Assembly: GCF_020510445.1 (NCBI RefSeq)
Contig: NZ_JAHBAG010000001.1
Coordinates: 4,316,501 to 4,380,500, forward strand
Source: Hydrogenophaga taeniospiralis
GTDB lineage: Bacteria; Pseudomonadota; Gammaproteobacteria; Burkholderiales; Burkholderiaceae_C
DNA length: 64,000 nucleotides
Direction: 5' to 3'
The notes under the pieces are model-generated. The model did not search any database and had not been told where the DNA came from. It saw only the letters and a list, made by a program, of their open reading frames with translations. The translations under genes and the position numbers were made by a program. Positions within the stretch are counted from its first letter, which is position 1. Every line of letters begins with the position of its first letter. This document shows, one piece after another, positions 1 through 64,000 of the stretch.

Positions 1-474
1 CTGGAGCGCATCCTGGACCACGACGGCCATGGTGACTTTGAAGGATCGGCCGCGGGCGGCATCGAAGCCTGGACGCGACTGGGCGAGGCGGTCGGCATCT
101 CGCGCGAAGACCTGTGGTCGCTGCAGGGCGTGGTGCCCGCGGTGCGTTTCGCCTGCGACGCCTACGTGAACTTCGCGGCCAAGGCGCCGTGGCAGGAAGC
201 CGTGTGCTCCTCGCTCACCGAGATGTTCGCGCCGCAGATCCACAAAGACCGCCTGGCCACATGGCCCACGCACTACCCCTGGATCGAGTCCGACGGCCTG
301 GCCTATTTCCGCAACCGCATTCCGCTGGCCACGCGCGACGTCAAACACGGTCTGCAGGTCACGCTGGCGCATTTCCAGACCCGGCAGGCTCAGCACCACG
401 CGCTGGACATCCTGCAGTTCAAGCTGGACATTCTCTGGACCATGCTCGACGCGATCGAGAAAGCCTGTCAGTGA
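1..474 (+). CDS. pqqC: PqqC, C-terminal part (pyrroloquinoline-quinone synthase)
   Basis: The reading frame is open from the first base to the TGA at 472-474, so the 5' part lies outside the window. About 157 residues remain. PqqC catalyses the last step of PQQ synthesis, a cofactor-free oxygen-dependent ring closure and eight-electron oxidation, in the cytoplasm. The visible segment is all-helical and contains the conserved stretch [19 protein letters not shown], where family active-site residues lie, and ends in the typical [22 protein letters not shown] helix. pqqD and pqqE follow on the same strand, which fits pqqABCDE order. The only oddity is the 148-bp gap before pqqD, filled by a dispersed repeat, where these genes are usually close together. 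Confidence 0.93.
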
Positions 475-479
475 TGAAC

Positions 480-547
480 TCCCCCCTGCGCCGCTTCGCG
501 GCTTCCCCCCAGGGGGACCACGCCTTTGGACCGGCAAAGCCGGATCT
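480..547 (+). repeat. Dispersed GC-rich intergenic repeat, copy 1
   Basis: This stretch of about 68 bp begins five bases after the pqqC stop. It contains the inverted repeat GCCGCTTCGCGGC and a C-run/G-run pair. It matches the reverse complement of 8101-8170 over its whole length with only scattered differences; both copies share the ends CCCCCCTGCGCCGCTT and GAGCCGGATC or AAGCCGGATC. It is non-coding, can fold into two hairpins, and may act as a transcription attenuator between pqqC and pqqD. I infer a REP-type element from the two copies and their intergenic position. Confidence 0.8.
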
Positions 548-622
548 TCGGCGTGTGCTGGGATTGACACGCACGCCGGACAGGTTTCTGCGCCGCATCG
601 AACAACCCATATGGGCACTGCG

Positions 623-886
623 ATGAGTACGTTGCCGAATCAACCCAAGCTCTCGCGGCGCTTCCGCCTGCAGTACGAGGAAGCGCAAAGCCGCTGGGTG
701 TTGCTGTACCCCGAGGGCATGGTGCAGCTCAACCCATCGGCCGCTGAAATCCTGCAGCGTTGCGACGGCGAGCGGACGTTTGAAGGCATCGTCGCCGAGC
801 TGGAAGCCGCGTTCAACGCGCAAGGCATTGCGCCCGAAGTGCGCGCACTTCTTGAGGAAGGACAACGCCGTGGCTGGATCGACTGA
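623..886 (+). CDS. pqqD: PqqD, PQQ peptide chaperone
   Basis: An 87-residue protein of the size usual for PqqD. PqqD binds the PqqA precursor peptide and presents it to the radical SAM enzyme PqqE. The family's pattern is visible: LSRRFRLQYEEAQSRWVLLYPEGMVQLN, then the SAAEILQRCDGERTF helix and a C-terminal LLEEGQRRGWID helix. The ATG at 623 is chosen because homologues begin close to it; an ATG at 611 would add only four residues (MGTA), and neither has a strong ribosome binding site. The 3' end overlaps the pqqE start by 17 bases, so translational coupling is likely. Confidence 0.92.
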   Translation: MSTLPNQPKLSRRFRLQYEEAQSRWVLLYPEGMVQLNPSAAEILQRCDGERTFEGIVAELEAAFNAQGIAPEVRALLEEGQRRGWID

Positions 887-2015
887 CCCCCCCACCGTCG
901 GCCAGCCGCTCTGGCTGCTGGCCGAGCTCACCTACAAGTGCCCGCTGCACTGCGTGTTTTGCTACAACCCCACGCAGCACGCGCACATCCACGACGAGAT
1001 GAGCACCGCGCAATGGGTGGACGTGATGCGGCAGGCTCGCAAGCTGGGCGCGGCGCAATTGGGCTTTTCGGGCGGCGAGCCGCTGCTGCGCGACGACCTG
1101 GAAGAACTGGTGCAGGAAGCCCATGCCATGGGCTACTACACCAACCTCATCACCTCCGGCGTGGGCCTCACACCCGCGCGTGCGCAGAAGCTCAAAGACG
1201 CCGGGCTCGACCACGTGCAGCTCTCGTTCCAGGACTCCACCCGGGAGCTGAACGATTTTCTGAGCCACACCAAGACCTTCGAACTCAAGCAGCGCGTGGC
1301 CAAGCTGATCAAGGCGCACGACTGGCCGATGGTGATGAACTGCGTGCTGCACCGGCACAACCTGCCGCACGTGGGCAAGATCATCGAGATGGCGGTGGCA
1401 CTCGAAGCCGAGTACCTGGAGCTCGCCAACACGCAGTACTACGGCTGGGCCTGGGTCAACCGGGACCATTTGATGCCCACGCGCGAAGAACTCGTGGAAG
1501 CCGAGGCCGTGGTCAACCGCTTCCGCGCCGAACAGGAAGGCAAGACCGGCCCGAAATGCCGCGTGCTGTTCGTGGTGCCCGACTACTTTGAAGAGCGGCC
1601 CAAGGCCTGCATGAACGGCTGGGGCGCGGTGTTCCTCTCTATCGCCCCCGACGGCCTGGCCATGCCCTGCCACAACGCGCGCGACCTGCCCGGCCTGCAG
1701 CTGCCCAACGTGAAAGACACGTCCATCGCCGAGATCTGGCAGCGCAGCAACGCCTTCAACGCCTACCGCGGCGACAGCTGGATGAAGCCCACCTGCCGAA
1801 CCTGCGACGAACGCCATAAAGACTTTGGCGGTTGCCGCTGCCAGGCCTTCCTGATCACCGGCGACGCCACCGAGACCGACCCGGTGTGCAGCAAGTCGGC
1901 CCACCACCACAAGGTGGTGCAGGTGGTGAAGAACGCACCCGCGCGGCGCAACATCCCCATCGTGTTCCGCAGCGACGCCGAGTCGCGTCTGTTGCATCCT
2001 GAACCCAACGCATGA
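870..2015 (+). CDS. pqqE: PqqE, radical SAM glutamate-tyrosine cross-linking enzyme
   Basis: PqqE makes the first committed step of PQQ synthesis by joining the Glu and Tyr side chains of PqqA. The radical SAM cluster motif CPLHCVFC (Cx3Cx2C) lies near residue 18, followed by the SAM-binding GFSGGEPLLRDD. The C-terminal SPASM domain supplies further cluster cysteines (AMPCHNA, CRTCDERHKDFGGCRCQAF, DPVCSKS). A GTG start at 870 is chosen because GAGGAAGGA lies just upstream and homologues begin shortly before the QPLWLLAELTYKCPL block; no ATG fits. The length, 381 residues, is normal. The stop overlaps the next gene's ATG (ATGA), so the following membrane genes are probably in the same operon. 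Confidence 0.96.
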   Translation: MAGSTDPPTVGQPLWLLAELTYKCPLHCVFCYNPTQHAHIHDEMSTAQWVDVMRQARKLGAAQLGFSGGEPLLRDDLEELVQEAHAMGYYTNLITSGVGLTPARAQKLKDAGLDHVQLSFQDSTRELNDFLSHTKTFELKQRVAKLIKAHDWPMVMNCVLHRHNLPHVGKIIEMAVALEAEYLELANTQYYGWAWVNRDHLMPTREELVEAEAVVNRFRAEQEGKTGPKCRVLFVVPDYFEERPKACMNGWGAVFLSIAPDGLAMPCHNARDLPGLQLPNVKDTSIAEIWQRSNAFNAYRGDSWMKPTCRTCDERHKDFGGCRCQAFLITGDATETDPVCSKSAHHHKVVQVVKNAPARRNIPIVFRSDAESRLLHPEPNA

Positions 2016-2794
2016 ACCCACCCACGCCCGCCAGCGCCCCACACCACCGCATGCTCGGTGCCTCGCTGGTGAGCCGCATACCCGGCGCCAGCCACGGCAC
2101 GCTGGCGCTGGAGCGCATGGAGCACGGCCTGTTCCTGCTCTGGCTGGCCTACATGGGCCTGCTGGTGTTTGGCGCCCTGCTGCTGTGGCAGGCCGGTGCC
2201 TGGCACCGGCTGGTGGACGCCGACCCGACGGGCCTGACCGTCACCATCGTGCTGCTGTTCATCGGTTGCTCGGTCTGGGCCGGGCGCCGCGCCTGGGTGC
2301 TGGGCTGGCAACGCCAGCGGCTCGACGCGCAGCTCGCCGCAGCGCACCACCCCACGTCACCCACCGGCTGGAGCGCCGAATACCACCAGGGCTGCGCACT
2401 GCCCGGTGCCGATCATTCCATCTGGCTGCAGGTGCTGGGCGAGCGCGCCCACGGCCCGCACGAAATGGCCTGGTGGCTCAACGGCATCCAGCTCAAGCTC
2501 GGCCTGCTCGGCAAGGTGATCGGCTTTTCCATCCTCGCGCTGCAGCTCGGCCAGATGGACAGCTTCGACGCCAGCCAGTCGTCGCTGCTGCTCAAGAACC
2601 TCACCGGCGGCCTGGGCATCGCGCTGCTCACCACCGTGACCGGCCTCACCGGCAACATCCTGCTCGGCCTGCAGCTCATGCGGCTCGACCGCTTTGCCGA
2701 CGCCCTGGTGGCCGACACCCTGGCCGCCGGCCTCACGCCGCCCGCCACCCCACCGCAGGAGCCGCCCCATGGCGATCGGCCGCGCGGTCCGTGA
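2012..2794 (+). CDS. MotA/TolQ/ExbB-like membrane channel protein
   Basis: A 260-residue inner-membrane protein. Hydrophobic segments are near residues 38-62, 73-90, 163-182 and 200-222. The last two, GLLGKVIGFSILALQLG and LTGGLGIALLTTVTGLTGNILLGLQLMRLDRF, resemble the pore helices of the MotA/TolQ/ExbB family, which use the proton gradient to drive partner proteins across the periplasm. It overlaps pqqE by four bases (ATGA), and the next gene, an ExbD-like protein, starts inside its 3' end. That pairing supports an ExbB/ExbD-type energy module. It is not a canonical ExbB by sequence, and the object it energises is unknown. Family placement is by pattern and gene order only. Confidence 0.65.
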   Translation: MNPPTPASAPHHRMLGASLVSRIPGASHGTLALERMEHGLFLLWLAYMGLLVFGALLLWQAGAWHRLVDADPTGLTVTIVLLFIGCSVWAGRRAWVLGWQRQRLDAQLAAAHHPTSPTGWSAEYHQGCALPGADHSIWLQVLGERAHGPHEMAWWLNGIQLKLGLLGKVIGFSILALQLGQMDSFDASQSSLLLKNLTGGLGIALLTTVTGLTGNILLGLQLMRLDRFADALVADTLAAGLTPPATPPQEPPHGDRPRGP

Positions 2795-3380
2795 CACCGA
2801 GACCGATCCGTTCTACGACATGTTGTTCAACATGTTGATCGCCTTCGTCTTCTGCTTCGTCATCGCCCTGCTCTCGTTCAACCCCAAGGCCCGCAAGGCC
2901 GGCGACATCCCGGCCAAGGCCGAGTTCATCGTCACCGTGTCCTGGCCCGACAACAACCCCAACGACGTGGACGCCTGGGTGCTGGAGCCCGGCGGCAAGA
3001 CGCTGTGGTTCCGCCAGCGCGACGCCGGCATGCTGCACCTGGACCGCGACGACCGCGGCGCCAAGAACAACAGCGTGCTCGTCAACGGCCGCGAGATCAG
3101 CAGCCCGGTCCGCCAGGAGATCGTCACCCTGCGCGGCCTGGTGCCGGGCGAATACGTGGTGAACGCGCACTACTACGAAAGCAAAGACAAGCTGCCGGTG
3201 GACGTGTCGGTGGCCGTGGTGAAGGTCAACCCGCAGGCCGAGATCGTCTACACCGGCACGCAGCAGATCCCCGCCAAGGGCGACGAACGCACCCTGGTGC
3301 GCTTCAGCATCGACGAGGGCGGCAACGTCACCGACCTCAACACCCGGCCCCTGACGATCGTGCAGCGCTCCGGACTCTGA
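2769..3380 (+). CDS. ExbD/TolR-like membrane-anchored periplasmic protein
   Basis: A 203-residue protein with a short cytoplasmic N-terminus (MAIGRAVRDTETDPFYDML), one transmembrane helix at about residues 17-36 (FNMLIAFVFCFVIALLSFN), and a periplasmic domain of about 160 residues. The topology is that of ExbD, TolR or MotB, and an acidic residue sits just before the helix. The periplasmic part contains VTVSWPDNNPNDVDAWVLEPGG and GEYVVNAHYYES, which resemble YfaP/DUF2135-type beta domains rather than the usual ExbD fold. The ATG at 2769 lies inside the previous gene by 26 bases, implying coupled translation. Function is unknown; it probably partners the ExbB-like protein. Confidence 0.62.
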   Translation: MAIGRAVRDTETDPFYDMLFNMLIAFVFCFVIALLSFNPKARKAGDIPAKAEFIVTVSWPDNNPNDVDAWVLEPGGKTLWFRQRDAGMLHLDRDDRGAKNNSVLVNGREISSPVRQEIVTLRGLVPGEYVVNAHYYESKDKLPVDVSVAVVKVNPQAEIVYTGTQQIPAKGDERTLVRFSIDEGGNVTDLNTRPLTIVQRSGL

Positions 3381-3397
3381 CCCCCACCAGAACAATC

Positions 3398-3922
3398 ATG
3401 ATCCCTGCCGTCTCCTCCCAGTTGCTGCTGCTCGTGCTGGTGTACGCGCTGCTCGCGTTCCTGCTGCTCTGCCTGTGCCTGGCCACGCGCTGGCCCTGGG
3501 CCGTGAAGGGCGCGATGGTGCTGCTGGTCAGCGGCTTCTATCTGTTTGGCCACCACACGCTGCAAGGCATCGCCGGCTGGCCAAGCGACGATGCCCTGCC
3601 CAAGCGCTTCATGCTGCTCTCGGCCGTGTTCGACGAGCCCAGCCCCGGCCGCGGCCACAAGGGCGCCATCTACATCTGGGTCAACCCCATGAAAGACAAC
3701 GCGCCGCTGGAAATGCCGCGCGTGTTTCGCCTGCCGTATGAAAAAGACCTGCACCGCATCCTCGGTGACGGCATCAAGAAGGCGCGCGAAGGCAACACCC
3801 AGATGGGCAGCACCGAGCCCAAACGCGGCCAGGGCGGCCTGGCCTGGCTGCTGCCCGCGAGCAACGACAAGGTGGAGATCAAGTTGACGGACCTGCCACG
3901 CGCCCAGTTACCCGAAAAATGA
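3398..3922 (+). CDS. Membrane-anchored protein of the pqqE-linked cluster, function unknown
   Basis: A 174-residue protein with two hydrophobic segments near the N-terminus (about residues 8-30 and 35-55), followed by a hydrophilic domain of about 115 residues. I do not recognise the family. The soluble part contains FDEPSPGRGHKGAIYIWVNPM and RVFRLPYEKDLHRILGDGIKKAREG, with no obvious catalytic motif. The start at 3398 is 17 bases after the ExbD-like gene, and its stop overlaps the next ATG (ATGA). It is therefore most likely a third component of the same membrane complex. Confidence 0.7.
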   Translation: MIPAVSSQLLLLVLVYALLAFLLLCLCLATRWPWAVKGAMVLLVSGFYLFGHHTLQGIAGWPSDDALPKRFMLLSAVFDEPSPGRGHKGAIYIWVNPMKDNAPLEMPRVFRLPYEKDLHRILGDGIKKAREGNTQMGSTEPKRGQGGLAWLLPASNDKVEIKLTDLPRAQLPEK

Positions 3923-4701
3923 GCGCTCGCACCCCAACCAGCCGCAGTGTCTTGCCCCCTCTCCCGCCCGCGGGAGAGGGTCGGGGTGAGGGCCCGCGCA
4001 CCCACACCTCACCCATCACCATCGCGGCCACAGCAGCCACCCTCTTCCTCACCGCCTGCAACCCCAGCAACCAAGGCAATGACTGGTTCCCCCTGCGCGA
4101 AGGCGACGAACAAACCCTGGCCGTGCGCTACACCAGCGAAGAGCCCCGCGAACCCGAACAATGGACCCTGCGCGTGGCCCAGCCCGAGACGTTTCAAGAC
4201 CAGACCGTCGCCGTGCGCCACCACTCCGCCGGCGTGAGCTACTACCTCAAGGCGGACGAGCAAGGCATCCGCCGCATCGCCACCCGCACCGACATCGACA
4301 ACCAGCCCACGGCCGACGCCGACCCGATCTGGGTGCTGAAAGCACCGTACCAGGTCGGCACCGAATGGACCACGCCCACCGTGCCCTACCTGATCCAGCG
4401 CCGGAACGAACACCCACGCGACCTGAAATACACCCACAAGGCGCAGATGACCTGGCGCATCGAAGCGGTGGACGACAGCGTGAAGCTCGCCGATGGCAGC
4501 ACCCACCAACCCTGCCTGCGCGTGGTCGGCCTGGCCCGCCTGAACCTCTACACCGACCCGGTGAACGGCTTCACCGACGTGCCTCTGATCAGCCGCGAGT
4601 GGTATTGCCAGGGCGAGGGGTTGGTGAAGTTCGAGCGCGAGGAAAAAGTGCCCAGTGGGTTTCTCACCGGGGGCGTGCTCACAGCGGAGTGGGAGCGATG
4701 A
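3919..4701 (+). CDS. Putative lipoprotein with a repeat-derived N-terminal insertion
   Basis: A 260-residue protein with a signal-peptide-like segment ITIAATAATLFLTAC at about residues 33-47 and a lipobox LTAC, so Cys47 would be the lipidated residue. It is the last gene of the pqqE-linked membrane cluster and overlaps the previous stop by four bases. The mature part looks like a beta-rich exported domain (GDEQTLAVRYTSEEPREPEQWTLRV, REWYCQGEGLVKFEREEK). Residues 12-25 (PPLPPAGEGRGEGP) are the translation of a palindromic repeat at 3955-3992. This pushes the hydrophobic core unusually far from the start. The true start may be internal, or the extension may impair export. Confidence 0.7.
   Translation: MSARTPTSRSVLPPLPPAGEGRGEGPRTHTSPITIAATAATLFLTACNPSNQGNDWFPLREGDEQTLAVRYTSEEPREPEQWTLRVAQPETFQDQTVAVRHHSAGVSYYLKADEQGIRRIATRTDIDNQPTADADPIWVLKAPYQVGTEWTTPTVPYLIQRRNEHPRDLKYTHKAQMTWRIEAVDDSVKLADGSTHQPCLRVVGLARLNLYTDPVNGFTDVPLISREWYCQGEGLVKFEREEKVPSGFLTGGVLTAEWER
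3955..3992. repeat. REP-like palindromic repeat inside a coding region
   Basis: Perfect 11-bp arms CCCTCTCCCGC (3957-3967) and GCGGGAGAGGG (3970-3980) with a two-base spacer, followed by TCGGGGTGAGGGC. This resembles a widespread proteobacterial palindromic element that is normally intergenic and, when read through, gives peptides of the PLPPAGEGRGEG type. Here it lies between the start codon and the signal peptide of the lipoprotein gene and keeps the frame. Confidence 0.75.
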
Positions 4702-4806
4702 GGCAGCAACATCGGTCTGCAACAAGGCCTGGCACTCTGGCCGCTTGGTGGCCATGCCCTTGAAGCTGCGCAGCAAGTGGGTGAACGTTGTGCCGACACC
4801 ATAGTT

Positions 4807-5593
4807 TCACTTGGTGCCACGCTGCTCATCAGCTCCCGCCAGCCGCTCCGCTGTCTTCGCCGTGTTCGACACCACCCACAAGCGCAGTTTCTCCAGAAAC
4901 ACCCGCCCGCTGGGCGCGAGCAGCGGCGCCAGTTCGTCGCACGCCCCCTGCAGCGCAGCCGGTAGCTGACGCGCAAGTTCGGCGGCGGTCGCTCGCGCGC
5001 CAGCGCGGTCACCTGCTCGCGGCCCCCACCTGGCCGGGCAACACTTCACGCCCCAAGCTGAACGCGAATTCGCGCGAGAGGCCGGGGTAGATACGGGTAC
5101 ACATGAGGTCGTAGAACGGGGTGAGCCGCACACCAGCACCGGGCAGCTCGTAGATGGACAGGTTTTTGGCGTGGCTGTCGTTGTTGCAGGTGAACAGGTT
5201 GAAGAACACCCACTGCACCAGGTGGCGCAGGTCCAGCGCGGCCCATGTGGTGGCCTCGTAGCGGGACGGCTGCGGCACCTGACCGGCGGGCAGCAGCACG
5301 AAGCCACCGGCCGTGTCACCCGCCACCTCCAGCAACATCGCAAACAGGGTGGAGGCTTTGCGCTGCCCGGAGAGGTAGACGCGCAGCTCGCCTTCGGGCA
5401 GCAGATTTTCAAAGAAGGCCTGCACGGCATCGGACCGCTGTGGGCCGGGCAGCAAGGGAATGGCGGCCACGGGCCGGGGCTGGGCGCGCTGCAGCCAGTT
5501 GGCTGCGTATTCAAAGACGAGGGGCGATGCGTCGCGCACCGCGCCCACGCGCTCGGTGCCGAAGAACACGTCCAGCGTGTCGGGCCGGGCCAT
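4807..5593 (-). pseudogene. hipA: Decayed HipA-family kinase toxin
   Basis: The first frame (5593 to about 5030) encodes a HipA N-terminal region (LDVFFGTERVGAVRDASPLVFEYAANW) that jumps from VLLPAGQVPQPSRYEAT directly to LVQWVFFNLFTCNNDSHAKNLS. The ATP-binding centre of the kinase, roughly 180-200 residues in family members, is missing. After VLPGQVG the reading continues in two further frames: REQVTALARER, then AELARQLPAALQGACDELAPLLAPS to a stop at 4807. This implies two frameshifts near 4990-5030. The catalytic-loop motif NNDSHAKN survives. It overlaps the hipB stop by one base (TGATG), the normal hipBA arrangement. It cannot give an active toxin. Confidence 0.88.
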
Positions 5594-5865
5594 CAGATGG
5601 CCTGCCGCGATTTGGGCCGGACCACCACCTCCAGACCCAGCAGATCCAGCAGGTCGAGCACCTTCTGCAGTTGTACGGTGGGCTTGCCGTTTTCCAGCTC
5701 GACGATGAAGCGGTTGCCGGTGTTGCCCAGGCCCGCCACGTCAAGCTGACGCAGGGCGAGCCGGGCGCGTTGGTTTCGCACGAGGGCGCCCAACTCGGCC
5801 GAGGTCTTGACGACCGCTGCCAAATCAGATGAATTACCGATCGGGACTTTTTTTGGATGGGGCAT
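5593..5865 (-). CDS. hipB: HipB-like antitoxin, XRE-family regulator
   Basis: A 90-residue helix-turn-helix protein. The HTH covers about residues 20-70, with LGALVRNQRARLALRQLDVAGLGNTGNRFIVELENGKP followed by TVQLQKVLDLLDLLGLEVVV, a typical HipB C-terminal strand. It should repress its own promoter and neutralise HipA. It appears intact although the downstream hipA is broken. The promoter region contains nested inverted repeats that are good operator candidates. The start at 5865 follows GCAGGTGCACAACC, with only a weak ribosome binding site. Confidence 0.85.
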   Translation of the reverse strand: MPHPKKVPIGNSSDLAAVVKTSAELGALVRNQRARLALRQLDVAGLGNTGNRFIVELENGKPTVQLQKVLDLLDLLGLEVVVRPKSRQAI

Positions 5866-5913
5866 GGTTGTGCACCTGCTTGATTACCTATCGGTAATTT
5901 TGTGTGCACAACC
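5866..5913. promoter_or_regulatory. Nested inverted repeats, probable HipB operator
   Basis: ATTACC-TATC-GGTAAT occupies 5883-5898. It is flanked by a perfect 10-bp inverted repeat, GGTTGTGCAC at 5866-5875 and GTGCACAACC at 5904-5913. A half-matching copy, ATTACCGATCGG, lies at 5833-5844 inside the 5' end of hipB. Position directly upstream of hipB, symmetry and repetition all fit autoregulation by a dimeric HTH protein. HipB binding itself is inferred. Confidence 0.65.
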
Positions 5914-5931
5914 CCCTGCGGCCAAGGAAAA

Positions 5932-5949
5932 AATGACCGAGCGGTCATT
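5932..5949. promoter_or_regulatory. TetR-type palindrome without a neighbouring regulator
   Basis: AATGACCG-AG-CGGTCATT is a perfect 18-bp inverted repeat with 8-bp arms. The core GACCGANCGGTC resembles operators of many TetR-family repressors. No TetR gene is in the window. The site lies between hipB and the Gly-rich protein gene, in the promoter direction of hipB. Confidence 0.4.
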
Positions 5950-6021
5950 GATGAACAGAGCCATGATGGACGGCGGGGCTGCCCCCGGCAGACCCCAGCC
6001 GCCTCGCTCCTTCCAAGCAGC

Positions 6022-6061
6022 AACGCACCACGTCGCGGGCATGCAACCCGCGTGGTGCGTT
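6022..6061 (-). terminator. Hairpin between hipB region and Gly-rich protein gene
   Basis: Perfect 11-bp arms AACGCACCACG (6022-6032) and CGTGGTGCGTT (6051-6061), with additional inner pairing. It lies 11 bases past the stop of the Gly-rich protein gene. No strong T-run follows, so it may be a weak terminator or a 3'-end stabiliser. Confidence 0.5.
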
Positions 6062-6072
6062 ACCGAACCGGA

Positions 6073-6684
6073 TCAGCGCTTGCCGCCGCCGTTGCCGCCG
6101 CCCTTTCCACCACCGTTGCCGCCCCCGCCATTGCCGGAGTTGCCGCCTTTGCCGCCGTTACCGGAGTTACCGCCGGCGTTGCCACCGCCGCCCGCATTGG
6201 AACCTCCGCCCTTGTTGCCGCTGTTGCCGGCGCCTTGGCCGCCACCGGCATTGCTGTTGCCGCTGTTACCGCCCTTTGCTTTGCTGCCCGCCGTTGCGGG
6301 GCGACCGGTGGTGGTCGCGACGGTCAGTCCGTCGGCTTTGTCGGCCCGGTTGGCCGCGCTGACCACGGCGCCCAGGCGCAGGCCCAGGCTGTTGGCGATC
6401 TGGCCCCAGCCCATGCCGCTGTCGCGCAGCGCCTGCACATCGCTGGTGGCCAGGGCGAGCTGTGCGGTGGTGGGTTCGGTGATGCCCTGCTGGCTGAGGT
6501 TGGCCCGGGCCAGTTGCAGGGCCATCTCTTGCTGTCGCGCAGACACGACGGGATCGACGACGGTCGGCACCGGTTCGACCACCACGGTGACCTGGGCCCA
6601 GGCGGCGCCAGCGGCCAGGCCGGCGATGGCCAGCACGAGCGGGCGCAGGGTGTTCAGAGTGTTGATTCGGTGTGGGTTGTTCAT
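6073..6684 (-). CDS. Exported protein with Gly/Asn-rich low-complexity tail
   Basis: A 203-residue protein. Residues 1-31 form a signal peptide (LVLAIAGLAAGAAWA, then QVTVVVEP). A helical middle domain follows (ARQQEMALQLARANLSQQGI, SDVQALRDSGMGWGQIANSLGLRLGAVVS). The last 70 or so residues are almost only Gly, Asn, Ser and Lys (repeats such as GGNSGN and GGGKGG). The start at 6684 has GGAG five bases upstream; an ATG four codons earlier overlaps that ribosome binding site and is less likely. The middle part resembles short exported proteins of related bacteria whose role I do not know. The tail could be a surface or matrix linker. Confidence 0.75.
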   Translation of the reverse strand: MNNPHRINTLNTLRPLVLAIAGLAAGAAWAQVTVVVEPVPTVVDPVVSARQQEMALQLARANLSQQGITEPTTAQLALATSDVQALRDSGMGWGQIANSLGLRLGAVVSAANRADKADGLTVATTTGRPATAGSKAKGGNSGNSNAGGGQGAGNSGNKGGGSNAGGGGNAGGNSGNGGKGGNSGNGGGGNGGGKGGGNGGGKR

Positions 6685-6957
6685 GAGGGTCTCCATGTGA
6701 AAAAAGCCGAAGTGGATGCTACCCAGGGTAGGCGAGCGGCCCGGTCTCCAGATGTGACAACACGTATCAGCACAACACCGCGCGACCCGCGGCACAGGCC
6801 AGGCAACAAAACGTAAACGCGGAAAGAAAGAACGCATTTCAGGCGGATTTAAGGGACGGATCGCATCGTTGCGTCGGCGGTGCGAGGGGCACCTCCGACG
6901 GCCGGCCCGGCTTCGGGTCGATGGCGTCATCACAAACACCAATGAGGACACACAGAC
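6685..6957. promoter_or_regulatory. Divergent promoter region, nothing specific recognised
   Basis: A 273-bp gap between two divergently transcribed exported-protein genes. It must hold promoters for both. I see no confident -35/-10 pairs, operators or RNA structures. Confidence 0.35.
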
Positions 6958-7632
6958 ATGAACCACCCAAACACCTCCTCCACCCGCTCGCCACTGGCCG
7001 GACTGCGGTTGCTATCGGCCTCATTGCTCATGGCAGGCCTGGTCGCCTGCGGTGGCGGCAGTGACGGCAGCACCACCGCCACAGCCAAGTCGTACAAGGG
7101 CACGGTGACCACCTTTGACAGCCCGCAGAGCTTCAGCGTGGACGGCATCCCGGTCGATGCCAGCGGCTCCAACGCCGTGCCCCAGAACATGGCCAAGGGA
7201 ACCCGGGTCGAGATTCAGGGCGAGATGGTCAATGGCCGACTGCAGGCACGGCGCGTCGAACTCGACGATGACGACGCGGGCGATGACGCCAATGTCGATC
7301 CCAATGAGCTCGATGGCCGTGTGACAGCCTATTCAGGCCCCACCCATTTCAGCGTGGACGGCATCCCTGTCGATGCGAGCGCTGCCCCCACCACGCTGGC
7401 CGTCGGGGTGCGCGTCGAGGTGTATGGAACGATGACCAACGGCACCATGGTGGCCAGCCGTGTCAAGCTCGAAGATCAGGACTCTGCCGATGACACCCCG
7501 GACGACGGCGACGATGACAGTCCGGACGACGACACCGACGACGACTCCAGCGACGATGACTCGGCCGGTGGCGACGACGACAGTTGCGATGCCGTGGGCA
7601 AATCGGACTGTGAAGACGACGGCAAGGACTGA
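6958..7632 (+). CDS. DUF5666-type lipoprotein with acidic tail
   Basis: A 224-residue lipoprotein: the signal peptide LRLLSASLLMAGLVAC ends in a lipobox (LVAC) with Cys at about residue 31. Two beta-barrel-like repeats of about 65 residues follow; each carries the same core FSVDGIPVDAS, then a GTRVEIQGEMVNGRLQARRVEL-type strand, the pattern of DUF5666. The last 60 residues are dominated by Asp (DDGDDDSPDDDTDDDSSDDD), with two Cys near the end. Such a tail could bind Ca2+ or other cations, which is worth noting beside a metal-dependent quinoprotein system, but this is inference. It is not obviously in an operon. Confidence 0.8.
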   Translation: MNHPNTSSTRSPLAGLRLLSASLLMAGLVACGGGSDGSTTATAKSYKGTVTTFDSPQSFSVDGIPVDASGSNAVPQNMAKGTRVEIQGEMVNGRLQARRVELDDDDAGDDANVDPNELDGRVTAYSGPTHFSVDGIPVDASAAPTTLAVGVRVEVYGTMTNGTMVASRVKLEDQDSADDTPDDGDDDSPDDDTDDDSSDDDSAGGDDDSCDAVGKSDCEDDGKD

Positions 7633-7688
7633 TGGAGGCCCGGGCGCAGGGGTTCGGCGCACAACCGCCGAGTACCTGCGCCGCCGGT

Positions 7689-8012
7689 TCAGGGTTTGAT
7701 GGTCATGACCCACTCGGCCAGGGTCTTGATGTCGGCCGGGCTCATGCTGGGGTGTGCGGGCATGGGAATGCGGCCCCATTTGCCCTTGGAGCCGTTCTGG
7801 ATGGACTGCACCAGTGAGGCCACGGCGTCTTTGTCGTCCTTGTATTTTTCGTGCACGGCGCTGTAGGCCGGCCCGACGATCTTTTCCTTGGCCGAGTGGC
7901 AGGACAGGCAACCGTTGTTCTTGGCCAGTTCGATGGCGGCGGCCTCGTCCACCGCGTGTGCGGCGCCAGAGGCGAACAGGAGGCCGGAGGTGAGGAGGAT
8001 GAGAGTGCGCAT
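7689..8012 (-). CDS. Periplasmic class I cytochrome c (c551/c552-like)
   Basis: A 107-residue protein with a cleavable signal peptide (LILLTSGLLFASGAAHA). The haem-binding motif CLSCH lies at residues 35-39. The distal Met ligand is in the IPMPAHPSM segment, followed by the C-terminal helix DIKTLAEWVMTI. It is located downstream of the quinoprotein alcohol dehydrogenase on the same strand, 160 bp away across the dispersed repeat. It is therefore the likely electron acceptor passing electrons from PQQ to the respiratory chain. The start at 8012 is chosen because the signal peptide begins there; upstream codons add an implausible Phe-rich stretch. Confidence 0.87.
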   Translation of the reverse strand: MRTLILLTSGLLFASGAAHAVDEAAAIELAKNNGCLSCHSAKEKIVGPAYSAVHEKYKDDKDAVASLVQSIQNGSKGKWGRIPMPAHPSMSPADIKTLAEWVMTIKP

Positions 8013-8100
8013 GTCGATCTCGAAAAACAACAGAAACAAAAAAGGGTGAGGGCTCAAACTCGGCAGAAACCGCCAAGAGCCCCCACCCAGCACACACCAA

Positions 8101-8170
8101 GGATCCGGCTCCGCCGGTCCAAGGTGTGGTCCCCCCTCAGGGGGGACGCCGCAAAGCGGCGCAGGGGGGA
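8101..8170 (-). repeat. Dispersed GC-rich intergenic repeat, copy 2
   Basis: Second copy of the element at 480-547, in the opposite orientation. It begins two bases after the stop codon of the quinoprotein dehydrogenase gene. Two hairpins are visible: CCCCCCTCAGGGGGG at 8131-8145 and CGCCGCAAAGCGGCG at 8148-8162. It lies between the dehydrogenase and cytochrome genes and could stabilise the upstream mRNA end or attenuate transcription of the cytochrome gene. Confidence 0.8.
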
Positions 8171-8172
8171 AC

Positions 8173-9894
8173 CTACTTCATCAACTTGAAGGTCCAGACG
8201 GAACCGCCCTGTTCGAGGAAGTTGACCTTCTTGGCCACTTCACCACCCCACAGCGGCACCGCGCCACCCCAGCCGGAGACCACGCTCACGTACTGATCGC
8301 CGCCTTCGGTCCAGGTGATGGGAGGGGCCACCACGCCGGAGCCGGTCTGGAACTGCCAGACCACCTTGCCGGTCTTGGCATCGGCCGCCTTCAGGTAACC
8401 CTCGGGCGTGCCCCAGAACACCAGGTCGCCCACGGTCAGCACACCACCCCAGAGCGGCGCTTCGTTCTTCACTTCCCACTCGACCTTGCCGGTCTTGGGG
8501 TTGATGGCGCGCAGCGAACCGATGTGGTCGTCAAACAGCGGCTTGATGGTGAAACCCGCGCCCAGGTAGGCGGCGCCCTTCTTGTAGGTGATGGGTTCGT
8601 TCCAGATCTCCATGCCCCATTCGTTGGTGGGCACGTAGAACAGGCCGGTCTTGGGGCTGTAGGCCATGGGCATCTGGTTCTTGCCGCCCAGGAAGCCGGG
8701 CGCCGAGAACACCGGCTTGCCCTTGGCACCATCGCCACCGGCCGCGGTCGGGTCGCCCGGGCGGTTGGCGGGGTCGAAGTTGGGGCGGCCGGTCTTGAGG
8801 TCGATGCCGGTGGCCCAGGTCACCTTCTTCACGAAGGGGAAGGCGTTGAGCAGCTTGCCGTCGGCCGCATCCAGCACGTAGAAGAAGCCGTTGCGGTCGG
8901 CCTTGGCGCCAACGCGTTTGCCGTCCATGTCGAAGGTGATGAACTCGTTCACACCGTCGTAGTCCCAGCCGTCGTTGGGCGTGGTCTGGTAGTGCCACTT
9001 GATCTGGCCGGTCTTCACGTCGATGGCGACGGTGGAGGCCGAATACAGGTTGTCGCCCTTGCGCACGTGGCTGTTCCAGGGGCCGGGGTTGCCGGTGCCG
9101 AAATAGGCCAGGCCGGTCTTGGGGTCGTAGCTGCCGCCGAGCCAGGTGGCCGCGCCACCGGTCTTCCAGGTCTCGCCGGGCCACGATGCGTTGGTGGTGC
9201 CGGTGATGCCGTTTTCCTTGCCGTCCTTGTAGCCCATGTGGCCTTCGACCATGGGGCGCACCCAGACCATCTTGCCGGTCTTGGGGTCGCGCGCTTCCAC
9301 GCGGCCGACCACGCCGAACTCACCACCGGAGACACCGGTCATGAGCAGGCCTTCGGCGATCAGCGGCGCAGCGGTGTAGCTGTAGCCGGCGGAGTAGTCG
9401 TCGATCTTCTCGCGCCACACCACCTTGCCGGTGTCCTGGTCGAGCGCCACCAGCTGGGCGTCCAGCGTGCCGAAGATGACGAGGTTGTCGTACAGCGCGG
9501 CGCCGCGGTTGATCACGTCGCAGCAGGGCATGATGCCCTCGGGCAGGCGGTGCTCGTACTTCCAGAGCTTCTTGCCGGTCTTGGTGTCGAGCGCGAAGAT
9601 GCGCGAATAGGATGCGGTGACGAACATCTTGCCCTTGTTCACCAGCGGCTGAGCTTCCTGGCCGCGCTGCTTTTCACCACCGAAAGACATGGACCACGCG
9701 GGCACCAGCTTGGCGATGGTTTTTTCGTTGATGCCGGTCAGCGACGAGTAGCGCTGGCCCTGGGTGCCCAGGCCCCAGCTGAGCACGTTCTCGGGGGTCT
9801 TGGCGTCGTCCGCGATCATCGCGTCGGTCACGCCCTGGGCGCCGACATGGGCCGTGGCGGCCATGACCAAAAGGCTCAATAGAGTGCGTTTCAC
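8173..9894 (-). CDS. PQQ-dependent alcohol dehydrogenase, lanthanide-type signature
   Basis: A 573-residue periplasmic quinoprotein with a signal peptide ([16 protein letters not shown]) and an eight-bladed propeller marked by repeated DxKTGKxxW tryptophan-docking motifs. The adjacent cysteines C124-C125 ([10 protein letters not shown]) form the disulfide ring that covers PQQ. The metal-site residues expected are Glu200 ([11 protein letters not shown]), Asn269 ([10 protein letters not shown]) and Asp311 in [10 protein letters not shown]. The extra acidic residue two positions on, Asp313, is the feature that separates lanthanide-dependent enzymes (XoxF, ExaF/PedH) from calcium enzymes. Its sequence is closer to the ExaA/PedE/PedH ethanol group than to MxaF. 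It oxidises primary alcohols to aldehydes and passes electrons to cytochrome c. A sigma-54-type promoter lies 100 bp upstream. Confidence 0.9.
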
Positions 9895-9995
9895 TGGTTT
9901 GTCTCCTGCTCGTTCGTGAGGTTGATGGGCTGGCGTGCCCGGCCGTTCGTGAACTCCCGACCCTCCGGTCTGTGGGTTGCACGTGCATCAAGGGG

Positions 9996-10010
9996 GCAAC
10001 TTCTGTGCCA
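9996..10010 (-). promoter_or_regulatory. Sigma-54 (-24/-12) promoter of the quinoprotein dehydrogenase
   Basis: Reading the minus strand, TGGCAC-AGAAG-TTGC matches the sigma-54 consensus TGGCAC-N5-TTGC exactly, including the invariant GG and GC. The expected start of transcription is near 9985, giving a leader of about 90 bases. Two close relatives lie at 15191-15205 and 19275-19289, each upstream of a functionally linked gene. Confidence 0.82.
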
Positions 10011-10168
10011 CGCCGCTCCCAAGCCTTTTTCGCGTTTTTTGGGCGCCTTTTCCGCGTCTTTTTGCGACGGTTCCGAGGGTATTCCCTAGGCCTGAGTGGG
10101 GGTTGGCGCGCAGAACTGCGCCAGCCACTGTTCCCCCGCCTGCATCGGGGCCGTGACACTGTTCAGAA

Positions 10169-10183
10169 ATGTGGCAGCCACAT
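10169..10183. promoter_or_regulatory. 15-bp palindrome upstream of the dehydrogenase promoter
   Basis: ATGTGGC-A-GCCACAT is a perfect inverted repeat about 160 bp upstream of the -24 element. That is a usual distance for an enhancer-type activator site, but it does not match the palindromes found near the other two sigma-54 promoters, so its role is uncertain. Confidence 0.35.
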
Positions 10184-10230
10184 GGTCAGGCTGCAACAGC
10201 CCGCGGGCGTCCAGGCACCCGCGCCGCGCG

Positions 10231-11220
10231 TCAACGGCCGGGCGCCGGGCCGGCCAGGGCGCGCTGCTCGTAGCGCGGGTACCACTGGCTCAGGCTGCGG
10301 TGCAGCTCGGCCGGTTGCGCGGCCCAGCGCGCGAAGCGCTCGGGCACCGGCGTGCGCAGCACCTCGCCCAGGTCGAGCCCGCGCTCGGCGCTGGTCTGCA
10401 TCAGCACGGTGAGCCACCGCAGCCAGTCGCGCGTCTGCCGCACACCGGCCAGCCCGCTGTGCACCGGGCCGTGGCTGGGCACCACGGTTTTCACCCGGCC
10501 GCTGGTGATGAGCTGTTCCAGCACATCCAGGCTGGCGAGCCAGCGTTCAAAGTCGGCGTGCGGCGTGGTGGGCACGCGTTCAGCGAACACCAGTCCGCCG
10601 ACGAACAGCACACCGGTGTGGTGGTCGAGCAGCACGAGGTCGTCGGCCGTGTGGCCCTGCAGGCGCATCAGCTCCAGCCGGTGCTGGCCGAGCGGCAGGG
10701 TCTGCGGTGGCACCGACTCGCGCGCTGGGCTGGACTCGGTGCCGCGCATCCAGTCGCCACAGAGGCGGTAAAGGTTGTCGGCGTAGGCGCCGCCTTCGGC
10801 CTGCATGCCGGCGATGCTGCCGGGCAGCGCCTGCGTGGGCCGGTCGGCCCAGGCCTGGTTGCCAAAGAAGTAGTCGGGGTGCAGGTTCAGGCTCAGCACG
10901 CGCTGCACCGGCTCGCGCGTGAGGCGCTCGATGGCGCGGCGTTGCTGCTCGCCGTACAGGCGCGAGGGCCCGGTGTTGATCACCACCACGCCCGCGCCGG
11001 TGGTGATGAAGGCGGTGTTGATGATGTTGCAGCCGTTGGCGCGGCTGAAGTCGGCCACCGCGCCTTCGATCACCCAGGTGCCTTCGGCGATCTGGCGCGG
11101 CCGCAGGTCGTAATTGAAGGTGGCGGCGTCGGGCTTCGATACCGGCGGAGGCACCGGGATGGCTTGGGCCTGCACAGCGGCTGAAAGCACGCAGGCGGCG
11201 ACACACAGCAGTCGCTTCAC
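10231..11220 (-). CDS. Quinoprotein relay system zinc metallohydrolase 1-like protein
   Basis: A 329-residue exported protein (signal MKRLLCVAACVLSAAVQAQA) with a metallo-beta-lactamase fold. The first metal motif reads LNLHPDYFFGN instead of HxHxDH, keeping only the central His and Asp. The later motifs LQGHTADDLVLLD and VVPSHGPVHSG retain His. This pattern is, as far as I recall, typical of the quinoprotein relay family found beside PQQ alcohol dehydrogenases with SoxYZ-like proteins. Its exact reaction is unknown; a role in electron relay or enzyme maturation has been proposed from gene context. The ATG overlaps the stop of the SoxYZ-like gene (ATGA). Confidence 0.82.
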   Translation of the reverse strand: MKRLLCVAACVLSAAVQAQAIPVPPPVSKPDAATFNYDLRPRQIAEGTWVIEGAVADFSRANGCNIINTAFITTGAGVVVINTGPSRLYGEQQRRAIERLTREPVQRVLSLNLHPDYFFGNQAWADRPTQALPGSIAGMQAEGGAYADNLYRLCGDWMRGTESSPARESVPPQTLPLGQHRLELMRLQGHTADDLVLLDHHTGVLFVGGLVFAERVPTTPHADFERWLASLDVLEQLITSGRVKTVVPSHGPVHSGLAGVRQTRDWLRWLTVLMQTSAERGLDLGEVLRTPVPERFARWAAQPAELHRSLSQWYPRYEQRALAGPAPGR

Positions 11221-12008
11221 GCCCCCACCTCGGCATCAATCCGGTTGCCGTTGTTGTCGCGCCCCACCAGCCGCAGGCCGCTCACCGCCTGCGGCGGCAG
11301 CTCAAACGTGATGAGCGGGTTTTCCGACACCGGCTCGTGCAGGGCCAGCTTCCACCAGACCTGGCCCGCGCCATCCACCAGCCGCAGCTCTTCGATGTAG
11401 AAGGCCGGGATGCCCGCGACCAACCCCGTGTCCATCGGGTGCATCACGCGCACGCGCAGGCGGCGGCTGCCTTCGAGCACGTTGTTGAAAAAGCGCGCCT
11501 GCACCTGACCCAGGGTCTGGCTCCAGGAGCCATCGGCCCGCGTGGCGCCGGGCACCGTGCAGCCCCCGCCCGCCGCCTGCACCCAGGTGCTGCCCACGTG
11601 CCACTGGCCGTCCTGGGTCTGCACGAAGGCGCGCACCGGCGAGGCCTGCTCCATGCGGATGCGAAAGGCCAGCATGGGCAACGCGCGCAGCGGCTCGAAG
11701 TCCAGCACCTGGCGCACCGGGTTGCGGTCCACCGCCACGCGGATGCGCGCGACACCGCCACCCACTTTGTCGAGCCCACGCGCGTCCACCAGCAGCGGCA
11801 CGTTCATCGCATCGTCGGCGAAAGCCGGGCCCTTGATCGTCACCGCGTCAGAGAACTTTGCGATGGCCTTGCCGATGGTCTGCTCGCGCAGGCTGGGGTA
11901 CTGCATGGAACCCAGCGGGTCGCCGCCGGTGGGGTCGTCCTGCGCGCGCAGCCCAGGCCAGCAGGCCAGGCCCGCGCCGCCCACGAGAAGATCACGCCGG
12001 GTGGTCAT
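11217..12008 (-). CDS. Quinoprotein dehydrogenase-associated SoxYZ-like carrier
   Basis: A 263-residue protein with an Arg-rich, Tat-like N-terminus (TTRRDLLVGGAGLACWPGLRA). The N-terminal half resembles SoxY and the C-terminal half, from about residue 160, resembles SoxZ (RVRVMHPMDTGL, ITFELPPQAVSG). In sulfur oxidation SoxYZ carries substrate on a Cys near the SoxY C-terminus. Here the region between the domains has GGGCTVPG, with a Cys in a Gly-rich segment suited to a carrier arm. The gene has ATGA overlaps on both sides, with the permease upstream and the relay hydrolase downstream. The ATG at 12008 has GAGGAG upstream. Confidence 0.82.
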   Translation of the reverse strand: MTTRRDLLVGGAGLACWPGLRAQDDPTGGDPLGSMQYPSLREQTIGKAIAKFSDAVTIKGPAFADDAMNVPLLVDARGLDKVGGGVARIRVAVDRNPVRQVLDFEPLRALPMLAFRIRMEQASPVRAFVQTQDGQWHVGSTWVQAAGGGCTVPGATRADGSWSQTLGQVQARFFNNVLEGSRRLRVRVMHPMDTGLVAGIPAFYIEELRLVDGAGQVWWKLALHEPVSENPLITFELPPQAVSGLRLVGRDNNGNRIDAEVGA

Positions 12009-12829
12009 CTCCTCGTCCAGCCGCGTTGCGGGTCGTAGCCCCACAAGGCCGCTACAAAAAACACGGCACTGCAGCCCAGCACCACCGCCCACGACAGCCC
12101 CGAGAACTGCCCCACCATGGCGTAGCGCATGACCTCCACCGCGTGGGTGAAAGGGTTCCACTCGGCCAGCTTGAGCAGCCACCACGCGCCCGACTCTTCC
12201 AGCTTCCACAGCGGGTACAGCGCCGGGCTGATGAAGAACATCGGAAAGATCACGAAGTTCATGGTGCCGGCGAAGTTCTCCAGCTGCTTCACGTACACCG
12301 AGAGCATCAGCCCCAGCGCGGCCAGCAGCGTGGCGCCGCTGGCCATGGCCAGCAGCAGGCCCGGCAGATTGACCAGCGGCACCTCCACGCCAAAGGCCCA
12401 GGCGATGGCCAGGAACACCCCCATCTGCAGCACCGAGAGGCAGGTGCCCGCCAGCAGCTTGAAGGCCAGCAGCCAGCCGCGCGCCAGCGGCGCGGTGAGC
12501 AGCAGGCGCATCACGCCCATCTCGCGGTCGTACACCATCGAGAGCGAACTCTGCATGCCGTTGAACAGGGCCACCATGCCCAAGAGGCCGGGCACCATGT
12601 AGGCCTTGTATTCGATGTAGGTCTCGTAGGGCGGCTGAATCGCCACGCCAAACACGTTGTTGAAACCGGCGGAGAACACCACGAACCACAGCAGCGGGCG
12701 CACCAGCGCCGAGCCCAGGCGCGTGGGCTGGCGCAGGAAGCGGTTGAGCTCGCGGCCCACCACCGCGCGCAGTGCGCGCAGCAGGTGCAGCGCCAGCGGT
12801 GGCGCCACGGGCAGACCCGGTGGGGGCAT
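12005..12829 (-). CDS. ABC-2 type permease, PQQ-associated transporter
   Basis: A 274-residue integral membrane protein of the ABC-2 family with about six hydrophobic segments, including WFVVFSAGFNNVFG, YMVPGLLGMVALFNGMQSS and FVIFPMFFISPALYPLW. The motif MVYDREMGVMRLLLTAPL is the usual ABC-2 loop. Together with the ATPase at 16363-17103 and the substrate-binding protein next to it, it forms a transporter repeatedly seen with PQQ alcohol dehydrogenases. The substrate is unknown. It lies two bases after the binding-protein stop and overlaps the SoxYZ-like start. Unusually, its ATPase gene is more than 3 kb away on the other strand. Confidence 0.85.
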   Translation of the reverse strand: MPPPGLPVAPPLALHLLRALRAVVGRELNRFLRQPTRLGSALVRPLLWFVVFSAGFNNVFGVAIQPPYETYIEYKAYMVPGLLGMVALFNGMQSSLSMVYDREMGVMRLLLTAPLARGWLLAFKLLAGTCLSVLQMGVFLAIAWAFGVEVPLVNLPGLLLAMASGATLLAALGLMLSVYVKQLENFAGTMNFVIFPMFFISPALYPLWKLEESGAWWLLKLAEWNPFTHAVEVMRYAMVGQFSGLSWAVVLGCSAVFFVAALWGYDPQRGWTRR

Positions 12830-12831
12830 GG

Positions 12832-14121
12832 TCAGCGGTTCTTGCACGCGCTCTCCTGTTCGTCCACGCCGAGTGTGTCCAACACGTCCGTGCGGTGCAA
12901 CACGCCGTCGAGCGGCGCCAGGCCGGCCACACCGTCCACATGGATCACGAACACCGGCTGGCGCAGCTGGCCGTCCCAAGCGCGAAACGAGAGCTTGCGG
13001 CCCTTGAAGCCGTCGAGCGTGACCGCGCCCCCACGCAGCGCCTTGAGCTGCTGCGCAACCGGGGCCTTGGGCGCGTCCACCAGCACGGTCGCCACCGCGC
13101 GCCCGGCCATCCAGGCGGCCCAGTCGTGGCCCTGCATGGGGCGCTGCGCGAGCTTGTGAAAGCGGCGACTGAGCTGCGGCCCGCCGTAACGCTCCCACTG
13201 CGGGTGCCAGGCCGCGGCCAACAGACCGCTGGCGCCCACCACCGGGCGCGGCCACTGGGTGGCGTAGGGCACGGTGCGGGCGAACTCGCCATCGCTGTCC
13301 ATCACCGCCACGAACTCGTGCTCGCGCTCGCCGGTGAGCAGGCGCGTGTTGCCCAGGTCGCGTTCGCGCGGGTCACCGGTGAGCTTGAAGGGCTTTTGCT
13401 GCGTGATCTTGATCCCGTAGCGCTTGGCCGAGCGGTTGAAGGCATCGGCCTGCAGCGCGTCGCCCGGCAGTGGGCCCTGCAACACCAGCGCCTTGCGCCA
13501 GTTGCGCGCGGCCAGGTACTGCGCCAGCGCGTCCGACAACATGGCGCGGCTGGGCAGCGTGTGCAGCAGGTGGGCGGCGCACTGCTGCGCGCGCAGGCCG
13601 TCGTCGTCCAGCCCGGTGTTGAACACGATGGCGCCGCCCAGCGCGGCGGGCGCGGCCTGCACCAGTTGCCGCAGCTCGGCCAGCGGCAGGTCGGCCACCA
13701 GGTGCTGCACCTTCGCTGCTTTCAGCTCGGCCAGCGCCTGGGGCAGCGCGGCGGCGTTGGGCAGCACCACGTCCTTCACCACCAGCTCCAGCCCGGCCGC
13801 GTCCAGCTCAAACGCCGAGTCCTCGGCCGCGAGCTTCACCCCATCCATCGCCCGCCCCGTGGGGTGGCCCGGGTAAGCGCGTTCCATGCGGCGCGGCGCG
13901 TGGCGCGGGTCGCCGTCCAGCGACACCACGGCGATGGTGACTTTGGTCGCGGCGAAGGAAGGCAAGGCAAGCAAGCCCGAAACGCCCAGCAACGCCAACC
14001 CGGCGGCGCGCCACAGACCGGAACCGAGAATGCCGCGGAACTGGCTTCGCCAGACCGCAGGCATGACCCCTTGAGGGACAGAGCGGCCCAACGAAGTGGG
14101 CAAGCGATGGGGGTGGTTCAT
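12832..14121 (-). CDS. ABC transporter substrate-binding protein, PQQ-dependent catabolism type
   Basis: A 429-residue periplasmic protein with a long N-terminal extension before the hydrophobic signal (GLALLGVSGLLALPSFAAT). The body resembles branched-chain-amino-acid-type binding proteins: VTIAVVSLDGDPRHAPRRMERAYPG, GAIVFNTGLDDDGLRAQQC, VLQGPLPGDALQADAFNRSAKRYG. Proteins of this kind sit beside PQQ alcohol dehydrogenases in many genomes. Its ATG overlaps the YVTN-protein stop (ATGA). A later start closer to the signal peptide is possible, since the first 30 or so residues look unlike an export signal. Confidence 0.82.
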   Translation of the reverse strand: MNHPHRLPTSLGRSVPQGVMPAVWRSQFRGILGSGLWRAAGLALLGVSGLLALPSFAATKVTIAVVSLDGDPRHAPRRMERAYPGHPTGRAMDGVKLAAEDSAFELDAAGLELVVKDVVLPNAAALPQALAELKAAKVQHLVADLPLAELRQLVQAAPAALGGAIVFNTGLDDDGLRAQQCAAHLLHTLPSRAMLSDALAQYLAARNWRKALVLQGPLPGDALQADAFNRSAKRYGIKITQQKPFKLTGDPRERDLGNTRLLTGEREHEFVAVMDSDGEFARTVPYATQWPRPVVGASGLLAAAWHPQWERYGGPQLSRRFHKLAQRPMQGHDWAAWMAGRAVATVLVDAPKAPVAQQLKALRGGAVTLDGFKGRKLSFRAWDGQLRQPVFVIHVDGVAGLAPLDGVLHRTDVLDTLGVDEQESACKNR

Positions 14122-15125
14122 TGACCAACAAGGATGGTGTGGGGTACGCGGCCAGCCGGCACCGTCTTCAGTGCCTTGCCCGAAGCAGCGTCGATCAGCG
14201 TCATGTCGTCCGACAGGCCGTTGGCCACGTACAGGGTCCTGCCGTTCGGGTGCATGGTCAGGCCCCAGGCGCGTTTGCCCACCAGCACCTGGTGCTTCAC
14301 CGCCTTGCTCGCCACGTCCACCTCGGCCACGTGGTTGGCCCGGCCCAGGCCGACCCACATGCTTTTGCCGTCCGGGCTGAGCGCCATGCCCACGGGGGTG
14401 ATGTCGGTCTCGCGCATGCCCTTCACGGTGAACTGGATCTTCTGCTTTTCGGTGTGGGTCCGGGTGTCGACCACGCTCACCGAGGCGTCGAGTTCGTTGC
14501 TGACCCACAGCTCGGCGCCACCGGCGGCGAGCATGAAACGGCGTGGGCGTTTGCCCACCTGGATGTTCTTCGTGACCTTCTTCGTGCCCAGGTCGATCAC
14601 GTGGACCAGGTTGGCCACCTCGGAAGTCACGTAGGCGGTCTTGCCGTCGGGCGTGACCAGCACACCCTCGGGTTCGCCGCCGGTCTTCACCTCGAACAGC
14701 GCCTTCTTGCCGGCGATGTCGTAGGCCGCCACCACGTTCTCGTCTTCGATCGACACGTAGACGGTCTTGCCGTCGGGGCTGAGGGCGAACATCTCGGGGC
14801 TGTCGCCCAGCGGCACCGTGCCGCTCAGCTTGCCGCTGGCCACGTCCACCACGCCCATGGCGTTGCTGTCGCCACAGATCACCAGGATCTGCTGGCCGCC
14901 GGCGCCAAACGCCATGTCACGCGGGCGCTTGCACACCTCGATGGCGCCGGTGCGCTCGCCCTGGGCGTCGAACACATACAGCTTGTTGTCCTTCTCGCTG
15001 GACACGTACACCCGGCCCTGGGCCAGGGCGGCCACCGATGCGGCACCGCACACGGCCCCCAGGGCCAGCAGGCGCAGCGCGCGGTGAACGGACGAGGCGG
15101 ACGAAGGACGCAAGGGTCTTGGCAC
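14118..15125 (-). CDS. YVTN-family beta-propeller protein, PQQ-dependent catabolism-associated
   Basis: A 335-residue exported protein with a signal peptide (LRLLALGAVCGAASVAALAQG). At least six propeller repeats follow, with the signature LSPDGKTVYV, VTPDGKTAYVTSE, LSPDGKSMWVG, MHPNGRTLYVANG. It matches the beta-propeller proteins repeatedly found with PQQ alcohol dehydrogenases; their function is not established. The GTG at 15125 is chosen because GGAG lies eight bases upstream and the signal peptide then starts at a reasonable place. It is the first gene of an ATGA-overlapped operon continuing through the SoxYZ-like and relay genes, and has a sigma-54-type promoter at 15191-15205. Confidence 0.85.
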   Translation of the reverse strand: MPRPLRPSSASSVHRALRLLALGAVCGAASVAALAQGRVYVSSEKDNKLYVFDAQGERTGAIEVCKRPRDMAFGAGGQQILVICGDSNAMGVVDVASGKLSGTVPLGDSPEMFALSPDGKTVYVSIEDENVVAAYDIAGKKALFEVKTGGEPEGVLVTPDGKTAYVTSEVANLVHVIDLGTKKVTKNIQVGKRPRRFMLAAGGAELWVSNELDASVSVVDTRTHTEKQKIQFTVKGMRETDITPVGMALSPDGKSMWVGLGRANHVAEVDVASKAVKHQVLVGKRAWGLTMHPNGRTLYVANGLSDDMTLIDAASGKALKTVPAGRVPHTILVGQ

Positions 15126-15190
15126 GGGGTGTCTCCGGAATTGTTGTGTGGCGATGCCCGGTGCTCGCGCGGCACCTGGGGCTCCGGTGT

Positions 15191-15205
15191 GCAAATTCGG
15201 TGCCA
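15191..15205 (-). promoter_or_regulatory. Sigma-54 (-24/-12) promoter of the YVTN-ABC-SoxYZ-like operon
   Basis: The minus strand reads TGGCAC-CGAAT-TTGC, an exact match to the sigma-54 consensus, followed by A as in the common TTGCA ending. Transcription should start near 15179, about 54 bases before the GTG start. It shares TGGCACNGAAKTTGY with the promoters of the dehydrogenase and aldehyde dehydrogenase genes. Confidence 0.82.
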
Positions 15206-15302
15206 GCGCCGCATGGGAATGGAAATTGCCTGCTCGGTGCCCAAACACCCGCGCAAACCCCACGCGGCTACGGACAAACCCTGAGACAACCGGCCCATTG
15301 CC

Positions 15303-16337
15303 ATGACCCCACTGCCCCACGCTGCGCCCGACTGTTCCAGTCTGGAACACCCCCCCGTGACACGCCGGCGCTGGCTCGGCTGGAGCCTGGCGCTGGCGGC
15401 ATCGCCCGCCCTGCCCCTGCGGGCCCAGCCCGGCGCCCAACCCTGGCCCAGCCGGCCCCTGCAGCTCATCGTGCCCTGGCCCGCGGGCGGCCAGACCGAC
15501 CTCACCCTGCGCGTGCTGTGCGAAGAGGCCGCGCCGCTGCTGGGCCAGCCCCTCGTGGTGATCAACAAGCCCGGCGCCGCCGGCACCCACGTGGCGCCGC
15601 TGCTCAAGGCCGCCGAGCCCGACGGCCACACCATCGGCCAGGTGCCGATCACGGTCTACCGCCACGCGCTCATGAACACCGTGCCCTGGGACCCGGTGGC
15701 CGACCTCGCGCCCATCGTGCAGGTGTCGAGCGTGAGCTTCGGTCTGCTGGTGCCCGCGAACAGCCCCTGGAAAAGCGTCCACGAGATGATCGACTGGGCC
15801 ATCCAGCACCCGGGCGAGCTGATCCTGGGCTCCACCGGCGTCGGCACCACCGCCCACCTGGCGATGGAAGACATCCTGCTGCAGCACAACGTGCGCTACG
15901 TGCACGTGCCCTACAAAGGCACGGCCGACCAGATGCTCGCGATCGCCGGCGCGCAGATCATGGCCGGCGTCAACTCCACCGGCTTCGCGCCCTGGGTGGA
16001 TCGCGGCCAGATGCGCCTGCTCGCCACCTTCAACGCCGCGCGCAACCCCCGCTGGCCCGACGCGCCCACCATGCGCGAACTGGGCTACCCGCAGGCGGTC
16101 TACACCTCGCCCTGGGGCCTGGCCGCGCCCGCGGGCACGCCGCCAGCGGTGGTCCAGAAGTTGCACGACGCCTTCCGCACCGCCATGTTCAGCGAACGCC
16201 ACACCAGCGCGCTCGCCAAGTACGATCAGGCGCTGGACTACCTCAACACCCGCGACTACCGCCAGGCCGTGCTGGCCACGGTGGAGCACGAAAAGAAACT
16301 GCTCGCACGCATGAACCTGCTCGCCAAGCCGGCCTGA
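15303..16337 (+). CDS. Bug/TTT-family periplasmic substrate-binding protein
   Basis: A 344-residue protein of the tripartite tricarboxylate (Bug) binding family common in Burkholderiales. Hallmarks are WPSRPLQLIVPWPAGGQTDLTLR, VINKPGAAGTHV, ILGSTGVGTTAHLA, YVHVPYKGTADQM and WGLAAPAGTPPAVVQKL. Proteins of this family bind carboxylates or other small organics. The start at 15303 gives a long N-region; a GTG at 15357 (TRRRWLGWSLALAASPALPLRA) would give a normal, Arg-rich signal and would leave the palindrome at 15333-15349 outside the coding region. It precedes the ABC ATPase gene by 25 bases, so the two are probably co-transcribed. No TTT membrane components are nearby. Confidence 0.85.
   Translation: MTPLPHAAPDCSSLEHPPVTRRRWLGWSLALAASPALPLRAQPGAQPWPSRPLQLIVPWPAGGQTDLTLRVLCEEAAPLLGQPLVVINKPGAAGTHVAPLLKAAEPDGHTIGQVPITVYRHALMNTVPWDPVADLAPIVQVSSVSFGLLVPANSPWKSVHEMIDWAIQHPGELILGSTGVGTTAHLAMEDILLQHNVRYVHVPYKGTADQMLAIAGAQIMAGVNSTGFAPWVDRGQMRLLATFNAARNPRWPDAPTMRELGYPQAVYTSPWGLAAPAGTPPAVVQKLHDAFRTAMFSERHTSALAKYDQALDYLNTRDYRQAVLATVEHEKKLLARMNLLAKPA
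15333..15349. promoter_or_regulatory. Palindrome GTTCCA-N3-TGGAAC, possible activator site
   Basis: TGTTCCA-GTC-TGGAACA is a perfect 17-bp inverted repeat 128 bp upstream of the -24 box at 15205. It shares the form GTWCCA-N3-TGGWAC with the palindrome at 19383-19397, which lies at a similar distance from another sigma-54-type promoter. An enhancer-binding activator is the natural candidate. Confidence 0.5.
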
Positions 16338-16362
16338 CCGGCGCCCCAACCCGGCCCCGCGC

Positions 16363-17103
16363 ATGACCGACCCCACACCGCTGCTCGCCGACAACCTGCA
16401 CAAGCGCTACGGCAGCAAGCCCGCGCTCAAGGGCGTGAGCGTGAGCCTGAAGGCGGGCGAGATGGTCGCCCTGCTCGGCCCCAACGGCGCGGGCAAGTCC
16501 ACCCTGCTGCAACTGCTCACCGGCCTCTTCAGCCCCGACCAGGGCCGCATCGTGGTGCTGGGCCACGACATGCAGCGCCACCCCAGCCGCGCGCTCGCGG
16601 CGCTGGGCGTGGTGTTCCAGCAGACCGCGCTCGACATGGACCTCTCGGTGCAGGCCAACCTGCTGTTCCACACCGACCTGCATGGCCTGCCCCGCGCGGT
16701 GGCCCGGCAGCGTATCGCCGCCGGGCTGGCGGCCATGGGCCTGGCCGACCAGGCCAAGGCCGTGGTGCGCAGCCTTTCGGGCGGCACGCGGCGCAAGGTG
16801 GAGCTGGTGCGCGCCCTGCTGCACGAACCGCGCGTGTTGCTGATGGACGAAGCCACCGTGGGCCTGGACCCGGGCTCGCGCCAGCACCTGCTCGACACCG
16901 TGCGCGGCCTGTGCCACACCCGCGGAATGGCCGTGCTCTGGGCCACCCACCTGATCGAAGAAGCCAAGGTGGCCGACCGCCTGGTGCTGCTGCACCAGGG
17001 CACGGTGCGCTTCGACGGCGCCATCGACGCCTTCATGCAGGCCTCGCAGGGCGCGGACTTCCAGACCGAAGTGCTGCGCGCGCTGGAGAAGCCGGGGCTT
17101 TGA
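16363..17103 (+). CDS. ABC transporter ATP-binding protein, PQQ-associated
   Basis: A 246-residue ATPase. Walker A is GPNGAGKST at about residue 38, the Q-loop is VVFQQTALD, the ABC signature is LSGGTRRK, and Walker B is RVLLMDEATVGLD followed by the H-loop WATHLIEEA. It most resembles ATPases paired with ABC-2 permeases near PQQ alcohol dehydrogenases, so its partner is probably the permease at 12005-12829. It is separated from that permease by two minus-strand genes and the Bug-family gene, and is transcribed in the other direction. This means the two parts of one transporter are under different promoters. Confidence 0.87.
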   Translation: MTDPTPLLADNLHKRYGSKPALKGVSVSLKAGEMVALLGPNGAGKSTLLQLLTGLFSPDQGRIVVLGHDMQRHPSRALAALGVVFQQTALDMDLSVQANLLFHTDLHGLPRAVARQRIAAGLAAMGLADQAKAVVRSLSGGTRRKVELVRALLHEPRVLLMDEATVGLDPGSRQHLLDTVRGLCHTRGMAVLWATHLIEEAKVADRLVLLHQGTVRFDGAIDAFMQASQGADFQTEVLRALEKPGL

Positions 17104-17216
17104 ACCCACGGATTCAGCGCAGAGAATCCCTCACCGTTCGGGCGGCCAATCCACCAAAGGCGTAACTCGCCGTCACGCCCCTGCGCCACCCAACCAGGCG
17201 CTGACCTTTGCGGGCT

Positions 17217-17612
17217 TCAGCCGGGAGACATCGCCCCCTGCGTGGCCCGATCTTCGGCGTCCAGCTCGGCCATCTCCTCCGCCGTGAACACCCGCGAGCG
17301 GGTGTGAAACGCCTTGCCCTCCGGCCCTTCGAGCGAGAAGGTGCCACCATGGCCTTCGATCACGTCGATGATCAGCTGCGTGTGGCGCCAGTACGCGTAC
17401 TGCGCCTTGCCGATGTAGAACGGACAACCGCCGACATCGCCCAAGTACACATCGCCCGCGCCCATGGTGATCTCGCCCGGCAGGTAGCAGTTGGCCGCGC
17501 TGTTGTCGCAGCAGCCACCCGACTGGTGAAACATGAGCTCGGGGCCGTGTTTGGTCTTGAGGAATTCGATCAGCTCGACCGCGGCCGGTGTGGCGATGAC
17601 TTTTTCAACCAT
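17217..17612 (-). CDS. DUF779 protein, aldehyde-dehydrogenase partner
   Basis: A 131-residue protein of the DUF779 family. Family features seen are MFHQSGGCCDNSAANCYLPGE, with paired cysteines, GDVYLGDVGGCPFYIGKAQYAYWRHTQLIIDV and a GRGGTFSLEGPEG-like segment. Genes of this family usually follow ExaC/AcoD-type aldehyde dehydrogenases, as here, and are proposed to support that enzyme, but no reaction is known. The start at 17612 follows AAGGAGACAGAC. It is 78 bp downstream of the aldehyde dehydrogenase with a terminator-like hairpin in between, which probably lowers its expression relative to the enzyme. Confidence 0.88.
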   Translation of the reverse strand: MVEKVIATPAAVELIEFLKTKHGPELMFHQSGGCCDNSAANCYLPGEITMGAGDVYLGDVGGCPFYIGKAQYAYWRHTQLIIDVIEGHGGTFSLEGPEGKAFHTRSRVFTAEEMAELDAEDRATQGAMSPG

Positions 17613-17635
17613 GTCTGTCTCCTTGTTCTGAAAAG

Positions 17636-17666
17636 CCAAAAAGGGGAGCCGTTGCCAGCTCCCCTT
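17636..17666 (-). terminator. Hairpin with T-run between exaC and the DUF779 gene
   Basis: On the minus strand AAGGGGAGC (17666-17658) pairs with GCTCCCCTT (17649-17641), and the stem runs into TTTTTGG. This is a good intrinsic terminator. It sits just after the aldehyde dehydrogenase stop and 29 bases before the DUF779 start, so it is likely to be a partial (attenuating) terminator. Confidence 0.75.
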
Positions 17667-17690
17667 CGATCTCACTTCAATCCGGACGGA

Positions 17691-19211
<1,521 letters not shown>

Positions 19212-19274
19212 GTGTGTCTTCCTCTGTGAAGGTGGTTGAAAGTGTTGTCAGCCGAAGGGGCTGCCTTCACTGCC

Positions 19275-19289
19275 ACAACTTCCGTGCCA
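19275..19289 (-). promoter_or_regulatory. Sigma-54 (-24/-12) promoter of exaC
   Basis: The minus strand reads TGGCAC-GGAAG-TTGT, one mismatch (the last C) from consensus. The preceding base and the sequence GGAAG closely match the dehydrogenase promoter at 9996-10010. The expected start is near 19264, about 53 bases before the ATG. Confidence 0.72.
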
Positions 19290-19382
19290 CCCCCACAAAG
19301 CGGTTCAAACTGAGATTTGCGCCCGTTTTTTGCCCATGGGCACCTCACCGCTGTGCCATTGCTGCACACCCGCCCCCAACCT

Positions 19383-19397
19383 GTACCACCCTGGTAC
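19383..19397. promoter_or_regulatory. Palindrome GTACCA-N3-TGGTAC upstream of exaC
   Basis: A perfect 15-bp inverted repeat 94 bp upstream of the -24 element of the exaC promoter, at a typical distance for an enhancer-binding activator. It has the same layout as 15333-15349. It lies between exaC and modE, both on the minus strand, so a role at exaC is more natural. Confidence 0.5.
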
Positions 19398-19489
19398 GGA
19401 AGCCCAGTACATATGTTGAAAGCCCGCCAGCAAAGGCCCCGCCCCGGTGCCCAGGCCCCCCACAGGCCACACTCAAACCAGCGGCCGGA

Positions 19490-20272
19490 TCACCCCGACA
19501 GCCCCACCACCAGCGCCGCGGCCGCCATGTGCGCGCTGGCGGCCTCGCCCACGCGCGCCGCGAACGGGTGCGGCGCAAAGCCCACCCAATGGCCCCCGCC
19601 AGCCAGGGCCAACACCACCTCGTCGCGCTGCGTGCCCTCGGCCACACGCTCCACCGTGCCGTGCAAAACACACTCTTCCCCCGCTGCGCCGCCGCCCCGC
19701 TGCCCTGCCACCGGCGCCTGTACCCGCACCGCCGTGGCCTTGCACAACACCAGCACCTCCAGCCCCGGCGCCAGGCCCAGCAGATCGGCGCTTTCGCGGG
19801 TGATGCTCGACGTCAACCGCTCGCCGCCAGCGGTCTGCATGTGCACCCACACCGCCGGATCGCCAGGCGCCGCGGGCTCCACCGCCACCACGCGACACGG
19901 CAGCTGGTTGCGCATGCTGGTGCGCAGGCCCAGGCCGCTGGCCAGTTGCGCACCGCCGGCAAAACGCGCCAGCACCGCGTCGCGCGCACGGGCCAGCTCA
20001 TCGGCCAGCTGCAGCAGCTGCAAGCCCTGCGCCGTGATGCGCGCGCCACCCCCACCCGCCCCGCCCACCGTGCGCTCCACCAGCGGCACACCGCCCAGGT
20101 TGGTCAGCGTGTCGATGGCCTGCCACGCCGCCTTGTAGCTGATGCCCGCGTCGCGCGCGGCCTGCGAGATGGAGCCCGACTCACCCACCCGGCGCAACAC
20201 CTCCAGGCGCTTGTCGCTGATGGCGTGGCCGAGGGCTTCGGTCAGGGTGGCGTGGAGGGTTGGTGGGGTCAT
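19490..20272 (-). CDS. modE: ModE, molybdate-responsive transcriptional regulator
   Basis: A 260-residue protein with the full ModE plan: an N-terminal winged HTH (EVLRRVGESGSISQAARDAGISYKAAWQAIDTLTN, residues 24-58) followed by two tandem Mop/TOBE domains at about residues 125-195 and 197-260 (RNQLPCRVVAVEP...WVHMQ; ECVLHGTVERV...DEVVLAL) that bind molybdate. It normally represses modABC when molybdate is plentiful. The partner operon starts at 24141 on the other strand, but an island of about 3.5 kb lies between them. The ATG at 20272 fits homologues. Confidence 0.92.
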   Translation of the reverse strand: MTPPTLHATLTEALGHAISDKRLEVLRRVGESGSISQAARDAGISYKAAWQAIDTLTNLGGVPLVERTVGGAGGGGARITAQGLQLLQLADELARARDAVLARFAGGAQLASGLGLRTSMRNQLPCRVVAVEPAAPGDPAVWVHMQTAGGERLTSSITRESADLLGLAPGLEVLVLCKATAVRVQAPVAGQRGGGAAGEECVLHGTVERVAEGTQRDEVVLALAGGGHWVGFAPHPFAARVGEAASAHMAAAALVVGLSG

Positions 20273-20525
20273 AGCGGGATTGTTCCATGGGACTTCAGGT
20301 GCCATGGAGTGGGCGCTGATTCCTGGCTGCGGGGCTGCGCAGTTTTCTGCCTCTAGTCGGCTATTTCCAATCATTCGGAACAGTGCGCTTTGCAGTTGTT
20401 CATTGCGTCTCTTGAAACCCGATTGAGACAGTCCCACGAAGCCGGAGCACTTTGCAAAGTCGCTATGCTTCCTGCGCAAAATGCCTCCCGCTTTGGACTG
20501 AGCTATCCTTCTCCCCACCTACGCC
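20273..20525. other. Junction between modE and the accessory island
   Basis: A 253-bp gap. The half nearest modE is GC-rich; from about 20340 the base composition drops, which suggests the left edge of the inserted segment. AGTCGGCTATTTCCAAT at 20355-20371 resembles half of the ModE-type palindrome at 24076-24104 and may be a degenerate operator. The island promoter should be here; I see no convincing -35/-10 pair. Confidence 0.4.
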
Positions 20526-20951
20526 ATGGCCTACTCGCACAACTACCAGATCTCCGCTCGACGGCACCTGAAAGCTGCCGAGGCGCTCTACGCTCTCAAC
20601 ACAGGGGGTGCCCAGCCCGGCGCGAAGGCCGTCGCAGGCTACTTGTACGGTCTGGCGGGCGAGTTGGCCGTAAAGGAGATGATGACCCAGAGTGGCATGC
20701 GGCCACTTGCGGACGACCAGCGACGCAACGACCCGTTCTACAAGCACTTTCCGGAGTTGAAGTCTTTGCTGCTGGACTCGGCTGCCGGTCGTCGCTCCGG
20801 TGAGCTGCTGAACGTCGCGCGAACGGCTCAGATATTCCAAGAATGGAGCACCGACATGCGGTATGCACCTACATGCGAAGTTCCAACTCACCGAGTGGAT
20901 CGGTGGCAGGGCGACGCCAAGAGGTTAGTCGTTCAGATGGAGGAGCAGTGA
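20526..20951 (+). CDS. Small HEPN-like protein, first gene of the accessory island
   Basis: A 141-residue, mostly helical protein: QISARRHLKAAEALYAL, AGYLYGLAGELAVKEMMTQSG, SGELLNVARTAQIFQEWSTDMRYAP. The arrangement of an Arg/His-rich first helix, an Ala-rich LYGLAGELAVK helix and a terminal WxxxMRY segment is reminiscent of HEPN-type proteins that occur in toxin and defence systems. The classical RxxxxH motif is not clear, so this is a weak assignment. It may be an accessory rather than a nuclease. It overlaps the next gene by one base (TGATG). GC content is visibly lower than in the flanking mod genes. Confidence 0.6.
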   Translation: MAYSHNYQISARRHLKAAEALYALNTGGAQPGAKAVAGYLYGLAGELAVKEMMTQSGMRPLADDQRRNDPFYKHFPELKSLLLDSAAGRRSGELLNVARTAQIFQEWSTDMRYAPTCEVPTHRVDRWQGDAKRLVVQMEEQ

Positions 20952-22348
20952 TGCCGGTACTTTTTGATGATGCATTGCCGATCCTGATCGAGGTTCTCAA
21001 TGAATGGGGTGGCGAGTCGTTCGTCGAGATGGGCACGGTGCTGCGCGACGCGACGGGTCGCCTGAGCTTTTTCGCCCATGAGCGTCCGCCAGTCTCCGCA
21101 CCGTCGGAAACCGGTGCGTCCGCCAGTATTGAGAGCCCACTCGCGCATGACGAGCTGGATTTGGATCCTCTGGGGCGGCGCATTGTCGATCGCCTGGGTG
21201 CCTACGCACGGAAGGATCGGCCGGTGGTATACCCCACTGATGATGGTGCGTCGCCCTTGTTGACTTCTCGCGAGCGCACGCCTGTGCGCGTAGGCGAACA
21301 ATTCTGCTACTTGATCGACCGTCGCATCGTTGGCACGGGTTGGCTGGCCGAACCAGTCGCCGCAGCAACTTCAGGTCCGCGGCGATTGGTGTTCGCGTCG
21401 TTGAAGGGCGGCGTTGGCCGCTCCACTGCTCTTAGCGTGACGGCCGCTGATTTGGCGCGCCGCGGGCGCAATGTGCTAGTAATCGACCTGGACCTTGAGG
21501 CACCCGGTCTGGGCCACCTGCTGCTGGAGGGGGGCCGACTGCCGGATTACGGCGTTGTCGATTTCCTCGTAGAGGATGGCGTTGGCGGCGTCGGGAATGA
21601 CCTGTTGCATCGGTTCGTTGGCACAAGCCAGTTGACATCGTCCAGCGGTGGTGTGGTCGACGTCATGCCTGCGATCGGACGTAAATCCGAAGACAGACCC
21701 GAAAACATCTTGGCCAAACTGTCGCGAGCAATGATCGAAGACATGACCGAAACAGGAACGGTGTCAGTCGGCCAGCAAGTCTCGTCCATGATCAACCGCA
21801 TTGTTGCGCAGGGTTCATACGATGCGGTGCTCATAGACAGCCGGGCCGGCTTGGCCGAACTGGCAGCACCGGCGGTTATCGGGCTCGGCGCCACGGTTCT
21901 GCTGTTCGGCACCGCCCAGACACAGACGATCGAGGGATACAGGGCACTTTTCGCGGCACTTCAGCTCTTGGCGCAGCGCGACGCTGCGCAGGGACGAAGT
22001 GCCGAGTGGCGCCTTGCATTGCGGCCGGTCTACGCCAAGGCAAGTCTGAATACAGAGACTGCCGACTGGTTCCGTGACGAGATCTACGAGTTGTATTCCG
22101 AGTACCTTTATGACGCAGAGCTAGAAGATGTGACCGGTGCTCAGTTCGTTCCCCTGCGGTTCACCCAACAGGACGCGTCTGCCCCACACGCCCCACTGAT
22201 AGTCCCATTCAATCCGGCGTTTGTGGATTTCGATCCTTCTCGCCAACCAACACAGCTGACGGAAGCTTTTTACGAGCAAAGCTTCCGCCCGTTCCTGGAT
22301 GCTATTGATCGCTTCCTTGAGCCTGCTCCTCCTGAGCCCCAAAATTGA
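20951..22348 (+). CDS. ParA/MinD-like ATPase with KGGVGR Walker A variant
   Basis: A 465-residue protein. The first 140 residues are a separate domain (MPVLFDDALPILIEVLNEWGG) of unknown fold. The NTPase follows: deviant Walker A KGGVGRST at residues 152-159 (ParA normally has KGGxGKT/S), Walker A' VLVIDLDLEAPGLGH, and Walker B AVLIDSRAGLAELA. In the Walker A the second Lys/Thr pattern is replaced by Arg-Ser-Thr, while the signature first Lys152 remains. I recall this KGGVGR variant as a named group that occurs with partner ATPases in accessory regions. It overlaps its downstream partner by four bases (TTGA). The context suggests defence or plasmid-like conflict, not chromosome partition. Confidence 0.75.
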   Translation: MPVLFDDALPILIEVLNEWGGESFVEMGTVLRDATGRLSFFAHERPPVSAPSETGASASIESPLAHDELDLDPLGRRIVDRLGAYARKDRPVVYPTDDGASPLLTSRERTPVRVGEQFCYLIDRRIVGTGWLAEPVAAATSGPRRLVFASLKGGVGRSTALSVTAADLARRGRNVLVIDLDLEAPGLGHLLLEGGRLPDYGVVDFLVEDGVGGVGNDLLHRFVGTSQLTSSSGGVVDVMPAIGRKSEDRPENILAKLSRAMIEDMTETGTVSVGQQVSSMINRIVAQGSYDAVLIDSRAGLAELAAPAVIGLGATVLLFGTAQTQTIEGYRALFAALQLLAQRDAAQGRSAEWRLALRPVYAKASLNTETADWFRDEIYELYSEYLYDAELEDVTGAQFVPLRFTQQDASAPHAPLIVPFNPAFVDFDPSRQPTQLTEAFYEQSFRPFLDAIDRFLEPAPPEPQN

Positions 22349-23793
22349 ACTACGACTCCATTCCCTTCACCGACATCCGCAGAGCGATTGCCGAGTTTCA
22401 GCTGGCGTCGAGGGTGGAGCCGAACGCCACCATCCTGCCTGAAGAGGTCTTCTTGCCTGTCGGTCATCGAGGCGTGCTCGACCTGCGTCGGCAGCTTGTG
22501 GTCGGCAATCGGGGCATGGGAAAGAGCTTCTGGACTCACGCGCTCGGGAACAAAGACATTCGTGACAAGCTGGCTGGGCACTACCGGTTTCCCGAACTCA
22601 AGTCGACTGAAGTCAGAATTGGCTTCAACGGCTCTGAAAAGAAGCAGGTCTTCGCACCCACCGTGGACGAGTTGGCCGAAATCCGGCAGCTGTCGATCGG
22701 CAACCCCGACCTCATCTGGAAGGCCTTGCTGCTGCGCATCGCTGAGGACATGCTCGGCAAGAAGTTCGACACGCTGGCCGCCACCATCGGCACGCTTCTC
22801 CAACGGCCCAGCCTCTACTCGGAAATGCTCTCACAGTTAGACGATCAGCTGTCCCAAAAAAGGGAGCACCTACTGGTCGTTTTCGATGCGCTCGACAGGC
22901 TGGCGCAGGACTGGGGCACCATCAGAGAACTGACGCGCGCCCTTTTGCGCTTGGCGATCGGACTTCAGTCCTTCCAGTCCATCCGAACCAAAATATTCAT
23001 GCGCGTTGACCTGTTTTCAGACCGAGAGATTTTCAGGTTTCAAGACAGCTCCAAGATCAAGAACGACCATGTCAGCTTGGTATGGCAACCGGAAGAGCTG
23101 TATGGCCTCGTACTATTCGAGATCCTGCGTAGTCCAGATGGAAATTCGGCATTGAAGATGCTCGCTGCTCAGACCGATGCAACGGCCGCACTGCCCATCA
23201 ACGGAGAGGACAGCAGGTTACATATGAACGAGCAGCGTAGGCTGGTGCATGCCGTGGCGGGCGAGTTTATGGGAAGCAGCAAGAAGCGCGGCCTGGTGTA
23301 CACATGGGTTCCCCTGCATCTGAGCGATGCAGCCGACACCTGTTCGCCTCGAACCTTTCTCACGGCCTGGAAAGAGGCGGCGAAGCGTGTGCCCGCTCCC
23401 ACAGACCGAGCCATCGACCACCTGGGTCTCCTCGACGGGGTGCGGTCGGCGTCTCGGAGCCGCTTGAACGAGCTTTATGAGGACTACGAGTGGATCCGCC
23501 CCTCGCTGGAGGCACTCAAGCGACAGTTCGTTCCCATGACGCGCGACCAGCTCTTCCAACTTTGGGAGGACGGCCGCGTCATACTCGCCATTGAATCGTC
23601 GACGCATGGCGAGGTGTTTAAGACACCCGCAGGCCTGACGGATAACCCTGGGCCTGAAGCCCTGCTCGAAGCGATGAAAGCCGTTGCCGTAATAGACGAA
23701 CGCAGCAATGGCAAGATCAATGTGCCAGACATTTACCGAGTTGAAGCTGGCATCCTGCGCAAGGGTGGTGTCGCAGTCCCCAAACGGCACTAG
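22345..23793 (+). CDS. P-loop NTPase partner of the KGGVGR ATPase
   Basis: A 482-residue protein with Walker A GNRGMGKS at residues 54-61 and Walker B HLLVVFDALDRL at about 175-185, followed by a sensor-like segment SIRTKIFMRVDLF. The organisation resembles STAND/KAP-like or Sll1717-type P-loop ATPases often seen in defence loci. The C-terminal 200 residues show no recognisable domain. The start is TTG, forming a TTGA overlap with the upstream stop; the next in-frame ATG is far downstream and would remove the start of the P-loop region. Tight coupling implies a complex with the upstream ATPase. Confidence 0.75.
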   Translation: MNYDSIPFTDIRRAIAEFQLASRVEPNATILPEEVFLPVGHRGVLDLRRQLVVGNRGMGKSFWTHALGNKDIRDKLAGHYRFPELKSTEVRIGFNGSEKKQVFAPTVDELAEIRQLSIGNPDLIWKALLLRIAEDMLGKKFDTLAATIGTLLQRPSLYSEMLSQLDDQLSQKREHLLVVFDALDRLAQDWGTIRELTRALLRLAIGLQSFQSIRTKIFMRVDLFSDREIFRFQDSSKIKNDHVSLVWQPEELYGLVLFEILRSPDGNSALKMLAAQTDATAALPINGEDSRLHMNEQRRLVHAVAGEFMGSSKKRGLVYTWVPLHLSDAADTCSPRTFLTAWKEAAKRVPAPTDRAIDHLGLLDGVRSASRSRLNELYEDYEWIRPSLEALKRQFVPMTRDQLFQLWEDGRVILAIESSTHGEVFKTPAGLTDNPGPEALLEAMKAVAVIDERSNGKINVPDIYRVEAGILRKGGVAVPKRH

Positions 23794-24075
23794 GCTGAAT
23801 GGATATCAGCCTCGGCGCTCCCACGACATAGAAACGAACCAGAAGCCCGAGGGTGCGACAGCTTCAATCTTTGCCGAGGTTGAGCGTCTGACATGCAGCC
23901 TAGGCGCAGAGCCAAATGAGTAGCTCGCAGACGTCCGACATCGGGAAATTTGCTCAAATGCACTGACCGGCTCCTCTGGGACGAGGCCGCCCAGTCTCAT
24001 CCACACCGCGAGCACACCCCAAAGGACCCAGTCGAAGCAGGCCCTCCACCCGGATCAAAAGAAAACACCCGCTAC
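23794..24075. other. Right flank of the island, no gene recognised
   Basis: Together with the ModE-box region this makes a 347-bp gap before modA. A frame from about 23795 to 23923 encodes YQPRRSHDIETNQKPEGATASIFAEVERL-like sequence (about 40 residues) without a plausible start, which could be a remnant of a further island gene. I see no att-like direct repeat, tRNA or integrase. Confidence 0.4.
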
Positions 24076-24104
24076 ACTCGCTATTCCATTTTGGGATAGC
24101 GAGT
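24076..24104. promoter_or_regulatory. ModE-binding palindrome upstream of modA
   Basis: ACTCGCTAT (24076-24084) and ATAGCGAGT (24096-24104) form perfect 9-bp arms with an 11-bp spacer. The geometry and CGCTAT/ATAGCG ends resemble ModE boxes. It lies 37 bases before modA, consistent with repression of the operon by ModE-molybdate. Confidence 0.75.
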
Positions 24105-24140
24105 TCCCGCCGCCGTGTCCCGCACCGATCCGAGGTCCCC

Positions 24141-24896
24141 ATGCCCAAGCCCGTTCGCCCTCTCACCGCCCTGCTCTTCTCCGCGCTAGTGCACAGCGCG
24201 ACCCAGGCCGCCGAAGCCCAGGTGGCGGTGGCGGCCAACTTTGCCGAGCCGATCAAGGCGATTGCCGCCGTGCTGGAAAAGACCACCGGCCACACGCTGA
24301 AGATCACGCTGGGCTCCACCGGCAAGCTCTACGCGCAGATCCGGAACGGCGCGCCGTTTGACGTGCTACTGGCGGCCGACACCAAGACGCCCGAGGCGCT
24401 GGAAAAAGATGGCCTGGCCCAGCCCGGCAGCCGCTTCACCTACGCCACCGGCAAGCTGGTGCTGTGGTCGGCCGACGCGAGCAAGGTGGACGCCCAGGGC
24501 GAGGTGCTCAAGAGCGCCGGCCTGCGCAAGCTGGCCTACGCCGCGCCCAAGGTGGCGCCCTACGGCGCCGCCGCGGTGCAGGCCATGGACAAGCTGGGCC
24601 TGGCCGCCGCGCTCGCGCCCAAGCTGGTGCAGGGCGAGAGCATTGGCCAGACCTTCAGCTTCGTCTACACCGGCAACGCCGACGTGGGCTTTGTCGCGCT
24701 GTCGCAGGTGCTCGAAGGCGGCAAGCTCAAGAGCGGTTCGATGTGGGTGGTTCCGCAGACGCTGTACAGCCCGATCCGGCAAGACGCCGTGGTGCTGAAG
24801 AAGGCGGCCGGCAACGAGGCGGCGCAGGCCTTGGTGAAGCTGCTGCAAAGCCCGAACATCCAGGACCTGATCCGTTCCTACGGCTATGGCATTTGA
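24141..24896 (+). CDS. modA: ModA, periplasmic molybdate-binding protein
   Basis: A 251-residue protein with a signal peptide (LTALLFSALVHSATQAAEA). ModA-type motifs are VAVAANFAEPIKAIAAVLEKTTG, LGSTGKLYAQIRNGAPFDVLLAADTKTPEAL, PYGAAAVQAM and the hinge VYTGNADVGFVALSQV. It captures molybdate for ModB/ModC. It is the first gene of modABC, which is 15 bases and then four overlapping bases between members. The ModE-like operator is just upstream. This placement next to the formate dehydrogenase region makes sense, because that enzyme needs a Mo or W cofactor. Confidence 0.94.
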   Translation: MPKPVRPLTALLFSALVHSATQAAEAQVAVAANFAEPIKAIAAVLEKTTGHTLKITLGSTGKLYAQIRNGAPFDVLLAADTKTPEALEKDGLAQPGSRFTYATGKLVLWSADASKVDAQGEVLKSAGLRKLAYAAPKVAPYGAAAVQAMDKLGLAAALAPKLVQGESIGQTFSFVYTGNADVGFVALSQVLEGGKLKSGSMWVVPQTLYSPIRQDAVVLKKAAGNEAAQALVKLLQSPNIQDLIRSYGYGI

Positions 24897-24911
24897 AGGC
24901 CCCGCCCGACC

Positions 24912-25595
24912 ATGCCCCTGACCGCGTCCGACCTGCAGGCGATCTGGCTCACGCTCCAGGTGGCCACGCTCACCACGGTGATCCTCGCGCTCATCGGCAC
25001 GCCCCTGGCGTGGTGGCTGGCGCGCACGCGCTCGTGGCTGAAGACGCCGCTGGGCACGCTGGTGGCGCTGCCCATCGTGTTGCCACCGTCGGTGCTGGGG
25101 TTTTACCTGCTGGTGGCCATGGGGCCGAACGGGCCGGTGGGGCACTGGACGGCGTCGTGGGGGCTGGGCTATCTGCCGTTCACCTTCCCGGGCCTGGTGG
25201 TGGCCTCGGTGTTCTATTCGCTGCCTTTCATGGTGCAGCCGGTGCACAACGCCATGGAGGCGATGGGCGCCCGCCCGCTGGAGGTGGCGGCCAGCCTGCG
25301 GGCTTCGCGGCTTGACACGTTTTTCAGCGTGGTGCTGCCGCTGTGCCGGCCCGGGCTGGTCACGGGCGCGATCATGAGCTTTGCCCACACGGTGGGCGAG
25401 TTCGGCGTGGTGCTCATGGTGGGCGGCAACATCCCGGGCGTGACGCGCGTGGTGTCGGTGCAGATCTACGACCACGTGGAGGCCATGGAGTACGGCGACG
25501 CGCACCGCCTGGCCGCGGTGATGTTGGGCTTTTCTTTCGTGTGCCTGCTGGCCCTGCAGCTGTACAACCACCGCCACAAGCGGCGCGCCGCATGA
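24912..25595 (+). CDS. modB: ModB, molybdate ABC permease
   Basis: A 227-residue permease with five hydrophobic helices (for example [45 protein letters not shown]) and the EAA loop [33 protein letters not shown] that contacts ModC. The conserved [20 protein letters not shown] signature of molybdate/tungstate permeases is present. The stop overlaps the modC start. Confidence 0.94.
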
Positions 25596-26710
25596 CGCCC
25601 GCACCCGACACCGCCGCCGGGCTGCACATGACGGCCCGCCTGCAACGGGCCGACTTCGCGCTCGACGTGGACCTGCGCTTGCCGGGCAAGGGCCTGACCG
25701 CCCTGCTCGGCCCGTCGGGCTCGGGCAAGACCACCTGCCTGCGCGTGCTCGCGGGGCTGGAGCCGCAGGCGCAGGGCTCGGTGAGCGTGCTGGGCGAGGT
25801 GTGGCAAGACAGCGCGCGGCGCATCTTCCGGCCGGTGCACCAGCGGGCCATTGGCTATGTGTTCCAGGAAGCCAGCCTGTTTGAGCACCTGAACGTCAAA
25901 GACAACCTGCAGTTCGGCTTCAAGCGCACGCCGGTGAGCGAGCGCCAGCACGGCTGGGACCACGGCCTGGCGCTGCTCGGCATCGGCCACCTGCTGCGGC
26001 GCATGCCACACGAGCTCTCGGGCGGCGAGCGCCAGCGCGTGGCCATGGCCCGCGCGCTGGCCACCAGCCCGCGCGTGCTGCTGATGGACGAACCCCTGGC
26101 CGCGCTGGACGCGGCGCGCAAGGCCGAGATCCTGCCCTGGCTGGAACAGTTGCACGAGCGGCTGGACATTCCGGTGGTGTACGTGACGCACTCGGCCGAC
26201 GAGGTGGCCCGCCTGGCCGACCACGTGGTGCTGCTGGAGCAAGGCCGGGTGCTGGCGCACGGCCCGGTGGCCGAACTCATGACCCGGCTCGACCTGCCGC
26301 TGGCCCACGGCGACAGCGCCGCCGCGCTGATCGACGCCGTCACCTGCGGCCTGCAGAGCGACAGCGGTCTGTGCGAGCTGCGCTTCGACGGCGGCACGCT
26401 GCTGCTGCCGCAAACGCGCAGCACGCCGCTGCCGGACCGCGCCCCCGTGCGCGTGCGCATCCAGGCGCGCGACGTGAGCCTGTCGCTGGTGATGCCCGAG
26501 CAGACCAGCGTGCTCAACATCCTGAGCGCCCAAGTGACCGACCTCGCCGACGACGGCCCGGGCCAGGTGCTGGTGGGGCTGCGGGTGGCCGGGGCCGGCG
26601 GCGGCACGCGCCTGCTGTCGCGCATCAGCCGGCTCTCGTGCGAGCGGCTGGGCATCGCGCCCGGCCTGCCGGTCTACGCCCAGATCAAGGGCGTGGCGAT
26701 GGTGCGTTAG
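25592..26710 (+). CDS. modC: ModC, molybdate ABC ATP-binding protein
   Basis: A 372-residue ATPase. Walker [10 protein letters not shown] is at about residue 44, the signature is [15 protein letters not shown] and Walker B is [13 protein letters not shown]. The C-terminal 80 residues ([27 protein letters not shown]...[28 protein letters not shown]) form the Mop/TOBE regulatory domain typical of ModC. The start at 25592 overlaps the modB stop (ATGA). The gene ends four bases from the convergent oxidoreductase gene. Confidence 0.94.
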
Positions 26711-26713
26711 AAG

Positions 26714-27979
26714 CTAGAACCGACCGGGCCGGAAGGGTTCGAGCGGGATGGACGGCGCCTGCCCCGCCAGCAGTTGGGCCACCAGGTGCCCGGTGGCAGC
26801 GCTTTGCGTCAGGCCCAGGTGCCCGTGGCCGAAGGCGTACACCACCCGCCGGCTGGCCTTGGCGTGGCCGATGACGGGCAAAGAATCGGGCAACGAGGGG
26901 CGGTAGCCCATCCACTGCGTGCCGCCCTCGGTGCGCAGCCCCGGCAGCAGGCGCGAAGCCTTGCCCAGCATGTGGGCCGACCGCGCGAAGTTGGGCGGCA
27001 GCTTCAGGCCGCCCAGCTCCACCGCGCCACCGACGCGGATACCCGTGGACAGCGGCGTGACCACAAAACCGTGGGAGCCGAAGATGATCTGGCGTTTGAG
27101 GTCGAACGCGCCGGGCGGCAGCGTGGTGTTGTAGCCGCGCTCGGTTTCCAGCGGGACCGCGTCGCCCAGCTGGGCCGCGAGCTGGCGCGACCAGGCCCCG
27201 GTGGCGATCACCGCCTGCTTCGCATGGACGGCGCTGCCCTGCGCGAATTGCAGGTCCACACCGTCGTCGCGCGCGGCGATGGAGCGGACCTCCGCCTGGC
27301 GCCACGCGGCGCCCGCCTGCAGCACATGGCGCCCCAGGGCCGAGGCCACCTCGAAGGGGTCGCTCACGGTCTCCCAATGCGGCACAAAGGTGCCTGCGGT
27401 GATGGAGCTGGCCAAGCCCGGTTGCAGCTCCCGCAGCCGCTCGCCTTTCACGTGCTCGAAGGCGATGCCGGCTTCAGCACGCAGCTGCCATCCCGCGAGG
27501 CTGGCGCGGAATTCCGCGTCGCCTTCGTACACCTGCAGCGAGCCGTCCTGGCGGATCATGTGCGAGGCCTGCGCGCGCGCCAGCATGGCGTGAAACGCTG
27601 GCGCGGCGAGGCCCATCAGCTGCGTTTGCGCCCGCAGGCTCGCCCGGTAGGCCGACGGCCGGCTGGCCAGGCCGAAGCGCATGAGCCAGGGCAGCATCTG
27701 CAGCGCGTAGCCCGGGCGGATGGCCAGCGGGCCGAGCGGGTCGAGCAGCCAGCGCGGCGCCTGCCGCAGGATGCGCGGCGAGGCCAGGGGCAGGATGTCG
27801 GAAAACGCCAGCGCGCCGGCGTTCTGGGCGCTGGTTTCCTGGGCAATGCCCTTGCGGTCGATCAGCAGCACCGAGCGGCCCTGGGCCACCAGGTGCATCG
27901 CCACCGACAGGCCGATGATGCCGGCGCCCACCACCGCCACGTCGGCGCCGGCGGGCGCCGGGTTGTTGGCTGAGGTCAT
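26714..27979 (-). CDS. FAD-dependent D-amino-acid (D-hydroxyproline) dehydrogenase
   Basis: A 421-residue DadA-like flavoprotein. The FAD-binding dinucleotide motif is VAVVGAGIIGLSVAMHLVAQG at about residue 14, and the C-terminal FAD motif is VVYAFGHGHLGLTQSAATGHLVAQL. It is 13 bp downstream of the hydroxyproline epimerase gene and in the same operon as a DHDPS-family gene, so the substrate is most likely cis-4-hydroxy-D-proline, which it would oxidise to the pyrroline. DadA of D-alanine catabolism is the alternative, but the context favours hydroxyproline. Confidence 0.82.
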   Translation of the reverse strand: MTSANNPAPAGADVAVVGAGIIGLSVAMHLVAQGRSVLLIDRKGIAQETSAQNAGALAFSDILPLASPRILRQAPRWLLDPLGPLAIRPGYALQMLPWLMRFGLASRPSAYRASLRAQTQLMGLAAPAFHAMLARAQASHMIRQDGSLQVYEGDAEFRASLAGWQLRAEAGIAFEHVKGERLRELQPGLASSITAGTFVPHWETVSDPFEVASALGRHVLQAGAAWRQAEVRSIAARDDGVDLQFAQGSAVHAKQAVIATGAWSRQLAAQLGDAVPLETERGYNTTLPPGAFDLKRQIIFGSHGFVVTPLSTGIRVGGAVELGGLKLPPNFARSAHMLGKASRLLPGLRTEGGTQWMGYRPSLPDSLPVIGHAKASRRVVYAFGHGHLGLTQSAATGHLVAQLLAGQAPSIPLEPFRPGRF

Positions 27980-27992
27980 GCGCCTGGCGACC

Positions 27993-28949
27993 TCAAGCCC
28001 GTGCCGCGCGGAACGCCGCGGGCAGCAAGGGGTCGGCCGGGTCGGCGATCAGCCGCGCTTCGGCCGTGACGTAGGCGCGGCCCGTGATGCTGGGGATGAC
28101 GCCGTGCTCCGTGGCCCGGTAGCTGGCCTCGAAGCGGCTGCCGATCACGCTTTCCTGTACCCAGGTGTCGCCCGGCTGGAGCTTGCCGGCCGCGGCCAGG
28201 CAGGCCAGCTTGGCGCTGGTGCCGGTGCCGCAAGGCGAGCGGTCGTAGGCACCGCCGGGGCACAGCACGAAGTTGCGGCTGTGGGCGTCGGCGGCGTGGG
28301 CCGGGCCGAAGAATTCGATGTGGTCGATCTCGGCACCGTCGCGCCCGGTGATGCCGTCACGCACCAGCGTTGCCTTCACGGCCTCGGCCTGGCGGCTGAG
28401 TTCGGCGATGTGCGCCACCGTCAGCTCACACGGGGTGCTGTGGCACAGAAAGAACCAGTTGCCGCCCCAGGCGACGTCGCCCACGACACGCCCCAGGCCG
28501 GGCACGTCGATGGCCACGTCGCGCCGGAACACATGGCTCTCCACGTTCTGGATCGTCACTTCGTGGGCGGACCGGAGGTCCACGCTCACCACGCCGACCG
28601 GCGTCTCGAAGCGGTGCACGCCCGGGCCGATGCGCCCCATGTGGGCGAGCGTGACGGCCGCGCCAATCGTGCCGTGGCCACACATGCCCAGGTAGCCGGT
28701 GTTGTTGAAGAAGATCAGCCCGGCGGCGCAACCGCTGTCCACCGGTTCGCAGAGCAAGGCGCCGACCACCGCGTCGTACCCGCGCGGTTCGTTGGCCGCC
28801 AGCACGCGGTAGTGGTCAAAGTCGCGGGCAAAGAGGGCTTTGCGCTCGCTCAAAGGGCCGTTGCCCAGCGGCGGCCCACCGGCCACCACCAGACGCGTGG
28901 GTTCCCCTTCGGTGTGGGAGTCGATGACCTGCATGTCGATGATGGCCAT
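27993..28949 (-). CDS. lhpA: 4-hydroxyproline 2-epimerase
   Basis: A 318-residue member of the proline racemase family. Both catalytic cysteines are present: Cys90 in the GMCGHG motif and Cys240 in SPCGTGTSA, which distinguishes true racemases and epimerases from the dehydratases (Cys to Thr). It converts trans-4-hydroxy-L-proline to cis-4-hydroxy-D-proline. The start MAIIDMQVIDSHTEGEPTRLV is typical. It is flanked by the DadA-like oxidase and the DHDPS-family gene, giving the standard hydroxyproline set. Confidence 0.88.
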   Translation of the reverse strand: MAIIDMQVIDSHTEGEPTRLVVAGGPPLGNGPLSERKALFARDFDHYRVLAANEPRGYDAVVGALLCEPVDSGCAAGLIFFNNTGYLGMCGHGTIGAAVTLAHMGRIGPGVHRFETPVGVVSVDLRSAHEVTIQNVESHVFRRDVAIDVPGLGRVVGDVAWGGNWFFLCHSTPCELTVAHIAELSRQAEAVKATLVRDGITGRDGAEIDHIEFFGPAHAADAHSRNFVLCPGGAYDRSPCGTGTSAKLACLAAAGKLQPGDTWVQESVIGSRFEASYRATEHGVIPSITGRAYVTAEARLIADPADPLLPAAFRAARA

Positions 28950-28951
28950 GG

Positions 28952-29890
28952 TCAGTTCTGCTCCTTCCAGCTGGCGTACCAGCGTTTGAAGATGTGCAAC
29001 TGGAGGGTCGCGTAGTTCTTCTGGCTCTCCGAGAGGGCATCGCTGGGGTTGAAGTGCAAGGCGTATTGGCGATGCCCTTGAAGCACCATGAGGAATTTGA
29101 AATACAGCACCAGGTCGTGGCCCTCGTCAAACGAGGACAGCACCGCCAGCGCCGCCTCCAGCTCCTGCGCGCGCTGGCGCGCGAGCACGTCGCCGCGGGC
29201 CGCCTGCTCGCACAGGGCGACCAGGTGCAGCACCTCTTTGGGCAGCACGTTGCCGATCCCGGTGATGGCGCCCCTGGCACCGCAGTTGACGAAACCATGG
29301 AACACCTGGGTGTCCACGCCGACCATCAGCGTCAGCGACGGGTCGCGCGCGGTGATGTGTTCGGCCGCGTAGCGCAAGGAAGCCGCGCCGCCGAACTCCT
29401 TGAAACCGATCAGGTGGGGGAAACGCGATTGCACGTCAAAAAACAGCTCGGCCCGGGTTTCGTAGCCGTAGTAGGGGCTGTTGTAGATCACGCTGGGCAG
29501 GTCCACCGCGGCGGTCAGGACGTCGGCGAAGTGGGCGCGCTGCGCGGCGGCCGACCCGGTGCGCGACAGCACGCGGGGAATGATCATCAAGCCCTTGGCG
29601 CCGCAGGCCTTGGCGTGCGCGGCCAGGGCGCAGGCGCGGGCCGTGTTCTGCGCCCCGGTGCCCACGATCACGGGCAGGCCCGCGCGCACCAGCCGCTCCA
29701 CGCCTTCCATGCGCTGCTCGTCGCTCAGCAGGGGCCAGTCGCCCATGGAGCCGCAGTACACCAGGGCCGACATGCCGGCTTCAACGAGGTCGCGGCCGGT
29801 CTTCACCAGCGCGTCGAAATCGGGTTGCCGGTCGGGCGTGCAAGGGGTCATCAAGGCGGGGATCGTGCCGCTGAAGATATTCCGTTTCAT
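28952..29890 (-). CDS. lhpC: DHDPS-family enzyme of hydroxyproline degradation
   Basis: A 312-residue (beta/alpha)8 enzyme of the dihydrodipicolinate synthase family. The Schiff-base lysine is Lys164 (GFKEFGG) and the active-site tyrosine is Tyr136 (IYNSPYYGY). In hydroxyproline operons the member of this family deaminates/dehydrates pyrroline-4-hydroxy-2-carboxylate to alpha-ketoglutarate semialdehyde. It is first in the three-gene operon, two bases upstream of the epimerase. The assignment to this reaction rests on context. Confidence 0.82.
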   Translation of the reverse strand: MKRNIFSGTIPALMTPCTPDRQPDFDALVKTGRDLVEAGMSALVYCGSMGDWPLLSDEQRMEGVERLVRAGLPVIVGTGAQNTARACALAAHAKACGAKGLMIIPRVLSRTGSAAAQRAHFADVLTAAVDLPSVIYNSPYYGYETRAELFFDVQSRFPHLIGFKEFGGAASLRYAAEHITARDPSLTLMVGVDTQVFHGFVNCGARGAITGIGNVLPKEVLHLVALCEQAARGDVLARQRAQELEAALAVLSSFDEGHDLVLYFKFLMVLQGHRQYALHFNPSDALSESQKNYATLQLHIFKRWYASWKEQN

Positions 29891-30016
29891 GGGTGGGAGG
29901 CTCCGTTCAAGGGACTGTTAAGCTGCCGGCAGTCTCGCAGTTCGGGCGCTCCACGTCTTGTCGGAAAGTGGGGTGCCGACTGGGGAAATTGCACAAACGG
30001 TCGTGAGCCGAACACC

Positions 30017-30760
30017 ATGGATGTTTCTCTGCCAGCGCCCGGGTCGCCAGGGCTCCTGATCGCCAACGGCTTGTTCCAGGGCGACCTGCTGTTCGACCAC
30101 GTGCCCGACACCGTGTTCTTCCTGAAAGACACGCAGGGCCGCTACACGGCGGTCAACCACACCCTGGTGAAGCGCTGTGGCTTCGAGCACAAGTCCGAGC
30201 TGATCGGCAAGACGGCGCAACAGGTGTTCCCGCTCCCGCTCGGGTCCGGGTTTTCGCAACAGGACCAGCGCATCCTGCAGGGCGGCCCCGTGATCAGCGG
30301 GCAACTGGAGCTGCACCTGTACGGCAACCGGAAACCGGGTTGGTGCCTCACTTGGAAAGTGGCAATCACCGACCCGAAAGGCCGCATCGTCGGGCTGGCC
30401 GGTCTGTCGCGCGACATCCAGCAGCCCATGGGCTCCACGAACGAAGCTGCGGCGGTGTCGCGCGTCATCGAACACGTCGCGCGGCACCTGGACTCACCGC
30501 TGCATCTGGAAGAACTCGCCGCCCTGGCCGGTCTTTCGGTGTTTCAGCTGGACCAGCGCATCCGCGGCCTGTTTGGTGTGACGGCGGGTCAATACGTGCT
30601 TCGGGCGCGCATCGAGCGGGCGTGTGATCTCTTGCGCCACGCCCGTGACCCGATCAGCGAAATCGCCCTGGCGTGTGGCTACGCGGACCAGGCCTCGTTC
30701 ACCCGCCAGTTCCGCAAATCGGTGGGGCTCACGCCGTCAGCCTATAGAGCCATGAGGTGA
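30017..30760 (+). CDS. PAS-AraC transcriptional regulator, likely of the hydroxyproline operon
   Basis: A 247-residue regulator. Residues 25-135 form a PAS-like domain (FDHVPDTVFFLKDTQGRYTAVNHTLVKRCGF...GLAGLSRDIQQ). The C-terminal 100 residues form an AraC-type double HTH (LHLEELAALAGLSVFQLDQRIRGLFG and DPISEIALACGYADQASFTRQFRKSVGLTPSAYR). It is divergent from the hydroxyproline operon, 126 bp away, which suggests direct control. The start at 30017 precedes the conserved PAS domain. PAS sensing could link expression to a small ligand. Confidence 0.85.
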   Translation: MDVSLPAPGSPGLLIANGLFQGDLLFDHVPDTVFFLKDTQGRYTAVNHTLVKRCGFEHKSELIGKTAQQVFPLPLGSGFSQQDQRILQGGPVISGQLELHLYGNRKPGWCLTWKVAITDPKGRIVGLAGLSRDIQQPMGSTNEAAAVSRVIEHVARHLDSPLHLEELAALAGLSVFQLDQRIRGLFGVTAGQYVLRARIERACDLLRHARDPISEIALACGYADQASFTRQFRKSVGLTPSAYRAMR

Positions 30761-30762
30761 CG

Positions 30763-31614
30763 TCAGCGAGCGGCTGCGGCGGCGTTCGGGAAGAACAGCT
30801 GTTCGCCACCGATCTTGTAGTCGGCGATCACCTTCTGGCCAGCGGCACCGGTCACCCAGTCCACGAACTTCTGGCCTTCGGCGGTCTTCACCTGCGGGTG
30901 TTTGGCGGCGCTGACCAGCATCACGCCGTACTGGTTGAACAGGCGCTTGTCGCCTTCGACCAGCACCGTCAGGTCGGCCCGGTTCTTGAAGTTGAGCCAG
31001 GTGCCGCGGTCGGCGAGCACGTAGGCGCCGCTGCTGGAGCCGATGTTGAGCGCCGGGCCCATGCCGCAGCCGCATTCCTTGTAGCCCGAGCCCTTGTTCG
31101 CATCGGTGTCGGTCATCTTCCAGAAGCGCAGCTCGGCCGCGTGCGTGCCGCTCTTGTCGCCGCGCGAGATAAAGGGCGCGTTGGCCGCGGCCACTTTCTT
31201 GAGCGCGGCCACGATGTCGCTGCCCTTGGTGCCCGCCGGGTCGGCCTTGGGGCCGATCAGCACGAAGTCGTTGTACATGACCTCCTGGCGTTTGGCGGCA
31301 AAGCCCTCGGCCACGAATTTTTCCTCAGCCACCTGGTCGTGCACGAACAGCACGTCGGCATCGCCCCGGCGCGCCATGTCGATCGCCTGGCCGGTACCCA
31401 GCGCCACCACCTTCACGTCGATGCCGCTGGCCTTCTTGAACTCGGGCAGCAGATAACTGAACAGGCCCGACTGCTCGGTGGACGTGGTGGACGCCACGAC
31501 GATGCTGCTTTGCGCCAGCGCGGCGGTACTGACCAGCAGGCCTGCAGACGCAAGACCGGCCACAGCAAGCAGGCGCACGACGGCGCGGCGGGGGTGTTTC
31601 ATTTCAGTTTTCAT
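30763..31614 (-). CDS. tupA: TupA, tungstate-binding periplasmic protein
   Basis: A 283-residue protein with a signal peptide (LLAVAGLASAGLLVSTAALAQ). The motif ASTTSTEQSGLFSYLLPEFKKASGIDVKVVALGTGQAIDMA is the TupA/WtpA-like hallmark, followed by GDADVLFVHDQVAEEKFVAEG, FISRGDKSGTHAAELRFWK and the Cys-rich KECGCGMGPALN. TupA proteins discriminate tungstate from molybdate with very high affinity. The ATG at 31614 has AGGAG upstream and overlaps the tupC stop (ATGA), so the gene order is tupB-tupC-tupA. It ends three bases from the convergent AraC gene. Confidence 0.9.
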   Translation of the reverse strand: MKTEMKHPRRAVVRLLAVAGLASAGLLVSTAALAQSSIVVASTTSTEQSGLFSYLLPEFKKASGIDVKVVALGTGQAIDMARRGDADVLFVHDQVAEEKFVAEGFAAKRQEVMYNDFVLIGPKADPAGTKGSDIVAALKKVAAANAPFISRGDKSGTHAAELRFWKMTDTDANKGSGYKECGCGMGPALNIGSSSGAYVLADRGTWLNFKNRADLTVLVEGDKRLFNQYGVMLVSAAKHPQVKTAEGQKFVDWVTGAAGQKVIADYKIGGEQLFFPNAAAAAR

Positions 31615-32393
31615 GGGGTTTCTCCTTTGACGAACAGATGGGCCTGGGGGCAGTGGGCCTCCAGGAAGGCGTGGTTGAAAAAATCGTTCACCGGCAGGTC
31701 GGCCAGCAACCGGCCCTGCTCCAGGTAGATCACGCGGCCGGCCAGGCGTTTGACCTGGCCGAGGTTGTGGCTGGCGAACACCAGCGTGGGCGGCTGGCGG
31801 CCGGGCGCGGGCAGCTCGTCGCCGAAGTCGGCGATCAGCGCCTCCACGTCGCGCTTGGCGTGTGGGTCGAGGCTGGCGGTGGGTTCGTCGAGCAGCCACA
31901 CGTCGGGCTGCAGCGCCCAGGCGCGCGCCAGCGCCACGCGCTGCTGCTGCCCGCCCGAGAGCGCGCGGCCGTTGCGCTCGGCCAGGTGGGCCAGCTCGAC
32001 CCGGGCCAGCGCTTGGCGGGCGCGTTCGTCGGTCTGGCGCCAGGGCACGCCGCTGAGCCACAGGCCCAGCTGCAGGTTGCGCCGCACCGACATGCGCATC
32101 ATGTGCGGCCGCTGGAACAGCATGGCGATGCGCGAGGCCTGGGGCACCTCGCGCTGCCCGGAGGCGATGGGCAGCAGGCCGTGCAGCGTGCGCAGCAGCG
32201 TGCTCTTGCCGCATCCGTTGGGCCCGACCAGCGCCACGCGCTCGCCGGCCTGGATGGACAGCGTGATGCAGCGCAGGGCTTCCACCTGGGCCGCCGGGCC
32301 CAGGCTCACATGCACGTCGGCCAGTTCGAGCACCGTGCCGTGGCGCACGCCAAGGCCGGCGGCGCTGCCTTCGGTGGGGCGTTCGATCCTCAT
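31611..32393 (-). CDS. tupC: TupC, tungstate ABC ATP-binding protein
   Basis: A 260-residue ATPase with Walker A GPNGCGKST, Q-loop MLFQRPHMM, signature LSGGQQQRVALARA and Walker B DVWLLDEPTASLDPHAK, ending with the H-loop FASHNLGQ. The preceding gene encodes the matching permease and the following one the tungstate-binding protein; both junctions are ATGA overlaps. Confidence 0.9.
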   Translation of the reverse strand: MRIERPTEGSAAGLGVRHGTVLELADVHVSLGPAAQVEALRCITLSIQAGERVALVGPNGCGKSTLLRTLHGLLPIASGQREVPQASRIAMLFQRPHMMRMSVRRNLQLGLWLSGVPWRQTDERARQALARVELAHLAERNGRALSGGQQQRVALARAWALQPDVWLLDEPTASLDPHAKRDVEALIADFGDELPAPGRQPPTLVFASHNLGQVKRLAGRVIYLEQGRLLADLPVNDFFNHAFLEAHCPQAHLFVKGETP

Positions 32394-33118
32394 GTGGTGG
32401 CCATCCGCAGGTCGCCGCCGTCCAGGTGCTCGCGCCAGCGGCGCAGCAGCGCCACCCCGCTGTTGAGCAGCAGCACCACGGCCAGCAGCACGATGCCCAG
32501 CCCGAGGGCCAGCGGCAGGTCGCCCTTGCTGGTTTCGAGCGCGATGGCGGTGGTCATGACGCGGGTGAAGCCTTCGATGTTGCCGCCCACGATCATCACC
32601 GCGCCCACTTCCGACACCGCCCGGCCAAAGGCGGTGATCAGCACGGTGAGCAAGGCGTAGCGCTCGTCCCAGGCCATGAGCAGGCTGCGCAGGCCCAGGC
32701 CCGCGCCCAGCGAGCTGAGCTGTTCACCGTGGTCGCGGTCGCTGTCTTCCACCACCTGGCGCGTGAGCGCGGTCACCAGTGGCAGCACCAGGATGGCCTG
32801 CGCCAGCACCATGGCCTGAAAGCTGAACAGCCAGCCCAGAAAACCCAGCGGACCGGTGCGCGAGAGCAGCAGGTAGATCACCAGGCCCACCACCACGGAG
32901 GGGATGGCCAGCGAGGTGTTGAGCAGCGTGAGCACGATGGGGCGGCCGGGGAAGCGCGCCACGGCCAGCCAGGCGCCCAGCAAGAGACCGACGCCACAAG
33001 CCAGCAGACAGGCCGTGGCGCTCACCGCGAGCGAGCGCGTGACGATGGCCCAGAGGCCGGCATCGCCCGAAACAACGAGCTGCAATGCGGTGGTCAAACT
33101 ATCGGAAAACGCGTTCAT
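32390..33118 (-). CDS. tupB: TupB, tungstate ABC permease
   Basis: A 242-residue permease with five to six hydrophobic helices (AVSATACLLACGVGLLLGAWLAV, SLAIPSVVVGLVIYLLL, LPLALGLGIVLLAVVLLLNSG). The conserved FGRAVSEVGAVMIVGGNIEGFTRVMTTAIALETSKGD segment is the permease signature of molybdate/tungstate transporters. It opens the tupBCA operon, divergent from a ModE-type regulator. An alternative reading as a phosphate or sulfate permease is unlikely given TupA. Confidence 0.9.
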   Translation of the reverse strand: MNAFSDSLTTALQLVVSGDAGLWAIVTRSLAVSATACLLACGVGLLLGAWLAVARFPGRPIVLTLLNTSLAIPSVVVGLVIYLLLSRTGPLGFLGWLFSFQAMVLAQAILVLPLVTALTRQVVEDSDRDHGEQLSSLGAGLGLRSLLMAWDERYALLTVLITAFGRAVSEVGAVMIVGGNIEGFTRVMTTAIALETSKGDLPLALGLGIVLLAVVLLLNSGVALLRRWREHLDGGDLRMATT

Positions 33119-33238
33119 ATGTGGATCTCAGCTTACAAGTGTGCTTCAAGATCGGGAGTACGGGATGACGCGATATGAGGCCTTGTTCATACGTTGCGCT
33201 GGCGGTGGCGCGGTGAGTTTCAGGCACACTCACCCGCC
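33119..33238. promoter_or_regulatory. Divergent promoter region between tupBCA and its regulator
   Basis: This 120-bp region carries CGTTCATATG at 33112-33121 and GTTCATACG at 33185-33193, related half-sites that could form a regulator operator between the divergent genes. CGATATGAGG (33172-33181) may be another. Assignment to the ModE-like regulator is inferred. Confidence 0.45.
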
Positions 33239-34366
33239 ATGCGAAAGATCGAGCTGTCCTATTCCCTGACCGCGCCACAAGACGGGCAGACGCCACCATC
33301 CGCGCTCTTGCGCAACCCCATGATGGACGTGCTGCATGCGGTGCGCAGCAGCGGTTCCATTTCGGGCGCCGCACGCGAACTCGACCTCTCATACCGCCAC
33401 GTCTGGGGCCAGCTGAAAGAGTGGGAAACGGGCCTGGGCCAGCCGCTGATCTTCTGGGAACGCGGTCAACCGGCGCGACTCACGCCGTTTGGCGAACGGC
33501 TGCTGATGGCCGAGCGGCTCGCACAAGCCCGGCTCGGCCCCCAGATCGAGAGCCTGCGCGCCGAACTGGCGCGCGCTTTCTCGCTGGCCTTTGACGAAAA
33601 AGACCAGGCGCATGCCCACCGGGTCCTCACGCTCTACGCCAGCCACGACCACGCGCTGACCGAGCTGCAGACCGTCATGGCGCAGGAGACCGACGCCAAA
33701 AGCCGGGACCAGCGCCTGCACCTGGACATCCGCTTCTGCGGCAGCGTGGACGCGATCCGCGCGCTCAACGAGGGCCGCTGCGAGCTGGCGGGTTTCCACA
33801 CCCAGCCGTTTGCGGCCAGCGGCAGCCAGAGTGCGCGCACCTACCGCCCGCTGCTCAAACCCGGCACCCACAAGATCATTGGTTTCGCGCGCCGCTCGCA
33901 AGGCCTGATGGTCGCGCCCGGCAACCCGCTGCGGCTGCACGACATGACCGACGTATCGCGCCTGCACGCCCGGTTCGTGAATCGCGAGCTCGGCACCGGG
34001 ACCCGGCTGCTGCTCGAAGAACTGTTGAACCAGGCGGGTTTGCTGCCGCAGGACATCGACGGCTTCTCCCGGGTCGAAAGCTCCCACTCGGCGGTGGCAC
34101 AGGCGGTCGTCAGCGGGCACGCCGACGTGGGCCTGGGCACGGAGTACGCGGCCCGGTCGCAGGGGCTGGGCTTCGTGCCGCTGACCGAAGAACGTTACCT
34201 GCTGGTGTGCCTGAAAAGCGCGCTCGAACAGCCGGCCATGCAGGTGCTGCTGCAGCGCCTGCGCAGCCGCGCCTGGCAGGACCGGCTCAACCGGCTCTCG
34301 GGCTACGCCACCGACCACTGTGGCGAGGTGGCGGCGATGAAGCGGCTGCTGCCCTGGTGGGATTGA
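33239..34366 (+). CDS. ModE/TunR-type regulator fused to a periplasmic-binding-like domain
   Basis: A 375-residue protein. Residues 25-85 form a ModE-like winged HTH (NPMMDVLHAVRSSGSISGAARELDLSYRHVWGQLKEWETGLG). The C-terminal 230 residues resemble molybdate-binding proteins (RVLTLYASHDHALTEL, FCGSVDAIRALNEGRCELAGFHTQPF, HARFVNRELGTGTRLLLEELL, SHSAVAQAVVSGHADVGLGTEYAA) and probably sense oxyanion. It lacks the Mop domains of ModE. Its divergent position suggests it controls tupBCA by sensing tungstate or molybdate. The ATG at 33239 is upstream of the HTH with a normal spacing. Confidence 0.85.
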   Translation: MRKIELSYSLTAPQDGQTPPSALLRNPMMDVLHAVRSSGSISGAARELDLSYRHVWGQLKEWETGLGQPLIFWERGQPARLTPFGERLLMAERLAQARLGPQIESLRAELARAFSLAFDEKDQAHAHRVLTLYASHDHALTELQTVMAQETDAKSRDQRLHLDIRFCGSVDAIRALNEGRCELAGFHTQPFAASGSQSARTYRPLLKPGTHKIIGFARRSQGLMVAPGNPLRLHDMTDVSRLHARFVNRELGTGTRLLLEELLNQAGLLPQDIDGFSRVESSHSAVAQAVVSGHADVGLGTEYAARSQGLGFVPLTEERYLLVCLKSALEQPAMQVLLQRLRSRAWQDRLNRLSGYATDHCGEVAAMKRLLPWWD

Positions 34367-34429
34367 GGGTCGCCGGCCTTTGGTGACCAGCGCCCGTCGG
34401 CCCCGGTGCCCACAGCGCGCGAACCGCGA

Positions 34430-34825
34430 TCAGAACACCAGGGTGCGCCAGCGTTGGTCGGCCGCGCGGGCCATGAACTGCACCGCACCACCCGGCCCGC
34501 TGCACTCGGGAATGAGCCGCGCCGGGTCGATGCCCTGGGCATGCAGGGCGTCGGTGCAGGCCAGCAGGCGCGCGCCGTGCGACACGGCTTCGCGCATCGC
34601 ATCGAGGATGGTCTTGTCAAAGCGCTCGCTCGCACGCAGGGTCTCGGCCACACCGGGCACCAGCAGGTGCACGCTGCGCGCGGTGAAATAGATCTCGACC
34701 GGCGTGTCCATCGCCGCGGCCGCCGCGGCAAAGAAAAACGGCGTGGCCAGGCGCTGCGGCGACTCGGGCTCGGCCGCCCAGAGCAGCATCGCCACGCCGT
34801 CCACCGGGTGTTCGACGAAGGCCAT
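34430..34825 (-). CDS. DsrE-family sulfurtransferase-like protein
   Basis: A 131-residue protein of the DsrE/DsrF fold: EHPVDGVAMLLWAAEPESPQRLATPFFFAAAAAAMDTPVEIYFTARSVHLL and a final VQFMARAADQRWRTLVF strand. Cys residues in RLLACTDALH and LIPECSGPGG are candidate carriers of persulfide. It is separated by two bases from the GcvH-like gene upstream on the same strand. The pair of a DsrE-like protein and a lipoyl-carrier-like protein resembles those in the sHdr sulfur-oxidation system, but no hdr genes are nearby. It lies immediately past the selenocysteine genes, which raises a possible role in sulfur or selenium handling (inference). Confidence 0.72.
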   Translation of the reverse strand: MAFVEHPVDGVAMLLWAAEPESPQRLATPFFFAAAAAAMDTPVEIYFTARSVHLLVPGVAETLRASERFDKTILDAMREAVSHGARLLACTDALHAQGIDPARLIPECSGPGGAVQFMARAADQRWRTLVF

Positions 34826-34827
34826 GC

Positions 34828-35256
34828 TCAGTCCTGCCGGAAGAGGCGCGCGTGCGCCTGCATGGCGGATGCCACCGCATCGCCCTGCACCAGCGCGGCC
34901 CGGTCGGCGGCCAGATCGGTCAGGCGCACGCGCGCCAGCCAGCCCGCGCCATAGGGATCGAGGTGCACCCGCTCGGGGGTCTGCGCCAGTTCGGGGTTGA
35001 CGGCCACCACCTGGCCGCTCACCGGCGACTTCACCGAAACGATGGACTTGGCCAGCTCGACCACGGCGATGGAACGGCCCTGCTCGATGGCCGAGCCCAC
35101 CCCCTTGGGGCGGCACATGTAGATCTCGCCCGCGAGGCGGATGCCCAGCGAGGTGATGCCCACGGTGGCGCAACCGTCGTCGCCCACGCGGGCCCAGACC
35201 TGATGCTCCACGTGGTAGAGCAGGTCGTCGGGGTAGATGGGTTCGGTGAGGCTCAC
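34828..35256 (-). CDS. GcvH-like lipoyl-carrier protein
   Basis: A 142-residue protein of the glycine cleavage H family. The hammerhead lipoyl region is IAVVELAKSIVSVKSPVSGQVVAVN; Lys70 aligns with the lipoylated lysine of GcvH (VVESVKAAS). The surrounding residues differ from true GcvH, and no gcvT or gcvP gene is present. It is therefore likely a stand-alone lipoyl-binding protein such as those of the sHdr type. The GTG at 35256 has GGAGGG eight bases upstream. It sits 98 bp from tRNA-Sec and is followed by the DsrE-like gene. Confidence 0.78.
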   Translation of the reverse strand: MSLTEPIYPDDLLYHVEHQVWARVGDDGCATVGITSLGIRLAGEIYMCRPKGVGSAIEQGRSIAVVELAKSIVSVKSPVSGQVVAVNPELAQTPERVHLDPYGAGWLARVRLTDLAADRAALVQGDAVASAMQAHARLFRQD

Positions 35257-35354
35257 TGGACGACCCTCCGTGCTGCGCACTGTGGGGCTGAGCGCCTTCG
35301 GAGCGGTCGGGCGGCGCTCATGGCAACCCGGGCCGCGACCGGCCAGCGAAGGGG

Positions 35355-35447
35355 CGGAGGGGAATGGGAGTCGAACCCACCCGGCGACGCATGGCGCCAC
35401 CCACCGGGTTTGAAGCCCGGCCGATCCACCAGGATCGTTTCCCCTCC
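35355..35447 (-). tRNA. selC: tRNA-Sec (anticodon UCA)
   Basis: A 93-nt RNA on the minus strand with an eight-pair acceptor stem (GGAGGGGA with TTCCCCTCC, discriminator G), an anticodon arm CCGGG-CTTCAAA-CCCGG with anticodon TCA at 35413-35411, a very long variable arm (GGGTGGCGCCATGCGTCGCC), and a T-arm GGGTGGGTTCGACTCCC. This is the unusual architecture of bacterial tRNA-Sec. CCA is not encoded (the next bases are CCC). selB and selA lie just upstream, and fdoG carries a UGA to decode. Confidence 0.96.
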
Positions 35448-35458
35448 GCAAAAAACAG

Positions 35459-35477
35459 GCGGGCCTGATCAGCCCGC
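35459..35477 (-). terminator. Intrinsic terminator immediately before tRNA-Sec
   Basis: GCGGGC (35459-35464) pairs with GCCCGC (35472-35477). On the minus strand the stem is followed by CTGTTTTTTG, and the T-run ends only two bases before the tRNA 5' end. Confidence 0.7.
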
Positions 35478-35493
35478 GCGAAAAGAGCGCCGA

Positions 35494-37400
<1,907 letters not shown>

Positions 37401-37404
<4 letters not shown>

Positions 37405-38855
37405 GCGAGCCGCTCCTGCAGCGCGGGCAACTGGTTCAGCAGCAGCGAAGCGTCTTCCAGGCAGCGCAGGTCGAGCAGCAGGCGGTCGTCGGCGATGCGG
37501 CCGATCACCGGCTGCGGCAACGAGCGCAGCGCCGTCGCGAGCGCATCGAGCGAACGGCCCGCGCCCTTCTTCTGCACCGGCGCGATGGCCAGGCCCGCCG
37601 AGGGCAGGCGCTCCACCGGCAGCGAGCCCGAGCCAATCTGGCCGAGCATGTCGAGCGCCGTCACCTCGAACCGTGGCGCCACCGCCGACCGCACGGCCGG
37701 CAACAGCGCCAGCGCCAGCGCGCGGATCGCCTCCACCGGGCGCGTGAGCAGGCGCAGCGTGGGCAGGTTCTGCGTGAGCCGCTCGGGCCGCAGGTAGAGC
37801 ATCAGCGTGGCCTCCAGCGCGGCCAGCGGCAGCTTGCTCATGCGCAGCGCGCGCTTCATCGGGAACTTGCGGATGCGGCCGATGGCCGCCTGGCTGCCCA
37901 CCAGCAGGCCGGCCTGCGGGCCTCCGAGCAGCTTGTCGCCGCTGAAGGTGACGACATCGCAACCGGCCGCGAGCTTTTCTTGCGGCAGCGGTTCGCGCGG
38001 CAGGCCCCAGGCCGCGAGATCCACCAGCGACCCCGAACCGAGGTCGGTCACCAGCGGCAGGCCCTTGGCGTGGGCGATGGGCGCGAGATCGACTTCGTCC
38101 ACCGCCGCCGTGAAACCCTGCACCGCGTAGTTGCTGGTGTGCACCTTCATCAGCAGCGCGGTGCGCTCGGTGATGGCGCGTTCGTAGTCGGCCGGGTGGG
38201 TGCGGTTGGTGGTGCCCACCTCGACCAGCGTGGCGCCGGCCGAGGCCATCACGTCGGGCATGCGGAAGGCACCGCCGATTTCCACCAGCTCACCGCGCGA
38301 GACGATGACCTCTTTGCCCCGCGCCAGCGCCGCAATGCTCAGCAGCACCGCTGCGGCGTTGTTGTTCACCACGGTGGCGGCCTCGGCCCCGGTCAGTGTG
38401 CACAGCAGCTCTTCGACCACGGTGTCGCGGTCGCCACGGCCGCCGCTGGCGAGATCGAACTCCAGGTTGTTGGGGCTGGCCATCATGGCCAGCAGGTGCT
38501 GCAGCGCGCTGTCGGCCAGCAGAGAGCGGCCGAGGTTGGTGTGGATGACGGTGCCGGTGAGGTTGATCACCGTGCGCATGCGCGGCGCGAGGCGCTGGCC
38601 CACGCGCCGGGCCACGGCGGCGGCGAGCGCATCGGTTTCGATGTCGGCGAGCGTCAGCGCGCCGGCCAGGGCCTGCGTGCGCAGGCCTTCCAGCAGGGCA
38701 CGCGCCTCAGTGGCCACGCGGGTATGGCCGTGCTCGGCCAGCAGCACGGCCACGGCGGGCAAGCGCAACAGGCGGTCAACGGCGGGCAGTTCCTTGGGGT
38801 GCACCGGGGGGCTGGCCTGGGAACCGTCAACGACGGATTCGGTGGGCCGCTCCAT
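37401..38855 (-). CDS. selA: SelA, L-seryl-tRNA(Sec) selenium transferase
   Basis: A 484-residue PLP enzyme that converts seryl-tRNA(Sec) to selenocysteyl-tRNA(Sec) using selenophosphate. The PLP lysine is in [18 protein letters not shown]. Further family blocks are [43 protein letters not shown] and [13 protein letters not shown]. The start [11 protein letters not shown] is one base into the fdhE stop (TGATG). The gene is in the same transcript as fdhE and selB. selD, which makes selenophosphate, is not in this window. Confidence 0.95.
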
Positions 38856-39901
38856 CAGCCGCCCCCTGGTTCGGGGGCGGTGTCCGGCGGTGGGCCGGGT
38901 TCGCCGAACAGCAGCATGAAGTTCACACCGTGGCGGGTCTTGCCGGTGTCGGACACCAGCAGGTCGAGCGTGAGGCTCGCCAGGTCGTCGGCCACCGGAT
39001 CGACCGAGGCGTCGCGGTCGGTGTGCATGATCTTGAGGTAGTGGCCGCAGGCGTCGCAGGTCTCGGCCTGCACCGTGGCCAGCGCGGCGCGCGCGCCGCT
39101 GCCCGAGGCGGCTTCGTCGGCGGTGGTGGCCTCCCCACCGGCCGCGTCGAGCGCCTCGTAGGCCAGGCCCTTGGTGCTCAGGCAATGGGTGCACTTGATG
39201 CGCACCATGTGCCACTGCAGGTTGCACAGCGAACAGTGCAGGTAGCGCTGGCCCAGCGATTCGCCCGAGGTGCGGGTGATGCTGGCCGTGGGCTGGCTGC
39301 CGCAGCAGGGGCACACGGTCTCGTCGTCCAGGCGCCCGAAGGGCTGGCCCTGGCCGTGGTGGTGCTGTTGCACGGCCAGCAGCATGTGGGTCCAGTAGAC
39401 CTGCAGCGCACCGGCCACGATGGGGGCAGCGGCCAGGTCCAGCCCGTCCGACACGCCGGTCAGCAAGGCGTCGGCCTGGCGCTCCAGAAACACCTCGTCG
39501 GCCCGGGCCAGATGGTTCAGCACGGCCTGTGCGCCGGCGGGTGCTGTCGCTTGCAAGCCGGTGGCCAGGGCCCGCGCCACGCCGTACCAGGCCGGGTCGC
39601 GCGGCCAGTCGGCGGCCGGCAGCGGCGGCACACCCTGGCGCGCCGCGAGGTCGATGGCTGATGCGTCGGGCAACGGCACGGGGCTCATGCGCTCCAGCTG
39701 GGCCTGCTGGCCCTGGGCGAGTTCGGCCATGAAGCCCAGGAAGTCGCCCATGGCGTGACCCCGGGAGAGCTGGCGCAGGCGCATCGCTCGCTCGGCGAAC
39801 ACGGTGGTGCGCTCGGGCATGTGCAGGAAAGGCGTTTCACCCGCCGCCTTGCTGGCGATCTCTTCGGGTGACATGACGCGCACCGTGGCGCTGGATACCA
39901 T
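38855..39901 (-). CDS. fdhE: FdhE, formate dehydrogenase accessory protein
   Basis: A 348-residue cytoplasmic protein needed for assembly of respiratory formate dehydrogenases. Four Cys pairs that bind iron in FdhE are present: CPCC (in DDETVCPCCGSQP), CSLC (LHCSLCNLQW), CTHC (IKCTHCLSTKGL) and CDAC (ETCDACGHYLKI). It follows fdoI by 60 bases and overlaps selA. The E. coli fdo operon has fdhE at the same relative place. The start at 39901 is the only one near the conserved N-terminus. Confidence 0.93.
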   Translation of the reverse strand: MVSSATVRVMSPEEIASKAAGETPFLHMPERTTVFAERAMRLRQLSRGHAMGDFLGFMAELAQGQQAQLERMSPVPLPDASAIDLAARQGVPPLPAADWPRDPAWYGVARALATGLQATAPAGAQAVLNHLARADEVFLERQADALLTGVSDGLDLAAAPIVAGALQVYWTHMLLAVQQHHHGQGQPFGRLDDETVCPCCGSQPTASITRTSGESLGQRYLHCSLCNLQWHMVRIKCTHCLSTKGLAYEALDAAGGEATTADEAASGSGARAALATVQAETCDACGHYLKIMHTDRDASVDPVADDLASLTLDLLVSDTGKTRHGVNFMLLFGEPGPPPDTAPEPGGG

Positions 39902-39961
39902 TCAACACTCCAAAAAAAAGACCTGGGCACCACCGGCCGCCCAGGAGGGTTGTCCCCAGGC

Positions 39962-40588
39962 TCAGCGGCCTTTGGTCATTTCTTCATGCCACAACGGGTG
40001 GTTGAGCTTGGCCCAGCTTTCGCTGACCGTGCCCCGCGTCATGGCCCGCACCGTGCCCTTGACCCAGATGGCCGCGTACACGTGCACGATGGTCGCGGCG
40101 ATCAGCACCACGGCCGAGACCGAGTGCACCAGTACCGCGATGCGCAGCACCGGGATCGGGAAGAACGGCGCAAACCACGGACGCCAGAACATCAGCCCGG
40201 TCGCCAGCAGCAACACCAGGCTCAGCGCCATGGCCCAGAAGACCATCTTTTGCCCGTAGTTGTACTTGCCCACCGGAGGCATGCCCGCCTTGTCGCCCTT
40301 GAGCATGCGTCCGGCGTGTTTCTTCCACTCGCGGTCGGCGTCGTTGACGAGGTTGTCGCGCCAGAGTTTGAAGAACAGCCCGAGGAAGCTCAGTACCATG
40401 AGCACCCCCATGAAAGGGTGCAGGATGCGCGTCCACTGACCGCCACCAAACAGGTTGGTGAAGAAGAAAAATGCCGGGTGGAAGAAGGCCAGGCCCGAGA
40501 GCCCGGCGAGCACGAACATGAGCGCCATGAACCAGTGGTTCATGCGTTCACGGTCCTGGTAGCGCTGAAGCATTTTTTTGGCCATCAC
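39962..40588 (-). CDS. fdoI: FdoI-type formate dehydrogenase gamma subunit (cytochrome b556)
   Basis: A 208-residue membrane cytochrome with four hydrophobic helices ([94 protein letters not shown]). His residues at [26 protein letters not shown] and [13 protein letters not shown] should bind two haems b and the quinone. It takes electrons from the iron-sulfur subunit to the quinone pool. The start overlaps the fdoH stop (ATGA). Confidence 0.93.
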
Positions 40589-41457
40589 GCATCCTCCTTC
40601 TCATCGGACTTTTCTTCCACGGGGCCAACCTTCATGTAGTGGAAGAAGCCGGCGACCACGGCGCCGATCATTCCCGCCACCGCCAGCGGCTTGGCCACGC
40701 CCTTCCAGAGCGCCACCATCGGGCTGATGCTCGGGTCGCGCGGCAGGTCTTCCAGCTCGGGCCGGTCGGCGTGCTTGAGCACGTACATGACGTGCGTGCC
40801 GCCCACACCCTGCGGGTTGTAGAGCCCGGCGTTCTGGAAGCCCCGCTCCTTGAGTTCACCGGCGCGCTTCTCACCGTAGGCGACCATGTCGTCCTTGGTG
40901 CCGAAACCGATGGCGCCCGTCGGGCAGGTCTTCACACAGGCCGGCTCCAGGCCCACGCCCACGCGGTCCGAACACAAGGTGCACTTGTAGGCCTTGTTGT
41001 CCTTCTCGCTGATGCGCGGCACATCGAACGGGCAACCCTTGACGCAGTAGCCACAGCCGATGCAGTGCTCGGAATGGAAGTCCACGATGCCGTTGGCGTA
41101 CTTGACGATGGCACCCGGCGAGGGACAGGCCTTGAGACAGCCCGGGTCCTCGCAGTGCATGCAGCCGTCCTTGCGGATCAGCCACTCCAGGCTGCCGTTT
41201 TCCGGCTCGACCTCGAAGAACTTCATCACCGTCCAGGAAGACGCCGTGAGGTCCCTCGGGTTGTCGTACACACCGGTGTTGTCACCGATGTCGTCGCGCA
41301 GGTCGTTCCAGTTCATGCAAGCCACCTGGCAGGCCTTGCAGCCGATGCACTTGGACTCGTCGATGAGCTTGGCGACCTGCGGCGCCGCGGTGCGCACCTG
41401 CGGCGTGGGGGTTGTGGTGGCGGAGCGCGCCACCACGTCGAGCGATTGCATGCCCAT
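40585..41457 (-). CDS. fdoH: FdoH-type formate dehydrogenase beta subunit
   Basis: A 290-residue electron-transfer subunit with four [4Fe-4S] clusters: [43 protein letters not shown] and [22 protein letters not shown] single C-terminal membrane anchor is present ([22 protein letters not shown]). It takes electrons from the catalytic selenoprotein to the cytochrome b subunit. It starts two bases after the fdoG stop and overlaps the fdoI start by four. Confidence 0.95.
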
Positions 41458-41459
41458 GA

Positions 41460-44400
41460 TCAGCCCACCTTCTCAATGTTGACCAGGAACGCCTTGAACT
41501 CCGGTGTCTGCGAATTCGCATCGCCCACAAACGGTGTCAGTGCGTTGGCGAGGTAGCCGTTCTGGGCCACACCCTTGAAGCCCCAGTGGATGGGAATGCC
41601 CACGTGGTGGACCTTCTGGCCATTCACATCGAGCCCCTTGATGCGCTTGGTGACCACGCACTTGGCCACGACCTCGCCCCGGTTGCTGCGCACCTTGACC
41701 GTGTCGCCCTGTTGAATGCCCTTCTCCTTGGCCAGCTCTTCGCCGATTTCGACGAAGGGCGCGGGCTGGGTGATGGCGTTGCTGCGCGCGTGCTTGGTCC
41801 AGTAGTGGAAGTGCTCGGTCAGGCGGTAGGTGGTGGCCGCGTACGGAAACTCCTCCTTCTTGCCGAAAGCCTCCATGTCGCCCTTGTAGACCCGCGCCGC
41901 CGGGTTGCTCACGGCCTTGGGGTTGGTGGGACACATCAGGTTCACGCCCACCGGCGTCTCGAAGGGTTCGTAGTGCTCGGGGAAGGGGCCTTCGCTCATG
42001 CCCACCGCGTGCAGGCGCGCCACACCCTCGGGGTTCATGATGAAAGCGCCCACACCCTGCTCCGGCGCGGCGTCGGGCCGCATGTCGGGCACGTCCGCCC
42101 CTCCGGCCCACGAGGTCCCGTTCCAGGCCAGGTACTTGCGGCTCGGGTCCCAGGGCTTGCCGCTCGCATCGGCACTGGCGCGGTTGTAGAGGATGCGCCG
42201 GTTGGCCGGCCAGGCATAACCCCAGTTGGCGAACACGCCCAGGCCGGTCGGGTCGCTGTTGTCGCGGCGCGCGGTGAGGTTGCCCGCCTGGCTCCAGCAG
42301 CCGGCGTAGATCCAGTTGCCACAGCTGGTGGTCCCGTCGTCGCGCAGCACCGCAAAGCCCGGCACCTGCTCGCCGGCCTTGACCAGCACCGTCGGCGGGG
42401 CCGTCGGGTTCTTCGGGTCGGGTGGCGACATCAGGTCGGCCAGCGCCTTGCCGCTGATTTCACGCAGCACCTCGGCGGGCGACGGCGCGTTGGCGTTGAG
42501 GTACGGCCAGGCCAGCCCCGCCACCGGCTCGGGCAGCGTGCCACCGTCCTTGGCGTACATGGCGCGCAGTTTCATGAACAGGCGCGACATGATCTCCGAG
42601 TCGGTCTTGGCCTCGCCCGGCGGGTCCACCGCCTTCTCCTTCCAGGCGATCACCCGGCTGGAGTTGGTGAAGCTGCCGGTCTCTTCGGCGAAACAGCTGG
42701 TGGGGAAGCGGAACACCTCGGTCTGGATCTCTTCGGGCTTCACGTCGTTGAGCGGCCCGTAGTTTTTCCAGAACTCGCCGGTTTCCGTTTCCAGCGGGTC
42801 CATCACCACCAGGTACTTCAGCTTGGACAGCGCGGCCGAGAGCTTCTTCTTGTTCGGCACCGCCGCCAGGGGGTTGAAGCCCTGACAGATGAAGCCGTTC
42901 ATCTTGCCCTGGTGCATGCGCTCGAAGATCGCGAGGATGTCGTAGCCCGTGTCGCGCTTCGGAACCCAGTCGTAGGCGAAGTCGTTCTCTGCCGTGGCCG
43001 CGTTGCCGTAGTAGGCCTTCATCAGGCTGGTGTTCCACTTGGCGAAGTTCTGCGTGAACGCCATCTGGTTCGGGCGCATCGGCTTGCCGGTGCGCGCGGC
43101 CAGGTAGGTCGCGCGGTCCACGTCGGCCTCGGTCGGCGCGCTCTGGTAGCCCGACAACACCTCGGAGTAGGCGCACATGTCGGTGATGCCTTGCACGTTG
43201 GCATGGCCCCGCAGCGCGTTGATGCCGCCACCCGGCCGGCCCATGTTGCCCAGCAGCAGCTGGATCAGGGCCATGGTGCGGATGTTCTGCGAACCCACCG
43301 TGTGCTGGGTCCAGCCCAGGGCGTAGCAGATCGTCATCACCTTGTCGGTCGCCGCCGTCGTCGCCAGCATCTCGGCCACCCGGATGAACTGGTCCTTGGG
43401 TGTGCCGGTGATCTGGCTGACCAGCTCGGGGGTGTAGCGCGCGTAGTGGGCTTTCATCTGCTGGAACACGCACAGCGGATCCTGCAACGTGTCGTCCACC
43501 TTGACGAAGCCGTCCTCGCCCATCTGGTAGCCCCAACTGGCCTTGTTGTACGAACGCTTGGCCTCGTCGTAGCCGCTGAAGAAACCGTTGTCAAACTTGA
43601 AATCGGGCTTGGTCAGGAACGTGGCGTCCGTGTTGAGCTTGACGTAGTCGAGGTGGATCTTGTTGTTGGACAACAGGTGGTTGATGACGCCGCCGAGGAA
43701 GGCGATGTCGGTGCCCACGCGGATGGGGGCGTAGTAATCCGCCACCGCAGCCGTTCGTGTGAAACGCGGGTCCACGACGATGAGCTTGGCCTTGCGTTGC
43801 TGCATGGCTTCGACCACCCACTTGAATCCGCACGGATGTGCTTCGGCGGCATTGCCACCCATGACGAGAACGAGATCGGCATTCTTGATATCGGTCCAAG
43901 AATTCGTCATCGATCCGCGACCGAAAGTCGGGCCCAGACTGGACACCGTCGGCGCATGTCAGATACGTGCTTGTGTGTCGAGTGCGACGATCCCCAAGCC
44001 CCGGGCGATCTTCACGCTCAGGTAACCCGATTCATTGGAAGAAGCCGACGAGATCAGGAAACCGGTGGTGTTCCAGCGGTTGACCGTGATCTGCTTGCCT
44101 TCTTTCTCGACCGTCTTCACCAGGTTGGCGTCGCGGTCGGCCTTCATGTGCGTGGCCACACGGTTCAGTGCGTCTTCCCACGACAGGCGCTTCCACTCGC
44201 TACTGCCGGCCTCGCGCACCTGCGGGTATTTGACGCGGTCGGGCGACTGGATCATGTCCATGACGCCGGCGCCCTTGGGGCACAAGGTGCCGCGGTTGAC
44301 CGGGTTGTCCGGGTCGCCCTCGACGTGGATGATCGTGGCCTTGACGTTCTTGGCCTTGTCACCCAGGGTGTACATCACGATGCCGCAACTGACCGAGCAG

Positions 44401-44555
44401 TACGGGCAGGTGCTGCGGGTCTCGGTGGTTCGGGCCAGTTTGAAGCTGCGCGTTTCGGCCAGCGCAGCCGTGGGCGAAAAGCCCAACGCGACGAGGCTGG
44501 AACCAACCAACCCCGCTCCACTGACCCGGAAGAAGTGCCTCCGGCTCATGTCCAT
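41460..44555 (-). CDS. fdoG: FdoG-type formate dehydrogenase alpha subunit, selenoprotein with UGA at codon 199
   Basis: A 1031-residue catalytic subunit when the in-frame UGA at 43961-43959 is read as selenocysteine, placing Sec199 in the sequence ARI-U-HAPTV. Without readthrough the frame would stop after 198 codons and restart 5 codons later. The N-terminus is a Tat signal ([12 protein letters not shown]); the first cluster ligand motif CPYCSVSCG is at about residue 45; Mo/W-bis-pterin regions follow. Sec coordinates the Mo or W and is essential for formate oxidation. The ATG at 44555 has AGGAG nine bases upstream. tRNA-Sec, selB and selA are adjacent, and a SECIS-like hairpin follows the UGA. 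fdoH, fdoI and fdhE are downstream in the same operon. Confidence 0.95.
43930..43947 (-). promoter_or_regulatory. SECIS-like hairpin downstream of the fdoG UGA
   Basis: Starting 11 bases after UGA, minus-strand RNA reads GGU-GUCC-AGUCU-GGGC-CC. GG/CC and GUCC/GGGC pair, leaving one bulged U and a loop with GU. The bulged U and a GU-containing loop are known requirements of bacterial SECIS elements for SelB binding. Confidence 0.75.
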
Positions 44556-44968
44556 GGTTTTTCTCTCCTGAGGGCCTTCCAGCCCCTTCATCGTGGGCGC
44601 CTGCTACACGGCAGAGCTGGTGAGAGTTTCCACGAGGAACGCGACAACACGGTGAGCGCAATTACCTATGAACCGGGGTGCAAAAGATCGGCAACACCAC
44701 CGCCTCGAACGGCCACCGACAAACTGTCGCTGGCGCCGACAGTTTGAACGGCCAGCGATCACCGGGCCCTGCTGTGGGCTCCGGTTTCGAACGCCTGTTT
44801 TCATGGCCTGATCTTTGCTTTTGTGCTGGCCAAGCGCCGCATTCACCGCACCACCAGACCCGCCAGGACCCGTCGTCCCCGCTGAAAACCAGGGTTTCCA
44901 TGCCCGAATTGGGGTCATTCGCCCACCCGGGCAAACAAGGACTGTCGCCCATGCGACAGGTCAAAAAC
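44556..44968. other. Regulatory region upstream of the fdo operon
   Basis: This 413-bp gap between the Tat-exported hydrolase gene and fdoG should carry the fdo promoter. CAAACTGTC (44720-44728) and GACAGTTTG (44738-44746) form a perfect 9-bp inverted repeat with a 9-base spacer, flanked by direct repeats GAACGGCCA at 44707-44715 and 44746-44754. This is a good operator candidate. A short open frame across the region (44604-44918, minus) lacks protein-like character. Confidence 0.5.
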
Positions 44969-46012
44969 TCAAAAAGCCTCTTTCTCCGCTTCCAGATACG
45001 CCAGGCTGGTGTACTTGCCGATGTTGCTGTCGAAGCCGTCCATGGTTTTGGCGCGGCTGGCGACGCGGGGGTCTTTGAGCACCCGGTCTTTCGCGCCGTC
45101 CAGCGCAATGCCCTCTTTCACCGCCTGCACGCAGGGCTCCCAGATGCCTTTCATGAAGCTGCCGTAGGTGTCGAGCAGGTCCTTGCTGCCACGCCCGTGG
45201 CCGGGCACCCAGAGCTGCTCGCCGGCGGCCTTCTTGATCGCGTCGTAGTACCTGAAGGTGCCGGGGTAGGAGCCGTCGTCGATGTTGGCGATGCGGTTGG
45301 CCATCGCGATGTCGCCCACGTAGGTGAGCCGGTCCTGCACGATCTCGCAGCACAGGTCGGACGGGGTGTGGGCGCGGCCGTAATGGTGCAGCTTGATCTG
45401 CACATCGCCGTAGTCGAACACCTGGCCATGTTCGACCACCTGGTTGGGCGCCACCACCTTCGTGCCCAGGGTGGCCTGGTTGGTCCAGCGCTCCATCAGG
45501 CTGCGCCAGAGGTTGCCCTCGTGGCCGGCGATCTGGTCGCGGGTATGGGCCAGCGCATGGATCGGCAGGTCTTGGCCAAAGGCCTCGGCAAAGGCGTGGT
45601 TGCCCAGCCAGTGGTCGCCATGGTAGTGGCTGTTGAAGACCGCGATCACCGGCAGCGGCGTCACAGTCTTGATCATGCGGATCGCCATCTGGCCGATCTG
45701 CAGCGAGGCGCCGGTGTCGAGCACCACCACCCCTTTGCGCGTGACCACGAAGATGACGCTGGCCATCAGGCCCTGGTTCGCCTGGTTCGGAAAACCGTCC
45801 TTGGCGTACACCATCCACACATGGGGCGAAAGCTGCTCGGGCGCCACGTCGGGCACCGGCGGGCCTTCGATGAATTCCTGCAGTTGCTGGGCGAACAGCC
45901 GCGCTTCGGGCACCAGCGCCAGCCCGGCCGCCCCCAGCCCCAGCCCCAGGCCGGTGGCCATGCGCAGCCACTGGCGGCGGTTTCGCGGTGTCGCGGAAAA
46001 ATCGGGGTTCAT
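44969..46012 (-). CDS. Tat-exported metallo-beta-lactamase-fold hydrolase
   Basis: A 347-residue protein. The N-terminus (NRRQWLRMATGLGLGLGAAGLALVPEA) is a Tat-type signal. The metal motif FNSHYHGDHWLGN (HxHxDH) is complete, with later ligands in HHYGRAHTPSDL, LTYVGDIAMAN and WVPGHGRG. Similar exported hydrolases occur near sulfur oxidation genes (SoxH-like) and in quinoprotein relay sets. No substrate can be assigned. Its promoter region holds a perfect 24-bp palindrome. Downstream is the fdo region after a 413-bp gap; upstream is the unrelated coaBC. Confidence 0.82.
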   Translation of the reverse strand: MNPDFSATPRNRRQWLRMATGLGLGLGAAGLALVPEARLFAQQLQEFIEGPPVPDVAPEQLSPHVWMVYAKDGFPNQANQGLMASVIFVVTRKGVVVLDTGASLQIGQMAIRMIKTVTPLPVIAVFNSHYHGDHWLGNHAFAEAFGQDLPIHALAHTRDQIAGHEGNLWRSLMERWTNQATLGTKVVAPNQVVEHGQVFDYGDVQIKLHHYGRAHTPSDLCCEIVQDRLTYVGDIAMANRIANIDDGSYPGTFRYYDAIKKAAGEQLWVPGHGRGSKDLLDTYGSFMKGIWEPCVQAVKEGIALDGAKDRVLKDPRVASRAKTMDGFDSNIGKYTSLAYLEAEKEAF

Positions 46013-46040
46013 GGGGGCGTCTCCTGCGGGGTGTCATTCG

Positions 46041-46064
46041 AAAAATAAGCAATTGCTTATTTTT
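46041..46064. promoter_or_regulatory. Perfect 24-bp palindrome in the promoter of the exported hydrolase
   Basis: Five A, then TAAGCAATTGCTTA, then five T form an exact 24-bp inverted repeat 29 bases upstream of the hydrolase start. This AT-rich block stands out in GC-rich surroundings. Its symmetry and position indicate an operator for a dimeric regulator (ArsR- or MarR-type in character); no such gene is in the window. Confidence 0.75.
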
Positions 46065-46117
46065 GAATCATAGAACCCGCGGCAGCCACCCGCAAGGGGG
46101 TGTGGCCCCTGCGCCCG

Positions 46118-47356
46118 TCAGGCGGCTTTGTGTTCGGGCAGGCGGCGGGCGATTTCCGCCACCAACTGGCGCGCCAGCACCAGTTTGTCGGCACGCGGCA
46201 GCTCGGTCACGCCGTGTTCGTCGACCAGCAGCAGGGCGTTGTCGTCCTGGCCAAAGGTGTCGGGGCCGATGTTGCCCACCAGCAGCGGCACGCCCTTGCG
46301 CACCCGCTTGCTCTGCGCCTGGGCCAGCAGATCCTGGCTTTCCGCCGCAAAGCCCACGCAGTACAGCGTGCCGTTCTGGGCGCGGGCACTGGCCGCGATG
46401 CCGGCCAGGATGTCGGGGTTTTCCACGAACGACAACGTGGGCACCTCGCCCGAGCCGTCCTTCTTGATCTTCTGTTCGGCCGCCTGCACCGGCCGCCAGT
46501 CCGCCACCGCGGCGGCCGAGACGAACACGCTGGCGCTCTGGCTCAGCACGTTGAGCGTCTTCTGCATGTTCAGCGCCGACTTCACGTTGATGCGCCCCAC
46601 GCCGCGCGGCGTGGGCAGGCCCACCGGCCCGGCCACCAGCGTCACCTGGGCGCCCGCCTCGTGGGCGGCGCGCGCGATGGCGAAACCCATCTTGCCGCTG
46701 GAGAGGTTGGTCAGGCCACGCACCGGGTCGATGGCCTCGAACGTGGGCCCGGCGCTCACCAGCACCTGCTGGCCCGCCAGGGGCTTGGGGGAAAAAAACC
46801 GCACCAGCTCGTACAACAACTCGTCGGGCTCCAGCATGCGACCGTCGCCGGTCTCGCCGCAGGCCTGGTCGCCCACGCCCACGTCGAGCACGGTCGTGCC
46901 GTCGGCGCGCAACTGGGTCACGTTGCGCTGCGTGGCGGGGTGGGACCACATTTCGCGGTTCATGGCGGGCGCCAGGATCAGCGGCACCTGGTCGCGCGGA
47001 CGGGCCAGACACATCAGGCTGAGCAGTTCGTCGGCGCGGCCGTGCAGCAGCTTGGCCATGAAATCGGCACTGGCCGGCGCCACCAGGATCGCGTCGGCTT
47101 CGCGGCTGAGGTTGATGTGCGGCATGTTGTTGTCCGCACCGCCCGAGGCGCGCGCATCCCACTGCGAGCTGAACACCGGCCGGCCCGACAGCGCCTGCAT
47201 CGTCACCGGGGTGATGAACTGCGCGGCCGCCTCGGTCATCACGACCTGTACCGTGGCCCCCTCCTTGATGAGCGAGCGACAGAGCTCGGCCGCCTTGTAG
47301 CAGGCAATGCCGCCCGAGAGGCCGAGGACGATGTGTTTTCCGGCTAGGTCGTTCAT
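46118..47356 (-). CDS. coaBC: CoaBC, bifunctional phosphopantothenoylcysteine synthetase/decarboxylase
   Basis: A 412-residue bifunctional enzyme of coenzyme A synthesis. The N-terminal flavin decarboxylase domain (CoaC) has LGLSGGIACYKAAELCRSL, the catalytic His in MPHINLSREADAILVAPASADFMAKL, and PAMNREMW. The C-terminal synthetase domain (CoaB) starts at about residue 190 with VLVSAGPTFEAIDPVRGLTNLSSGKMGFAIA and has AAVADWRP. It is a complete and typical gene. The start at 47356 is the only plausible ATG. Confidence 0.94.
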   Translation of the reverse strand: MNDLAGKHIVLGLSGGIACYKAAELCRSLIKEGATVQVVMTEAAAQFITPVTMQALSGRPVFSSQWDARASGGADNNMPHINLSREADAILVAPASADFMAKLLHGRADELLSLMCLARPRDQVPLILAPAMNREMWSHPATQRNVTQLRADGTTVLDVGVGDQACGETGDGRMLEPDELLYELVRFFSPKPLAGQQVLVSAGPTFEAIDPVRGLTNLSSGKMGFAIARAAHEAGAQVTLVAGPVGLPTPRGVGRINVKSALNMQKTLNVLSQSASVFVSAAAVADWRPVQAAEQKIKKDGSGEVPTLSFVENPDILAGIAASARAQNGTLYCVGFAAESQDLLAQAQSKRVRKGVPLLVGNIGPDTFGQDDNALLLVDEHGVTELPRADKLVLARQLVAEIARRLPEHKAA

Positions 47357-47496
47357 GCGCGCAATGTAGCAGTTCAACCGCGGCGACGGCGTGAGGGGCG
47401 CGGCCCATGAGCGGCCCGCATGGTCAATGGCGCGCGCGGGGGGCTCCCAGCGGACATAATGCCGCCACAGCCCACTTCCCGCAGCCTCAAACACCC

Positions 47497-48057
47497 ATGA
47501 ACATCCCATTCAAACCACGCACCCTGGCCAAGGGCGTCATCGTGGGCGCCTTGCTGGGCGCGCTGGTCGCCTGTGGCGGCGGATCGGACACCCTCGACAA
47601 CGACACCGTGCCCACCGGCGGCGCCTTGAACAACCTCTGGTTCGCCGACAGCGATGGCTTCTTCCCGCTCGACAAGCTCAAACCCAACGGCTCCTTCTAC
47701 CAGGGCACCGAAGCCGATTTCGGCCTGAAGAATCCGGCCTACAACCCCAGCACCAAGACCCATTCGCTCTGGGCCATCGACACCTCGGCCAGCGTGCCCG
47801 CGGGCACGAGCCTGAACTATGCGATGAAGATCGACGCCATCAGTGCTTCGGCCGAAGCGGTGGCCGAGATGGCCAAGAACCTGCAACTGGACACCACCAC
47901 GGGTCTGATCACCCAGACCTGCAAGGGCTATCCCGAGTGTTACGACAACACCGGGGCGACCGACGAGGACTTCCTGATCACGGTCACGGCCCAGGTGGTG
48001 GGCGGCAGCGGCAAGCTCGAGCGCAACTTCCTGCTGCGCGTGCGCGGCAACAACTGA
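47497..48057 (+). CDS. Putative lipoprotein of unknown function
   Basis: A 186-residue lipoprotein with signal sequence AKGVIVGALLGALVAC and lipobox LVAC; Cys at residue 26. The following GGGSDTLDNDT is a flexible linker. The mature protein contains a beta-rich domain with putative-Ig-like wording (TGLITQTCKGYPECYDNTGATDEDFLITVTAQVVG), and two Cys that could form a disulfide. I do not recognise a family. It is a stand-alone gene upstream of pyrG on the same strand, 110 bp away. Confidence 0.72.
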   Translation: MNIPFKPRTLAKGVIVGALLGALVACGGGSDTLDNDTVPTGGALNNLWFADSDGFFPLDKLKPNGSFYQGTEADFGLKNPAYNPSTKTHSLWAIDTSASVPAGTSLNYAMKIDAISASAEAVAEMAKNLQLDTTTGLITQTCKGYPECYDNTGATDEDFLITVTAQVVGGSGKLERNFLLRVRGNN

Positions 48058-48120
48058 ACCCGCCCGCGACCGGTTCCAGGGCGTCGGGTCCGGACCGACC
48101 CGGTGCCAGGGGGTGGCCTT

Positions 48121-49865
<1,745 letters not shown>

Positions 49866-49876
49866 TCGGACGCTCC

Positions 49877-50731
49877 ATGAAACTCTGCGGATTCGATGCC
49901 GGTCTGGACCAGCGCTTCTTTCTGATCGCCGGTACCTGCTCGATCGAGGGCTTGCAGATGTCCCTCGACGTGGCCGGCCAGCTCAAGGAGGCCTGCACCG
50001 CGCTCGGCATTCCCCTGATCTACAAGGGCTCGTTCGACAAGGCCAACCGGTCCTCCGGCACCACCCAGCGCGGGCTGGGCCTGGACGCGGGCCTGAAGAT
50101 CCTGGACGAGGTGCGCCGCCAGCTCGGCCTGCCCGTGCTCACCGACGTGCACGAAGCGTCCCAGGTGGCCGAGGTCGCCAGCGTGGTGGACGTGCTGCAG
50201 ACCCCCGCCTTCCTGTGCCGCCAGACCGATTTCATCCGCGCCGTGGCCCAGTCCGGCAAGCCGGTGAACATCAAGAAGGGCCAGTTCCTCGCGCCCTGGG
50301 ACATGAAGAACGTGATCGACAAGGCACGCGCTGCCGCCAAGGAAGTGGGGCTGTCCGAAGACCGCTTTCTGGCCTGCGAACGCGGCGTGAGCTTTGGCTA
50401 CAACAACCTCGTGGCCGACATGACCAGCCTGGCCGAGATGCGCAAGTCCGGCGCGCCGGTGGTGTTTGATGTGACCCACTCGGTGCAGAAGCCGGGCGGC
50501 CTGGGTGGCGCCAGCGGCGGTGCCCGCGAGATGGTGCCGGTGCTGGCGCGAGCGGGTGTGGCGGCGGGTGTCGCCGGCCTGTTCATGGAAACCCACCCCA
50601 AGCCCGCCGAAGCCTGGTCGGACGGCCCGAACGCCGTGCCGCTGAAACACATGAAGGCGTTGCTGGAGACGCTGGTGGCGCTCGATACCGTCACCAAAAA
50701 GACGCCTTTCCTGGAAGACCATTTCAACTGA
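49877..50731 (+). CDS. kdsA: KdsA, 3-deoxy-D-manno-octulosonate 8-phosphate synthase
   Basis: A 284-residue enzyme that condenses phosphoenolpyruvate with arabinose 5-phosphate, feeding Kdo synthesis for lipopolysaccharide. Family blocks are [82 protein letters not shown] and FDVTHSVQ. It starts 11 bases after pyrG. The presence of KdsA marks a Gram-negative organism. Confidence 0.96.
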
Positions 50732-50775
50732 GCTGCTTCGCGCTTCAACGGAAGCCCCTGCAACCGCGAGACCCC

Positions 50776-52390
<1,615 letters not shown>

Positions 52391-52434
52391 AGCCTCTGGC
52401 GCCTGCCGCCCTGGGCGCTCACTAAACTCGCGCC

Positions 52435-52719
52435 ATGGCCAACCGCTTCATCCCTGCCCTGCTGATCGGACTGCTGCTGGTGCTGCACGCCCAGCTGTGG
52501 TTCGGGCGGGGCAGCGTGCCGAAGGTGGCGAGCATGAAGCTGCAGCTGACCGAGCAGGAATACCGCAACCACGAGGCCCAGCAGCGCAACGACCGGCTGG
52601 CCAGCGAGGTGAGCGATTTGCAGGAAGGTCTGGACATGGTCGAGGAACTCGCCCGGCAGGACCTGGGCATGGTCAAGCCCAACGAGATCTTCGTCCAGAT
52701 CGCGCAGAGCAAGCGCTGA
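52435..52719 (+). CDS. ftsB: FtsB, cell-division protein
   Basis: A 94-residue bitopic protein: one transmembrane helix at residues 5-20 (FIPALLIGLLLVLHAQLWF), then a periplasmic coiled coil (VASMKLQLTEQEYRNHEAQQRNDRLASEVSDLQEGLDMVEELARQDLGMVK). FtsB forms the FtsQLB complex of the divisome. Its usual position directly after eno is kept. Confidence 0.93.
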   Translation: MANRFIPALLIGLLLVLHAQLWFGRGSVPKVASMKLQLTEQEYRNHEAQQRNDRLASEVSDLQEGLDMVEELARQDLGMVKPNEIFVQIAQSKR

Positions 52720-52746
52720 GCGCGTGCCAGCCGGCCTGCCCAGCAT

Positions 52747-53460
52747 TTGACCGTCTCCCCCCGCCTTGCGCTGACACCGCCCGTGGCCCTCACGATCACG
52801 CTGCTGGGCGGCGAATCCTCCGGCAAGACCGCCCTGGCGCGGGCGCTGCACCAACACCTCAACCAACAGCTCCAGATCCGCACGGCGCTGGTGCCCGAGC
52901 AGCTGCGGCTCTGGTGCGAGGGCATGGGCCGCGCACCCCGCGCCGAAGAGCAGGCCGCGCGCGCCGCCGAGCAGAGCCGCTGCATCGAAGAGGCCGCGCG
53001 CCAGGGCGGCGTGGAACTGGTGATCGCCGACACCTCGGCGCTCGTGATCGCCGCCTACAGCGAACTCTATTTCCAGGACACCTCGCTGTACCCCGAGGCC
53101 CGGGCCGCGCAACAGCGCTACGACCTCACGCTGCTGATGGGGCTGGACCTGCCCTGGGTGCCCGACGGCCTGTTCCGCGACAGCCCGGCCGTGCGCGAAG
53201 CCACCGACACGCTGCTGCGCCGCGAGCTGCGCACCGCCAGCGTGGCATTCCAGACGGTGTATGGCCAGGGCGAGGCGCGCCTGCGGCAGGCGCTGCAGGC
53301 GATCGCAACCCGCCTGGGCCGCCCCCTGGTGGCCGACGACCCGGTGCTGCGCCAGGGCCGGGGGCGCTGGGTCTGCGACAGTTGCAGCGACCCGGACTGT
53401 GAACACCGATTGTTCAGCCAGCTTCTGACCCCCGACCACTCCAAGGACCCGCCACCATGA
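52747..53460 (+). CDS. NadR-like AAA ATPase/kinase
   Basis: A 237-residue P-loop protein with Walker A LGGESSGKTALARAL, resembling the ribosylnicotinamide kinase part of NadR (ITLLGGESSGKTAL, then VIADTSALVIAAYSELYF, DLTLLMGLDLPWVPDGLFRDSPAVRE). It may phosphorylate nicotinamide riboside or a related nucleoside. The C-terminal region has a Cys cluster (WVCDSCSDPDCEH) that could bind a metal. The start is uncertain: TTG at 52747 is in frame, and GTG at 52783 (VALTITLLGGES) is a good alternative. It overlaps the isomerase gene (ATGA). Confidence 0.75.
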   Translation: MTVSPRLALTPPVALTITLLGGESSGKTALARALHQHLNQQLQIRTALVPEQLRLWCEGMGRAPRAEEQAARAAEQSRCIEEAARQGGVELVIADTSALVIAAYSELYFQDTSLYPEARAAQQRYDLTLLMGLDLPWVPDGLFRDSPAVREATDTLLRRELRTASVAFQTVYGQGEARLRQALQAIATRLGRPLVADDPVLRQGRGRWVCDSCSDPDCEHRLFSQLLTPDHSKDPPP

Positions 53461-54689
53461 TCCCGGCACAACCCCTGCCCGACTTCCGCTCACCCGATTT
53501 CCTGCGCGCCCACATCCGCGACAGCATGGCCTTCTACCACCCACGGGCCATCGACCCCAGCGGCGGTCTGTTCCATTTCTTCCGCGACGACGGTGAGGTC
53601 TACGACCGCCACAACCGCCACCTGGTCAGCAGCACCCGCTTCGTCTACACCTACGCCATGGCCGTGCGCTCGGGCGCCGATGCCTCGCACCGCCAGGCAC
53701 TGTCCCACGCCTTCGACTTCCTGCGCCGCGTGCACCGCGACCCGGCCACCGGTGGCTACACCTGGCTGCTGGACTGGCGCGACGGGAAAAGGACCGTGCT
53801 CGACGGCACCCAGCACGCCTACGGTCTGGCCTTCGTCCTGCTGGCGCACGCCCACGCCTTCATGGCCGGGCTGCCCGAGGCACACGCCGGCATCGCCGAG
53901 ACCTTCGAGCTGCTGGAGCGGCGCTTCTGGGAGCCCAACCACGGTCTCTACGCCGACGAGATCGGCCCCGACGGGGTGCTCAGCGGCTACCGCGGCCAGA
54001 ACGCCAATATGCACCTGTGCGAGGCGCTGCTCGCCGCCTTCGACGCCACCGGCGAGACCCGCTACCTGGTCCGCGCCGAGCGGCTGGCCGACCACATCTG
54101 CATCCGCCAGGCGGCGTTGGCCGATGGCCTGGTGTGGGAGCACTACCGTGCCGACTGGTCGGTCGACTGGGACTACAACAAGGACGACAAGAGCAACATC
54201 TTCCGCCCCTGGGGCTTCCAGCCCGGCCACCTGACCGAATGGGCCAAGCTGTTGCTGCTGCTCGATCAGCGCCGCCCACGCGCCGACCACCTGCCGCGCG
54301 CCCGGTTGTTTTTCGACACCGCGATGGCGAAGTCGTGGGACGCGCAACACGGAGGCCTGTTCTACGGCTTTGCGCCCGACGGCAGCGTGTGCGACAGCGA
54401 CAAGTATTTCTGGGTCCAGGCCGAGTCGCTGGCCACGGCGGCGCGCCTGGCCCAGGCCACCGGCGAGGCGCGCTACTGGGCCGACTACGACCGCCTATGG
54501 GCCTACGCCTGGCAGCATTTCGTGGACCACCAACACGGCGCCTGGTGGCGCATCCTGCGCGCCGACAACACCAAGATCAGCGACGAAAAGAGCCCCGCTG
54601 GCAAGGTGGACTACCACACCATGGGGGCTTGTTACGACGTGCTGGACACGCTGGGCCAGGGCGCGCGGCGGATGCTCGTGCCGGCCTGA
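53457..54689 (+). CDS. AGE-family epimerase/isomerase (YihS-like)
   Basis: A 410-residue alpha/alpha-barrel enzyme of the N-acylglucosamine 2-epimerase family. Recognisable segments are GGLFHFFRDDGEVYDRHNRHLVSSTRFVYTYAMA, GYTWLLDWRDGKRTVLDGTQHAYGLAFVLLA, GYRGQNANMHLCEALLAAFDATG and WGFQPGHLTEWAKLLLLL. Such enzymes interconvert aldoses and ketoses (mannose, sulfoquinovose, or N-acetylglucosamine). It is translationally coupled to the NadR-like kinase. The exact sugar is not inferable from sequence alone. Confidence 0.85.
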   Translation: MIPAQPLPDFRSPDFLRAHIRDSMAFYHPRAIDPSGGLFHFFRDDGEVYDRHNRHLVSSTRFVYTYAMAVRSGADASHRQALSHAFDFLRRVHRDPATGGYTWLLDWRDGKRTVLDGTQHAYGLAFVLLAHAHAFMAGLPEAHAGIAETFELLERRFWEPNHGLYADEIGPDGVLSGYRGQNANMHLCEALLAAFDATGETRYLVRAERLADHICIRQAALADGLVWEHYRADWSVDWDYNKDDKSNIFRPWGFQPGHLTEWAKLLLLLDQRRPRADHLPRARLFFDTAMAKSWDAQHGGLFYGFAPDGSVCDSDKYFWVQAESLATAARLAQATGEARYWADYDRLWAYAWQHFVDHQHGAWWRILRADNTKISDEKSPAGKVDYHTMGACYDVLDTLGQGARRMLVPA

Positions 54690-54702
54690 CCCTGCCCGCC
54701 GC

Positions 54703-55683
54703 TCACTGGAGATTGGGCGTGGCGGGCGGCTGCGTGTGCGGCTGCAGAAAGACCTGCGCAGCGTCCACCGGATCGAACCGGTACTGCGCGCCGCAGAAGT
54801 CGCAGCCCACCTCCACCTGGCCCTGCTCGGCGATGATGGATTCGATCTCGTCGCGCCCCAGGCTGCGCAGCATGTTGCCCACGCGCTCGCGCGAGCAGGT
54901 GCAGGCAAAGCGCGGCCCTTCGTCGCCCACCAGCGGGTCGAAGCGGCGCACGTCCTCTTCCCAGAACAGGCGCCGCAGGATGGTTTCGGCGTCCAGCTCC
55001 AGCAGTTCCTCGCGCTTGAGGCTGGCCGCCAGGATGGCGATGCGGTTGTAGTCCTCGTTCAAGCCGATCTGGTCTTCGTCCTTGGCCACCGCGCCCGCAC
55101 CGGCCAGGTTGGCCTCGCCCTGCAGCGGCAGGCGCTGGATCAGGAGGCCCGCGGCCACCTTGTCGTTGGCGGCGAGCACCAGGCGCGTGTCGAGCTGCTC
55201 ACTTTGCAGCATGTAGTGCTCGATCACTTCGCTGAGCTTCTCCAGCTTTTCGCGCCGGTCGCCAAACAGCGGCACCACGCCCTGGTAGGGCTGCTGGCCG
55301 GGCAGGCGGTCTTTCGGGTCCAGCGTGATCGCGCAGCGGCCCGCGTTGTTCACGTTGACCATGTGCGACAGCGGCGCATCGGCCGCCACCTCGCCCACCA
55401 CGGTGGCGGTGGCGCGCAGGCTCAGGTCGGGCTGCACCTCGGTCACGGCGAGTTTCACCGGGCCGTCGCCCATGATCTGCATGATCAGCGCGCCGTTGAA
55501 CTTGATGTTGGCCTGCATCAGCGTGGCCGCCGCCGTCATCTCGCCCAGCAGTTCCTGCACCGCCGCCGGATAGCCGCCGGCTTGCTCCCGCCGGTGCAGG
55601 ATGTCGGTCCAGGCGTCGGTCAGGCGCACCAGCATGCCGCGCACCGGCAGGCCTTCAAACATGAATTTGTGGAGTTCGGACAA
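54703..55683 (-). CDS. hslO: Hsp33 redox-regulated chaperone
   Basis: A 326-residue chaperone that is activated by oxidative stress when its zinc centre is oxidised. The zinc-binding Cys pairs are CTC (FACTCSRERVGN) and CDFC (GCDFCGAQYRF), near residues 265 and 300. The N-terminal substrate-binding domain is recognisable (MQIMGDGPVKLAVTEVQPDLSLRATA; MVNVNNAGRCAITLDPKDRLPGQQPYQGVV). It is about 30 residues longer than typical at its C-terminus. Confidence 0.94.
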   Translation of the reverse strand: MSELHKFMFEGLPVRGMLVRLTDAWTDILHRREQAGGYPAAVQELLGEMTAAATLMQANIKFNGALIMQIMGDGPVKLAVTEVQPDLSLRATATVVGEVAADAPLSHMVNVNNAGRCAITLDPKDRLPGQQPYQGVVPLFGDRREKLEKLSEVIEHYMLQSEQLDTRLVLAANDKVAAGLLIQRLPLQGEANLAGAGAVAKDEDQIGLNEDYNRIAILAASLKREELLELDAETILRRLFWEEDVRRFDPLVGDEGPRFACTCSRERVGNMLRSLGRDEIESIIAEQGQVEVGCDFCGAQYRFDPVDAAQVFLQPHTQPPATPNLQ

Positions 55684-55721
55684 GGGGTTCTTTCGGTTCG
55701 GTCAACGCTGGCAGATCGGGA

Positions 55722-56246
55722 TCAGGCGACTTTTTTCAAGCCGTTCCGGAAGCGCTGCGCGTTCGCCACGTAATGTTTCGCGCTCTGGCGCAGGCCTTCG
55801 ATCTGCTCGGGCGTGAGCTGGCGCACCGCCTTGGCCGGGCTGCCGATGATCATGGAGCCGTCGGGAAACTCCTTGCCCTCGGTCACCAGCGCGCCCGCGC
55901 CCACCAGGCAGTTCTTGCCGATCTTCGCGCCGTTGAGCACGATGGCGCCAATGCCGATCAGCGACTCGTCGCCGATGGTGCAGCCGTGCAGCATGACCTG
56001 GTGGCCCACGGTCACGTGTTCGCCAACGGTCAGCGGCAGGCCCATGTCGGCGTGCAGCACGCTGCCGTCCTGGATGTTGCTGCCGCGCCCGATGCGGATC
56101 GTGTCGGTGTCGCCGCGCACAGTCACGCCGAACCACACGCTGCAGTCTTCGCCGAGCTCCACATCGCCCATGACCTGGGCGTTGTCGGCCACCCAGGCCG
56201 ACGCGGCCAGGCGCGGCGCGGCACCATCGAGTTCGTAGATCGCCAT
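55722..56246 (-). CDS. Gamma-carbonic anhydrase-like left-handed beta-helix protein (YrdA/PaaY type)
   Basis: A 174-residue hexapeptide-repeat protein: VMGDVELGEDCSVWFGVTVRGDTDTIRIGRGSNIQDGSVLHADMGLPLTVGEHVTVGHQVMLHGCTIGDESLIGIGAIVLNG. The three His zinc ligands of the gamma-carbonic anhydrase fold are in HAD (HADMGLP), GHQVMLHGC. YrdA-type proteins are often annotated as carbonic anhydrases though activity is not general; related PaaY acts as a thioesterase. It is 38 bp downstream from Hsp33's start codon on the same strand. Confidence 0.9.
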   Translation of the reverse strand: MAIYELDGAAPRLAASAWVADNAQVMGDVELGEDCSVWFGVTVRGDTDTIRIGRGSNIQDGSVLHADMGLPLTVGEHVTVGHQVMLHGCTIGDESLIGIGAIVLNGAKIGKNCLVGAGALVTEGKEFPDGSMIIGSPAKAVRQLTPEQIEGLRQSAKHYVANAQRFRNGLKKVA

Positions 56247-56317
56247 CGGGGAAGTCTCCTGGGGTTCGGGGTCGGTGGCCGGCGGCTGGCGCCGACGCGA
56301 AACCTAGAATTGTAGGG

Positions 56318-57187
56318 ATGCAAGCCCGCGCCGACCGTCCCACGCCACCCATGCCCCGCCCCAGCCTTCGGGCTCAGGCGCTGCAGGCGCTGGGCATCAC
56401 CGACCCGGCCACCAAGGCGCAGGCGGCGCACCGCCTGCTGGACGCCCTGCGCGAGATGCCGCCCGGGGACGAAGGCTTGCACTGGCTGGAGCCGGCCGCC
56501 GAGCTGAGCGCGGCCCCCGACATCCCCCTGCCCGGCCGCCCGGCGCGGCCCCCGCTCATCGCCCCCGCCGACGTGCCGCAGCGCTCACCCTTCACCCCGG
56601 AGGGCATGGCCGCGCTGCTGCACGCCATCGCGCACATCGAGTTCAACGCCATCAATCTCGCGCTCGACGCGGTCTGGCGTTTTGCCGGCATGCCGATGGA
56701 CTTCTACCGCGACTGGCTGCGGGTGGCGGCCGAAGAAGCCACCCACTTCGGCCTGCTGCGCAGCCACCTGCAAAGCCTGGGCCACGACTACGGCGACTTT
56801 CCCGCGCACGACGGCCTGTGGGAGATGTGCGTGAAGACGCAGCACGACATCACCGCGCGCATGGCGCTGGTGCCGCGCACGCTCGAAGCGCGCGGGCTCG
56901 ACGCCACGCCGCTGATCCAGGCCCGGCTGCGCAAGGTCAACACCCCGGCCGCGCTGTGCACCATCGAGATCCTGGACGTGATTCTGCGCGACGAGATCGG
57001 CCACGTGGCCATCGGCAACCGCTGGTACGGCTGGTTGTGCGCGCAGCAGGGGCTGGACCCGCTGGCCCACTACCGGGTGCTCGCGCGCCGGCACGAAGCC
57101 CCGCGCCTGCGGCCCCCGTTCAACGACGCGGCCCGCCTCGCGGCGGGGTTCAGCCAGCAGGAGCTGGACTATCTGCTGGGCGCCTGA
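56318..57187 (+). CDS. DUF455 ferritin-like protein
   Basis: A 289-residue protein of DUF455, a ferritin-like four-helix bundle with two iron-binding sites. The ligand pattern is in LLHAIAHIEFNAINLALDAVWRFA (Glu/His), VAAEEATHFGLLRSHL (Glu-Glu..His) and ILDVILRDEIGHVAIGNRWYGWL (Glu..His). It is probably a di-iron enzyme of unknown substrate. The start at 56318 gives a typical N-terminal region, LRAQALQALGITDPATKA. It is divergent from the gamma-carbonic anhydrase gene, 71 bp away. Confidence 0.88.
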   Translation: MQARADRPTPPMPRPSLRAQALQALGITDPATKAQAAHRLLDALREMPPGDEGLHWLEPAAELSAAPDIPLPGRPARPPLIAPADVPQRSPFTPEGMAALLHAIAHIEFNAINLALDAVWRFAGMPMDFYRDWLRVAAEEATHFGLLRSHLQSLGHDYGDFPAHDGLWEMCVKTQHDITARMALVPRTLEARGLDATPLIQARLRKVNTPAALCTIEILDVILRDEIGHVAIGNRWYGWLCAQQGLDPLAHYRVLARRHEAPRLRPPFNDAARLAAGFSQQELDYLLGA

Positions 57188-57257
57188 CCCCGCCCGCGGT
57201 GCGCCAAAACCGCAATGGATCACATACATCTGGTGACAAACCGCTTAGTATTTGCCA

Positions 57258-58286
57258 ATGCCTCACAAGCAAATACGACTCGACGAGTACCTGGGCCAGG
57301 CGTTTGACCGCATCCCGGTGGCGATGGTGGTGGTCAACCAGCAGGGTCTGATCACGCGCCTGAACCGCCTGGCCGAAACCACCTTTGGCTACGCGAGCGA
57401 GGAGCTGCTGGGCCAGGCGGTGGAGATCCTGGTGCCGGTGCGCTACCGCCATGCCCACCCGGGCTACCGCCAAGGTTTCGTGGCCGAGACGGTGGCGCGG
57501 CCCATGGGCGCCGGGCGCGACCTCGCGGGCCTGCGCAAGGACGGTAGCGAATTCCCGGTCGAGATCGGCATCAACCCGGTCGAGACCGGCGAGGGGCCGA
57601 TGGTGCTGTCTGTGATCCTGGACCTGAGCGAGCGCAAGGAGAGCGAGAAACTCGTGCACGCCGCATTGCAGGAAAAAGAGCTGCTGCTCGAAGAGGTGCA
57701 TCACCGCGTGAAGAACAACCTGCAGGTGATCCACAGCCTGCTCGACCTGCAGGCGCTGAAGATCGACGACCCCCAGGTGGTGGGCATGCTGCGCGACAGC
57801 CAGAACCGGATCCGCTCCATGTCGATGATCCACCAGACGCTGTACCAGTCGCACGACTTTGCGCAGGTCGATTTCCAGCAGTTCCTGGGCGAGCTGCTGC
57901 CCACGATGATGGAGTCCTACGGCACCTCGCCGGGCCAGGTCGACGTCCAGATCGACGCCAACCACGTCAAGCTGCCGATCAACGAAGCCATCCCCTGTGG
58001 CCTGATCGTCAACGAACTGGTCAGCAACGCCCTGAAACACGGCTTCCCGGACCGTCGCCGCGGCACCGTGCAGGTGGGGCTGCTCCAGGATGCAGAGGGC
58101 AACGTCGAGCTGTCCATCGGCGACGACGGCGTCGGCTTCGCATCCGAGCAAAGCCTCGAACGCCCGGGCTCTCTGGGCCTGCAGCTGGTGAATTTGCTGA
58201 CCCGGCAGTTGCACGGCACCCTGCAGGTGCAACGCGAAGCCCCCACCCGTTTCACCCTGCGATTTCCACTGGCGCGAAAACCATGA
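57258..58286 (+). CDS. PAS histidine kinase, HisKA_2 type
   Basis: A 342-residue cytoplasmic sensor. Residues 10-125 form a PAS domain (FDRIPVAMVVVNQQGLITRLNRLAETTFGYASEELLGQ). The H-box is EVHHRVKNNLQVIHSLLDLQAL with phospho-His149, the HisKA_2/HWE type, followed by an ATPase (GLIVNELVSNALKHGFPD; SIGDDGVGFA; GSLGLQLVNLLTRQLHG). There is no transmembrane segment, so it senses an internal signal. The stop overlaps the next gene (ATGA), whose receiver domain is the likely phosphoacceptor. Confidence 0.9.
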   Translation: MPHKQIRLDEYLGQAFDRIPVAMVVVNQQGLITRLNRLAETTFGYASEELLGQAVEILVPVRYRHAHPGYRQGFVAETVARPMGAGRDLAGLRKDGSEFPVEIGINPVETGEGPMVLSVILDLSERKESEKLVHAALQEKELLLEEVHHRVKNNLQVIHSLLDLQALKIDDPQVVGMLRDSQNRIRSMSMIHQTLYQSHDFAQVDFQQFLGELLPTMMESYGTSPGQVDVQIDANHVKLPINEAIPCGLIVNELVSNALKHGFPDRRRGTVQVGLLQDAEGNVELSIGDDGVGFASEQSLERPGSLGLQLVNLLTRQLHGTLQVQREAPTRFTLRFPLARKP

Positions 58287-59770
58287 ACAAAGCAGCACGC
58301 ATCCTCGTGGTCGAAGACGAAAGCATCGTCGCCTTCAACCTGCAGCAACGCCTGGAGCAGATGGGCTACGACGTGCCCGCCGTGGCGGTCTCGGGCCCCG
58401 AGAGCATGGAAATGGTGTCTCGGCTGATGCCCGACCTGGTGTTGATGGACATCCACATCCAGGGCGACATGGACGGCATCGAAGTGGCGGCCCGGCTGCA
58501 GGAAACGCATGCGATCCCCGTCATCTACCTGACCGCGTATTCGGAAGACTCGACCCTGGAGCGCGCGCGCAAGACCCGGCCGTACGGCTACCTGCTCAAA
58601 CCATTTTCCGAGCGCGAGCTGCACGCCACCATCCAGATGGCTTTTGAACGCCACAAACTGGAAACCGAGCTCACGCACAACCAGCGGTTGCTGCAGCATG
58701 CCCTGGACGCCGCCAGCATGGGCGTGATCGAGCTCGACACCACCACCTGCACCATCACCGCCTCGGCCCGCACGGCCGACCTGCTGGGCTGGCCCGGGCA
58801 ACAGACCCTGTCGGTCCAGGAACTGCTGTCGCGGGTGGACGCGAGCGACCGCGCCGCCATCGAAGCCCGGTTGACCGAAAACCTGAACGACCTGAAACAG
58901 TTCAGCGAAGAGTTCCGCGTGCTCACCCAGGGCAACGGGGCGCGCTGGCTCCGGGTCGAAGCCGCGCGCTGGCCCAGCCAGCGCTTCACCGGCGTGGTGC
59001 AGGACGTTTCGGACCGCAAACACAGCGAAATCCGGCTCAAGATGCTCAACGACGGTCTGGAAAAACTGGTCACCGAACGCACCGCCGAACTGAACCTGAG
59101 CATCAAGGAGCTGGAGGCCTTCAGCTACTCGGTGGCGCACGATCTGCGCGCGCCCATCCGGGCCATCGTGGGCTTCAGCAAGGAACTGATGCTGCAGCAC
59201 CCCGCGGATCTGGGCGAGGACACCCTGGCGCTGGTCGAGCGCATCTCGGCCGCGGGCCAGCGCATGGGTGCGCTGATCGACGCCCTGCTGAACATGTCCC
59301 GCCTGACCCAGGCGCCCCTGCAGTTGGGCGTGGTCCCCATCAGCGAGATCGCCAGCGACATCGCCGACCAGCTCATGCGCGCGGAGCCCGACCGGGTGGC
59401 CCAGGTCCGCGTGGCCCCGGGCCTCACGGCCATGGCCGACCTCGCACTGGTGCGCAGCGTGGTCGACAACCTGCTGCGCAACGCCTGGAAATTCACCGCC
59501 CGGTGCGAAGTCACCCGGATCGACGTCGGCTCGGAAACCCGGAACGGCGAAACGGTCTTTTTCGTGCGGGACAACGGCTGCGGCTTCGACATGGTCCACG
59601 CCACCCGCCTGTTCGGCCCGTTCCAGCGCCTGCACCGGGAGCAGGAATACGCCGGCACCGGCATCGGCCTGACCATCGTGCAGCGCATCGTGATGCGCCA
59701 CGGCGGCCGGGTCTGGGCGGTGGCCGCGCCCAACCAGGGCGCCACCTTCTACTTCACGCTCACGGCCTGA
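58283..59770 (+). CDS. Receiver-PAS-histidine kinase hybrid protein
   Basis: A 495-residue protein. The receiver domain is first (RILVVEDESIVAFNLQQRL, phospho-Asp56 in LVLMDIHIQGDMDG, Lys106 in YLLKPF), followed by a PAS-like domain at about residues 135-245, then a HisKA domain with His286 (AFSYSVAHDLRAPIRAIVGFSKEL) and an HATPase domain (RNAWKFT, FVRDNGCGFDM, YAGTGIGLTIVQRIV). With the receiver at the N-terminus it probably accepts phosphate from the upstream kinase and passes it on. It is translationally coupled to that kinase. Confidence 0.9.
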   Translation: MNKAARILVVEDESIVAFNLQQRLEQMGYDVPAVAVSGPESMEMVSRLMPDLVLMDIHIQGDMDGIEVAARLQETHAIPVIYLTAYSEDSTLERARKTRPYGYLLKPFSERELHATIQMAFERHKLETELTHNQRLLQHALDAASMGVIELDTTTCTITASARTADLLGWPGQQTLSVQELLSRVDASDRAAIEARLTENLNDLKQFSEEFRVLTQGNGARWLRVEAARWPSQRFTGVVQDVSDRKHSEIRLKMLNDGLEKLVTERTAELNLSIKELEAFSYSVAHDLRAPIRAIVGFSKELMLQHPADLGEDTLALVERISAAGQRMGALIDALLNMSRLTQAPLQLGVVPISEIASDIADQLMRAEPDRVAQVRVAPGLTAMADLALVRSVVDNLLRNAWKFTARCEVTRIDVGSETRNGETVFFVRDNGCGFDMVHATRLFGPFQRLHREQEYAGTGIGLTIVQRIVMRHGGRVWAVAAPNQGATFYFTLTA

Positions 59771-59828
59771 ATCCGCTGGCGGCAACCCCGGTCGCCCGCT
59801 GAAACCGGGCGCGTGCCGATAATCGGGG

Positions 59829-61247
<1,419 letters not shown>

Positions 61248-61271
61248 AAAGCGGAGCGCCCGAAGCCGCGC

Positions 61272-61643
61272 TCAGGTTTCTTCCCGGACCTCGATGCACA
61301 GCTGCTGAACGCTGGCGCCGTGCACCCCGGCCACGGCGCGCACACGCAGTGCCCGGCCCGCCTCCAGCGGGATGCGGCGGTGGTAGTCCAGGCCGTCGGT
61401 GAAGCCGGGGCTGGCGCTGGGGATGCGGCGCGACCACTGGCGTTTGCCGTCGATCTCCACCGTGAGTTCGTGCCAGGGCCCGTCAAAGCCGGCGGGCACG
61501 CGCACGATCAGGGTGACGTCCACGTCGAACACGCGGCGCCGGTCCAGCGCGTCGGGAACGTCGATCACCGCGACCGAGCCGCTGCCCACGTCGCAACGCC
61601 AGTGTTCGGGTGCCGTATTGTTCGATGAAAAGCGTTGTTTCAT
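61272..61643 (-). CDS. Conserved protein of unknown function
   Basis: A 123-residue protein with beta-rich pattern VAVIDVPDALDRRRVFDVDVTLIVRVPAGFDGPWHELTVEIDGKRQWSRRIPSASPGFTDGLDYHRRIPLEAGRALRVRAVAGVHGASVQQLCIEVREE. No signal peptide or membrane segment is present. The pattern suggests an immunoglobulin-like or jelly-roll domain, but I do not recognise a family. It is convergent with dbpA, 24 bp away. The start MKQRFSSNN at 61643 is chosen; the upstream extension of the open frame looks non-coding. Confidence 0.68.
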   Translation of the reverse strand: MKQRFSSNNTAPEHWRCDVGSGSVAVIDVPDALDRRRVFDVDVTLIVRVPAGFDGPWHELTVEIDGKRQWSRRIPSASPGFTDGLDYHRRIPLEAGRALRVRAVAGVHGASVQQLCIEVREET

Positions 61644-61920
61644 GGGCCGATTCTGGCAAAACCTGGGCAGGCCCTGACCGCGCAGGGGCACAAGTGCGCT
61701 ACCGCACAGACCGGCACCCGCCGCGCTTTCGATACTTGCCCCGGTACGCCAACAGGGCCGGGAGGGCGGCCTGCCCCACAGGGCCGGCAGCGGCCTGTCC
61801 GGGCGGCTTGGGCGCGCCTGTCCAGCATCACCCGGCCATCGGTGGGCAACAACACAACGATGACACACAAAAACGCTCGAATGCCCATACCATGGTGCAC
61901 GGTCGCATCTGGATTTCTTC

Positions 61921-64000
61921 ATGTCTGAAGAGCGCATCAGCGAGGCTTCTCCCACCGCGTCGATCGGCAACACGCCCGATCAGCGGCGCTGGGCGGTTTT
62001 GCGCCGCCACCCGCGCCGCGCGGCGGCCCTGACCCTGGTGCTGCTGTGCGGAGCGTCGGTCCTCTTCGTGTGGCATGAGGCGCAGACTTCCGACCTGCAG
62101 GCCAAAAAGCTGAGCCGCTACGCCGCCGCGCTGGGGTATGAAATGGCCCCCGGCCCGGCCGAGGCCATCCGCTTTCCCACCCACGGCCCGTTTGACCAGC
62201 GGATGGGCTACACCCGCATTCCGGCCTTCGTGGCCAGCCTCCAGTCGCATGGGTTCGAGGTCACCGAGCAGGCCCGCCAGAACGACGCCTTGCAGGCCCA
62301 CCTGGAACGCGGCCTGTTCGCCCCCTATGTGGAGAAAACCCACACCGGCCTGACGGTGCTGGACTGCGGACGCACCGCGCTGCACCGCTTCCGCTACCCC
62401 TACCGGCGCTTCGAGCACTTTGAGAGCGTGCCGCCGCTGGTGGTCCAGGCGCTGCTGTTCATCGAAAACCGCGATCTGCTCGACCCCGAGCGCCCGCACC
62501 TGAACCCGGCGGTCGACTGGCCACGTTTTACCCGCGCGGTGCTCGGGCAACTGGGCAACAAGATCAACGACGACATCGACACCCAGGGCGGCAGCACGCT
62601 GGCCACGCAGATCGAGAAATACCGCCACTCGCCCGACGGCATCACGCACGACGCGCGCGAAAAACTGCGGCAGATGGCCTCGGCCGCGGTGCGCGCCTAC
62701 CGGGCCGGCGAAGACACCCTGGCCGCGCGCCACCAGCTGGTGCTGGACTACCTGAACACGGTGCCGCTGTCGGCCGCGCCGCGCCACGGCGAGGTGCACG
62801 GTCTGGGCGACGGTCTGTGGGTGTGGTTCGGCACCGACCTGGAGCAGGTCCGCACCCTGCTGCAGCCCACTCCCGGCCCGGTGGAGCAGCCGACGGCACG
62901 GGCCCAGGTGTTGCGCCAGGTGGTGGCCCTGCTGATCGCGCACCGCCGGCCGTCGTGGTACCTGGCCCAGGGGCGCGAAGACCTGAACCAGGCGACCGAC
63001 GCCCACCTGCGCCTGCTGGCCGCGCAGGGCATCATCGAGCCCGCCTGGCGCGACGCCGCCCTGCAGCAGAAGCTGCGGTTTCGCAACATGGCGAGCAGCC
63101 CGCCGCTGCCGCCGCCCCACCCGGACAAGGGCAGCGCCGTCCTGCGGGTCCGTCTGGCCAGCATGCTGGGCACCTCCCTGTACGAGCTGGACCGGCTGGA
63201 CGCGCGCGTGGGCACCACGCTCAACGGCAAGCTGCAGGACACGGTCGACGACTACCTGGCCCGTTTGACCGACCCCGCGTTCGCCCGCTCGCAGGAGCTC
63301 ATCGGCGAGCGCCTGCTGCAGCCCGCCACGTTGGGCGCGGTCCGCTACAGCTTCACGCTGCTGGAGAGCACCGACCAGGGCAACATGATCCGGGTACAGA
63401 CCGACACCACCCGCCAGCCCCTGGACATCAACGAAGGCAGCAAGCTGGAGCTGGGCTCCACCGCCAAGCTGCGCGTGCTGGCGACCTACCTGGAGCTGGT
63501 GGCCCAGTTGCACGACAAGCTCGCGCCACTGGAGCCGGCGCAACTGAAGGCCACCCCGATCAGCCGCCAGGACAGCCTCTCGCGCTGGGCGGTCCAGTAC
63601 CTGTCCGCCAGCAGCGACCGCAGCCTGAGCGCCATGCTCGACGCGTCCATGGAGCGCCGCTTCTCGGCCAACCCGGGTGAACAGTTCTTCACCGGCGGCG
63701 GCCTGCACAGCTTCCACAACTTCAACGACGACGACGACCCCCGCGAGTTTTCCGTGCGCGAGGCCATGCAGGCCTCCATCAACCTGCCCTTCGTGCGGCT
63801 GCTGCGCGAGGTGGTGCGCCACACCATGTACCAGGTGCCCGGCAGCACCGCCCGCCTGCTGGAGGACGACAGCGACCCCCGCCGGGAAGCCTACCTGGCG
63901 CTGTTCGCCGACCGCGAGGGCCAGACCTTCCTGCGCCGCTTCTGGCGCAAGACCGACCAGCGCACCCCCGACGAGCTGCAGGCCGTGCTGCTCGACGGAC
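61921..64000 (+). CDS. Class A penicillin-binding protein-like transglycosylase/transpeptidase (partial)
   Basis: A frame open from the ATG at 61921 to the end of the window, about 693 residues so far. A single transmembrane anchor lies near residues 38-55 (AAALTLVLLCGASVLFVW). The glycosyltransferase (GT51) domain is marked by QALLFIENRDLLD and TQGGSTLATQIEKYRHSP. The transpeptidase domain contains SxxK Ser513 (LGSTAKLRVLATYLE). It polymerises and cross-links peptidoglycan at the outer face of the inner membrane. The N-terminal region (residues 60-150) is longer than in common PBP1A/B. The gene starts 277 bp after the preceding convergent gene, a gap in which I see nothing specific. Confidence 0.87.
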   Translation, partial: MSEERISEASPTASIGNTPDQRRWAVLRRHPRRAAALTLVLLCGASVLFVWHEAQTSDLQAKKLSRYAAALGYEMAPGPAEAIRFPTHGPFDQRMGYTRIPAFVASLQSHGFEVTEQARQNDALQAHLERGLFAPYVEKTHTGLTVLDCGRTALHRFRYPYRRFEHFESVPPLVVQALLFIENRDLLDPERPHLNPAVDWPRFTRAVLGQLGNKINDDIDTQGGSTLATQIEKYRHSPDGITHDAREKLRQMASAAVRAYRAGEDTLAARHQLVLDYLNTVPLSAAPRHGEVHGLGDGLWVWFGTDLEQVRTLLQPTPGPVEQPTARAQVLRQVVALLIAHRRPSWYLAQGREDLNQATDAHLRLLAAQGIIEPAWRDAALQQKLRFRNMASSPPLPPPHPDKGSAVLRVRLASMLGTSLYELDRLDARVGTTLNGKLQDTVDDYLARLTDPAFARSQELIGERLLQPATLGAVRYSFTLLESTDQGNMIRVQTDTTRQPLDINEGSKLELGSTAKLRVLATYLELVAQLHDKLAPLEPAQLKATPISRQDSLSRWAVQYLSASSDRSLSAMLDASMERRFSANPGEQFFTGGGLHSFHNFNDDDDPREFSVREAMQASINLPFVRLLREVVRHTMYQVPGSTARLLEDDSDPRREAYLALFADREGQTFLRRFWRKTDQRTPDELQAVLLDG

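Follow-up and report, generated by a model that had tools for sequence, protein, structure and literature searches.

The genome of Hydrogenophaga taeniospiralis carries, between modE and modA, a cassette of three genes (A, B and C) read in the same direction. The window analysed here is the whole 64,000-nucleotide stretch of DNA containing it, and the positions below refer to that window.

20290..24067, no strand assigned: extent of the insert relative to an empty same-genus site; the homology blocks of loci L006 and L063 stop at 20289 and resume at 24068.
20526..20951, plus strand: gene A, a 141-aa HEPN protein by predicted fold (PDC-M28A) with AbiV/AF0298-type residues, predicted RNase effector.
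20661..20675, plus strand: E46-x3-K50 of A, the HEPN Ex3[KR] motif, in helix 2.
20745..20747, plus strand: H74 of A, located after helix 2 (residues 33-55) and before the R112 region; may be the alternative catalytic histidine.
20859..20864, plus strand: R112-Y113 of A, invariant; taken as the arginine of an Rx4-6H motif whose histidine is missing.
20951..22348, plus strand: gene B, a 465-aa KGGVGR-motif protein of predicted MinD/ParA fold (PDC-M28B) with an N-terminal region of about 143 aa.
21404..21427, plus strand: KGGVGRST of B (residues 152-159), a deviant Walker A with arginine for the second lysine.
21836..21850, plus strand: DSRAG of B, Walker-B-like; D296, R298, A299 and G300 invariant in a 51-sequence alignment.
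22345..23793, plus strand: gene C, a 482-aa STAND/ORC-like AAA ATPase by predicted fold (PDC-M28C), distant to the Sll1717 family.
22504..22527, plus strand: Walker A of C, GNRGMGKS (residues 54-61); G59 and K60 invariant in a 50-sequence alignment.
22876..22902, plus strand: Walker B of C, VVFDALDRL (residues 178-186); F180 and D181 invariant in the same 50-sequence alignment.

The initial annotation had described three translationally overlapping genes, poorer in GC than their surroundings and placed between two genes that are normally adjacent, and all of these points held up. By ORF coordinates, A and B overlap in TGATG, with the ATG of B (20951) lying in the TGA of A, and B and C overlap in TTGA, with C starting at the TTG at 22345. 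The GC content is 0.594 in the cassette versus 0.678 in the rest of the window, and among 538 overlapping segments of cassette length taken from outside the insert the lowest value is 0.63. A sigma-70 consensus scan of the cassette region gave no promoter, no RNA family was matched in 19400-24400, and repeats at the insert are limited to short, chance-like pairs; two terminator-like sites are present, fewer than shuffled sequences give.

The low-GC insert spans approximately 3.8 kb; where the site is empty, in the same genus, 39 bp separate the homology blocks. In 29 same-genus modE loci besides the window's own, taken from 36 other matches, the usual arrangement is a divergent, closely spaced modE-modA pair: the two genes lie at most 249 bp apart in 17 of the loci and 0.67-1.13 kb apart in three, while five loci have 1.9-9.1 kb of other genes in between, and in four modA was not found within the stretch examined (three of these reach a contig end). 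A, B and C are absent from all 29 loci within the stretches examined, and in other species different cargo occupies the same position. The modE-modA interval is a variable insertion site. Since the cassette occupies the promoter region between the divergent modE and modA, with its genes directed toward modA, one might suppose that it serves metabolism or housekeeping, for instance by regulating molybdate uptake beside modABC. We regard this as extremely improbable: besides the 29 loci without the cassette and the different cargo at the same site, C is present in just 3 of 147 relatives, other copies of the cassette adjoin, as judged by eye, unrelated genes, and the GC content is lower. A housekeeping or molybdate role was rejected because of this patchy presence and the empty sites. 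Variable presence among relatives had been put forward at the outset as something to check; universal, syntenic homologues and a known housekeeping complex matching all three proteins were both looked for and not found.

The cassette, for which the initial annotation had found no named system, has a counterpart in the PADLOC catalogue. Each protein matches, near full length, one of the three families of PDC-M28: A matches PDLC04558 (E 7.8e-21, residues 4-138), B matches PDLC04559 (E 2.3e-97, residues 1-457) and C matches PDLC04561 (E 3.6e-112, residues 8-478). The three genes lie adjacent in one unit, no difference from PDC-M28 was found, and on these sequence matches we assign the cassette to this catalogued, unvalidated phage-defence candidate. 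A literature search, with bioRxiv, figures and supplements outside its scope, yielded no description of PDC-M28, and none for KGGVGR or Sll1717; the accessible part of the PADLOC 2022 paper (PMC9252829) does not mention PDC, and that of PMC12839542 contains nothing relevant to the cassette.

The same three-gene arrangement, which the initial annotation proposed to look for, recurs elsewhere, with the order A-B-C kept in 42 of 45 loci; these include 12 viral-collection loci that lay outside profile building, and some adjoin portal/terminase or integrase genes. Profile searches supplied the numbers of A, B and C, as a simple gene finder had overlooked B in the window and, in several loci, B or C. 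On viral contigs a single-protein scan gave no match and an alignment scan gave 13 loci. Record titles of the matches include proteobacteria, acidobacteria and a Myxococcota MAG, and the matched genera are ones that we take to represent several phyla. B and C can form a single polypeptide, and at four loci C runs on into a phosphoesterase-NACHT stretch, with a separate A still upstream.

The leading position of the HEPN gene, the close overlaps and the occurrence on viral-collection contigs and a few plasmids would also suit a toxin-antitoxin or addiction module, with A as HEPN toxin, B as antitoxin and C as regulator, serving mainly to stabilise mobile elements. Pairs of a HEPN gene (MAE_18760 family) with a ParA/Soj-like SIMIBI ATPase have been proposed as such modules, with HEPN as the toxin and the ATPase as the antitoxin, in the accessible part of Anantharaman 2013 (PMC3710099). 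As presented there, the dyads comprise two genes and their HEPN family is marked as keeping the motif, whereas the cassette has three genes, an alternative site in A, KGGVGR in B and a STAND/ORC-like partner. Against the addiction-module reading, plasmid matches amount to just 5 of 72,556 records (E 1e-30), and 42 of 45 loci keep a third gene whose ATPase is intact, which would exceed what such a module needs. We consider this explanation unlikely.

Gene A of the window has no Pfam or NCBIfam match, and a sequence search of solved structures returned none matching it. HEPN_AbiV (Pfam) is matched by three of eight A proteins scanned (best E 5.3e-5, under the curated cut-off), and the best other member reaches 23.9 of 27.1 bits with PF18728 and 22.1 of 27 bits with TIGR04498, so that by the curated cut-offs of these models A falls outside the AbiV family proper. 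HEPN structures top both the Foldseek and the VIA lists for the predicted model of A (pLDDT 93); in these lists, as in those for C, a family missing from the list is no proof of anything. Taken with the HEPN_AbiV matches, the predicted fold identifies A as HEPN, in agreement with the HEPN-like small helical protein first suggested. The residue set of the AbiV/AF0298 type, which consists of Ex3[KR], a conserved arginine and an alternative histidine between helices 2 and 3, is found in A, and E46, K50, H74 and R112 are invariant in 56 aligned A sequences, down to approximately 20% identity to that of the window. The Ex3[KR] motif is described in the accessible part of PMC3710099, on which the candidate role of H74 is based as well and from which we also infer that R112 may be the arginine of the Rx4-6H motif; the canonical form of the latter is absent, the invariant R112 having no conserved histidine 5-7 residues on.

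In gene B, the altered Walker A motif was read correctly at the outset, as was the separate region preceding it. The protein exceeds the cut-off of NF047398 (KGGVGR-motif variant AAA ATPase; 182.5 bits over 90), which is passed by one of the four matches in its own genome and by none in 14 control genomes. KGGVGR is present in 119 of 119 homologues among the matches listed, and B lacks the two-lysine KGGxGK[ST] signature of MinD/ParA. A sequence search of solved structures gave 44 matches, nearly all of them to MinD/ParA/ArsA-type proteins along the Walker region.

In gene C, Walker A and Walker B are both intact and lie where the initial annotation placed them. The fold lists for the predicted model (pLDDT 90.3) point to a STAND/ORC-like ATPase: NLR/CED-4-type structures lead in VIA and archaeal ORC2 and BrxC lead in Foldseek, followed by other AAA+ proteins. 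Of the two affiliations then offered, STAND and KAP, the KAP NTPase model is matched only at E 0.072. The sole sequence match among solved structures has an E-value of 0.086, and the score with NF047389 (Sll1717-family ATPase), 65.9 bits, is under the cut-off of 75. The predicted fold resembles that of Avs, BrxC and ORC-type STAND and AAA+ ATPases, but sequence identity over the aligned folds is about 10-16%; C lacks the extra sensor or effector domain of Avs and belongs to a small three-gene unit. The ORC2 and BrxC matches could be taken to mean that C, with B, is the active component, acting in an ORC/BrxC-like manner on invading DNA or replication, and that A is a non-enzymatic RNA- or protein-binding adaptor. 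The lack of Rx4-6H in A and its persistence as a separate gene beside the C fusions are compatible with such an arrangement; invariance of the four putative active-site residues of A over so divergent a set goes beyond what a scaffold should need, and we think this arrangement improbable.

The fusions resemble DS-8 (metallophosphatase-NACHT, DefensePredictor), a domain pair validated against phage elsewhere: distant C homologues run into metallophosphoesterase and NACHT, whereas C of the window has neither, and the fused protein of locus L087 scores far under the cut-offs (DS8, 72.8 of 790; DS9_1, 96.3 of 420). For AbiV, which some A proteins other than that of the window match below cut-off, we know of no MinD or STAND partners; the title of an AbiV/AF0298-type HEPN structure, 9bj6, mentions a two-component system. 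Vicinity to known defence genes had also been proposed initially as a check. Among 234 ORFs within 7 kb of the cassette at 26 loci (at least 110 aa, gene-finder score at least 70; PADLOC E 1e-10), a first batch of 93 ORFs matched 117 PADLOC families, the best 25 of which include type I methylase, specificity and restriction models, a type II methylase, MzaA, PDC-S24 and RT_UG29. One locus (L037) has a type I restriction enzyme and a type II-like methylase; at another (L043) the MzaA match spans residues 437-705 only. The second batch of 141 ORFs matched 21 families, mostly with apparently low specificity (mads, AriA, E1-E2), together with an RtcR regulator and an RT-Protease XI match. An MCP gene (L055) and a small gene (L052) had no PADLOC match. 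Linkage of the cassette loci to known defence genes is weak.

On balance, we favour the view that the cassette encodes an immune system of three components that moves horizontally and acts by abortive infection, with A as effector, B as adaptor and C as sensor or switch; its most likely activity is that of an abortive-infection RNase under the control of two NTPases. In this model C, an ATP-hydrolysing STAND/ORC-like NTPase with a C-terminal extension, would recognise a cue from the invader and change state or oligomerise. B, with an arginine in every case where the second lysine of Walker A would stand, probably binds nucleotide but does not turn it over normally; it would keep A silent and relay the signal from C. 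Upon infection, A, predicted to be an AbiV/AF0298-type HEPN RNase that employs E46, K50, H74 and R112, would be released and cut RNA, and either the cell or the phage would be stopped. More tentatively, and with somewhat less than even confidence, PDC-M28 may represent a distinct immune class in which a STAND-like ATPase signals infection through a MinD-like protein that no longer hydrolyses normally and serves as a nucleotide-locked latch on an AbiV-type HEPN RNase; in one lineage the fusion of the ATPase to a second, DS-8-like phosphoesterase-NACHT immune protein would make this a two-tier, single-operon system.

PDC-M28 spans several presumed phyla as well as viral-collection contigs, yet no paper describing it was found. 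The anatomy of the cassette, with its named putative RNase residues, invariant arginine for lysine and intact ATPase switch, provides a testable model, and the fusions of C with phosphoesterase and NACHT tie the cassette to a pair of domains whose action against phage has been validated by experiment. Should the model prove right, a MinD-like latch would be added to the mechanisms known to gate HEPN RNases.

The three genes between modE and modA match the three protein families (PDC-M28A, B and C) of the PADLOC-DB phage defence candidate PDC-M28, and therefore the cassette is, judging from these matches, a new member of an already catalogued candidate. The gene boundaries and motifs given in the initial annotation were borne out on re-examination:

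20526-20951, gene A, HEPN protein of 141 aa
20951-22348, gene B, MinD/ParA-fold protein with a further ~143 residues at the N-terminus, its ATG at 20951 forming with the stop of A the overlap TGATG
22345-23793, gene C, STAND/ORC-like ATPase, start codon TTG at 22345, inside B, whose end is at 22348

Because relatives differ mostly at third codon positions, which hold most of the differences in all 11 gene comparisons (B and its Rubrivivax copy differ by 0.15, 0.07 and 0.50 at positions 1, 2 and 3), codon-level comparison marks these genes as real and under selection. Their GC content is 0.594 versus 0.678 in the remainder of the window; outside the insert, 538 overlapping stretches as long as the cassette were compared, all of them with a higher GC. 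As a separate observation, a selenocysteine tRNA gene lies at 35353-35448 on the minus strand.

The gene set and its order are established. In a profile search, A, B and C occur in this order on one strand in 42 of 45 loci, that is, 41 scored as complete and one (L094) with B and C in a single reading frame and A upstream. Three loci deviate: L042 and L048, both at contig ends, and L095, which has a fragment of C only; L048 may be the remainder of the C gene broken off in L035. The match to A is short in L085, L093 and L039, the last at a contig end. Since the profiles were built with rows from most non-viral loci, the viral collection is the independent part of the search. All 13 IMG/VR loci contain A, B and C in order; one of them (L103) is the same contig as the Rhodovulum locus L037, leaving 12 outside the profile set, and the order holds in 12 of 12, with nearly identical cassettes in L112 and L113. 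The single 915-residue protein of L094 (8791-11538) is a fusion of B and C, which is evidence that the two would act together. Elsewhere, homologues of C extend further, with calcineurin-like phosphoesterase and NACHT domains:

L086, 9107-14479
L087, 5478-10802
L088, 9157-13143
L089, 7515-12590

A and B lie upstream of the fusion in each of these loci, possibly as a two-effector immune operon.

Insertion of the cassette at its present site is likewise established. Back-to-back modE and modA genes are the usual arrangement in the genus: among 29 other same-genus modE loci (L005-L033, out of 36 other matches), the separation is at most 249 bp in 17 and 0.67-1.13 kb in three, 1.9-9.1 kb of other genes intervenes in five, and modA was not seen in the examined stretch in four. 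A, B and C were not found in the examined stretches of any of the 29. Homology to an empty site (L006/L063) stops at window position 20289 and resumes at 24068, with 39 bp between the blocks in the relative, so that the insert spans about 20290-24067. It leaves intact modE and one further element:

24077-24103, perfect 8-bp inverted repeat CTCGCTAT-N11-ATAGCGAG, upstream of modA and outside the insert

From its resemblance to a ModE box, we take this repeat to be a candidate for one. The modE-modA junction is a variable site. Its cargo differs in other species of the genus: nor-like blocks and corrin methyltransferase-type genes, as identified by eye, occur there, as do a CHASE3 chemoreceptor and a second molybdate-type transporter, one or other type being present in L049, L050, L051, L053, L055, L056 and L057; second, partial modE copies are found in L050, L052 and L056.

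The patchy distribution of the cassette is also established. Three of 147 relatives, own genome counted, have C at the E 1e-20 threshold; of the two others, one belongs to the same genus and has a divergent copy at a different site. Members of the PDC-M28C family were found in 15 of 397 genomes sampled from the phylum (own genome counted) and in none of 14 control genomes. For B, a strict limit of E 1e-100 or better, which excludes divergent copies, left 2 matching genomes among 399 from the taxonomic family. At E 0.001 there are 548 homologous clusters for A, at least 1956 for B, possibly including other ParA-like proteins, and at least 793 for C, the best ~8000 candidates having been scored for each of B and C. 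Among the carriers that have names are Pseudorhodoferax, Rubrivivax, Zoogloea, Rhodovulum, Acidipila, and one MAG each of the Bryobacteraceae and the Myxococcota.

Several copies lie among genes of mobile elements. Two of them are on P2-like viral contigs. In L107 (3781-8292) a P2-type portal gene begins ~190 bp past the cassette, with terminase, scaffold and capsid genes beyond it, and in L111 (1251-8428) the cassette is flanked by a replication-initiation-like gene and terminase/scaffold genes. These positions resemble the hotspot of anti-phage systems in P2-like phages, which Rousset et al. 2022 (PMC9122126) place between gpA and gpQ. In L104 the cassette is flanked upstream by an integrase and downstream by a primase; lambda-type genes occur in L109 and L112, and a recombinase in L110. 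Near the Rhodovulum cassette (L037, 703-13307) lie genes for a type I restriction enzyme and a type II-like methylase, together with an integrase fragment. Among 50,697 deposited phages there was no match at E 1e-20, and five of the 72,556 plasmids searched gave a match at E 1e-30. Most of the chromosomal neighbourhoods examined consist of ordinary genes, as judged by eye, and a PADLOC scan of 234 neighbours gave few defence matches; linkage of the cassette to defence islands is therefore weak.

The predicted folds and motifs are established. B scores 182.5 bits against NF047398, the KGGVGR-motif variant ATPase family (cut-off 90), and is the sole match above the cut-off in its own genome; 14 control genomes gave weak matches, none above it. 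Among the matches listed, KGGVGR is present in 119 of 119 homologues and the usual lysine in none. Residues K152, R157, D179, D181, D296, R298 and the late P412-H413 are invariant in 51 aligned sequences. MinD/ParA-like domains, predicted to be inactive, occur in other conflict systems according to Kaur et al. 2020 (PMC7159879). The likeliest role of B would be that of an inactive or slow nucleotide latch.

For the activity, the roles of the components, the trigger and defence itself, we propose a model. C would detect infection and switch on ATP; B, bound to both C and A, would keep A silent; and activation would release A, leading to RNA cleavage and arrest of the cell. The B-C binding in this model is tied to the fusion in L094. 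The closest published idea found is that of HEPN-ParA dyads, proposed as toxin-antitoxin pairs by Anantharaman et al. (PMC3710099). No mention of PDC-M28, KGGVGR or Sll1717 was found in the open-licence PubMed Central literature. The value of the cassette lies in its uncharacterised mechanism, rather than in the discovery of the gene set.
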